DNA of 46,223 bases from Prasinococcaceae sp. CCMP 1430 (lineage: Eukaryota > Prasinodermophyta > Palmophyllophyceae > Prasinococcales > Prasinococcaceae). The notes under the pieces are model-generated. The model did not search any database. It was given only the letters and a program-made list of their open reading frames with translations, and was not told the DNA's origin. Both the position numbers and the translations under genes were made by a program. The stretch is taken from the NCBI GenBank assembly GCA_013416795.1, contig RQSC01000011.1, forward strand, positions 202,928-249,150, in the 5' to 3' direction. Position 1 is the stretch's first letter. Each line of letters begins with the position of its first letter. Positions 1-46,223 of the stretch are shown here, piece after piece.

Positions 1-312
1 CGCTCGCCGAGTGGCGGGCGCGGCGGCGCGCGGCAGCCGCCAGCGCCAGCCGCCGCGCCAAAATGCGCTCCCCCATTTCGCGCGCGCGCTCTTCCGCAGG
101 AACGTATCGAAACGAACCCGCGCGCCCTCAGAAATTCAGAATCATCACCACGACCGCGAGTACGAACGGCCTCCCCACGGGAGAGCGATACCGCCGCATG
201 TTGGGGTCGGGGGTTGTTGTTGGGGTACCGTGTGTATGCGTAGGGTTGTGAATCGCCATCAAACCGCATCCACACAGCGCGGCATTATCCGCGCACGGCC
301 CGCTACGCGCGT

Positions 313-1981
313 GTGGCTGCGCAGGTGTTGGGCAGAGGTGTGTGTGGGGGGGGGGACGCCACAGTGACGCGCGGGGGCGGGTTGACCGGCGGACGCGCGA
401 GGGGAAGGGACGCGCGGAGCGCGGTCGCCCCGGGGGCGGAAGGGCGGACGGGGGACGCTCCATCGGCGCGCCGACCTCCCCCTCCCCCCGCGACGGAGTG
501 GCTGCGCGCGACGTGCCCCGGCGCCGCCGACGGCGCCGAGGCGCTGCACGCGCGCAAGTTCGCGCACGGCCAGAGCAACCCCACCTTCCTGCTGTCCCTG
601 CGCGGCGCGCGAGGCCGCGAGCTGCGCAAGCTCGTGCTGCGCAAGCAGCCGCAGGGCAAGCTGCTGCCGCGGGCGCACGCGGTCGACCGCGAGCACCGCG
701 CGCAGGCCGCGCTGAGCCGCGGCTCGGACGTGCCCGTGGCGCGCCAGCTGGCGTACTGCGCCGACAGGGAGGTCGCAGGCGCGCCCTTTTACGTCATGGA
801 GCACGTGGACGGCACCGTCTTCCTGGATAGGAGCCTGCCGTCGCTCGCGCCGGAGCAGCGCGGCGCCGTGTACGCGTCGCTTGCGCGCTGCCTGGCGTCC
901 ATCCACTCTGCGGACGTCGAGGCGATGGGCATGGTCGACTACGGCCGCGCGGACGCGTACTGCGCGCGCACGCTCGCGACGTGGAAGCGCCAGTACCTGC
1001 GCGACTGGGGCAGCGACCCCATGCCGGAGATGGTGCGGCTCGCGGCGTGGCTGGAGCGCAACGCGCCGCCGGGCGCGAGCGCGCGGATGCCGAAGCCGGC
1101 GCTCATCCACGGCGATTACCGCCTGGACAACGTCATCTTTGGCCTTGGCGCCCGCGGCTCGGCGCCGGAGGCGCTCGCGGTGCTCGACTGGGAGCTGTCG
1201 ACGCTCGGCGACCCGATGGCGGACTTGGCGTACCTGTGCATGACGCTGTACCACGCGCCGCCCGGCGAGGTCCCACAGCCCGGCCGCGGGCGACTGGCGC
1301 CGCCGGAGGGCGCGCCCGCTGAGGCCGAGCTGGTGGCCCAGTACTGCAGGCTTCGTGGCGTGGCCGCGCCCGACGAGCGCGCGTGGACGTACTACCTCGC
1401 GCTCGCGTGCTACCGCATGGCGGCCATCTGCGCGGGCGTGCACGCGCGCTCGAAGCGCGGCAACGCGAGCGCAGCCAACGCCGAGATGGTGGGCCTGGCG
1501 GGCAAGGCGTACGCGGCGTACGCCCTGGGACTCATCGACAGCGTGCCGCCGCGCAAGTGGTACCAGAGCGAGCGCTCCGCCGCGCTGCTCGCACGCGTGA
1601 AGGCGTTCATGGACGAGCACGTGTACCCCGCGGAGAAGGAGTTCATGGCGGAGGACGCGGCGCGCGTGGGCGAGGCCCGCTGGCGGCCGTTCCCGCTCAT
1701 GGAGGAGCTGAAGGCGAAGGCGCGCGCCGCGGGGCTGTGGAACCTCTTCATGCCGAGCGACACGCGAGACCTCATCGCGCCCGGCATCCGCGAGGCTGTG
1801 GACTGCGGGCCCGGCCTCACAAACCTCGAGTACGCGCCGCTGTCGGAGGCCATGGGCGCGTGCCCGTTCGCCCCCGAGGTCTTCAACTGCAGCGCCCCCG
1901 ACACGGGCAACATGGAGACCCTGGCGCGGTACGGCACGCACGAACAGCAGGAGCGCTGGCTCAGGCCGCTGCTCGAGGGCA

Positions 1982-2012
<31 letters not shown>

Positions 2013-2841
2013 CGCGGTGGCATCCAGCGACGCGACCAACATGCAGGCGGTCTGCGCGCACGACGCCGCCACGGACCAGCTCGTGCTCAGCGGCCGCAAG
2101 TGGTGGGCGAGCGGCGCGCTCGACCCCAGGTGCAAGCTGGCCATCTTCATGGGGCGCGAGGCCGACGCGGAGGGAGACGCGGCCAGGGGCAAGGCCGCGC
2201 GCGAGCCGCACCGTCGCCACTCGATGGTGCTGGTGCCGCTGCCGCACCCGCGCGTCAAGATGCTGCGGCCGATGACCGTGTTCGGCTACGACGACGCGCC
2301 GCACGGGCACGCCGAGGTGGTTTTTGACGAGGTGCGCGTCCCGGTGGACAGCGTGCTGCTCGGGCGCGGCCGCGGCTTCGAGATCGCGCAGGGGCGGTTG
2401 GGGCCCGGGCGGCTACACCACTGCATGCGGGTGGTCGGCCTTGGCGAGCGCTCGCTGGCGATGCTCATCGAGCGCGGCGCGCAGCGCAAGGCCTTCGGGC
2501 GAAGCCTGCTTGCGCTCTCGGCGGACAAGATCGCCGACGCGCGCGTGCAACTCGACATGGCGCGCATGGTGGTGCTGTCGGCGGCGGCGGAGCTCGACCA
2601 GCACGGCAATAAGCGCGCCAGGGGCCCGCTCGCCATCGCCAAGGTCGCCGCCCCGCGCGCCGCGATCAGCGCGATCGACGCGGCCATCCAGGTGTTTGGC
2701 GGGTGCGGCGTCAGCCAGGACGCCCACCTCGCGTACTTTTACGCGGGTGCGCGCACGCTGCGCCTCGCCGACGGTCCCGACGAGGTGCACCTGCAGACCA
2801 TCGCCAAGGTCGAGGCCGCGAAGCACAAGGCGCGCCTGTAA
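313..2841 (+). CDS. ACAD10/11-like protein: APH-type kinase domain fused to acyl-CoA dehydrogenase
   Basis: A single long exon of about 840 codons. The N-terminal half is an aminoglycoside-phosphotransferase-like kinase domain: GQSNPTFLL near residue 95, FYVMEHVDG near 160, and the catalytic-loop type motif HGDYRLDN at about 266 followed by VLDWE. The C-terminal half is an acyl-CoA dehydrogenase, with MTEPAVASSDATN near residue 565 and ADGPDEVHL close to the end. This order matches eukaryotic ACAD10/ACAD11 and plant IBR3, which handle unusual (hydroxy or branched) acyl-CoAs in beta-oxidation. The protein ends in ARL, an accepted variant of the PTS1 peroxisomal signal. The 5' end is unresolved. 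The open frame begins at a GTG, an in-frame stop lies at 241-243, and the first in-frame ATG is only inside the kinase domain (796). A short first exon starting at ATG 63, spliced 224 to 325 in phase 0, would fix this but is speculative. It is convergent with the next gene, 53 nt away. Confidence 0.85.
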
Positions 2842-2894
2842 AACCGACAATTTTTCCAGCCGAGCGGAGCGTACGATACACGCTGCTCCTCAGC

Positions 2895-4013
2895 TCACTC
2901 GAAGTACTCGTTGGTGAAGATCGCCTCCGCGCGCACCTGGTCCCTGGGGATCCGCTCACCCACGTCGCCCGTTCGCAGCCCGTCCAGTGTCGCTGACTGG
3001 CCCTTGACCGGCTGCCGCGAGTTCGCGTACGTCGTGAGCAAGCCCTCTTTGTCCAGCCAGTCCAGGTACGCATTCCAGCGCTCGGGGGTCTGGCGCCCCC
3101 ATTTGCCGTCGCCATCTAGGTACGCCGGCCCGAGCTTGCGCTGTGAGCGCACGCACATCTCGAGATCGAGACTGTCGTCGCCGCAGAGCTCGCGCGCGCC
3201 TTCCACGAGCTCGCGCGCTGCCTCCTCCGGATGCGCGGCCGCCCATTCATAGCCTTCTGCGGTGGCCGCAAGGAAGGCGCGCACGTCGTCCGCGCGCGCG
3301 TCAAGCGTCGCGGGCGCCGCGACGAGGCACGGCGAGCATGCGCGCGGTATTCCGAAGTCTTCGAGCACGAAGTAATTCAGCTTCTGATCGTCTCCGCTCA
3401 TCTCGGCCTGCACGCCCTCCCAGCACGTAAATACCCACGTGGCGTCGGCCTCGCCCTTGAGAACGGTGTCCCACAGGCCAAGCATGGGCTCGACACACTC
3501 CTCGTAGTCGCCCGTGCCGCCGTCGGCCTGGATGAGGCGCTGGATGATGCGCCCCTCGAAGCGTGCAGCATAGCTGGCGTACCGTTTCCCGTCGAGCTCG
3601 CGCGGCCGGGCGATGCCCTTACGCGCGGCGACCGCCGACGTGTTGCGCTGGCAGAGAGCAGCAACGGCGGTGAGCGTGCGCTCGCGCCGGCCGCTGGCGC
3701 CGCACGCAGGCAAGTTCCAGCCTACCACCCCCTCCGGCGAGTTCAGCGCAAAGGTCGCCTCTCCGGCGGACGCCAGGTCGCACGGCGTGACGTACTTACC
3801 GCCATCGCCGCCGCTCGTGTAGCTGCCCTTATAGCGCGCGTCTGCCGCGGAGATTATCTCCACGGCGAGCCCCCTCTTCGCGTACATCCCACGCCTCGCG
3901 GCGACGAAGAACCCGGTATGGTTCGTGTTGGGCGTCCAGTCGAGCGCGACGACCACCGGCGCGCCGCCCCCACCACCACCGCCACAGCCTCCGCCACCAC
4001 CCGCCGGGGCCAT
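2895..4013 (-). CDS. NMT1/THI5-like (SsuA/THI5 periplasmic-binding fold) protein
   Basis: An intronless gene of 372 aa. The ATG at 4013 sits in a strong GCCGCCATGG context. After a poly-glycine leader, residues 20-45 carry the family signature (VALDWTPNTNHTGFFVA, then GMYAKRGL). Further family-like segments are FALNSPEGVVGW, a GLWDTVLKGEADATWVF segment and FGIPRACSPCLV. The fold is that of bacterial pyrimidine/sulfonate-binding proteins and of fungal THI5, which makes the thiamine pyrimidine HMP-P. I do not see the CCCFC cysteine motif that fungal THI5 needs, so synthesis of HMP is not supported; binding or salvage of a thiamine precursor is equally possible. No signal peptide or membrane segment is visible. 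It is transcribed divergently from the folate-receptor-like gene that carries a TPP riboswitch, which argues for a thiamine-related job. No riboswitch was found in its own upstream region. Confidence 0.85.
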   Translation of the reverse strand: MAPAGGGGGCGGGGGGGAPVVVALDWTPNTNHTGFFVAARRGMYAKRGLAVEIISAADARYKGSYTSGGDGGKYVTPCDLASAGEATFALNSPEGVVGWNLPACGASGRRERTLTAVAALCQRNTSAVAARKGIARPRELDGKRYASYAARFEGRIIQRLIQADGGTGDYEECVEPMLGLWDTVLKGEADATWVFTCWEGVQAEMSGDDQKLNYFVLEDFGIPRACSPCLVAAPATLDARADDVRAFLAATAEGYEWAAAHPEEAARELVEGARELCGDDSLDLEMCVRSQRKLGPAYLDGDGKWGRQTPERWNAYLDWLDKEGLLTTYANSRQPVKGQSATLDGLRTGDVGERIPRDQVRAEAIFTNEYFE

Positions 4014-4729
4014 GGCGGCGCCCCACGCGCTCGCTCAGAGCCTACGCTGTGGCAGGAGCCCCCCTGCCGAGCCAGCCGGCGAGCACATCTGCGATGGCCG
4101 TGGCTGCGGCGACACGTCAACGGCGCCCGTGCGGGCAGCACCACGTGGGTTTGTGCGGGCACCGCCACGTGCGCGTTGGGTGGCTCGCGCGCCACCGTTA
4201 CGCGTAATGCGGCCTGCGTGATACGCGCGGCGATGAGTGCGTGACCTCCGAGAGACGACAGATCGATGAAAGTGTGGAACTTCCGCACGAAGCTTCCGCG
4301 CGGGCAGCGTACGCGCGCGCGCGGGAGGAAAGGGGTGGGGAGTGCAGGGGCGCCACACTGCGCACGTGCCGCGCGCTACCTGCGACAGGGTCTACGTGTT
4401 GAGGTGCGTGGGGAGGCGCGCGGGGGGGGGATCCGGAGAGCGCTCGTTCGGCCCTTACGGCGCCACCAAATGTGCTCCGCGCATTTTTTGGGCGCGCGCA
4501 CGTTGGCAGACAGGCCCTCGCCTGCCACAAAACCCTTCGCGTTCCGCGGGCCTCGTCCCATGGGCGCGCGCGCGCGCGCGGCGATGGTTCCCGCGCGCGG
4601 CATGCCGGGTGTGCTGCTGACGCCGAGCGCTGGCCATTTCTCCAATGTGTGCCCGCCGCTGTCAGGCTTGCGTCCGTGCTTGCCCCGAGTTCTCTCATTT
4701 TAGCGGCCTTTTCTTCTCACGCACGGAGG
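4014..4729. other. Divergent intergenic region between NMT1-like and folate-receptor-like genes
   Basis: 716 nt between two divergently transcribed starts, so it must hold both promoters. It contains runs of CG dinucleotides (about 4310-4322 and 4566-4579) and a G-run near 4426. Open frames on both strands here have no recognisable domain and look like by-products of high GC. I searched both strands for the TPP riboswitch core (CTGAGA followed by ACC..GGTAATG) and found none in this stretch; a lone GTAATGCGG near 4205 lacks the partner motif. Confidence 0.6.
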
Positions 4730-6426
4730 ATGGTGCCGCTCGTGATGATGTCGGCGCTTGTCGCGGCCGGCGCCGCCGGGGCGCACGCGGCGGACACGTG
4801 CGGCGTGTGCCACATCCAGTACCTGCACAAGGATGCCTCAACGCCCGAGCCGGCTCTGATGGACACGGCGTGCAGCGCCTTCGCCTCGGGCTCGTGCTGC
4901 ACGCCCGAGACGGCCATCCTCGCGTCATCGAACAGTGGCGCAGAGCTCTACGGGTGAGCACAGTGCCTGCCGCGCGCGCGCGCGTGCGTGCGCGATGATG
5001 CGACGCCATGACTCGCAAACCGAGCAGCTGGCTGACGAGACGCATGCGCGTTGTCGCCGCCACATATCTTGTTGCGCGCGTGCGATGTCCCCCTCCTTCT
5101 TCCGCTCATTCTTGCGCGCCGCCATCCGAACGCCATCAGACCGGAGTACCGCTGGGACCGCTGCGGCCCGCTCTCGCCCGAGTGCGAGCGCTTCTTCGTG
5201 GCGGAGGCATGCTGGTATGAGTGTGCCGTCGAGGCCGGCAAGTACAGGAAGCAGTACGTGGGGGGCGTTGTGTGTGTTTCGTGTGTCATGTGTGTGTGTA
5301 TGTTGTGTCGTCGTCTGCGCGCGCGTGTTGGTGTGTGTGACTTTCCTCCACCTTGCCATCGCCACTCTCGCACCTTGAGCTTCGGTGCGACTGATGACAG
5401 CGATCGTCCGAGCGACTCTGCCGGCCGTTGCGCCGGCGCGAGCGTTGCTGACGCAGTCACTCGCCATCGAGTAGGGGTGCCCGGGGCATGGACACGCTCA
5501 GCGGTCCCTCTGCCTCGGTGCTGAGATCATACCCTCAATGACCGGACCAGGGTAATGCCTGCGTCGGAAACTCAGCGCCCTCACGCGCGCGGACTCCACA
5601 GTGGCAATCCGCTGGCCAGTGCTGCAGTACGCACGGCTTCTCCAAAGCCGGAGGCTGTGGAAAGCACGCCGTCGCGCTCGTGGACTGCAGCGCGGAGGCT
5701 CGAGGTGCTGATTGATTGATGTGCGCGCCTGCGCTGCCCCTCCCTTACGCCTTCGCTGTCGCCGCCGCCGCGCCTGCCGCTGCGCGCCACGCCACGCGCG
5801 CAGTGCCGACTGTGCTGCCAGCGCCAACGGCACCGGCAACTCATGGCAGATCTACCACGCCCCGATGAAGGGCTCCTACTGCGACGAATTCTACGAGGCC
5901 TGCAAGGCCGACTTCTTCTGCTCGAGCACCGGCACCGGCTCGTTTTTCGACACTGTCGCAGACGAGTGCGGCACGCTGGGCGACATCCAGTCGAACTGCA
6001 AGTCTTTCGAAGAGCTGTACGGCAGCGGCGAGGCGCTCTGCGAGAAGATGTGGGACGACAGCTTCATCTACGTGCCCACGACCAACTTCTCCGACCCTGA
6101 CCACAACGCATCGGACGCGTTCGGTGCGCCCTGCGCGCGTGCTCTGCGGCCTGATGCGCCGCATTGTGCCGCCGCTTGTTGAAGCGAAGGCGTAGTGCTG
6201 ACGCGACGTCGCCCTTGCGACTCCCGCAGTGTGGGACTGGCCTGCGAACGAAACCAACCCAAATGCCGCCGTGCTCGATCATGTCGAGTGGCCCGACTCC
6301 TGCAATGAGTCGGAGCACGACGCGTGGGTGGAGTTCGACCTGAAGGCGCTCGAGGAGTGCCCGAACGTCATCTCGGACGGCACCACTGGCAATGTGACCA
6401 ACGCGACGGGCGGATACAACCCTTGA
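4730..6426 (+). CDS. FOLR: Secreted folate-receptor-like protein with TPP riboswitch in intron 2
   Basis: Four exons: 4730-4953, 5140-5253, 5804-6123 and 6230-6426 (284 aa). All junctions keep phase; donors are GTGAGC, GTACGT and GTGCGC, acceptors all CAG. The third exon could instead start at 5822, also in phase. The protein has a signal peptide (about residues 1-21, cleaved before ADTCG) and a cysteine-rich folate/riboflavin-binding-protein domain: CCTPETA, then LYGPEYRWDRCG, CERFFVAEACWYEC, CDEFYEACKADFFC and ALCEKMWDDSF. These match the cysteine framework of animal folate receptors (Pfam Folate_rec). The last exon is N-glycosylation-rich (NETN, NESE, NVTNATG) and has no hydrophobic tail, so the protein is probably secreted rather than GPI-anchored. 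The ligand is unknown. The riboswitch and the NMT1-like neighbour point to thiamine or a pyrimidine/thiazole precursor instead of folate. Confidence 0.88.
5469..5573 (+). promoter_or_regulatory. TPP riboswitch (THI element) inside intron 2 of the folate-receptor-like gene
   Basis: The conserved blocks of the thiamine-pyrophosphate aptamer occur in order on the + strand. They are GGGGTGCCC at 5474-5482, the invariant CTGAGA at 5521-5526, ACCC at 5531-5534, GACCGGACC around 5540-5548, GGGTAATGCCTGCG at 5550-5563 and GGAAA at 5566-5570. Possible pairings are P1 GAGT (5469-5472) with ACTC (5570-5573) and P2 GGGT (5475-5478) with ACCC (5531-5534). The variable P3 arm spans about 40 nt, as is common in eukaryotic versions. 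It lies about 215 nt after the 5' splice site and 230 nt before the 3' splice site, in an intron (about 550 nt) more than twice as long as any other here. Known algal and fungal TPP riboswitches act by changing splicing; that mode is inferred here. Confidence 0.92.
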
Positions 6427-6802
6427 CGTGAGACCTCCTCCGACGAGCGAGCGAGAGATGATCGAGCGCGAGTGGGCACAACTGCCACCCCGCGCACTAT
6501 ATGTGACGAGCGCATACGAGTAGACACTACTGTGTCACCCCCGCGCACTATGACGCAGGGGGATCAGCGCGCGACGAAGCGCAAGACAAGCCACAAGCAA
6601 GAGGAGCCGGGCGCGGGGCACGCGCAGCCCCCACTACCCCGGTCAGTTTCAACTGTCTTTGTTTTCGATTTGACGTGTTCGGGATCTCTCCCGTGGGGAG
6701 ATGAGGTGGGAGCGGTTCGTTTGCCACGAAGCGGGTGTGCGCGGAGGCTGCAAAAACTGCCGAGGCGCGCAGGCCCACTGCGCGCGCGCGCGGCGCTGCG
6801 CA

Positions 6803-6829
6803 GGGCGGGGCGGGGCGGGGCGGGGCGGG
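6803..6829 (+). repeat. (GGGGC)n G-rich pentanucleotide run
   Basis: Five tandem copies of a GGGGC unit, just upstream (about 100 nt) of the ATG of the small membrane protein. The run could act as GC boxes or fold as a G-quadruplex; neither can be shown from sequence alone. Confidence 0.8.
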
Positions 6830-6928
6830 CGCGTCGTGGACAACCTCTCCTTCCCTCTCTTCGAGGCTGGATGGGGCGCACGCGGACGCCGCGCCGCGAG
6901 GCGTGCCGTGGTCGCGCGCGCGGGCGCT

Positions 6929-7294
6929 ATGGGCGCCACAGGCGGTGGCGCCACGGCCGAGAGCAGGCAGCGCAGACAGCGCGTCTTCGCCAAGTACAAG
7001 GGGGAGGCAGCGGAGGCGAGGCGACGACAGCAAAAGAGACAGCGAGGCACGCCCGCGCGGGGCGCGTCAAACGCGCGCATTGACGCCGTGTCGCTGCTCG
7101 TGTGCTACATCGCGCCCGCGGTGCTCGCGCTCGCCTTGCTCGTGTCGCTCGTCAGCGTGCTCGGAACGCGCGCGCTCGAGGCCATGGCGTGGAGCAGCGC
7201 GGAGTCTGTCCACGCTACGTCCACGCTGCGCCGAGCGTCGATGATGATGTCCGGCGAGAGGGCGTCGAGCGCCGCAGCGGGCGGCGAGCTGTAG
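6929..7294 (+). CDS. Small single-pass membrane protein, unknown function
   Basis: 121 aa from the ATG at 6929. An upstream in-frame ATG at 6701 would add low-complexity sequence and is less likely. The N-terminal 50 residues are strongly basic (RQRRQRVFAKYKGEAAEA, then repeated RR/KR). They are followed by one hydrophobic span of about 25 residues (SLLVCYIAPAVLALALLV onwards) and a 38-residue Ser/Ala/Met-rich tail. By the positive-inside rule the N-terminus should be cytosolic. I recognise no family. It is convergent with the elongase gene, 274 nt away; that spacer holds nothing I can name. Confidence 0.5.
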   Translation: MGATGGGATAESRQRRQRVFAKYKGEAAEARRRQQKRQRGTPARGASNARIDAVSLLVCYIAPAVLALALLVSLVSVLGTRALEAMAWSSAESVHATSTLRRASMMMSGERASSAAAGGEL

Positions 7295-7568
7295 CGAGCA
7301 CCGGAGCGGCCCACGAGACGGGGACGGCCGTGCGCGTGCGCGCAGCAAGTGTCGTGGTCCCGCGCCGATCCTTGTTAATACTAATCCCATGTTGTATATG
7401 ACATTCGCCCGCAAGAGCTTGCAGCGCGCGCGCGCGCCGCGCGGAGGGCCGTTGACACCGCCCGCCCGGCTGCCGTTGCAACCGCTACGGCAGGCTCGGT
7501 ACTGTATGGCGAGGCTCCCCTGCGCGCGCGCCCGACCGCTCTACGCCCATCGACGGCGCTCGTCTCCC

Positions 7569-9053
7569 TCAGCGCTGTTTCTTGAACTCGCCGTTGCCAC
7601 CGAGCGCGCCGTTGCCGTTGTGCGCGCCGTTGCCGTTGTGGTGCGTGCCGTTGCCGTTGTGCGTGCCGTTGCCATTCGCGGCGCCGCCGTTGGCAGGGCT
7701 GCGATGGGTGAGGCCATTGCCATTGCCGATGACCGCGACGCCGTGTCCGTTGAGCTCCGCAGGCGAGTTCTCGGCCTTGGCCTTCTTCGCCTTCTTCTTC
7801 TTGGCGTTGTACGTGTCGATATAGAACTGCACGAACAGAAGCAGGTACGAGCTGATGATGCCGACGCCGACAGCCGCGCCGTAGTCGGTGCCAACGCAGA
7901 ACTGCGGGCCGAACACCATGCGGTAGCCGACGGCGTAATAGATGCCAACGAGGTCGACCACGAACTGCAGGATCTGCAGGGCGGTCACGCACTGCTTCCA
8001 CCACACGCGGATGCCGAGCGCCTTATTTGACGGATGCCGCGGGGGGCGGGCGGGCGAGCGTCAGCAATGCGTTCAGGGTATGCACCCCGCGAGAATGCGA
8101 GCGGCGCGCAGCATGGGAAGCCGCGCGTGCGCCACCTGGCGCACCTGCAGGCCGTAGTAGTAGTACATGATGATGTGCACGAACAGGTTGATGACGACAG
8201 GCAGCCACTGGACGCCGAGCTCCTCGGTCATGGACACGTACACGAGCAGCAGGGTGGCGGGGTGGTGGTACACGTGCAAGAAAGGCGTGGGCTTGTTGCG
8301 CGCAGCCAGGAAGAACGTGTCGAGAAGCTCGTAGAACTGCGCGCCCGCGCGCGCCGAGCGAGGGCGCCGATCGTCAGCACGGGCGCGCTGGCGCGCTGCC
8401 GACGGTCGCTGGCACAACAGTCTTGCAGCACGCGCCGCGGCTGGCGCACTGGCGCGCTTGCCTGCGAGAGCCACGCGCGTCATGCGCTCACCTTGAAGAC
8501 GTAGTTCGCGAAGTAGAGCGCCCACAGAAAGCCGGGCTTGATGAGCTCCTTCGAGCAGATGAAGCCTGTTCGCGCAGTGTCAGTCGCAGGCCCGCGCCTG
8601 TCACATCCGCGCCGCTGCTGTTGAAGTCTGGTGCGCGCTTCGAAAACGCCCGAACAGCCCTCTCAACACGCCGCAGGGGCGCGGCGGGGGGCGCACGCCG
8701 CTCGCGCGCCGATCAGCGCCTCCTCGCGGCGCGGTCGCTCGCCACGCACCGTGCAGGTTTTCGACGCGCGCCCAGCGCGTGGCGAGGCTGGCGACCATCA
8801 TGCTCCACAGCGCGAGCGAGCCTGCGCTGAGCATGAAGTTGTGCGCCACGAGCATCCACTTGAGGCTGAGCGGCTTCTCCCCGCGCGCGGCGCGCGCCGC
8901 CGCCCAGCGCTTGGTCGCCCACACGCCCGCCAGGTACGCCGCGCACGTGCCCACCGGCAGCTGCCAGTGCTCCTTGTACACCGGCGGCGTGTACCCCTCG
9001 AAGCGCAGCGCCACGCCGCGCGCCGCCTCCGCGAGGCCCGCCATCCCCCCCAT
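7569..9053 (-). CDS. ELO-family very-long-chain fatty acid elongase (3-ketoacyl-CoA synthase)
   Basis: Four exons on the minus strand: 9053-8750, 8565-8492, 8336-8145 and 8021-7569 (340 aa). Donors are GTGCGT, GTGAGC and GTGCGC, and all phases match. Hallmarks of the GNS1/SUR4/ELO family are present: KFYELLDTFF across the exon 2/3 junction, the catalytic histidine box HVYHH, and MYYYYGL. Several hydrophobic spans fit a 5-7 TM endoplasmic-reticulum enzyme that condenses malonyl-CoA with acyl-CoA. HVYHH and the segment RVWWKQCVTALQILQFVVD look closer to yeast ELO1-3 than to the algal PUFA elongases with HxFHH/QxxHH boxes, so saturated or monounsaturated substrates are my guess. The C-terminus has a lysine-rich ER-type stretch followed by an unusual Asn-Gly-His repeat of about 45 residues. 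Confidence 0.92.
7585..7690 (-). repeat. Coding minisatellite for Asn-Gly-His repeats at the elongase C-terminus
   Basis: Imperfect copies of a GGCAACGGCAC(N)AACGGC-like unit (read on the minus strand) encode NGNGTH, NGNGAH and NGNGAL units, ending just before the stop. The repeat lies within the last coding exon and is in frame, so unit-number variation would alter tail length only. Confidence 0.75.
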
Positions 9054-9525
9054 CCGCGCGCCCTCCCCGCCCCGCGACGACGCCCAACGCAGCCCGAGGC
9101 AAGACTCAACGCAGGCGGCCGAAAAATTGGCGCGGCTGAGCTGCGGCCGGCGCCAATTTCGCGCGCGCGCGCGCGCGGTGTGTGGAGCCGCCGGCCGCTC
9201 AGGGCCGCTCAGGGCCGCTCACACGCGCACGCGCACGCGCGCGAACGGATGGATGCGAACGGGGTGCTCCGATCGCGCGATCGGTGCCGGCGCCGCGAAA
9301 ATCAAAAATCGAGACAGCGGAAAGCGGCGGCGAAAGGGGCGGCGCAGCGGAAAAGCGTGGGAGGAAAATCCGGAACGAGCGCGATTCGGGCGGAGGGGGC
9401 TGCCCGGGGCGAGAGCGCGGCGCGCGCGTTCGCGGCCGCGAATTCGGACAGACGGACGGACGGCAAACGTCCGGTTCGTGTCGTGGTCGCGACGCCGCGC
9501 GCGCGCGCGCGAGCCGACAGGCTGT

Positions 9526-9606
9526 TTGTGTGCAAGTGTGTGTGTGTGCGTGTGTGTGGTTGCGTGTGTGTGTGTGTGTGTGTGTACCCTGTGTGTGTGT
9601 GCGTGC
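9526..9606. repeat. (GT)n microsatellite, interrupted
   Basis: About 80 nt of GT dinucleotides with GC, GG and ACCC interruptions. Confidence 0.9.
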
Positions 9607-9834
9607 ACGGGTGCGCGGCTGCTTCAAGAGCAAGCGCCAAGAGCAAAGCCTCGCTCCTGCCATGCGGTGCTGTGCCTGCGTCCGCGAGCTGTGATCCATC
9701 CATCGACACTCGCGCTGCGCGCCGCCGCGTCTGGCGTGCTCCCTTGCTTGCGAGACGGGCGGCGCTCCACGTGCGAGGCGTGGTGGTGCCGGCGGCTGCG
9801 GCCGAGCCCGAGCCCGCGTGTGTCGCATGTCGAT

Positions 9835-9854
9835 ACACACACACACACACGCAC

Positions 9855-9907
<53 letters not shown>

Positions 9908-9935
9908 CGAGCACACACACACACACACGCACACA
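9835..9935. repeat. Compound (AC)n-(GT)n-(AC)n microsatellite
   Basis: An AC tract (about 9835-9853) is followed by about 52 nt of GT and then another AC tract (about 9910-9934). The arms are mutually complementary, so hairpins or a cruciform are possible. The purine-pyrimidine alternation also favours Z-DNA. Confidence 0.9.
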
Positions 9936-10875
9936 AACATTCGCTTCGCTTCACTGCCTGCCGGTGGCGGTGGGGGTGGTGCGCTTGCATGCGCGCGCTC
10001 ATGCGAGCGCGAAAGCGCCGGCGCGCCGCGTGCGCGCGAGCGCGCTCATCGAAACGCACTGACCGCCTGCATTGACACCCACACCGCAGGTCACCGGATC
10101 ACCCCACTCCGACTGGCCTTTTCGCCGCGGCCAGTGACGGGAGGATTGATTGAACGAAACGGGGCTCACCGCAGGGCGGATGACGGGGATTCGGATTCGG
10201 GTCTGTGCTTCGGCTCACTGCCCGAGGATGACCGGGATGGCGTATTGGGTTTTTCTGGGGGAGCTCGCGCGCGGCGCGCGGCGCTGCCGCCTGCACCGCG
10301 GCAGCCGAGGGGGACGGGAGGAGGGGAGGGGCTTCTTCCCCTCGGCCTGATTCTCACGCGCGCGCGCACGCGCGCAAGTGCTGGGTCGGCGTTCGTTCCC
10401 CTCGCCCTCTACGCCCACCCACCGGGGGGCCACAGCGCGCGCGCGCGCGCGCCGGGCGCGCCGGCGCACGCGCCGGGCCGGCCGCCGCTCTGCGCGCGCG
10501 CGCGCCAGCTAGCTGGGAGGGAGGAGGGGGCGCGGCGCGAGGGCGCGCTCGCCCCAGGTTGCTGGCTGGCGCCCTCGTCCGCCGAGGGTGAATGTGCACC
10601 AACTCGTCGACGGACGCCCCCGTGCTGCCCGCTCAAACCGGTGGCACGAAGACGATATCGGGCGGCGCCGCGAGGGCGGTGTTGAAGTGGCTGCACGCTG
10701 CCGCGGCGGGCGCGGACGCGGCGAGTGCCGGCGACGCCGGCGCGGCGTCACGTCGCCCGCGGCGCGCACGGCGCCGCCCGGCACGCGGCCGATGTCCTCG
10801 CGATGGTGGCAGAACGCGCGCCGACATCGCAGGACGGGCAGTGCCCCCGGCGCAACCGAGGGGGGCGCTCCAGGC

Positions 10876-12162
10876 ATGATGAATGGCAGCGCCAGCAGAG
10901 AAAGGCCGCTCGCCGGGGGGGCTCTGCAGCGGCTGGGAGGCGCCCTCATGTTGCCCGCCAGGCGCCACTCCACCGTTCGCGCGAGGCGCAATACCTTACG
11001 CCTATGCGCGTGCGTGCTGCTCTCGCTGTTCGTCCTATACCACAATCGGTTTCTGTTCTTCTCGAACGGCTCGATGGGCAACCGGCATGACTGGTACACC
11101 CTCGCGCGGCAGCGCCACACGCTGCGCGTGCTGGGTGCCACGCTGATGGACTCGGATGCCGCGCGCCTCCGCTCTGACTTCGGCGCATCGGCCGCGCCGC
11201 CCGAGGGCTTCGACGCGCACAAGCACGCGTGGGCGGTGACCATTGGCACGGCGACCTACGACAAGCGCGCCGTGCAGGCCACGCTGGCCTCCATCGCGGC
11301 GCACTCGGTCGTGCGCAACGTGATAGTGATGTACGCCGACAACATCCCGCGCGAGCGCGTCGAGGCCATGCTCACGCCAGAGCTTCGCCGCTGCCTGCAG
11401 CTCGAGCTCGTGGCGGCGGATCCGCTGGCCTGCCCCAACGCCGACGCGTGGCACACGTGGCGCTATCATGGCACCTACATGCGCTTCAATCTCTGGGGGC
11501 TGACGCACTTTGAGCGCATCGTGTACGTCGACCTGGACTTCATCGTGCTCGACCGCCGCTTTGACAACCTCTTCTGGTACCGCATGCCGAAGGATGCGCT
11601 CATCGGTGCCGCGCCTTACAGCTCGGGGTTGTGCTACTCGGGTGACGCTCCCACCACCTTCAGCCTGGGGCGGCCGTGGTGCCCGTTCGCGAGCGCGATG
11701 GATGACGGGCTGTTCAACGCAGGAATGATGGTGCTCAAGCCCGATGAGGCCACCGCGCAGGGCCTGCTGGCGATGCATGCCCGGACGCAGCTCGAGGCGC
11801 GCAACTGGCTGACGGGGAGGCGCTTCTGCGTGACGAGCCAACCGGTACTGCAGCACTACTTCGTGTGGCTCAAGCGGGGCGCGGTGGACTATCTGCCGGT
11901 CGCCTTCAACTTTTGGCCCAAGGCGGGCGCGCACCTGCCCGACACGAGATTCGGGGCGCACTTCGTTGGCGAGAAGAAATTCAAGCCGTGGGCGCTTGAC
12001 AGGCGTAAGGCGCTGGCCACGTCCACTTCCCACGCGGAGTGGTGGGGCGACCTCGACCGCGCAGGCCAAAGTGGGCAGGCATGTGCCGCCAACGAGAGCG
12101 CAGCAGCGCTCGGCTTCCGCCCGCTGCACGTTGCTCAGCCCTCTCGCGCGGATGGTCACTGA
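10876..12162 (+). CDS. Glycosyltransferase family 8 (glycogenin-like), type II membrane protein
   Basis: 428 aa from the ATG at 10876; in-frame alternatives are 10792 (longer) and 10948 (shorter). After a basic leader, one hydrophobic segment (RLCACVLLSLFVLYH) acts as a signal anchor typical of Golgi type II transferases. The catalytic domain follows. WAVTIGTATYDKRAVQATLAS is the nucleotide-sugar-binding start, and YVDLDFIVLDRRFDNLF contains the metal-binding DxD motif (DLD). LFNAGMMVLKP and HFVGEKKFKPW correspond to conserved GT8 blocks near the end. The donor sugar and acceptor cannot be told from sequence; glycogenin/GUX-like enzymes use UDP-glucose or UDP-glucuronate. There is no intron. 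It is convergent with the cyclin-like gene. Confidence 0.85.
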   Translation: MMNGSASRERPLAGGALQRLGGALMLPARRHSTVRARRNTLRLCACVLLSLFVLYHNRFLFFSNGSMGNRHDWYTLARQRHTLRVLGATLMDSDAARLRSDFGASAAPPEGFDAHKHAWAVTIGTATYDKRAVQATLASIAAHSVVRNVIVMYADNIPRERVEAMLTPELRRCLQLELVAADPLACPNADAWHTWRYHGTYMRFNLWGLTHFERIVYVDLDFIVLDRRFDNLFWYRMPKDALIGAAPYSSGLCYSGDAPTTFSLGRPWCPFASAMDDGLFNAGMMVLKPDEATAQGLLAMHARTQLEARNWLTGRRFCVTSQPVLQHYFVWLKRGAVDYLPVAFNFWPKAGAHLPDTRFGAHFVGEKKFKPWALDRRKALATSTSHAEWWGDLDRAGQSGQACAANESAAALGFRPLHVAQPSRADGH

Positions 12163-12748
12163 CGAGTGTGCTCCAAGAGCGAGCGCCCCGCCCTCCGTGC
12201 GCGCCGCCTCATCCATCTAACGGCTGGAGCGACCGCCGCTGCAGCACGTGGCCGCTCGCTTGCGCCACGAGCGCGCGCGAGCGAGGTAACACTTCTCTCT
12301 CCGGTCGCGCCGTCCTGCCTGCCGCGCAGATGTCGGTGCTAGTGCTCCACAGTCAGTCGCTCGCTCGCGTGCGCGCCGCGCGCGCATCGACACGTGTGGC
12401 TGGTGAAGGATCGTTTTTAGGTGGCCAAAAGGTCAAAACGAGACTCTCTGTTGCAGGACTCTGGTGCCTGCCCGGGCCACCGAATGTGTCGGTGCCGTCC
12501 ACCTCTCGGGCCGCGAAAGACATTGCTTGAAAATTTTGTCGTGACCCGCTCTTGTGCTGCTGTCACGCAGGCCGCCGGGGCAGCTCTGTTGGGGTGCTGA
12601 TACCACACCTGCGGTATCTAGCTCTGTACGTCGGTAGTAAAGGAAGAAGTTGGTGGGTTCGTTCGTTTGTCGTGTGCAGGTGCGCTTGTGGCGGCACGCT
12701 CGGCATAGGTCGGCTACTGCGGTGCCTTCCCTCGTGTTTTCATCGTCA
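12163..12748. other. Convergent intergenic region, no gene seen
   Basis: 586 nt between the stop codons of the GT8 (+) and cyclin-like (-) genes, slightly less GC-rich than its surroundings. It presumably holds both 3' UTRs. I see no domain-bearing frame and no structured element. Confidence 0.55.
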
Positions 12749-14486
12749 TCAGTGTGTCGTGAGCTCCTCGTGGCAAACCAACACGCTGGGCGCTTTCGCA
12801 GAAGGACCGGCATGCCCAAACTCAGACTCGTTGCTGCCGACACGCTGCAGGCGCCACCTGCTCGAAGGAGTCGGAGATGCCAGTCGAGCAAGGGCGGGTG
12901 TAGGATGCGCGCAGTCGATGCTCACGTCATCGCGGTCGACATCCATCGGGGCCGACACGATCGGCGCCGCGGCCGCCCCCCCGTGACTGCGGCATCCATC
13001 GTCGGGAGTGATCGGAGAGAACTGCTGCGCCCGCATGCTCGGCCGGCGCTGGAGCTGTTGCTGCTGCTGCGTCGCGCCCGACCGATCGTCGACAATGGAC
13101 ATCGTCTCCGACTCGCCGACGCTGAGGCCCGGTGAGGTCAGCTGCTGCTTTTGGTCGGCAGCCGCGAGGTCGCTGGGCAGCCAGCCAGCTTGGCCGCCAG
13201 CCCGCGCCTGCTGCTCACGCTGTCGCTGCTCCGCTTGCAGCTGCTGCTGCCTTGTCCTGGCCTCCGCGGCCGCCTGGTTGCTCTCTTCTATCCACCCGCT
13301 ATGCATGACGCACATGGCGCGCCTGAGGGCGCGCACTGCGCGCTGGTCATCGACGCTGAGGTCAAGCAGTCGTCGCACGCGCTCCTCGGCGGTGGACACG
13401 AGCGGCCCACGGGGCGCGCCCGCGTCCTCGCTCAGCACGTGGACGATGCACGTGAGAGCCGCCGCTGCGCAGATGCGCGGCGCGACGAGGCGCGCGTTGT
13501 CGAAGGACATGGCCCCCAGGATCAAGTCATCGGCGGTGCCGAAGATCTGGTCCTGGTGAGACTCGTCCATTCCGTAGAGGCTCCACTGCGCCGACACCTC
13601 CGGCGATGCCTTCACGGCCAGGGCGAGCAGCATCGAGCGAAGCCCTAGATCCTGTCGCAGTGCGTCGACGAACATGAAGGGCGTCGGCGCGAGGGATTCA
13701 ACCTTCCATCCCACTGCGGCCAGCACCCGCCACTCCATTGCCGCAAGCTCCTTCCGCGTCGACACGCGCGCGGCGCTGCCTGCTTCCGCGCCACCCGGCG
13801 CCGACGCCCCGCTCGCCTCGACGGGCCACAAGACCGACGTCAGGAAGATCTCGCCATACAGCTGGCGCTCCTGCTTGGGGTCGTATTTTTGGTCGAGTGC
13901 CTTGAGCGACAGCGTGAGGCATGCCACAGCCGCCACGACGAGGGGGCGCGAGGTGGGCGCCGAGAGCAGGGAGCGCGTTCGATGGCGGTCGGCAAGCGAG
14001 GCCTCCAATCTCGAGGATTGCTGCACCTCGGCGGCGACGTACCGCTCGAGCAGCTGCGACGCGTGCCACGTCGCATCGCGCACCCACTCGCACCTTCGCT
14101 GGAGGTAGCCCATGCCCATCGCGAAGGCTGCTTGCGCCCCGAAATCAGTGATCCATCGCGAGGCCTCGTCGAGCCACGCGGCGGCCTCGGCGCGAGCAGC
14201 CGGCCAGTAGGTGCTCTCGCCCCAATCAACAGAGGCCGTGCTGTAAGCGCCGCCGTTGGTACCCCCTGCGCGTTCTGACTCGGCGCTCGCGCGCTTGGCC
14301 AGAAACGCCTCCTCGCTGGCGCGCAGCTCCGCCACCAGGGCTGGAACGCTCGCAGAGGCCCTGAATGTTGCCACCGCGCCTACGGAAGGGGGCGCCGGCG
14401 TCGGGGCGCGCGTCGGCATGCAGGCGGCGCCGAGTGGGACCAGGTTCTTGGGCGCGTACGCCTGAAGGTGCCCCCGCCCCTGCTGG

Positions 14487-14528
<42 letters not shown>

Positions 14529-14701
14529 GTGTGCGCTTCTTTCTGGTCAGGCCGCATCACCCTCGCGAGACATTGCTGCTGCTGCTGCTGCTGCTGGGAC
14601 CACGGCTTCGACTCCAAGGTGTGCGGCGGTCGCGGCTCCACTGCGGCCGCCGCCGAGAAGGCGCGGTCGGCCTCTTTTTGCGCGGCACATTGCCTCTGCA
14701 T
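12749..14701 (-). CDS. Cyclin-like protein with N-terminal polyglutamine tracts
   Basis: 650 aa from the first in-frame ATG at 14701; the frame is open a little further but only with a GTG. The N-terminus carries two polyQ tracts (8 and 13 Gln) encoded by CAG repeats. The central region looks like a cyclin box: WLDEASRWI, then ASQLLERYVAA, VVAAVACLTLSLKALDQKYD and, in the second half, TRKELAAMEWRVLAAVGWKV followed by TPFMFVDAL. This order (helices 1-5, then the mE..iL..L.wk.....P motif) is characteristic of cyclin N domains, so it probably activates a CDK or acts in transcription. The C-terminal 200 residues are Gln/Ser-rich and probably disordered, with several SP/TP sites (SPTPSS, FSPITP). 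No intron is present despite the length. The subfamily is not assignable. Confidence 0.7.
14491..14527. repeat. (CTG)n trinucleotide repeat, polyQ-coding on the minus strand
   Basis: About 12-13 uninterrupted CTG units, read as CAG by the cyclin-like gene and giving a 13-Gln tract. Confidence 0.95.
14574..14596. repeat. Second (CTG)n repeat, polyQ-coding on the minus strand
   Basis: About eight CTG units, coding for 8 consecutive Gln in the same protein, 46 nt from the larger tract. Confidence 0.95.
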
Positions 14702-15478
14702 CTCGTCTGCCTGCGTCACTTGCGTCTGTCTGAGCCCACCAGCGCGCTCGCTAGGGCTTTGTCTGACCCGGCCAACCCACCACCAGGTTTTTCCGCGGCG
14801 CTCTGCTGCGGCCCGCCCTTGGGAGCCGACCCGCCCTCCTCTGGCGCGCCCGGCGCCTCCCCCTTCTCACCCTCCGCAAGGAGGGTCCAGCCGAGGCCTT
14901 CCCTCGCCGCGAGGCTCTGCCTCCGCCCGCGGCGTCCGCGTCCGCGCCGGCCCCCGCCGCGCGCACGCGCGCGCGCGCGCGAAGTCTGGCAGTTTGTGCG
15001 CGCGCGCGCGCGCGCGCGCGGCCGCGCCCCGAAAAAAAAACCATTCGACATTTCCACTCCCAATCCGCAGTCACTTCGCATTTCGCCCGTTCGCGAATGC
15101 GAACACGCAACTCTTCCGCGCGGCCCCGCCGGCAGATCGTTTTTTCGGTTTGCGCGCGCGCGTCCCGTGCGATTCGGTACTCATCACCCAATCACGCCGG
15201 CAAATGAGCGCGCGCGGGCGCGCGCGCGCGCGCGCGCGCCGCGCCGCGGCCCCGGATCGGATTCCCCCTTGCAGGGGTGTTGACAGCCGCGCGGCGATGC
15301 ACAGCGAGGGCACACCATCGAGCGGGCGAGAGAGAGAGACACGGCTCCGGCCGGCTCGTGTCGACAATTCGATATCGATGACGCGCGTCGATATCGACTT
15401 GACACGCGCACGCACAGACGGCATGCCGCGCACACGCGCGTGCACACGCGCGTGTGGGCCCTCGAGCACACGCGCAAA

Positions 15479-15632
15479 CACGCGCACGCATGCACACACA
15501 CACACCGTCACACACACACAGGCATACACAGGCACACACAGGCACACACAGGCACACATACACACACACGCACACACACATGCACACGCACACACACACA
15601 CGCCCGCGCGCACGCACACACAACCGCAGTGC
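15479..15632. repeat. (CA)n microsatellite with GGCACACA sub-repeats
   Basis: About 150 nt of CA-rich repeat. It includes four spaced copies of an AGGCAYACAC unit between 15520 and 15560. Confidence 0.9.
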
Positions 15633-15766
15633 CATGCCACACGCGCACACACGTCCGCGTGCGCGCGCGCGCGCTCCCATGTGCCGCGCGTTCGACCTCC
15701 GATTCGAATCTCAATCCGACGTGCGCGCGCGGGCGGCCGCGCCGTGCCCCGCCGCCCGCCCGCGTG

Positions 15767-15835
15767 NNNNNNNNNNNNNNNNNNNNNNNNNNNNNNNNNN
15801 NNNNNNNNNNNNNNNNNNNNNNNNNNNNNNNNNNN
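15767..15835. other. Assembly gap (69 N)
   Basis: A run of N flanked by GC-only sequence. Confidence 1.
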
Positions 15836-16039
15836 GGGCGCGGCGGATCGGGCCGGGCCGCGCCGTGCGAGGCGCGGGCGCGCGGCCCTGGCCGGCGCTC
15901 TCGGTCTCGGTCTCGTCCTGGTTGACGCACAATGGACTGACTGTCGAAGGTCGACCTGAGGTTGCTACAGTACAAGCAGCACTAGTACTTCTATCATACT
16001 ATCCGTCCATCGCACCATGGTGGTCGACGAGCGCTAGAG

Positions 16040-16074
16040 CTAGCTAGAGAGAGTCATGGACTAGCTAGAGAGAG
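16040..16074. repeat. 14-bp direct repeat CTAGCTAGAGAGAG, two copies
   Basis: Perfect copies at 16040-16053 and 16061-16074, directly downstream of the sulfotransferase-like stop, probably in its 3' UTR. Confidence 0.85.
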
Positions 16075-16091
16075 CGGCTGGGCTGCAGGGG

Positions 16092-18129
16092 TTAGTTGGC
16101 GGCGACGACGCGCTCGAGCGCGCGGTCCTCGCGTAGCAGGTCCGCCCACAACGCCTTCTGATTCTTGCGGTAGAAGAGCGCGTTCACCAGGTCGAGCTCG
16201 CGCGTGGTGAACTTGCTGCGCATCGTGGCGCTGAAGGCGTCGCGCCGCGGGCCGCCCTGCCGACGCGTGTCCTCCGGCATCACTTCCTCCGCCATCGCGT
16301 CCTCTGCCATCTGATCCTCGGGCACCACGTCCTCTGGGGTCGCGCCGCGTGCGTGTTGGGCGACGCCGGCGCCACGTCCGCTGGCGGCTCGCTTGTTCTT
16401 GGCGCGCTGCCCCAGCGCGTGCGACAACGCGCCGGACGACCGTTTGTGAACGTCAGCCGCCTCCTCGTCGCCGACTCCTTTCTGCCCTTGCAGATTCCGC
16501 CCTCCCAACCGCGCGCCAGTGAGCTTCTGACCGGCGGGCACCGCCATCGCCTCGTCGAGGTGAAGCCACCGAAGCAGCAGCCGCGCCGTCCCTTCGATGT
16601 CGCTATAGTACGCCGTGTAATTGAGGCGCACCCACGAGGCAGGATCGAGCGCGGCCACGTGCGCGTTGGCGACGACGAGCTCGGTCTGTAGGGCAGTGAC
16701 CTGCTTGAGAAAGCCCTGAAAGGCTTGGCGCGAGCCCGAACGCCCCGTGGTCGATGCGACGCACTGGAGCGGATCGCGCCACAAGCTAATCACCTTGACC
16801 TTGCCCGGTTTGTACGTGCCCTCGACGGTGTGCGGCCGCTCGATAGCGTCGATTAATTCCAGGGTGTCAGGCGAGTTGCCGAAGGCGTGGAGGTGCTCCT
16901 CCCGCACTGAGGGCGAACGAATCCAGTCATTCGTTCTCTGAAAGTCTGCGGACGTACCGCCAATATCAAGAAAGCCACATGGGTATGAGCACGAGACCAT
17001 GTACACGACCTTGTTGCCTGATTCGCGGGCCTCGTGATCGACTTCCCTGATGGCGTACTCGAGCAACCTGCGGAAGCCGCGCGGGCCCGGCGCGAATGCC
17101 TGAATGTCCTCGTAGTCTTGCGGCACCCTCGTGGAGGGGCGTACCAACTGGTTTCGTACTGGTAGCGTCCCAAAGGGGGTCGTCACATTTTCGGTCACAG
17201 TCCACACGCCGCCCTGCGAGTGGGCGCGCGAGGGCGGAGCCAACCGCGGCGAGCGCATGCGCAGGAGCAGGCGCTTGCACTGTGAGTGCGACTCCATGCA
17301 CTGGGGACAGAGCGACGCACCGCCACGCAGCGTTCCGGCGTGCTGCGACATGGCGTGCGTGGTCGCACACGCCGGGGTGTCCCAACGGGGCACGCACGCG
17401 TGTTGCAGCACCTACGGCACGCGCTCGCGACCATGCGCACGAGTCAAGACACGCGCGAGCTACAGCATTGCGCACCTGGTACATGTCGTGATATGGATGC
17501 GACATGATGTAGTTCACCTTGGAGAGGAGGGACATCGTGGAATCAAGCACGCCACCGTCGACGAACTCGCGAAAAAGCGCCTCGACCATGTGGTGGCCCG
17601 AGCCCTCGATGCCCACCGTGAACACCCATGTGATGGTGTCATCGTCGCCACCGTCGTCGCTGCTGCCGCTGCCGCTACGCCAGCGCGCACGCGTGGCATC
17701 TGCCGGCGACGTGACGCCTGCGCCGCGGGCATCGCAGCCACGGGAGTCGCGGGCGCTACGCGCATCAGGGCGCAGCGGCGCAACAGACGGCGACAGCGTG
17801 TGCGTCGGTCGGTCGGCAACAAGGGAGGGTGGCGGGGGGAGGGGAGACGTGCCTCTAGGGTCAGCTGCAGCCGTGCACGCTCCTAGCTCGCGCATCGCGA
17901 CAGCGCGATTCGTGCCTCTGGCTGCCGCACGCACACGCGCGCCGCGAGGGCGGCGAGGGCGCACGCACAGTGCGCTCCAGCCGCCGCAGCCGCCCCCGCC
18001 CCCAGCCCGCCGCGCGCTGTGGCCCCGCGAGCGCACCGCACCCCGCGGTTCCCCGACCTCGGGCGCACGCCGACCGCGACCGACGCGCCGAGGTCCAACA
18101 AAACCCAACGAAAATGAAAAAGTTCGCAT
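16092..18129 (-). CDS. Sulfotransferase-like P-loop protein
   Basis: Two exons, 18129-17476 and 17213-16092 (591 aa), joined in phase 0 across a GTGCGC...CAG intron. The first exon ends with the nucleotide-binding motif VGIEGSGHHMVEALF, resembling the 5'-phosphosulfate loop of PAPS-dependent sulfotransferases. In exon 2, KVKVISLWRDPLQCVAST resembles the 3'-phosphate-binding motif (RDP followed by Ser). The domain is therefore probably a carbohydrate or protein sulfotransferase, but the family is divergent. ATG 18129 is the only upstream ATG before the next gene. A second in-frame ATG at 17895 gives a shorter N-terminus. The first 140 residues are Arg/Gly/Pro-rich and poorly predicted. A hydrophobic open frame just upstream (18180-18437) could have been a membrane anchor but has no ATG. 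The C-terminal region contains an acidic repeat (PEDVVPEDQMAEDAMAEE). Confidence 0.65.
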
Positions 18130-18492
18130 GGGAGATTGGAGTAGACCCTACCCAAAACACTGAGCTTCGAAGTGGTGGCGACCGTCCCGGAGCGAGGAGC
18201 GTCGGACGTGGACTGGGTGCCGACCGACCGACGGTGACGTCCTTCGACCTTCGGGACAACGGGCGGGTGGGCGACGAAGGGCCGCTTCGCGAAGGCCGGC
18301 CGCGCTCTGGCGGCGTTGGGGGGGGTGAACTGCGTCGGTACCAGGTACCACAGTAGCAATAACAGCGCGGCCGGTGAAGCAGACGTCGAAGCAGGCGCGG
18401 CAAGCCTAGCTAGGCGTATTCGGACGATGATTTGCACTCGATCGACACAGAGACGCCTGGCACTAATTAATGTACGTCACTCCTACAGCCGC

Positions 18493-21178
18493 TCAGTAGC
18501 CGCGCAGCTCGAAGCACGGCATGAGCTCGCTCTTGTCCATGACGCCCTCTTGAGCGAACGCCCGCTTGGCGTCCTCCACAAGCTCCTGCTCGAAGTCGGC
18601 AGTCGCAAACTTAAGCTCCGCCTTACGCTCGGCTGGCACGAACGCTGAAGCGAGGCGCAACGCCTGGCTCAGCCCGGTGATCGCCGCAGGCGAGTGTGGG
18701 TGATCGTAGAGCTCCCTGCGAAAGGTGCGCGCAGCCCTCACAAAGTCTGCAGACATGAGCTGCGCGGTCCCTAGGCAGAGTCGCATCGGGAGGTACTGTG
18801 CGCGATGCGGCGGTAGCCACGGCATGAATCGACGCGTTCATGCGTCGCGAAATGTCAGCCAGCCAGCACATCGACGCCACGCCATTCGATCGCTCTACTG
18901 GCACAATTTTGAGCATGTGACGCGGCAGCGCGCGGCAGCGACAGCACATGCTGAAGCTGCAGCCAAAACGCACCCATCGCTCTGGCTCCATGTATCCGAA
19001 CGCGTCCTGGATATCGACGGCCTCCTCCAGCAACGGCACTACTTCTCCCCAAGCGGTGCTGTTGAAGCCAGGAAGCTTCTGAGCAACCTTCTTGTACACT
19101 GCGGCAGAGACCGCAGCCGCATACGCGCTCGCCGTGTGTGATGTCGACTCGGAGGAAGTCGCCCCAACATCATCGTTGCCAGCCTCGGATTCATAGCTGC
19201 CCTGCCCGTCTTCCCGTGCCGCCGTCAGTGGTGCCGCGAGCAGGCCTCGCCGCAGCAGGAGCCGCCGCGTGCCATCGGTATTCTGTCCGGGGGTGCCTTG
19301 GGCACCATAATTACCATTGGCCTTCGCAGCCCTTGCGTCGGTTGCTGCCGTGAGAGCCTGCTGCTCGCGTTCCTTTCTCCGCAGGTCACTTCGCGCGATG
19401 TGCAGACGTGCACGCAAGGTGATCGAGGCGATCTTCGCAAGCTCGGGCGCGTGTGAGAAGAACGGCCCCGAACGCAGGAGTGCGCCCTCGACGTCCGTGC
19501 CTTCCATCATGGGGCCGTCTGCTGGCAGCTCACTCGCAGCACGCTCGACCTCGGCCAGGTGGCTGGCGGCCTCTTCAAGCTCACTTTCGTCTCGCTTCCC
19601 ACCCGTTGCGGCGAGGCCAGCAGCGTAGTGCCCGATCACGCGCGCGTACGGGTGCGCACCTGCGCCAGGCAGCGGTTCAGCTTTGATGACGTCCCACATG
19701 CCGAAGCGCGCCGCGACAAGCACGCGAGGGTATGGCCACAAGGCCTGTAGGATCTCCGCGAGCGGAAATTCGATTGCGACTGTCGGAACGCCCTGCTCGA
19801 TCACGGCTGGACGCCCCATGAGCATTCCTGCGGCAATCAGCACGGCAATTTGGTGGCCAGGCGCGTACGGCACCATGCACTGTGCGCGCATCTGGACGTC
19901 GAGTTTCATCGCTTCCTCATTGGCCTCGATTGCGCGCTTGTACTTCCCAGACCGTATGTAGATGTGGCTCGCCATGTGTACCAGGTGTGCCTGTTGTGGT
20001 GCAATGGACTCCATTGCATCGGCGGCGGCCACAGTACCTCCCTCGGGACCTCCTTGTGCGAGCTGCTCCTCCAAGTGTATTTTGAGGTGCATCGCGAGGG
20101 GATGCTCGCTGTCCAGAGCTAGCGCCCTGCTCACCTGTGCGCGTGCAAGCTGCGCCTCCGGCTTGAGCGAAGGGGCCACGCCACTGGCAAAGGTGAAGGC
20201 GGACGGGTTCGTCGTGTTTTGGTAGTAGCGCCACGAAACGTTCTGCAATAGGCTCTCGCCGTACAGCGACTGCGCGGTCGCGTCGGCGGAGAAGGTTTTC
20301 GCGAGTGAGCTCAACCCTTCGACCCACGCCCCTTCCCTCAGGTATGACGCCACGACCGCGCCGGCCGAAGATCCACTCGGGGGCTCCGTCGGTGTGTCGA
20401 CCGCGTCCGGATCGCGCGCTTGCGCTTCGTCCGGTCTCAAGTAGCGAGCGGCTATGGCCTTGGCATACGCGAGCTCCACATCCGTCCTGGCGAGTTTCAG
20501 TGCTCGCGCCGACATGGTCCGCGCCTTCCCTAGAACACTGAGCGTGGTGCCTCCATTCAGGTAGGGGCCCGTCGCGTACGCGACGCACCACGCGCACAGA
20601 GCGCAAGTGTCGTCCTCTTCGAGGGCGGCCTCGCAATTCCGCTGCGCCTCGGGCAGGTTGAAGCCAAAGCGCTGCAGGAGGCCTTGTTCGAAGAGCGCCT
20701 GCGCGTGCTCGTTCGTCGAAGCAGGTAGCCCCGAGATCCAAGGCATCTCGCCGGTGCCATATGCTCCCACGAGGTCGACGGGCATTGCACACTCACCGCC
20801 GTCGTCTTCGGCCGCACGGAGGCCCTCACCCTTGACGTCGGATGGCTTTGATTTTGGCGCAATGTTGACGTCCGTGTCCACGGGGCTAAATATGACCAGG
20901 CCGAGCGCGGCCAGGGCGACCAGGAGCGCCACAAGCGCAACAAGTGCGTTCGACAGGTGGCGATCGGTCACGCCGCTGCTGCCAGGACTCGGACCACCGC
21001 CCTCGCCGCTGGCCTCCCTGCCTTTGCTGGGGCCTGCCTGGGCGGGTGCATGTGCGTCGCCGCCGTCGCCGCCCGCGCCGGCCGCTCGCGACGCTCGCTT
21101 CCGCAGGCCGGTCGCGGCGTGCACCGAGACGGCGCCCGTCGCGGCCAGCAGTGCGAGGATCACGAGGAGGGTCATCAT
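18493..21178 (-). CDS. Membrane-anchored TPR-type repeat protein
   Basis: Two exons, 21178-18974 and 18795-18493 (835 aa). The GTGCGT donor and CACAG acceptor join in phase 0, restoring EPERW-YLPMRLCLGTAQL. The N-terminus has a hydrophobic signal or anchor (MMTLLVILALLAATGAV) and a second hydrophobic span at about residues 80-100 (ALVALVALLVALAALGL). The body matches large bacterial-type TPR proteins: NEHAQALFEQGLLQRFGFN, ALCAWCVAYATGP, HPLAMHLKIHLEE, HMASHIYIRSGKYKRAIEAN and PYAPGH. The final exon has the usual ending, MSADFVRAARTFRRELYDHP followed by LSQALRLA. These proteins are thought to be scaffolds; the function is unknown. The start at 21178 is the first ATG of a frame that is open slightly further. 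Confidence 0.8.
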
Positions 21179-21638
21179 CGAGACCGCCGCCACCGCGGCG
21201 CGCTCCCTGGCGCGCGGGCGGTGTGGTACCGCGGCTCCGGGCAGCGCGCGCAGCGCCGCAGCGCCGGAAAAATGTCAGCGCCGGCGGGACCTCGCGCCGG
21301 CCACGCGCTGGTAAAAAAAAAAAAAAACTGACGTATCCCCGGTACATGACCCTGTCACCCCTGTTCAATAGCATCAAACCCGTTTGCATGCACACCTGCT
21401 CCGCCGTGACCCCGGGGTCCCTTTCTTTCTTTTCCCGAAAGAACAGGACAGAAAGAGATGAGTGTTTTTGTTTGTTGTGTTTGTTTGGTCTTTTTCCTTT
21501 GGCTTTCGTGGTGGCGTCGCCACCGTCGTTACGCGGATGGGTGGCCGCGCGCGCGCGCGTGGCGGCGCGCGGCGCGAGCTCGCTCGCTCGCGCGGGGCAC
21601 AATGCGCGCCAAGCCCCGGCGCGCGCGCGGCGGCGGCG
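21179..21638. other. Divergent intergenic region (TPR protein / M3 peptidase)
   Basis: 460 nt with both promoters. It includes an A-run (21313-21327) and a locally T-rich patch at about 21455-21510, unusual in this GC-rich window, about 130-180 nt before the peptidase ATG. Confidence 0.5.
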
Positions 21639-23513
21639 ATGGCCGCGGCGGTGGAGACGCCCGCCCAGCTCGTCGCACGGCTCAACAGCGAGTACGACGC
21701 CAAGCACAGGAGCTTCGAGGACAACTTCTGGGCCACCAAGATGGCGCTGGATGGCGCGTCCAAGGAGGATCTCGCGAGCACGAAGGACGATTACGAGGGG
21801 TTCCTCGCCGACGCGGCGAACTTGGCGGCCGTCGAGGCCGCGCTCGCAGGCGCCAACGGCGCGCCGACCGAGTCGGAGCGCCGCGTGCTCGAGATCGCCA
21901 AGCGGACGTTCCTGTGCTACCAGATCCCCGACTCGGTGAAGACGCTCAAGAGCGACATCACCAAGGAGGAGGTCGTTCTCGAGAGCGACGTGCGCGGCGC
22001 CATGAAGCTGGGATACACTCGCCCTTCCGATGGCGAGTTTGTCACGGCGTCGAGCGTGCAGCTGCGCAACACGATGAAGACGAGCGCGGACGAGGCCGAG
22101 CGCAAGGCGTGCTATGAGGGCCTCTACTCCATCGGCCCGCACGTCGCTGAGCAATTCTGCAAGGTCGTCAAGATGCGCAACAAGCTTGCCAAGGCGCTGG
22201 GCCACGAGGACTTCTACCAGTACAAGGTGCTTCAGGCGGAGGGGTTTGGCAAGGACAAGCTCTTCTCCATTCTCGACGGGCTCGAGGAGCGCACGCGGCC
22301 GCTCATGGACGCTGCGCGCGCTAGGCTGGCCAGCGAGAAGGGCAGCTCGGCGCTCGAGCCGTGGAACATCTCTCAGGCGCTCTCAGGCGAGGTCGCGAAG
22401 CTGCAGGACCCGTACTTTCCCTTCGAGGACGCGGTCGACGCCTGGGCGCGCTCGTTCGCCGCCATGGGCATCAAGTACCGTGGCGCGACCATGCGGCTTG
22501 ATCTCCTGGACAGGGCGGGCAAGTACTCCAACGGGTTCTGCCACTGGCCGCAGTGCGCATACGTGGATTCGGAAGGCAAGTGGGTGCCCAGCCAGACCAA
22601 CTTCACCAGCCTCGCCACGCCCTCGGCCGTCGGATCCGGGCAGACCGCTCTGGTGACGCTGATGCACGAGGGCGGGCACGCGGCACACTTCGCGAACGTC
22701 GTGCAGCCCTCGCCCATGTTCTCGCAGGAGCGCGCACCCATGTCGGTGGCGTACGCGGAGAACCAGTCGATGTTCCTCGACAGCCTGTGCGGCGACGCCT
22801 CGTGGCTCGCCCGCTACGCCCGCGACAAGGACGGCAAGCCGATGCCTTTCGAGGTCGTGGAGCGCGCCCTGCGCGACACGAAGCCGTACTCAGTGCTCAC
22901 GCTGCGCGGCATGATCGCAGTGCCCTACTTCGAGAAGGCGCTGTACGAGCTGCCGGAGGAGGACGTCACCCCGGAGAGAGTGCTCGCGCTGGCCGACGAG
23001 ATCGAGAAGAAGATCCAGGGAGGCCTGAGCCCCAGGCCGCTGCTCAGCGTTCCTCACCTGCTGAGCGACGAGAGCAGCTGCTACTATCATGGGTACGTGT
23101 TGGCGGAGATGTCCGTCTGGCAGACCCGTCAGCATTTCCTGAAGAAGTACGGCGAGATCGTGGACAACCCGCAGATCGGCAAGGACCTGGCGGAGGTCTA
23201 CTGGAAGCCAGGCAACTCCGAAGCGTTCTTGGACTTGGTGGAGAAGCTCACCGGCTCTCCCCTCTCGAGTGACGCTTGGGTGGAGGAGCTGCAGACGCCC
23301 GTCGAGGAGGCTGTCAAGGAAGAGCGCAAGGAATACGACGCGGCCGTCGCAAAGGGCCCCGCAATCGCGCCGGGGTCGGACGTGGACCTCGACATGCGCA
23401 TGGTGTTGGCCCACGGCGACGAGGTGATCGCTGACACCGCCGACATGCCTAGCTTCGGCGGCGCGACCGCCCAGTTCAAGGACTGGGTTGCGGCGAAGTA
23501 CGCTGCCGCGTAG
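21639..23513 (+). CDS. M3 family zinc metallopeptidase (oligoendopeptidase F-like)
   Basis: 624 aa from the ATG at 21639 (context GCGGCGATGG). The frame is open upstream but that part is low-complexity. The zinc site is TLMHEGGHAAHF (HExxH, about residues 345-350), with the downstream glutamate expected within SVAYAENQSMFLD. The segment LDLLDRAGKYSNGFCHWP is the conserved substrate-binding strand of M3 peptidases (DL..R.GK..ngFc). Near the C-terminus, SCYYHGYVLAEMSV supplies the catalytic His/Tyr region. These enzymes cut short peptides in the cytosol or organelles. No targeting peptide is clear. Single exon. Its stop lies 95 nt from the convergent GST-like gene. Confidence 0.9.
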   Translation: MAAAVETPAQLVARLNSEYDAKHRSFEDNFWATKMALDGASKEDLASTKDDYEGFLADAANLAAVEAALAGANGAPTESERRVLEIAKRTFLCYQIPDSVKTLKSDITKEEVVLESDVRGAMKLGYTRPSDGEFVTASSVQLRNTMKTSADEAERKACYEGLYSIGPHVAEQFCKVVKMRNKLAKALGHEDFYQYKVLQAEGFGKDKLFSILDGLEERTRPLMDAARARLASEKGSSALEPWNISQALSGEVAKLQDPYFPFEDAVDAWARSFAAMGIKYRGATMRLDLLDRAGKYSNGFCHWPQCAYVDSEGKWVPSQTNFTSLATPSAVGSGQTALVTLMHEGGHAAHFANVVQPSPMFSQERAPMSVAYAENQSMFLDSLCGDASWLARYARDKDGKPMPFEVVERALRDTKPYSVLTLRGMIAVPYFEKALYELPEEDVTPERVLALADEIEKKIQGGLSPRPLLSVPHLLSDESSCYYHGYVLAEMSVWQTRQHFLKKYGEIVDNPQIGKDLAEVYWKPGNSEAFLDLVEKLTGSPLSSDAWVEELQTPVEEAVKEERKEYDAAVAKGPAIAPGSDVDLDMRMVLAHGDEVIADTADMPSFGGATAQFKDWVAAKYAAA

Positions 23514-23608
23514 AGAGCGGCGCCGCCCAGGCGGCGCGATCCGACGCAAGCGTAAGTGAAGATCTATTGTGGCGCAAGGTGTCACTCGTTACAAGACAGA
23601 TGCCCTTC

Positions 23609-25136
23609 TCACGGCTCATCAGCGAGGCGGTCCATGTACCACGCAATGTGGGCGCGCAGCTGCATTGCGGCGGGAAACGACATGTCGCGCGGCACGCCCA
23701 CGCGCTTCTGCAGGTACTCCAGGCAGGCCGCCAGCCCGGGGGCTGCGCCCTCAGCGCGCGTGGCGTCGGCCGCGGCCTTGGCCGCGGCCCCCGCGGTCCC
23801 AGCGGCCGGCGACGCGTCACCGGACACAGCGGAGCCATCCAGCATGGTGGCGGTGATGTGCTGCAATGCGCCCTCCACATGCGGTAGGAAGTCGAGGTCG
23901 GGCTGCGAGAGCACGCGCGACGCGCAAGGCGCACGCGTCAGAGCGCGGACGCGTCGAGCACGCACACATCGCGCGGGCTGGCGCTGCGCTCACCTTTGCG
24001 TTGGGGTCCGCCAGTGGCGCGCCGTAGCGCCCGTCCTCCTCACCCATGCCGCGGCAGGCGAAGCGGGCCACCGCCGCGCCATTCTGGCTGAGCTCCCACG
24101 CCGCCTCGTGCCGCCACGCCTCCTCGCCCTGCGCAGCGTGGTGCGCTGTCAGCGGCTCGGCGTCGCCCACGGATAGCTTCAGCGGCAGGCGCCAGCCGGC
24201 CCCGTCAATTGCTGCCGCCGCGCTCTTCTGGGCGGTCGAGCCCGAGCTGAAGCCGCCGCCGTACTGCGGTGGAATGTCCATCACGTGGGTGTAGTAGTCG
24301 CTCTGCGTGGCCCGGTACTCGGGCAGACGCTCGAAGGCGTCAAACCACGCGTCGAGGTGCTTGTACGTGCCGCTGCCGCGCAGCTGCACGCCCTTCCAGT
24401 ACAGCACCGACGCATTCATACGCTCGATGTGCGACACGTACTGCAAATCGACAATGGTGGGTGCGTCGCCGCCCATGAACCACGGGCCAGACGTCTCGCC
24501 CAGCGCGTCGTCCACCTTGCGCAGCGTGGCGTCGAAGCCCCCCTGCGGGCCGCCGCCGAACATGCCGGCCCCGGGCATCTCCGGCCGGAACACGAGGCCG
24601 CACCAAGCCCCGAAGAGCTCGCGCTCGAGCTTCAGGAGCGCGTTGGCCCGCGCGAGGCCCTCCGAGTCGCCCTGCGCGGGCAGCATCGAGGGGCCGTACG
24701 GGCCATCCGCGCCACCCGGAAACTGCTGCTCGAGCAGCTGCATGATGACCAGCGACTCGGTGACCACCTGGCCGTCGAGCTCGATCACCGGCAGAAGGCC
24801 GCTCGGCACCTTGGACAGGAAGCTCGCCGGCTTGGGGCCATAGGAGCGCATGTTGATCCGCTCAATACGGCAGGGGATCTTCTTGAGCTCGATGAGCATC
24901 CACAGCTTCTGGCAGTACGGGCACCACCCCGCGTGGTCGCGGTAGTACGTGAGCCGCGCGGCATCCGCCTCGGTCGCGCCGGCGGGGAGGCGCAGCTCGG
25001 CCTCGACGTGCGCCTCGCCGCCGCCCTCCTGGCGCGCCGCCTCCTCTCGCGCGAGCTCCGCGCCACGCGCCGTCGCGGCTGCCTCAGCATGGAGCGACGC
25101 CCAACCGCGCGCGCCCGCCAAGGCGGCCGGGCGCAT
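23609..25136 (-). CDS. GST-fold protein with thioredoxin-like CPYC N-terminal domain
   Basis: Two exons, 25136-23994 and 23902-23609 (478 aa), joined phase 0 by a short GTGAGC...CAG intron of 91 nt. The first ATG is 25136. The leader (MRPAALAGARGWASLHAEAA) is Ala/Arg-rich, like an organelle transit peptide. The thioredoxin-like domain holds HAGWCPYCQKLWMLIE (glutaredoxin-type CxxC), the cis-Pro segment GLLPVIEL and VVTESLVIMQLLEQQFP, as in omega/lambda/DHAR-type GSTs. A GST C-terminal helical domain follows (RANALLKLERELFGAW to IVDLQYVSHIERM). The last 150 residues are an extension I do not recognise, ending in AHIAWYMDRLADEP. Redox or deglutathionylation activity is a reasonable inference from CPYC. 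Confidence 0.8.
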
Positions 25137-25355
25137 GCCGCCCCACGGGCAGCTGGGCGCAAGCACGAGGCAGGCCAGACGAGGCAGGCCGCGCCCCGAG
25201 GCGCGCGCTAGGCTCGCTCCGCTGGGGCCGCTCCGCGCGCGCGCGCTGTGGCGCGCCGGTGGATAAGACAACCTCCGGAACAGAAAATTGCGTCGCGCAA
25301 ATTTCCGACTTTTTAACGAAAATTGACACGCAGGCTTGCACTACAATGCGGTCAC

Positions 25356-25703
25356 TCACTTGGCCATGGCCTGCGCCGTGGGCGCTGCCTCGCCCCCACC
25401 GACAGGCGACGGCGCGGCGAGGACGACCGCGGGCGCCACGGGGTCGCCCTCGCGCTTGGGATCGCCCGCCTTGCGAGCGGCGCCGCTGACGGCCGTGGGG
25501 CCAGCTCCCTCCTGGAACTGCCCGCCCCCGTCCGGCGGGCGCGGGTAGACGAACTCGCGCCTCTCGGTGAGCGGTACGCACGCGGCAAAGCCGCCGCACA
25601 AGAACGCGCAGCAGTAGCCACAGCACCCGCCACAGCAGGGGCAGCAGGCATTGCAGCACCCGCCACAGCAGTCCGAGCACTGGTCGAGGCAGGGCACGCC
25701 CAT
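25356..25703 (-). CDS. Small extremely cysteine-rich protein, unknown function
   Basis: 115 aa with the ATG at 25703 in an excellent GCCGCCATGG context. Residues 5-42 contain 16 cysteines, mostly as CC pairs spaced by two residues (CSDCCGGCCNACCPCC, then GGCCGYCC). This is followed by a polar Pro/Gly/Glu-rich tail without cysteine. There is no signal peptide or clear transmembrane segment, though the Cys block plus YCCAFLCGGFAAC is mildly hydrophobic. Possibilities are a metal-binding (metallothionein-like) head, or a multiply palmitoylated membrane-attached head as in PLAC8/CYSTM-like proteins. No known family matches closely. It sits upstream of, and on the same strand as, the GST-like gene. 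Confidence 0.65.
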   Translation of the reverse strand: MGVPCLDQCSDCCGGCCNACCPCCGGCCGYCCAFLCGGFAACVPLTERREFVYPRPPDGGGQFQEGAGPTAVSGAARKAGDPKREGDPVAPAVVLAAPSPVGGGEAAPTAQAMAK

Positions 25704-26824
25704 GGCGGCAACGGCAACGGGGGACCGCGCAGGCTGCTGTCTGTCAAGTTGTCAACGTGACGACGCGCGGTCGGTCCGTCCGCTGCGGGCGTCCCTGCGT
25801 GCGGCGCTCACCGGGGAAGGGGGGGGGGTGCAAGCCCGGGGAGGGGGGGGAGAAGCCGGGGGCGGCGCTCGCCCTCGCTGCGCGGACGGACGGGAGTGCT
25901 CGGCTGCTCGCGCTGTGGCGCCCGCCCGCCACGAGAATGCCACGGCATCCAAAAAAAAAAAAAAAACGCTCGTCTGGACTCGCGCGCGGCACACGCCCCG
26001 CGCGCCGAACGCATGCTTTGTGATGGTCCACCATGAAAATGCACCGCCAAAACGCATATGTCACACACACGCATCAGAACAAGGGGTGTTTTGGGGGTCG
26101 GTCGGGGTACGACGCGCGCCCCTCGGCGCGCGGGTGCGCGCCCCAGTCCGGCGGAGGTCGGGCGCGCCGCGCGCCGCGCCGTGGTCTCCGTTCGGACTGG
26201 GGTGAACATGGAGTTTTCGCGGGGGCGGCGCGGGGGGGCGCGCGCCGCGCGCGCCGCGAGGCCGAGGTTTGGGTTCGGTTGTGTGTTTAGGGTTTGTGTT
26301 GAGGGTTTGTGTTTGGGTTTGGTGCCGGCCTGCTCCGCAGCGGCAGCGGGCTGTTGGCGGCGGCGGCTGCGGCCGCCGCCGCGGCGAGGGGGGACGGAGG
26401 GGGGGTGACGGGGACGTCGCACCAGCCTGTCCTTGACGTTGGCCACCGCGCTCGCGATCGCGCCCTGCAGCCGTGTCTGCGATGCGCCCTCCCCGCCGCC
26501 CGGCAGCGTCGTCCTGCCCCTCTCTGTGCGCCGCGGCGCGCTCGCGCTCGCCCGCACGGGCGCGCGAGCCCGGCCCGCCGGGAGTCCTCGCAGGGGCGTC
26601 ATGAGACTGACGCGGCCGCGCACGCCGAGGGTGGGAACATTTCGCAGCACGAGACGGTGATGGGCGCAGTCTCGACTCAGGCCGGTGCCGTGCTCAAGGC
26701 GCTCGGCAATTGGGCGGTTGAAGCCTAGGAGCAAACCAGCGAGCGCGCCACGTCGCGTATAAATCGTCGTGCAATTAGTCCGATAGAGCGCCCCGGGCGG
26801 GACACAGGCATTGCGCACGCGCGG
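25704..26824. other. Intergenic region, no supported gene
   Basis: About 1.1 kb. It contains G-rich runs (25819-25850), an A16 run at 25951-25966, a 10-bp inverted repeat (26141-26150 with 26193-26202) and a telomere-like G/T patch (26266-26330). Open frames on both strands (for example 26309-26728 +) lack an ATG or a recognisable domain; I cannot choose between them. Confidence 0.5.
26266..26330 (+). repeat. Degenerate telomere-like G/T-rich patch
   Basis: Repeated GGGTTTG/GGGTTCG units with one exact TTTAGGGTTT at 26286-26295. It resembles a decayed interstitial array of the plant/alga TTTAGGG repeat. Confidence 0.45.
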
Positions 26825-27907
26825 TCACATGTTCGGCACGTTCCGAAGTGCCGCGAGCACCTCGAGCGCGGTGGGCCTCTCGCCTGGTGTATGCGCGGCG
26901 CAAGTCTCGATGATGTCACGCAGCTCGCGCGGACAGCTCAGCGGCTGGGGCGGGCGCTCACCGGCGCACACGCGTGTCTTTATGTCGGCAGGCTCGACTC
27001 CGTCCCACGGGCACTGTCGCGCCACGAGTTCCCACAGCACCATGCCCAACGCGTACACGTCGCTCGCGGGAGAGGCCGCCACGCCCTGACTGAACATTTC
27101 GGGCTGCGCAAGTGCCCGCGTGCGTACGCGAGGTGTCAGCGCCCGCTTCCCGCACTCCTGGCAGCTCGCCGCCTCGAATCGGGGCCCATCGCGCTCGCGC
27201 GCCCACGCGCGCGAGCGAGGCGCGCGCGCCCGCACCGCCATGTACGCTGGTGTGCCCGCACCACGCTTCTTGCCAGACGCGAGGCCGAAATCGGCCAGTT
27301 TGCAGCGCCACGCGCGGTCGACGAGCACGTTTGCGGGTTTCAGGTCTTGATGCACCACAGCGGGTTGCCTGTTGTGCAGGTACGCCAGCGCGCGGCAGAT
27401 GTCCGAGCCGACTTCCTGCGCGGCAGCGCGGCGCCGCGGCAGCAGCACGCCGTGGGAGCGTCGTGTGTGTGTCGTGGTAAGTGCTCTTGGTATTGCACGG
27501 GGCACGACCCCACGCGCACGCTCAGTCACAGATGGGAGGCATGCGTGCGAGCTCACGCTCACCTTGATGCGCTTACGATCAACGTCGATCTGCGACGCGT
27601 GCAAGACCTCGTGCAGCGACTTGGGCAAGTACTCGAAGACGAGGCGCAGCTCTGACGGCGGCTCGGTGACAGCGCCGAGCAGCTGCACCACGTGCGGGTG
27701 GCGTAGGTCGCGCAGAGCGAGTAACTCATCGTCGAACTCCGCGCGCGCGGCCGCGGCGTCGTCGGCACCCGCGCCGAAGAATCGCTTCACCGCCACGGGT
27801 GTCGACAGCCACATGGCCCGGTGCACCGTGGAGTAAGCGCCACCGCCGACGCGCTCGCGCTCATCGAGCTCGGTCGCGTCGATCGCGAGGCGCGCGAGGG
27901 ACGACAT
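26825..27907 (-). CDS. Compact TKL-type protein kinase with HQD catalytic motif
   Basis: Three exons, 27907-27563, 27415-27236 and 27103-26825 (267 aa), so the protein is little more than a kinase domain. Motifs in order: glycine loop VGGGAYSTVH, VAVKRF (ATP lysine), HPHVVQLLGA, FEYLPKSLHEVL, catalytic loop VVHQDLKPANVLVD, DFGLAS, a short activation loop ending GTPAYMAPEM (APE restored exactly across intron 2), SDVYALGMVLWELVARQCPW, and GERPTALEVL. The pattern is that of Raf/DRK-like TKL kinases. The usual HRD arginine is replaced by Gln (HQD), so activation-loop phosphorylation control may be relaxed. Both introns (147 and 132 nt) are multiples of three and stop-free, so their retention would not break the frame. 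Confidence 0.88.
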   Translation of the reverse strand: MSSLARLAIDATELDERERVGGGAYSTVHRAMWLSTPVAVKRFFGAGADDAAAARAEFDDELLALRDLRHPHVVQLLGAVTEPPSELRLVFEYLPKSLHEVLHASQIDVDRKRIKVSVSSHACLPSVTERARGVVPRAIPRALTTTHTRRSHGVLLPRRRAAAQEVGSDICRALAYLHNRQPAVVHQDLKPANVLVDRAWRCKLADFGLASGKKRGAGTPAYMAVRARAPRSRAWARERDGPRFEAASCQECGKRALTPRVRTRALAQPEMFSQGVAASPASDVYALGMVLWELVARQCPWDGVEPADIKTRVCAGERPPQPLSCPRELRDIIETCAAHTPGERPTALEVLAALRNVPNM

Positions 27908-28360
27908 GCCCGCGCGCCCGCCCGCCCCGGATCTGCGGGCCGGCAGCCGGCCACGCACATGCGCCGCAGCGCGCACGCGCTGTGGCCCACCGCATCCCGC
28001 CTGCGCCCCCCCCTCCCGCCCCCTTCCAATCCCCGCGCCCCGCCCCTGCCGCACCGCCGCCCCTCCCTCCGCCCGCGGGGAGGCCGCCGTGCTTGCTGCG
28101 TGCGCCCCACATCGGGATCGAGGCGCGCCACCGCATTCATGGTTTTTCGAATTCGCGTGGTATCGTCGCCGGCGGCGCCAGCCTCGCTCGCGCGCGCGCG
28201 CGGCGCGCGCGCGCGCGCGCGGGGGAACCAGAACCGGAACCATTTCTTCTCCGCGCTTCTGTCTCGGCGATGCGGGTGCGGATTGAAAGACGCGGAAGCC
28301 GGGCATTTCGACGCGCGGGTGCGTGTCGCCCTTCGAGTTTTCGCGCGCGCGCGCGCGCGC

Positions 28361-28799
28361 NNNNNNNNNNNNNNNNNNNNNNNNNNNNNNNNNNNNNNNN
28401 NNNNNNNNNNNNNNNNNNNNNNNNNNNNNNNNNNNNNNNNNNNNNNNNNNNNNNNNNNNNNNNNNNNNNNNNNNNNNNNNNNNNNNNNNNNNNNNNNNNN
28501 NNNNNNNNNNNNNNNNNNNNNNNNNNNNNNNNNNNNNNNNNNNNNNNNNNNNNNNNNNNNNNNNNNNNNNNNNNNNNNNNNNNNNNNNNNNNNNNNNNNN
28601 NNNNNNNNNNNNNNNNNNNNNNNNNNNNNNNNNNNNNNNNNNNNNNNNNNNNNNNNNNNNNNNNNNNNNNNNNNNNNNNNNNNNNNNNNNNNNNNNNNNN
28701 NNNNNNNNNNNNNNNNNNNNNNNNNNNNNNNNNNNNNNNNNNNNNNNNNNNNNNNNNNNNNNNNNNNNNNNNNNNNNNNNNNNNNNNNNNNNNNNNNNN
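28361..28799. other. Assembly gap (439 N)
   Basis: A run of N that begins immediately after an (CG)n tract (28342-28360), probably a sequencing failure in GC-only repeats. Confidence 1.
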
Positions 28800-29566
28800 C
28801 GGGCGCCTGTGCCTGTGCCTGCGCCGCGGCGGGCGCCGGTGCCTGTGCCTCAGCGGGCACCGGCGCCTGCCGCTGCTGCGCAGGCGCAGGCGCCCGTTGC
28901 GGCGCGTGCGCAGGCGCCGGTCGTGCCCGAGACGCCTTCGCGCCAGAGGGAGACTGAGGTGCGTGTGCACGATCGCTTGCGCGCCTGGTTGCACGCGGAC
29001 ACGCGCGCGACGGCCGCTGACTCTCCTGTTGTGCCTGCTCGCCGCGTTCGCCGCATGCAGGCGCAGCGTCCCGCCCCGACGCACGCCGACTTCGCGGTCC
29101 ACAAGGATCACTCGATGGCGGGCCGGCGCCCACCCGCGCGGCCTGCGCGGAGGACGCGCGGCATGGATGAGAGGGTTGATTACGAAATCAGGGCGATGCG
29201 CGCGCGGGAGGCACGCGCAATCGACGACAAGGTCGAGTCCGAGATCGCGCGAGAGGCACGCGAGAGCGACGACGACACTGACTACGAGATCAGCAGGTCG
29301 GCCCTCATCGGTGCGTGCGCCCGAGCGCGTTGCAGGCCGTGCGCGCCGCTCGCACGTGCCCTCCTGTCGGGTGAATTCTGTGATTGACTCCGCGGGCGGA
29401 CGAGGTTGGGCTGTGCGCGCCGCCCGCTGGCGCTGACTGAGGCGCGCGCCGGGCTCGCCTGCGCGCGCGCCCCGCAGAGGCCAGGCAAAGGAACAAGAGG
29501 ATGTCGGCCTACGAGATGCGCATGAGGGCGGCCGAGGCCAAGGCCCGCGGTGAGGACGTCCCCTGA
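28800..29566 (+). CDS. Charged Pro/Ala-repeat protein, 5' end lost in gap
   Basis: Partial gene: exon <28800-29310 and exon 29478-29566. The GTGCGT donor and CGCAG acceptor match in phase 1 and give a natural continuation (RSALI-EARQRNKRMSAYE). The visible N-terminal part is a Pro/Ala/Val repeat (APVPVPAPRRAPVPVP and similar). The C-terminal part is highly charged and helix-prone (DYEIRAMRAREARAIDDK, IAREARESDDD, EMRMRAAEAKARGEDVP). The start may lie in the gap, or at an internal ATG such as 29055. No domain is recognised. The repeat also reads open in other frames, so the coding call rests on the splice phase and the charged C-terminus. Confidence 0.45.
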
Positions 29567-30039
29567 GCACGCGCCCCACAGGGACGCCGCAGAGGCACCA
29601 CCCAAGGGGACCCCACATCACCTCTAGAGCGAGAGAGTGCCCCGAGACACGCGAGTAGAGAGCGCCTGCCGCACGGCTGCGCGCAGCCGTGCAAGCCACA
29701 GGAGCTTCAGCTGTCCAGATTTTTAACCCTACTTTTCCAAACCCCAAACATGAAAAATCTGAGGCTGGGCGGTGCGGCGAGGATGTTGTGGAGCGCGGAA
29801 ATTGGCAGCAGGTGTGATTCCGATATTACGACGCCGAGAGGCGCGGCGCGGCGATGAAAATATCTGGCGCGCCGACCGAATCTGTTGATGACGTGGCGGT
29901 CCGACGTGGCGCGCCGCGTGGGCGGGCTGGGCGTGAGTCTCCCTCGGAGAGTCACCGCTGCCGAGCGCGCGCGCGCGCGCGGGGCCCCGCCGCGGACCCT
30001 GCAGAGCGCGTCGGCAGGGCCCCGCCGCGCGACAGCGCA

Positions 30040-30048
30040 AACACGCAC

Positions 30049-30087
<39 letters not shown>

Positions 30088-30142
30088 CCCATGCGTACAC
30101 ACGCGCACACACACGTGTGTGTCACACACGCACACACACGCC
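30040..30142. repeat. (CA)n microsatellite
   Basis: CA tract with internal ACACACGTGTGTGT palindrome near 30110-30124. Confidence 0.9.
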
Positions 30143-30583
30143 GGCGTAGGAAGGTTCGGAGCGCGTACGCACACGCTCCCTTTCCGGCCCACGCGACGCC
30201 CCGCGGGAGACTTTGCCCTCTTCTGACTCCTCGCCCGTCGCTGGCGCACACTCGCCGCCGGGTCTTCGCGTCGTCCGCCCCGCCGATGAATTCCTCGGCA
30301 GCGCCCCCAGCGCGCGCCCTGCCGTCCGTCCGCTGGAGAGCACGTGCGCGCGCGCCCACACACGCGCCAGAAGCAGGTGGGCCCGATGCCGTCGCCGGCC
30401 AGCGCAGCTTCCCAGCCAAAATGAACCGCAGGCATCGCAGACAGGTGACAGATGTCGCATGCAAAAAAAGGAAAAGACCTTTTAGATGGCCTCGACGCGA
30501 CGTCGTCGGGCCGTCTGGCTTCCGCTGACCGACCGTTCGGCGTTGTTGACAAACGGTTGCAATGCGGGGGTTGGCGCGGTTCA

Positions 30584-30641
30584 GCGCCATTCAACTTGAT
30601 TCGACGCGTGCGCCATTCAACAATGGCTGCTGCGCCATTCA
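30584..30641 (+). promoter_or_regulatory. Three spaced copies of GCGCCATTCA (putative cis-elements)
   Basis: Exact copies at 30584-30593, 30610-30619 and 30632-30641 (26 and 22 nt apart), 168-225 nt upstream of the next + strand ATG. The spacing of roughly two helical turns suggests transcription-factor sites; this is inference. Confidence 0.45.
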
Positions 30642-30738
30642 GTGGGTCAATGGCAATGACTGGCGGGGCGTGACGCATATTCCCGCCTCTTTTGTCCCGG
30701 GTGTCATCTGTTGTTGTTGCAACTTCCGCTGCCGATGC

Positions 30739-30750
30739 GCATTGCAATGC
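30739..30750. promoter_or_regulatory. 12-bp perfect palindrome GCATTGCAATGC
   Basis: Perfectly self-complementary and contains the ATTGCAAT core bound by bZIP proteins of C/EBP type in animals. A related TTGCAATGCG occurs near 30558. It lies about 60 nt upstream of the next ATG, so it could be a promoter site. Confidence 0.4.
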
Positions 30751-30808
30751 GTTGTTATGTGCGCATGTGTGCGCGCGGAAGCGCGCGCGCCGAGGAAAAA
30801 CGCGCGCG

Positions 30809-31447
30809 ATGCTGCCGCTGCCAACGCCGGCGCCGCGCGCGCACGCCACACCGCGTTCGCGCGCCGCGCGCGCAGCTCTCTCTCGCTCTCTCGCGGCCGG
30901 GGATCTCCCAGTGCGCCTCTGCGGGGCTCCTGCCCTCGCCGCCCCCGTCAGCTCGCCCCGCGCAAAGGCCGACCGCGGCCCGCCGCGCCGCGGCTGGATG
31001 TCGGCCCGCGCGAGCGAGGCGTACCGCGCCAGCTTCTTCCGGGGGCAGACGACCACCGTTGCTGCGGGGCGCGGGATGCCCAGCGGGCCTCGGAGTCCAG
31101 ACGTCGCTGGCCTGTCGGCGCCGGCCAGCGACGCCTACCTCAGCAGCTTCCAGGTGGTCACTCCGCTGCTCCACCCGCACCAACAACGCGCGGAACGCGC
31201 CGCCTCGGCGCACGCCGAGGCGGTCTCAGCGCTGCACGAAGCCAGGCGCGCACTGCGGAGCGAGCCCCGCTCCGCCACCCGACTCGAGGCGGCGCTGGCG
31301 CGCGTGGGCACCGTTCGCGACCTGAGCGCCGACTGCTGCAGCATGGGGGATGCGCAGGGCCTGGGGGACAAGCTCACGGCCGCGTATCGCCAGCTCCTCG
31401 TGGCGCTCTTCCAGGAGGACCTGCGCCGCACGGACAAGTGCCGGTGA
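30809..31447 (+). CDS. Hypothetical protein with repeated ASxAYxxSF motif
   Basis: 212 aa from the ATG at 30809. The first 60 residues are Ala/Pro/Arg-rich and acid-poor, compatible with an organelle transit peptide. Then two copies of a short motif appear, RASEAYRASFF and PASDAYLSSFQ, about 35 residues apart. They are followed by an Ala/Glu/Arg-rich helical region (HAEAVSALHEARRALRSE) and a C-terminal amphipathic helix (KLTAAYRQLLVALFQEDL). I recognise no family. Coding status is supported by the internal motif repeat and the helical composition only. Confidence 0.5.
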   Translation: MLPLPTPAPRAHATPRSRAARAALSRSLAAGDLPVRLCGAPALAAPVSSPRAKADRGPPRRGWMSARASEAYRASFFRGQTTTVAAGRGMPSGPRSPDVAGLSAPASDAYLSSFQVVTPLLHPHQQRAERAASAHAEAVSALHEARRALRSEPRSATRLEAALARVGTVRDLSADCCSMGDAQGLGDKLTAAYRQLLVALFQEDLRRTDKCR

Positions 31448-32039
31448 CACGCGGCCGCGCATGACCACCAACGCCCTCAGCCCTTAGCGTCGCATGCACA
31501 GCACATACATACAGCGCCCACGGACCGTGAACGCACGTCCTCAAGACGGACAGACTGAAACGAGGTAGTACATAGCGCTAACAACCAACGGAAGCCACTG
31601 TCACTCGAAGCCTGCTCGGTTCGGACCGCTGGAGAGAGCGGTAGACGCCGCCTACCTGCACATTGCACATAACTGTAAGTGTTGTATACTGTCAATTTCC
31701 ACGCTGATCACTCGACGTCGTTGTCTGCTCGCTCAAGCCGTAGTTGGGTCGAGTCGTCTCGCAGATCTGGACTTGCACATTCCACCATCCGCTGACTGTG
31801 ACCGTGAGGGACAACTGGTCCCTTTCCGACGAAGGCACCGTGCACATCAAGGGGCGGTAGCTGGAGTCGTTCGTGCTGCGCGCGCGCGGACGGCCAAGCA
31901 TTCCCTGTCATCAAATATTGTTAAATCTCTCCACCGCTCGAGCAACAGAGGGTGCACGTGCGTTATCCATTACTGTGAGAACCAGCCGCCGGTGGCGATG
32001 CGGCCTGCCCGTGCGCGAAAGACTCCGATTGCGTCGGCA
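31448..32039. other. Convergent intergenic region, no gene seen
   Basis: 592 nt between two converging stops, less GC-rich than average. No domain-bearing frame or repeat was recognised. Confidence 0.5.
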
Positions 32040-33458
32040 TCACGCGTCAGTGCGCACGAGCATGCTGCCGCAAGCGCCACGGCTCGGGTGGTGGGCCCTC
32101 GTGGCGCCTGCTGCTGCAGGATGAGGGTGGGGCGGAGACACAAAGGCAGCGTGGCCGCCATGCTCCTCAGACGTGCCCGTAGCCTCCTGGTCATGCTGCT
32201 CATGGGCACGCCCGTCCGTAGCGTCCATCGCAGCTTCTTCAGGGCGCTTCTCCGCTTCGACGATGGGCTCTTGCTGCTCGGCCAAGCCGTGGTCAATCTC
32301 TTGGCTGACAGGCTCCCTCCCGTGTCCATCGAGTTCCGCTGGCGGCTCCCCCGGCGCATTCGCTTCAGATTCGCCCGTGCCTTCGTCAGCGGCGAGGACG
32401 GCATCATCTTCCTCGCACTCGTCGGCCTGCTGTTGGTCGCACGCTTCGCCAGCGTGGTCCTGGGCGCATCGCACGCCGAGCTGCTCGCCAGCGTTATCGC
32501 CCTCGTCAGCTTCATGCGCGAGCATGATGCGGTGGGTGAGCGCCTGCGTGCGGCTCGTGTACGCCATGGCCGCGGCCTCGAGGTCGTCAAGGTCGTCACA
32601 GAGCGCTGAGTATGCCTCTTCTTCGTACGTTGAGTATTCCTCCTCCTCGTACGAGTACGAGCCCTCGGCGCCAGTGCTGTCGGTGCCATAAGACACGCAG
32701 CTCCGCATGACGCTCGATGACGTCGTCTCCACGCTGTGCTCGCCAGCGGGTGAGCGCCGCGCCCGCGGGCGTCGATGGTCGTTCTCGGGGCCCAGAGAGG
32801 GAGTCGCTCTGCGATCGCCGCCACTGGCCCGTCCCCGCTCGTGCTCCTCCTCGGACGTGGCTCTGGCCGCAGTGCTTGACACCACCATCGAGGCAGCGAA
32901 AGCGAGCGCCATGGAACGGACCACCGCGTCGCTCATCGCTGCCTCCTTGATGCGCTCAGTCGCGGCGCTCACGGCGTCCGCCTCTGCAGCCGCCGCCTCG
33001 AGGGCGAGCTCCATTTCGGTAGCCTGGGCGCTCACCTGCGCCGTCGCGGCGTGCAACTGCCGAGTGGCGACGTCTACCTGTGCCGCGAGCGTCTCGGTGG
33101 CCGCCTCGGCCTCGGCCGCGCGCGCCTCCGCCGCGCGCGCGCGCGCCGTGGCCGTCTCAGCGGCGTCCTCTGCGGCGTCCACGCGCGCGCGCGCCGCCTC
33201 TGCGGCCCTGTAGGAGTCTGCCTTGAGCGCGACCTCGCAGCGGAGCCGCGCGTTCTCCTGCGTCTCCGCCAGAGCCTGTGACCACACCTCCGCCTCGGCC
33301 TGCGAGGACGCCTCGAGCGCCTCGAGGCGCGCGCGCAGCGACAACGCCTCGGCACTGGCCGCTGCTGCCGCTGCCTCGGCGGCCGCCGCCGCCGCACAGG
33401 CTAATCCTGGCGCGATGGCCGGCCCCGCCGCCCGCGCCGCCGCTGAGTCGCTCTCCAT
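32040..33458 (-). CDS. Alanine-rich coiled-coil protein with acidic C-terminus
   Basis: 472 aa from the ATG at 33458. Residues about 20-190 form a long Ala/Glu/Arg coiled coil with clear heptads (LRARLEALEASSQAEAE, then ARVDAAEDAAETATARARA and so on). After a short hydrophobic patch (SMALAFAASMVVSS), the rest is acidic and probably disordered, with Tyr/Glu clusters (SYSYEEEEYSTYEEEAYS), and ends His/Pro-rich. No domain is recognised. Its first 44 coding bases overlap the start of the HtrA-like gene on the other strand. If that overlap is disallowed, the next in-frame ATG would delete much of the coiled coil. Composition favours this frame over the opposite-strand Ala/Ser/Thr reading. Confidence 0.6.
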   Translation of the reverse strand: MESDSAAARAAGPAIAPGLACAAAAAAEAAAAAASAEALSLRARLEALEASSQAEAEVWSQALAETQENARLRCEVALKADSYRAAEAARARVDAAEDAAETATARARAAEARAAEAEAATETLAAQVDVATRQLHAATAQVSAQATEMELALEAAAAEADAVSAATERIKEAAMSDAVVRSMALAFAASMVVSSTAARATSEEEHERGRASGGDRRATPSLGPENDHRRPRARRSPAGEHSVETTSSSVMRSCVSYGTDSTGAEGSYSYEEEEYSTYEEEAYSALCDDLDDLEAAAMAYTSRTQALTHRIMLAHEADEGDNAGEQLGVRCAQDHAGEACDQQQADECEEDDAVLAADEGTGESEANAPGEPPAELDGHGREPVSQEIDHGLAEQQEPIVEAEKRPEEAAMDATDGRAHEQHDQEATGTSEEHGGHAAFVSPPHPHPAAAGATRAHHPSRGACGSMLVRTDA

Positions 33459-34819
33459 CGCGGAGCTCTTCCAGCTGCTCGACGCGTGCAAGCTCGACTA
33501 CCGGGACGCGCTTGAGAAGGGCGAGCTGGTTGATAGGCTGATGCGAGCGCGCGATCAGCTCCCACCGGCGGCAAGCGCGCTCGTCGAGCGCGCGCTAGAG
33601 CACGCTGCGGCATCACAGAGCGCTAGCGGTGGCCTAGTCGCCGCGGGACGAAGGGGCGCAGCGGCAGGCATGCAGTCTCGCGCGCTGTCGACGCCGCTCA
33701 CACCGAGCGAGGCCAGCACGGTGGCAACTTTTGCTCGCGCAGCGCCCAGCGTGGCGTTCATCACAGCGGTGGGCGTCGCGCAGGGTGGTGCACTCGTGCC
33801 GCAGGGTGGCGCGCCGCAGCCGGCCGGCACTGGAAGCGGGTTCGTGTGGGATGACAAGGGACACGTCGTCACCAACTACCACGTGATTCGCCACGCAACG
33901 CGCGTTGCAGTGTCGCTGGGCGAAGGCACCACATCGGCAACCTACGAGGCGAGCCTCGTGGGCGTGGACCCTGACAAAGACCTCGCCGTCTTGCGGCTGC
34001 GCGACGTGCCTGCGGGCGCGCAGCTCACGCCGCTCGACGTGGGGAGCTCGTCTGGGCTGCTCGTCGGGCAGAGCGTTCTGGCCATCGGCAATCCGTTCGG
34101 GCTCGACAGGTCACTCTCGGTGGGCGTCGTCAGCGCGGTGGGCCGCGAGGTTCGCGGCGTATCAGGACGCACCATTCACGGCGTGGTACAGACCGATGCG
34201 GCGATTAATCCTGGCAACTCGGGCGGGCCATTGCTGGACTCGGCGGGGCGGCTGATAGGAGTGAATACCATGATCTACTCAACGAGTGGCGCGTCGGCGG
34301 GCATCGGCTTCGCGGTGCCCGTGGACACAGTGCGGCGCAGCGTCAATCAGCTCATCAGACACGGCCGCGTGGCGCGCCCAGGTCTCGGCATAAATGTCTT
34401 CATGGGACCAGACGGCGCCATGGGATTGCCGGGAGTGCTCATCATGAACGTGCCTCCCGGCTCGGACGCCGCGCGAGCTGGCTTGCGAGGCACCGTCCAA
34501 GACAAACGCAGCGGCCAAACAGTGCTAGGTGCGCGCATGGCGCACACGCGCGCGCGTGGACGTGCGAGCGCAAATTTCGAACGCGCGCACCGTGCGCCAT
34601 GCAATTGCCCGGACTGACACTCGGGACGCGGCGCGGCCAGGCGACGTCATCACCGAAATCGACGGCGCTGCCATCAAGGGCACCGAGGATTTGCTTAATG
34701 TGCTCGAGACCAAGCAGGTCGGGCAGACCATCCAGGTCACCGTGCAAAGGGGCACGATGCTGGCAAGCACCCGTCGGGTGAGCATCCGCCTGCTCGATGT
34801 CTCTCAGCCCGTGGACTGA
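33415..34819 (+). CDS. HtrA/Deg-type serine protease with N-terminal SAP-like domain and PDZ
   Basis: Two exons, 33415-34528 and 34641-34819 (430 aa). The GTGCGC donor and CAG acceptor match in phase 1. The trypsin-like triad is visible: His in VVTNYHVI, Asp in DPDKDLAVLRL, Ser in GNSGGPLL; QSVLAIGNPFGLDRSLSVG is a Deg signature. A PDZ domain follows, split by the intron (LPGVLIMNVPPGSDAARAGL, then GDVITEIDGAAIKG). Before the protease, residues 12-45 (LSIAELFQLLDACKLDYRD followed by ALEKGELVDRLM) resemble the SAP-like helix pair found in MANF and RNF34-type proteins, an unusual partner for Deg proteases. The loop after the His is short as in plant Deg1/Deg8. Localisation is uncertain; no clear transit peptide. 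Likely role: protein quality control. Confidence 0.9.
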
Positions 34820-34918
34820 CCGCAGACGCGCGCGCGCCCGCGGCGCACGGTCGCGCGTGCGCTGGACGCTACAATTTTTGTTACAACAAATGAACAAGCG
34901 GGCGCTCATTGCAAGCAC

Positions 34919-36388
34919 TCAAGAGATGATCAGCAGGAATATGCTGATGTTGACGCTCAGGCAGAGCGGCGCAATTACGTACGATGTGAAGAGCGTCGTC
35001 GACACGCTGCCCTCGTTGCGCTGCGCCATCGAAGTCATCATGACCACATTGTTCGCTGTCGGACAGCACGCTTCCAGTAGCAGCACGAGCTTGAACATTG
35101 GGTCGTTGTCTGGCAGGATCGAGGTGTATCTGCTGGTGGCGGTGACGAGCGCAATGGCGCACAGAGGCAAGAGCACCATGCGTGAGATTGCCACGCCGGC
35201 AGCGAGGCGCAGCGGCACTGCCGTGTAATCAGGACCATTGGACAGGTTGGCACCGAGTAGAATCACGCTGATCGGAATGGCGGCTTGTCCGAGCGTAGAG
35301 ACGGCCGAGAAGAAGACGCGTAGCGGGGCGCCTTTGACCACCAGCAGCCCATGCAGCGGCGTGGTGCCCACGAGCACACCCAAGACAACCGCCACCACAG
35401 GCGGCGTGATTGCTCGCCTGACGAACTTGGCACAGTCCCGCGCGAACGACCGTGCCACCATCGGAGCGCGCCCCTGCACCGGCGTGGGCGTTCCCGGGAG
35501 CGCAAGGGTGTCGCTCGCAGTAGAGCCTTCGTGTCCTGCGCCATCCGCGAGCAAATGCACCTCCTCGAGCTGCTCTATTTCATCCTCATGGATGACAAAA
35601 CGGACGTCGGCGCTTTCTGTGGCCTGCGACCCCCCCTCTGAGCGCGCGTGTGCCAACCCCACCATCTCGAGGTCCATGTCGCTCTGCTTGCGCGTGAGCG
35701 CACGTTGGAGGCCGCCCGCGTCGCTCTCCCCCCAGTCAGCCTCCCCATCGCCGGCCTCGCGCGCGTCTGGCGCTCTCATGCTCTTGGCGCGGTGCTCGTT
35801 CGCCACAGTGCTCGCGCTGTCGTTGTCCTCGCTCATGAGCAGCACAGGTCCCACACTCCACAACAAGAAGGAGAATATGCTGAGATACGCTCCGACGTAC
35901 GCGGTGCCCGCCGCCTCAAGCTCGGCCTCCGTGCGCAGCGACGCGCCCTCATCCCCGCCTTCGCCCGCGCCGCTTGGCTGCAGCAGCTCGGAGCCCATGT
36001 GAACGATTGCTTGCATGAGCACGACCGGAAGGTTGTTCGAGTTGCCCAGCGCGCAGGCGCACATGAGCACGCCGCGGAGCGCTCGAGGGGCCCGCGCGGC
36101 GTGCGCCAGCAGCCTGCCGAAGAGCGCGCCGAGTGCGACATACACCGTCGCCGCGAGTGGGAGCGGATAGAGCTTTATGGCGGTCCCGGCGGTCACCGAC
36201 GTAGCGACCTGCGAGAAGAGGAAGCACGGCAGCGTGAGGCGGAACGTCACCTCGGAGAGCTTCTTGCGAGTCGGGCGGTCGAGCACGCCGCGGCGCGCGA
36301 GCATCAGGCCACCGGAAGCGATGAACATCACCTTGGCAACCGCGAGCACGGAGGTGAGAACTACGGACGACAGGCCCGACAGCTCCAT
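34919..36388 (-). CDS. PILS/auxin-efflux-carrier-like membrane transporter
   Basis: 489 aa from the ATG at 36388. There are about five N-terminal transmembrane spans (SVVLTSVLAVAKVMFIASG, PCFLFSQVAT, LPLAATVYVALGALFG, CACALGNSNNLPVVLMQAIV, YVGAYLSIFSFLLWSVGP). A polar loop of about 130 residues follows, then about five C-terminal spans (PPVVAVVLGVLVG through PLCLSVNISIFLLIIS). The two-bundle layout and the GNSNNLPVVL motif fit the membrane-transport family of PIN/PILS proteins, where PILS act at the ER. The substrate is unknown. In-frame ATGs at 36553 and 36613 exist, but a TATA-like element at about 36573-36590 lies downstream of the 36613 ATG, which argues against it. Single exon; convergent with the Deg gene (99 nt). 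Confidence 0.85.
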   Translation of the reverse strand: MELSGLSSVVLTSVLAVAKVMFIASGGLMLARRGVLDRPTRKKLSEVTFRLTLPCFLFSQVATSVTAGTAIKLYPLPLAATVYVALGALFGRLLAHAARAPRALRGVLMCACALGNSNNLPVVLMQAIVHMGSELLQPSGAGEGGDEGASLRTEAELEAAGTAYVGAYLSIFSFLLWSVGPVLLMSEDNDSASTVANEHRAKSMRAPDAREAGDGEADWGESDAGGLQRALTRKQSDMDLEMVGLAHARSEGGSQATESADVRFVIHEDEIEQLEEVHLLADGAGHEGSTASDTLALPGTPTPVQGRAPMVARSFARDCAKFVRRAITPPVVAVVLGVLVGTTPLHGLLVVKGAPLRVFFSAVSTLGQAAIPISVILLGANLSNGPDYTAVPLRLAAGVAISRMVLLPLCAIALVTATSRYTSILPDNDPMFKLVLLLEACCPTANNVVMMTSMAQRNEGSVSTTLFTSYVIAPLCLSVNISIFLLIIS

Positions 36389-36572
36389 TTCGCGCGGGAG
36401 GCTCGAGGGTCTGACGAGACACGCGCTGCGCGGGGCGGAGCGGCGCGCAGCGCGCGCGCGCGTGCGCGCGCCGCCGTGTGAGCCGTGTGGCGTGGCGGCG
36501 GCGGCGGCGGGTGCGCCGTGGCACCGCGCCGAACGCGGCGAACGCTCGCTCATGCCGGCGACACTGATGGAT

Positions 36573-36590
36573 GAAATATATATTAAATGT
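36573..36590 (-). promoter_or_regulatory. TATA-like element for the PILS-like gene
   Basis: An AT-only patch (AATATATATTTAAT-like when read on the minus strand) in otherwise GC-rich DNA, about 190 nt upstream of ATG 36388. Its position would place initiation near 36550. Confidence 0.4.
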
Positions 36591-37032
36591 AACCACGGGA
36601 GACTTAAAGACATTGAACCCTGTACCAGAACGTGTACGTCATAATAAATTTAGAACACAAAAACCGTTATTATCGTCCGGTTGCGGCCCGCAAACCCAAA
36701 ATTATCCATGGAGGCGGACCAGATCAAGAACGAGTGGCGTAGAGCGGCCCACGCGCGCGCAGCGCGCGCGCGGCACGCGCGGGGAACAAAGTGCACGAGA
36801 GGGCGACGGAGCCGGGGAGAGCGGGGCGATGGGCGAGCTGGGCGCCTGAGAGGGGACTGGAAAGAGGGGAGCGGGCTGCCACAGTCCCGCACGGGCGCGT
36901 GGGGCGTGTCCGCGCGCGCACGTGCGAGCAAGCAGGAGCAAGGGTTGGGAGGGGGGCGTGGCAAGGGGAGGGCCGGGGAGGGGCGAGTGCTGTGCGCGGG
37001 CTGCAACCGGCGCGCGGGGCTGCGGCAGCAGC

Positions 37033-38400
37033 ATGGCGGCGGCAGCGGCAGCAGCGGCGGCAGCGAGAGTGCGCGCGCGGCCCGGAGCGCACTTGGTGGC
37101 GCGGAAGCGCGCGCAGGGGAGCGCGCGAAGCTTTCGCACTGCAGCGGCGACGGTCATCGCCGCGCCGGCAGAGGAGCCCAAGAGTGGCAACAGGTGCGCA
37201 CCCTTGAGCAAAACACTGAAGCGCGAGCGCAAGTGCACGCGCTTTCTCGCACGTGCGAGCGCGCGATGTGCGCGAATGTGCCCGCTGCTGACGCGGCACG
37301 CTTGCGCCCGCGCACACGCCGGCACACGTGACCGCCTGCGCGAGCGCAGCGTCGAGTTCCCGTCCCTGCGCGAGCTGCGCATGGCAATCCCGAAGGCATG
37401 CTTCCAGCCGAGCACGGCGACGTCGCTCGCGTACGCCGCGTGCGACTTGTCGCTCCTGGCGGCGTGCGCGCTCGTTGCACGGCCGTTTGCGCTGGCGCAC
37501 CCGGCGCTGCTGCCCTTGTACTGGGCGGTGAGCGGCTTGGTCATGTGGATGGTGTTCGTCATCGGGCACGACTGCGGCCACGGCTCGTTCTCGCGGAACC
37601 CCACGCTGAACGCGGTGGTGGGCCACCTGTGCCACACGCCACTCATGGTGCCCTTCTGGCCGTGGGCGTACAGTCACAAGATGCACCATAAGTACCACAA
37701 CCACCGTACGAGGGATATGAGCCACAAGTGGTGGACACGGGAGGAGTACGCCGACGTGCACCCGCTCGTTCGCGCTCTGGCGCTGGACACGCCGCTCGGG
37801 ATCGTGACGGCCTTTCCGGGGTACCTGCTGCTTGAGGGGAAGCGGTGTGGCACGGACGGGAGCCACTTCTGGCCGGGAAGTAGGCTGTTTGACAGGGCTC
37901 CAAAGGAACGCAAGAAGTGCGCCGTGAGCTCGGCCCTGTGCGTGGCGTTCCTGGTGGGCACTGCCTGGGCGTCGGGCAGCGCCTACGCATTCCTCGCTGG
38001 GTATGTGGGTCCCTACGCTGTCTTCAGCTGGTGGCTCTTCACGGTGACCTACCTCCAGCACCACGACGACGACACGATTGCGTATGAGGAGGGGGAGTGG
38101 GAGTACGTCAAGGGAGCCTGCCAGACAGTCGACCGCGAGTTTGGTGCCGTTATTGACGGTCTCACGCACAGGATCACGTCCGACCACGTGGCACACCACA
38201 TATTCAGCGACATGCCGCACTATCGCCTGCCCGAGGCGACGGCGGCCGTGCGCGCGGTGCTGGAACCGCTGGGCGTGTACAAGCGCCGCGATACGCGCGA
38301 CTACGTGCGCGAGGTGCTGCGCGTGCACGAGCGCTACGGCCACTGCTTGGAGAGCCCGCGGCCGCGCGCATTCGCGTTCGGGCCCCGCGGCGACGAGTGA
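37033..38400 (+). CDS. Omega-3/Delta12-type membrane fatty acid desaturase, probably plastidial
   Basis: Two exons, 37033-37193 and 37350-38400 (403 aa). The GTGCGC donor and CAG acceptor match in phase 2 and give KSGNSVEFPSLRELRMAIP, the normal entry to the domain. The 156-nt intron is a multiple of three and free of stops, so the unspliced frame is also open. The three histidine boxes are HDCGHGSF, HKMHHKYHNH and HVAHHIFSDMPHY. TYLQHHDDDTIAYEEGEW and TVDREFG match omega-3 (FAD3/7/8) and Delta12 enzymes; I lean to omega-3. The first 50 residues (poly-Ala, then Arg/Ser-rich, acid-poor) look like a transit peptide. ATG 37033 has a good context (GCAGCATGGCG). The enzyme would make polyunsaturated fatty acids in plastid or ER membranes. 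Confidence 0.92.
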   Translation: MAAAAAAAAAARVRARPGAHLVARKRAQGSARSFRTAAATVIAAPAEEPKSGNRCAPLSKTLKRERKCTRFLARASARCARMCPLLTRHACARAHAGTRDRLRERSVEFPSLRELRMAIPKACFQPSTATSLAYAACDLSLLAACALVARPFALAHPALLPLYWAVSGLVMWMVFVIGHDCGHGSFSRNPTLNAVVGHLCHTPLMVPFWPWAYSHKMHHKYHNHRTRDMSHKWWTREEYADVHPLVRALALDTPLGIVTAFPGYLLLEGKRCGTDGSHFWPGSRLFDRAPKERKKCAVSSALCVAFLVGTAWASGSAYAFLAGYVGPYAVFSWWLFTVTYLQHHDDDTIAYEEGEWEYVKGACQTVDREFGAVIDGLTHRITSDHVAHHIFSDMPHYRLPEATAAVRAVLEPLGVYKRRDTRDYVREVLRVHERYGHCLESPRPRAFAFGPRGDE

Positions 38401-38419
38401 ACGCCGCAAGCGCTTTGCA

Positions 38420-38449
38420 TTGAATTGAGTTGAATTGAATTGAATTGAC
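38420..38449 (+). repeat. (TTGAA)n pentanucleotide repeat
   Basis: Six tandem 5-nt units (TTGAA, with one TTGAG and one TTGAC) 20 nt after the desaturase stop, in its presumed 3' UTR. Confidence 0.9.
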
Positions 38450-38696
38450 CTGTGGGCTGGGCAGAGAGCTTTTTTTTGAGAAAACGCGTCCACATGGTAT
38501 CGTTGCGTCACGCGGCGGGGCTTTCGGAAATTCGAAAAGGGGGTAGCTTGGCGTGGCCCGCGTCAAAATGAAAGCGGAGCGCGCTGAGGTTGAGTCGCGC
38601 GCGCGGGGGTCTGCGCGCGCGCGCCGGGCGGGCGCAGCACACACTGCGGCGCCTGCGGCGGTGGGGCAGGGGCGCCGCGGGGAGCCGGACAGGTGC

Positions 38697-39054
38697 ATGA
38701 CGTCCATGCTGCAGTCGTTCGCCGGGGCGTTCCTCGGCGGTGCCGTGTTGTCGCGCCCTGGCTGCGCGCTCGCGTTGGCGGCGGGAGTGGCCGCGGGGGT
38801 TTACTGCGAGCAGAACTACCGCGTCCCTGACGTGCAGGCGGAGGTCGTGAGGTGCGGCTCTTGCGCGCGAGCGCGCGCGCAACAAGCCCTCCTCTGCACG
38901 AGCTGCGCTGACGCACACGCGCGTGCTCCCCCCTCCCCCCTCGCACTTGCACAGGGCGTCTCGGGCGTTGTACGCGCTCGCGACGCAGCCTGAAGAGCAG
39001 CGCGCGTGGGCCGAGTGGGCGCGAGCCAGGGAGCGCGAGCTGCGGAAGAACTAG
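38697..39054 (+). CDS. DUF4535-like small membrane protein
   Basis: Two exons, 38697-38851 and 38955-39054 (84 aa), GTGCGG...CAG, matched in phase 2. The protein has a short amphipathic start (MTSMLQSFAGAFLGGAVLS), a hydrophobic span (ALALAAGVAAGVYCEQNY) and the motif GVYCEQNYRVPDV, close to the GVYxAQNYxxPN signature of small plant and algal proteins of the DUF4535 type. An Arg/Glu-rich C-terminal helix follows (QRAWAEWARARERELRKN). The plant homologues are thought to be mitochondrial membrane proteins; the function is unknown. It is too small and too split to appear as one open frame. It ends only 71 nt before the next ATG on the same strand. Confidence 0.75.
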
Positions 39055-39125
39055 GCACGCGCGGTTCCGAGGCAGGACCCCGGCCGCCCCGGCTGCCGAG
39101 AGGCCCGTGCAAGAGCAGGCGGGTG

Positions 39126-40340
39126 ATGACGCGCGGGGCGCGGCACCTGCTTGTGACGGGCTCACCCGGCGTAGGGAAGACGACAGCGGTGCTCGCCGCC
39201 GCGCGTGCTGCAGCTGCTGCTGGGAAGACGATCGGTGGGTTTTGCACCGAGGAGGAGCGCAGTCGCCCCGATGGCCCGCGCACTGGCTTTGCGGTGGCAG
39301 CGCTCGATGTGTGCGGCTCACCAGGCGAGCGTGGCACGCTCGCGCGAGAGGGAAGGGGCCCGCACGCCGTTGGCAAGTGGGCGGTGGACGTCGACTCCTT
39401 CGAACTTGCAGCGCTGCCCACGCTCACAGGGAGCACGCGCGCGACCGTCGACCTTCTGGTCATCGACGAGGTGGGAAAGATGGAGCTTTTCTCGACTCGC
39501 TTTGCGCCGGCCGTAGAGACGGCGCTGGACGACCACGCGGGCCCACGCGTTGTCGCCACAATTCCCACTCCCCGCTACGGACGCACGGTTCCGTTCGTCG
39601 AAGCCATCAGGGCGCGTGACGACGTCGCTCTCGTCAAGTTGACCAAGGCAAACCGCGACGCGGCTGCAGCCGCGCTTGCCGACGTTCTCACTCGGGCGCT
39701 CGATTGCGGGGGCGCTCTCGATATGGGCGCCCTCGAGCCCTTTCTCGACGATCGACCCGTGTTGGGGAAGGAGCAGCCCTCTGCGGCGGCGCAGAAGAAG
39801 GACGGCCCCGGAGGCGTGGATGCACCCATTGAAGGGGCAGGCCCGCTACTGCCTGGCGACACCGCGCCGCGAGTGCTGCTTCTGGGCGAGACGAGCTCCC
39901 CAAGATCGCCCGTGGGGGCTGAGTACTCTGAACGCAGCATGTGGCGCGTGCTTGGGCCAAGCCTGGGTGCCGGCAGCGACTACGAGGCTGCGCGCGCAGC
40001 CGCGTCTGCGAGCCAGATTGCAATCTGGGACGTGCTTTCCGAGGTCCATGACAAGTCGGCGCCGCGCCAAAAGCGGCGGCGCACGCTTGCGGCGAGCAAC
40101 GCAAATGACGTCATCGGCCTGCTGCGCTCATGGCCCAGTATTGATACCGTGGCATGCAACGGCGCGAAGGCGTACGCCGCGTTCGGCGCACACGCTGGCA
40201 CGGGCGCCGCTCTCGCTGCGCGGCTAGGACGCACACGACCGCCCCGAGTGATTAAGCTACCCTCCAGCTCCCCGGCCAACGCCCGCGGCGGCGTCGAGGC
40301 CAAGATCGCCGCATGGGCAGATGCGCTGCGTAAGCAATGA
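39126..40340 (+). CDS. Fusion: THEP1/NTPCR-type NTPase + hypoxanthine-DNA-glycosylase-like (UDG superfamily)
   Basis: 404 aa, one exon. Residues 1-200 are a THEP1/NTPCR-type nucleoside-triphosphatase: Walker A TGSPGVGKTT (11-20), GGFCTEE after it, and Walker B LLVIDEVGKMEL (Asp114-Glu115). A Pro/Gly-rich linker (about 205-245) follows. Residues about 247-400 resemble the HDG (hypoxanthine/deoxyinosine) branch of the UDG superfamily: VLLLGETSSPRSP, then EYSERSMWRVLG, IAIWDVLSEVHD, NDVIGLLRSWPSI, VACNGAKAYAAF and, near the end, IKLPSSSPANA. NTPCR hydrolyses NTPs; HDG-type enzymes excise deaminated bases. No stop or frameshift separates the halves and the linker has normal local composition, so this reads as a true fusion. 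Catalytic residues of the glycosylase were not verified. Confidence 0.82.
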   Translation: MTRGARHLLVTGSPGVGKTTAVLAAARAAAAAGKTIGGFCTEEERSRPDGPRTGFAVAALDVCGSPGERGTLAREGRGPHAVGKWAVDVDSFELAALPTLTGSTRATVDLLVIDEVGKMELFSTRFAPAVETALDDHAGPRVVATIPTPRYGRTVPFVEAIRARDDVALVKLTKANRDAAAAALADVLTRALDCGGALDMGALEPFLDDRPVLGKEQPSAAAQKKDGPGGVDAPIEGAGPLLPGDTAPRVLLLGETSSPRSPVGAEYSERSMWRVLGPSLGAGSDYEAARAAASASQIAIWDVLSEVHDKSAPRQKRRRTLAASNANDVIGLLRSWPSIDTVACNGAKAYAAFGAHAGTGAALAARLGRTRPPRVIKLPSSSPANARGGVEAKIAAWADALRKQ

Positions 40341-40421
40341 GGTACCGACACGGCCATGGGGTTAAGGAAGTTTGCGCCGGTGACCATGTATGCAGTCGGT
40401 GGGCACGAGGGCACAAGCACC

Positions 40422-40451
40422 GCATCGCGTCGCATGGCATCGCATCGCATC
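40422..40451 (+). repeat. (GCATC)n pentanucleotide repeat
   Basis: Six 5-nt units, four exact, in the 144-nt space between the convergent fusion and bestrophin genes. Confidence 0.85.
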
Positions 40452-40484
40452 GAGTGCTGGAACTATTCCCCAGCCCGTGAGTCG

Positions 40485-41504
40485 CTACGAATCGCCCGCG
40501 TCTTCAAATGGCAGCTCGGACCGCACTGCTGCCTCGATGTCAGTGCACTGCTCCAACATCGGCAGTATAACGAACGGTTGCTCAATTTGCATTCCGCAGT
40601 CGTCTATGCCAAGGAGAAGGTAGGAGACGAGTACGTCCAGAGGTATCTCCTTCCACCCGAGCGTCTCGACCGTGGCGAGGGGCAGCGCGACGAGCCAGAG
40701 CATCAGGCTCCGACTGGTGTGCCTCGTGTATGTCAATGGAGTCGGCGTTTGCACGAGTCGCTCCAGTGCGGCGAGCTCCTCGTGCAGCGCGGTGAGGTCG
40801 TTGTCGATCAGGAGCACGCCGATGGGATGGACGCCAGCGGGCTCGAGCTCCGCCAGCTGGGACGAGAGCTCGGACAAGATGGCGCGCGGGGCGTTCCCAT
40901 CGGGTGCGTCCAGCACGCGCGCGCACTCACCGGCGCTGAGGAGACGCCGCAGGGCCACCTCGCCTTCGCCTCCCTCGAGTCTCTCTATGCCCTGCGCACG
41001 TGCTTTGAGCGCCCACGGCAGCGCGGACAACAGCCTGCCCGTAGCCCTTCGCCGCTCCTCGTCGGCCGGGCCGCTCCGCGGGAACCACATGGCGCACTTG
41101 CGCGCGGCGTTGCGCGCGTGCGCCGTAACGCGCGCCATGCCGTCGCGCCCCGCGCAGAAGCGCGCGTAAGCCGAGTTGGTGCGAAACACCAGCAGCAAGC
41201 TCACGGCGCCGCCCAGCGTCGTGAACGCGCCGAAGCCCGCCGGCGAGAGCACCAGCAGCCCGTTGGCGTCCGGCCCGAGCGCGCTGTGCGCGGCCGCGAC
41301 CGCTGCCGCCCAAGCGAATAGCCCAGAGCAGAGCGGCGCGATCCTGCGCGTGATGACCGACTGCGGCAGCGACCGGAGCTGATCGACGTAGCGGCGCGGG
41401 CTCTGGTACTGCTCCCAGTCGCCGCCGCGCGACGAGTCGAACGGGCGCGAGACGGACAGCTCGCCCAACGACAGCAGCTCGGCGTTCAGCCCGGGGTCGG
41501 GCAT
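40485..41504 (-). CDS. Bestrophin-like anion channel
   Basis: 339 aa from the ATG at 41504, single exon. Signatures of the bestrophin/UPF0187 family are present: SLLLVFRTNSAYARFCAGRD in the first half, then LTYTRHTSRSLMLWLVALPL, and LLGIDDCGMQIEQPFVILPM near the C-terminus (GID...QIE.PF motif). Hydrophobic spans fit the four-helix pore topology. Plant and algal relatives (VCCN1-like) are thylakoid or envelope chloride/bicarbonate channels that tune ion balance in photosynthesis. No transit peptide is visible in this frame; an upstream exon may be missing, since an ATG at about 41544 is out of frame. It is divergent from the VWA gene. Confidence 0.88.
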   Translation of the reverse strand: MPDPGLNAELLSLGELSVSRPFDSSRGGDWEQYQSPRRYVDQLRSLPQSVITRRIAPLCSGLFAWAAAVAAAHSALGPDANGLLVLSPAGFGAFTTLGGAVSLLLVFRTNSAYARFCAGRDGMARVTAHARNAARKCAMWFPRSGPADEERRRATGRLLSALPWALKARAQGIERLEGGEGEVALRRLLSAGECARVLDAPDGNAPRAILSELSSQLAELEPAGVHPIGVLLIDNDLTALHEELAALERLVQTPTPLTYTRHTSRSLMLWLVALPLATVETLGWKEIPLDVLVSYLLLGIDDCGMQIEQPFVILPMLEQCTDIEAAVRSELPFEDAGDS

Positions 41505-42300
41505 GCGCGAGAGCGACGCGTCGCCAACGGCGGAGCCATCCCTGCCGGTGGCCGCCGCGCGCGGTGAGGCGCGCCGCGTGGCGTCCCGGCGGCCGCGCGC
41601 GGCCTACCGCCGCGTGCGCCATGCCCACGCGCGCGCCGGGCGCCCCCTTTGGCGGGGCGCGCGGGGGGAGTGGGGGTGACCTGCCTGCCAGGGTGCCTGC
41701 GTGCCTGCGTGCCTGCGTCGCCGGCCCGTTGGTAGGCGGGCGGGCGCACACGCGTGCGTGGGACTGGGGGCTGTGTGTGCGTGTGTGTTGAGGGGGGAGG
41801 AGGGGGACAGAGCCTGTGCTTGACCTGCGCGCGTATCTGCAACACGCATATCTACGCAACTTCAAAATTTCGAACACGCGACGTCGAATACCATCATGGT
41901 TCCAATGTGTTCGCGCGCGTCACACAATAGGGTTCTATGTTTAGGGTTAACACCAACCAACCAACCAACCACCTGGCCCAGGGCCCGACGAGCGGGAAGC
42001 TGCCTGCCGCCGGCGTCGCGCGCGAGCGCGTGCCCCGCGCGCGCGCGCGCGTCGTGTGCGTTTTGATCAAGGCGCCGCTGTTCCTCCTGAAATTTTTCTG
42101 GCGGTTCCCCCTCCCCCGAGCAAATCTGGCCGCAGGCCTAGGGAGGGGCGGCGTCGTGCCCCCCGGGGCCACACTGCGTAGGGGGAGGGCTCCCCCCTCC
42201 CCCCCTCTCCGTCTTCTGCCACGCGCACACACGCACCGCCAAATACGACCGACCCCCTGCGGGCACCGGCACCGTTCGCCTTCGTTGGCGGCGACGAGCC
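41505..42300. other. Divergent intergenic region (bestrophin / VWA protein)
   Basis: 796 nt between two starts. It contains three tandem TGCCTGCG units (41694-41717), a (CCAA)n tract (41953-41970) and a telomere-like TAGGGTT...TTTAGGGTTAA stretch (41928-41950). CG runs lie at 42036-42050. No coding sequence is supported. Confidence 0.55.
41694..41717 (+). repeat. Three tandem copies of TGCCTGCG
   Basis: Exact 8-bp units at 41694, 41702 and 41710. Confidence 0.9.
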
Positions 42301-44714
42301 ATGCGGCGCGCGGCGCAGCCGCGCCTCCTCGCGGCCGCCGCGCTCGCGGCGGCCGCGCTCGCCGCCGCTGCGTGGGCGCCCACGCGCGTGGCCGCTGACG
42401 GCAACGCGCAGCTTGAGGCTATCATGGATGAGATGGAACGCATGACCATCGAGCTTAGAGACGAAGTGGAGAAGCAGTACGCGCGGCGATGCGCGCTCTC
42501 CGCCAACTCGTGCAAGGAGGCAGCCTACGAAGGCTGCGTGACCTCGTACACGGACCAGGCCGAGTGCTCGGCTGACTACATCAAAATTGGCGAGTGCGGC
42601 AGCTGCGGCGCTGTGTTTGACTTCACCACCTCGAACGTGCGCATCCCAAAGGCGTACATGAGCAACGGGCCCGGCTCGAGCCCAGACACGCCCAGCTTGA
42701 AGGAGACGGTGTGCTACACGAACGCAATCACCGACTTTATGGTGCGCCAGGCCGAAGAGGTGAAGGCGGGCTCCGTCTTCCAAGAGATACCTCAGACTTA
42801 CTTCGGCGCGCACAATGGCCTGTTCCGCTTTTACCCCGCGCGCCAGACGGGAGTGTGCGGTGGCTACGACCCGCGGGTGCGCCCGTGGTTCACGGCGGCG
42901 TCCAGCGGGCCCAAAGACGTCGTCCTTGTGCTTGACATTTCCGGCTCCATGCACTTTCAGAACAGGTGGTCCCTCGCCAAGCAGGCTGCCATCGCGGTGC
43001 TCAATTCGCTTTCAATCGCAGACCACTTCGGCGTGGTGCTCTTCAGTACGGACGCCAAAATGCTCTCGGGCAGTTCGAGGAGGTCGAGGATGCAGCTCGC
43101 GACGGAGGAGAACGTCAAGAACGCCATCGATGCCCTCGAAAGAGTGACTGTGGGGGGCTCAACCAACTTTCTCGCCGCCTTTAGGCTTGCCTTCGACGTG
43201 CTCGACCACTCAGTCGAGCAGGAGAGCACGTCACGGTGCCACACCGCCGTGCTCTTCCTCACGGACGGTGAGATGACCTATCCCGAGGACGCCAACGTAG
43301 AGGACGTGTACGACCTGGTCTTGTCCCGCAACGCCGAGCACGGTGCCACGCTCTTCACCTACTCGCTGGGAAATGGCGCGGACCGCGTGGTCCCCAAGAA
43401 CCTGGCATGCAGCACGGGCGGCATCTGGTCGCCGATTCCGGATGGCGACAACCTCGCCGCGTACATGTCAGCTTACTACAAGCTCTTCGCCATCGGCCTC
43501 GGCGGCGAAGAGAACAAGGACTTCGTCGCGTGGGTCGAGCCGTACCTTTACGAATCGGGGGAGGACTACGGCACCACAACCTCGGCGCCTGTGTACGACC
43601 GCTCGGTGAGCCCGCCAATCTGGCTAGGCGTCGTGGGGGTCGACTTCACTGTGGGCGCCATGACGCGCGTGGTGGGCGGCTCGGACGCCTACAGCGTGGT
43701 CCTGCAGAAACTGGTCGACACCTCCGTGGCTCGCTGCCCGGCTCTCACCGACACCGATCTCCCCTGCCTCATCGAGAGCCTGCGCAGGGAGGTGGGCGCG
43801 GAATCCTCGTGCAACACGGACAATTGTGCCACAAGCATGCGCACGGAGCCTGAGACGGTGCGCATCGCGCGCTCTCCTTCTGCGCGCACACTGCTCGCTT
43901 CACTCCGCTGCGCGAGTGTTGCGCCCAGCTGACACGCCAGCGCACCCCCCTCGCGCGCGTCGCTCATCCTGCGCCCAATAGTGCGGCGGCGACGAGCACT
44001 ATCCGGTGAACCTTTGGGTGAACCAGGACTTCAAGGACGTCGGCTTTCATGCAATCAAGCCCTACAAGGAGCGCACATGCTGCGGCTTGGGCAAGGAGGA
44101 GGACGCTGAGTTTGGTGGCGGGGCGGGCACATGTGGTAGGCTGGAAGCCGCGGGTATTTCTGACACGGTCGTCTACGTGGTCGCCGCTGTCGGCGTCGTC
44201 GTCGTCTGCATTACCATCTACTCCCTTATGACTCGGTCCCGAAGGAAACGCCGCGAGGCGGTCGCCCAGGCAGGGGCTGGTCCTCCGCAGCAGCAGGTGC
44301 AGGTACGCCCTCGCGCTCAAGCGCCCAGGCGCAGGAAGGCGAAAGGCTCCGAGTGCACTGGATTTGCAAGCGCGTGCCTGAGCTTTCTACAGCTGACACG
44401 TGCCTGTGCGACGCCACGCCACAACAACGCGCGATTCAATCAATCCGCGCACCAAGCAGCCCGGATTCTATCCCTCGACAAGCGCACCCGCTGCGCCAAC
44501 CAACGTGCAAATGTCTCATCTTGCGCCCGCCCCGACCGTCTATCTAGGCGCAGGAGCCTCGCAAACCCAGGGCGTCACATACGTCCCCGCCCCCGCGGTT
44601 GCGTCTGACCAGCCATACGGGACCGAGCCAGTCGTGGCCGTCCCGGTGGCGCAGATGCCTGACCCATCGCAGACGTACGCGGCCTCGGCGCCGATGAAGC
44701 CAGAATATCAGTAG
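42301..44714 (+). CDS. VWA/Cache-type membrane protein resembling calcium-channel alpha2delta subunits
   Basis: Three exons, 42301-43857, 43982-44302 and 44457-44714 (711 aa). Junctions match in phase 0; the second donor could also be 44297 and the last exon could start at 44460. After a signal peptide (LLAAAALAAAALAAAAWA) there is a Cys-rich helical segment, then YDPRVRPWFTAASSGPKD, immediately followed by a VWA domain with the MIDAS motif VLDISGSM, plus GGSTNF and FLTDGE. A Cache-like region (PPIWLGVVGVDFTV) follows, then one transmembrane helix (VVYVVAAVGVVVVCITIY), a basic stop-transfer (RSRRKRR) and a Pro/Gln-rich cytoplasmic tail. The order VWA_N-VWA-Cache-TM is that of voltage-gated calcium-channel alpha2delta proteins and related sensors. 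The partner channel is unknown. Confidence 0.85.
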
Positions 44715-44879
44715 AGCAGCTCAGACGGCCACCCGTCTAAACGTGCACGGGCCTCGGTCGGGGGCTCCGTGTCCGGGCAGAGAGCAGGACTGCGCGTGAG
44801 CGTACGCGCGCGGTCACGTAAGAATGCATTACCCGCACGCGCGCCCGCTCCCCAGCGCGTGGCATCCCAGGGCGTCACT

Positions 44880-45937
44880 TCACTCGCGCAGGAGGCTCAG
44901 CGGAAGGTACCCACACTGCACCCAATTATCCACAGTCGTCGCGTTGAAGAGCACGCCGCGGGCGTCGCCAGCATAAGCGCTGAGGTTCGCGTCGCCTTGC
45001 TTTGAGTGGTACTGCACGAGCGCGTGCGCCGGGATAAGCAAAGGAGGGCAGGCGCGGTCGCAGCCGCGGCGGTGCCGAGGTGTGAGCGATGGATCGTCCC
45101 GCGGGTGCGCAGCCAACAGTGTCACGCAGGCCACGCGCGCTCACGCACCTTGATGAAGACCGCACATCCCTCTGGCATCTCGATGGGCACACCATCAACA
45201 TCAGCGCCGTGCAGCTTGCCGCGCGGCAGCCCAAGCGCGTCCGTCCACAGCCGCAGCGAAGCCATGCCCTTATCCTGGGAGGGCGCGCAGATGCCCAGCA
45301 TGACCGTATGGCTGTGCGCGGCCGCCGAGATGACTGCTCGCCGCAGGGCCTGCATGCGCGCGGGAGGGAGTGAAGGCGCACGTGGTGCGCGCGCGACGTC
45401 AGCATTACGCCGATGCGAGGCGTGCGCATGGCGCCGCTGCAAAGAGCCGCGCACCTTCGGCTCGCATCCACCCAGCTGCCGGGGCGCTCGACGCTCGCGC
45501 GCGGCGGCCATCTGCTCGGCGTCGAAGCGCGCGAGCAGCCTGAGCGAGTCCGACACCGGCGGCAGCGCTGCACGTGCGGCCTCATCGCCCCCGAAGAATC
45601 CCTCCACCGCTACCTCTCTGTCTCCACTCCCGTCGTCGCCCCCACCCTCGCCCTCGGCTCCCCGCTGCCTCCGCTTCCGCCTCGCTCCGGCCGCCTCGAC
45701 AGCGAACGGGTCGCCGGCGTGCGCGCGAGCGGCCGCGCTCCGCTCGCGGCGCTCGCACCGAACCCTGCCGCGCCCTGTGGCGGCGGGGGGCGGCGCCGCG
45801 GCCGAGTGCGCCGCGGCAGCCAGCCCGAGATCCTGTTTTTTGTTTTTGTTTTTATCGGCGCATCCAAAAAAAAAAAAGGCCAAACCGAAAATCCCTCGCT
45901 CGCCCCCCGGCAGAAACGAGGACGAAGGCGAGCACAT
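44880..45937 (-). CDS. DUF1824 family protein, probably plastid-targeted
   Basis: Three exons, 45937-45455, 45349-45149 and 45011-44880 (271 aa), with donors GTGCGC and GTGCGT, all phase 0. The conserved part is VMLGICAPSQ, LRLWTDALGLP, GCAVFIKYHSKQGD, YAGDARGVLF and YLPLSLL at the end. It aligns by eye with cyanobacterial DUF1824 proteins (GICAD..., ALG, GPVYIKFN, Y.G..RGVL, GHLPLDLF). The first exon is Ala/Arg/Gly-rich and could hold plastid targeting information. The ATG at 45937 is the first in frame, but an A-rich stretch ending AACAG near 45833 might be a 3' splice site, so the 5' end is uncertain. The first intron (105 nt) is stop-free and a multiple of three. The function of the family is unknown. 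Confidence 0.7.
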
Positions 45938-46223
45938 GAAGGCGTTGGCGGGGAACACCAGTGGAGTCCGTTTGAATCCGTCACATATGGCATACCATGA
46001 GCGTATTCACATCCAATGATCAGGTACGAAAGCATTTAATTAGGGTTCCGTTTCCGCGCTTCGGCGTCGCTTCGCCGGGCGACGTGGGAGCGCCCGGCGT
46101 CCGCTCTCTTTTCTCGCCTGGTCGCCCCGGGCCTGCGCCACTCACACCGCGGAATTCCGGACGCGAATTCCGCGGCGTCGTTCGGGGCCCGCGCGGGCGC
46201 GCGCGGGCCCGCGCGGGGTGCGC
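45938..46223. other. Window end, no gene seen
   Basis: 286 nt upstream of the DUF1824 start. It includes a TAGGGTT at 46041 and a terminal GC-only palindromic stretch (46192-46216). Confidence 0.5.

Follow-up and report, generated by a model that had tools for sequence, protein, structure and literature searches.

An intronic TPP riboswitch aptamer within the coding region of a folate-receptor-like gene in a prasinodermophyte green alga

The folate-receptor-like gene and its aptamer

The window, by which is meant the whole stretch of 46,223 nucleotides analysed here (GC content 67.4%), contains a folate-receptor-like gene with a TPP riboswitch aptamer in its second intron and, head to head with it, an NMT1/THI5-like (ThiY-like) gene, the two start codons being 716 bases apart. 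The features that matter for this study are given below in window coordinates.

2895..4013, minus strand: NMT1/THI5-like (ThiY-like) gene, open frame of 372 residues (PF09084, 145.6 bits)
4730..4953, plus strand: exon 1 of the folate-receptor-like gene (gene model); the N-terminus is hydrophobic and signal-peptide-like by eye
5140..5253, plus strand: exon 2 (gene model); the relative P0001 is colinear across the join
5254..5803, plus strand: intron 2, 550 nt, GTACGT...GCGCAG, housing the aptamer (gene model)
5448..5452, plus strand: branch-point-like CTGAC, its A 23 nt upstream of the P2 AG
5469..5573, plus strand: TPP riboswitch aptamer from P1 to P1 (RF00059 match 5463-5586; pairing; sole match found in the assembly)
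5469..5472, plus strand: P1 5' strand GAGU, pairing with ACUC at 5570-5573
5473..5478, plus strand: P2 5' strand AGGG(G)U, pairing with 5532-5535 and 5529 and containing the AG at 5473-5474, the proposed alternative 3' splice site
5481..5518, plus strand: P3, an extended stem with an outer 8 bp (5481-5488/5511-5518)
5521..5526, plus strand: CUGAGA, read in the sequence; the pyrimidine-binding motif according to PMC9544697
5542..5567, plus strand: P4 (5542-5545/5564-5567) and P5 (5548-5551/5558-5561) with the loop GUAAUG, from alignment and pairing
5804..6123, plus strand: exon 3 (gene model)
6230..6426, plus strand: exon 4 with a TGA stop (gene model)

Joined in frame, the four exons encode 284 residues; the introns between them measure 186, 550 and 106 nt and have GT-AG borders, which are modelled, and the product is probably secreted. 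The first-pass annotation had described the aptamer-bearing intron as the longest in the window, which holds within this gene, the range over which introns were compared. PF03024 (folate receptor family) was the only Pfam family in the product, at 107 bits against a gathering score of 29.8, and its relatives among the solved structures of the PDB included folate receptor beta (E 4.5e-14), folate receptor alpha, riboflavin-binding protein (E 1.3e-13) and Juno. In folate receptors an Asp anchors the pterin of folate, and in the alignment to folate receptor beta a Glu of the window protein takes the place of this Asp.

Database relatives of the protein, 105 in number, bear on the gene model. P0001 (62.5% over residues 64-274) is colinear across all three joins, while P0002 (73% over 112-279) spans the intron 3 join and, upstream of exon 3, has different sequence that stays in frame across the acceptor. 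P0003 (176 residues) starts with the residues encoded from the ATG in the P5 loop and then, with few differences, follows the 3' portion of intron 2 and exon 3; a very close sequence thus contains the 3' end of the aptamer again. Most algal and lancelet relatives carry the C-terminal block of the family (C-x-x-F...LCE-x-MW...NPN) at their N-terminal end instead: 92 of the 105 are permuted, two (P0001 and P0002) are colinear with the window protein, and 11 have no assigned order. Exon 3 had no relatives in IMG/VR or in GTDB genomes. Elsewhere in the assembly, a folate-receptor fragment on contig C77 (L012, ~4312-4446) continues without a break over the site of intron 2 and passes directly, in the same frame, into an ambiguous codon and other sequence, being either a remnant or an assembly join.

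Scanning the whole window against 4227 Rfam families with cmscan placed RF00059 (TPP riboswitch) at 5463-5586 on the plus strand over the full model (1-105 of 105), with 42.9 bits and E = 3.4e-5; rescored alone within 5200-5850 (651 bases), the match had E = 4.8e-7. The match is thus significant by E-value, although it falls short of the RF00059 gathering score of 54.3 bits, which is the curators' cut-off for automatic listing and not a structural feature. At gathering scores the Rfam scan of the window returned 0 matches, and RF00059 appeared only with an E-value threshold; in the alignment P3 carries a long insertion (33 positions), P3a is missing and outer P1 is weak. The other 19 sub-gathering Rfam matches in the window all belonged to microRNA or snoRNA-type models, 15 of them on the long TG/CA repeats at 9809-10022, where strong yet sub-threshold microRNA-family matches on both strands are a simple-repeat artefact. 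In the whole assembly (24.5 Mb, 145 contigs) this aptamer was the one RF00059 match (E = 4.3e-6) among the 49 of 415 first-look candidates that were scored. The 27.9 kb scanned around a second NMT1-like gene (L010 on contig C49) and around the other PF03024 loci (L011 on C68, L012 on C77) contained no additional TPP aptamer.

Reading the sequence bore out what the first-pass annotation had seen by eye: all the conserved blocks it named occur in order at 5469-5573, this span runs exactly from P1 to P1, and P1 and P2 consist of standard pairs throughout. Together with the PF03024 assignment, the RF00059 match also supports its central statement that a TPP aptamer sits in a coding-region intron of a folate-receptor-family gene. 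The pairs read off the RF00059 alignment are standard in 25 of 25 cases (P1 4, P2 5, outer P3 8, P4 4, P5 4), the P1-P5 fold is present with the CUGAGA and GCG motifs of the family, and both of these ligand-binding motifs (GCG at 5561-5563) are intact. At the level of sequence the TPP aptamer at 5469-5573 can be regarded as confirmed, and I infer that the element binds TPP.

A chance resemblance in a GC-rich intron was weighed as the source of the match, given the base composition of the window, the score under the gathering cut-off and the folding of the 121-nt strand alone (z = -2.14), whose minimum differs from the aptamer. This was rejected on the E-value and because no other match was found among the scored candidates of the 24.5 Mb assembly, and with the gene family already linked to TPP aptamers (PMC4260697, PMC9544697) it is extremely improbable. 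Quite unlikely, though less so, is a conserved aptamer that does not switch and no longer controls the gene: the THIC aptamer of the diatom Phaeodactylum, with its motifs conserved, gave no response (PMC9544697), and the sub-gathering score would fit such a relic, whereas the complete pairing, the intact ligand-binding motifs and the position in an intron speak for function, as does the response of the Micromonas gene ATS1 to thiamine (PMC4260697).

The neighbouring gene and the thiamine genes of the assembly

The product of the head-to-head neighbour scores 145.6 bits against a PF09084 gathering score of 20.5 bits. Among solved structures it is closest to two solute-binding proteins, 4nmy (E 2.5e-30), reportedly solved with thiamin, and the formyl-aminopyrimidine-binding 3ix1; no THI5 enzyme chain was among its solved relatives at E 0.01, and no relatives were found in IMG/VR. 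A second NMT1-like copy on contig C49 (L009/L010) matches the window copy at 91.7% of 1125 aligned positions, which cover the coding region only (window 2891-4014), and since the flanks are not alike it reads as a recent duplication of the size of the coding region. Around this copy, neither a folate-receptor-like match nor an aptamer was found within 9.9 kb. The pairing with the folate-receptor-like gene is therefore not fixed to every NMT1 copy.

Searching the assembly for thiamine biosynthesis gave 0 matches for THIC and 0 for the HMP-P kinase (PF08543), while thiamine pyrophosphokinase (TPK) was present. Of two TMP-TENI matches, the one over the cut-off was rejected as a TMP synthase on account of the open reading frame (L006, contig C42) that it shares with a dynamin-type GTPase; this fusion of a TMP-synthase-like domain to a dynamin-family GTPase presumably resembles the plant FZL proteins. 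The other, on contig C75 (L021, 3152-4069), covers 42 ThiE-like residues of an open frame of 306 and scores below the Pfam and NCBIfam cut-offs; 15 open stretches were listed nearby on the same strand, and the 10 of them that were searched held no further TMP-TENI match. It may be a split or relic TMP synthase. The frame that matched ThiG proved PdxS-like, and the protein that matched Thi4 best proved to be a lycopene cyclase; six further Thi4 matches all lie under the cut-off. SSF had one match, which could be identified as a sodium/solute symporter but not as SSSP. The assembly is perhaps incomplete, and plastid genes may be mixed in, so the absences of thiamine genes are weak evidence; with this reservation, the gene content suggests that this green alga depends on vitamin B1 from outside.

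A similar picture has been reported for Prasinoderma coloniale (25.3 Mb genome, 22 chromosomes, 69.8% GC), which is described as lacking all thiamine enzymes except the last, and which carries a fused kynureninase-HAAO gene (PMC7455551). The ThiE-like stretch on C75, if real, would not fit that report, whereas the fusion gene also occurs in the assembly studied here: kynureninase and 3-hydroxyanthranilate dioxygenase share one 859-residue frame (L019, 2158-4737, minus strand), which holds the single 3-HAO match of the assembly. With the base composition, these features would fit P. coloniale or a near relative of it. Two further observations concern the surroundings of the riboswitch gene. A neighbouring oligopeptidase has green algae as its best named relatives (among the best 120 of 1811), and at window 313-2841 on the plus strand a phosphotransferase (APH) and an acyl-CoA dehydrogenase are fused in one 842-residue frame, an order like that of ACAD10/11.

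A proposed control of intron 2 splicing

The reading preferred here, with a probability of roughly 0.6, is that of a TPP-sensing riboswitch that would exert negative feedback on thiamine acquisition through the P2 AG acceptor in intron 2 of this ATS1/FOLR-like gene. At low TPP, intron 2 would be spliced from 5253 to 5804 and the full 284-residue protein would be made. At high TPP, the ligand would occupy the aptamer, and in this bound state the AG in P2 (5473-5474) would serve as acceptor and CTGAC at 5448-5452 would supply the branch point; the mRNA would then keep the aptamer segment, and translation would end at 5539 with a chain of 134 residues, leaving little protein. Most likely, then, the riboswitch shuts the folate-receptor-like gene off when vitamin B1 is plentiful. 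The choice of acceptor, the direction of control and the role of the protein in the uptake of thiamine or its pieces are likewise inferred.

Joining exon 2 to 5475 does produce a frame that stops at 5539 after 134 residues, and the P2 strand carries AGGG at 5473-5476. For plants and green algae, AGGG in P2 has been described as the site of the alternative acceptor (PMC9544697), but it is also near the general RF00059 consensus, which counts against its weight as evidence for splicing. A precedent for the retention of sequence with TPP is the uORF of THI4 (PMC12371167). A CTRAC motif 18-40 nt upstream was found for 34 of the 2403 AGs on the plus strand of the window, and among the 21 AGs in 5280-5803 only those at 5471 and 5474 have one. 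CTGAC also occurs 28 nt ahead of the intron 3 acceptor. Neither intron 1 nor intron 2 has CTRAC at this distance from its modelled acceptor, and with one of the three modelled acceptors having it the motif is no rule in this gene.

The minimum free fold of 5430-5610 (-74.6 kcal/mol) is not the aptamer, and enforcing the aptamer gave -65.2, i.e. 9.4 higher, in a model that includes neither ligand nor tertiary contacts; within that model the energies speak against the aptamer forming unaided. The computed probability that the branch A (5451) is unpaired rose from 0.04 in the free fold to 0.95 with the aptamer enforced, because the free fold pairs 5448-5456 with 5559-5567, the 3' strand of P4/P5, in a helix of nine pairs. 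Counting against the P2-acceptor model, the P2 AG itself is paired in the aptamer-enforced fold. The complementarity between 5448-5456 and 5559-5567 was within chance for sequence so rich in GC, since 222 of 2000 shuffled sequences and 177 of the 1823 tiles reached it. By energy, the helix with the branch-point region was equalled in 108 of 1000 shuffles of the target, in 120 of 1000 shuffles of the query and in 101 of the 1232 tiles; with the whole upstream intron as target, the figure was 448 of 1000. The helix between P4/P5 and the branch point was consequently dropped, as not significant, as proof of an expression platform, and a part for it in the mechanism is a guess from modelled folds.

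A riboswitch that acts by retention of intron 2, or through another acceptor or donor than the P2 AG, is possible though on the unlikely side. Full retention would end translation at the in-frame stop at 5522-5524, which lies within CUGAGA, and further YAG sites are found close to the aptamer (5550, 5575, 5601 and more); against this stand the confinement of CTRAC-preceded AGs to 5471 and 5474 and the green-lineage precedent for the P2 acceptor noted above. The P2-acceptor model is thus taken, by analogy, as the most likely account.

Thiamine acquisition and comparison with known systems

The sole TPP aptamer found lies on a folate-receptor-like gene, in an assembly with little thiamine biosynthesis and adjoining a relative of pyrimidine-binding proteins, which together point to a role of the riboswitch in the acquisition rather than the synthesis of thiamine. 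The folate-receptor-like and the ThiY-like gene are accordingly named here as two candidates for thiamine acquisition. A more far-reaching and rather doubtful proposal is that the two form a eukaryotic thiamine-capture module, in which a secreted protein of the folate-receptor fold, with its pocket Asp changed to Glu, would bind thiamine or pieces of it outside the cell, and in which the TPP riboswitch would shut the gene of the module off by releasing the branch point at 5448-5452 from its helix with 5559-5567 of the P4/P5 3' strand and so bringing the P2 acceptor into use. If this were true, aptamer control of folate-receptor-like genes would be older than the separation of Prasinodermophyta from the rest of the green plants.

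That a folate-receptor-like protein is tied to vitamin B1, as the first-pass annotation proposed, is a real link, but one already in print. McRose et al. (2014) described ATS1 (Algal Thiamine Sensitive 1), a PF03024-like gene with a TPP riboswitch in Micromonas and other algae, which in Micromonas RCC299 was 80-fold up without thiamine at the last time point and >100-fold in precursor treatments (PMC4260697). Llavero-Pasquina et al. (2022) reported that two diatoms (Fistulifera solaris and Halamphora) have FOLR genes with TPP aptamers, and suggested thiamine transport (PMC9544697). Control of folate-receptor-like genes by B1 is therefore known and the novelty claimed at first was overstated, although by these accounts of 2014 and 2022 the function of such genes was not established (PMC4260697, PMC9544697). 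What appears to be new is the setting, namely a prasinodermophyte host, a coding-region intron, a lone aptamer, a head-to-head NMT1/ThiY-like gene and a host that seems to depend on B1, with TPK but no match to THIC or HMP-P kinase. The host would make Prasinodermophyta the third green-plant phylum with TPP riboswitches; none of the papers searched joined Prasinodermophyta with a riboswitch, and the main text of the P. coloniale genome paper (PMC7455551) has 0 occurrences of the word. The remaining interest lies in this location (coding intron, lone aptamer, B1-dependent host and ThiY-like neighbour) and in a splice model that can be tested.

Comparison with ATS1 is by protein family and published description: both genes combine PF03024 with a TPP riboswitch, and the ATS1-bearing Micromonas species are reported to be without THIC, THI4, THIM and TH1 (PMC4260697). 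The riboswitches of Micromonas RCC299 are reported in 3' UTRs, whereas that of the window gene is in a coding-region intron; mid-gene riboswitches have been reported in prasinophytes (PMC4260697). The diatom FOLR genes share protein family and aptamer class with the window gene, while the Fistulifera proteins P0083 and P0090, which may not be the products of the aptamer-bearing genes, have the C-terminal block at the N-terminus, unlike the window protein with its vertebrate order. SSUA/THI5-like (NMT1-domain) genes of Micromonas and Aureococcus belong to the Pfam family of the neighbour at 2895-4013 and carry TPP riboswitches (PMC4260697), whereas the neighbour had no aptamer of its own in the scan and instead lies head to head with the riboswitch gene. 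A match in position comes from Chlamydomonas and Volvox, where a riboswitch is located in a coding-region intron (PMC10226581). The window gene shares with them both this location and the green-algal P2 AG. Their gene is reportedly THIC, for a biosynthetic enzyme, whereas the window gene is presumed to encode an uptake protein.
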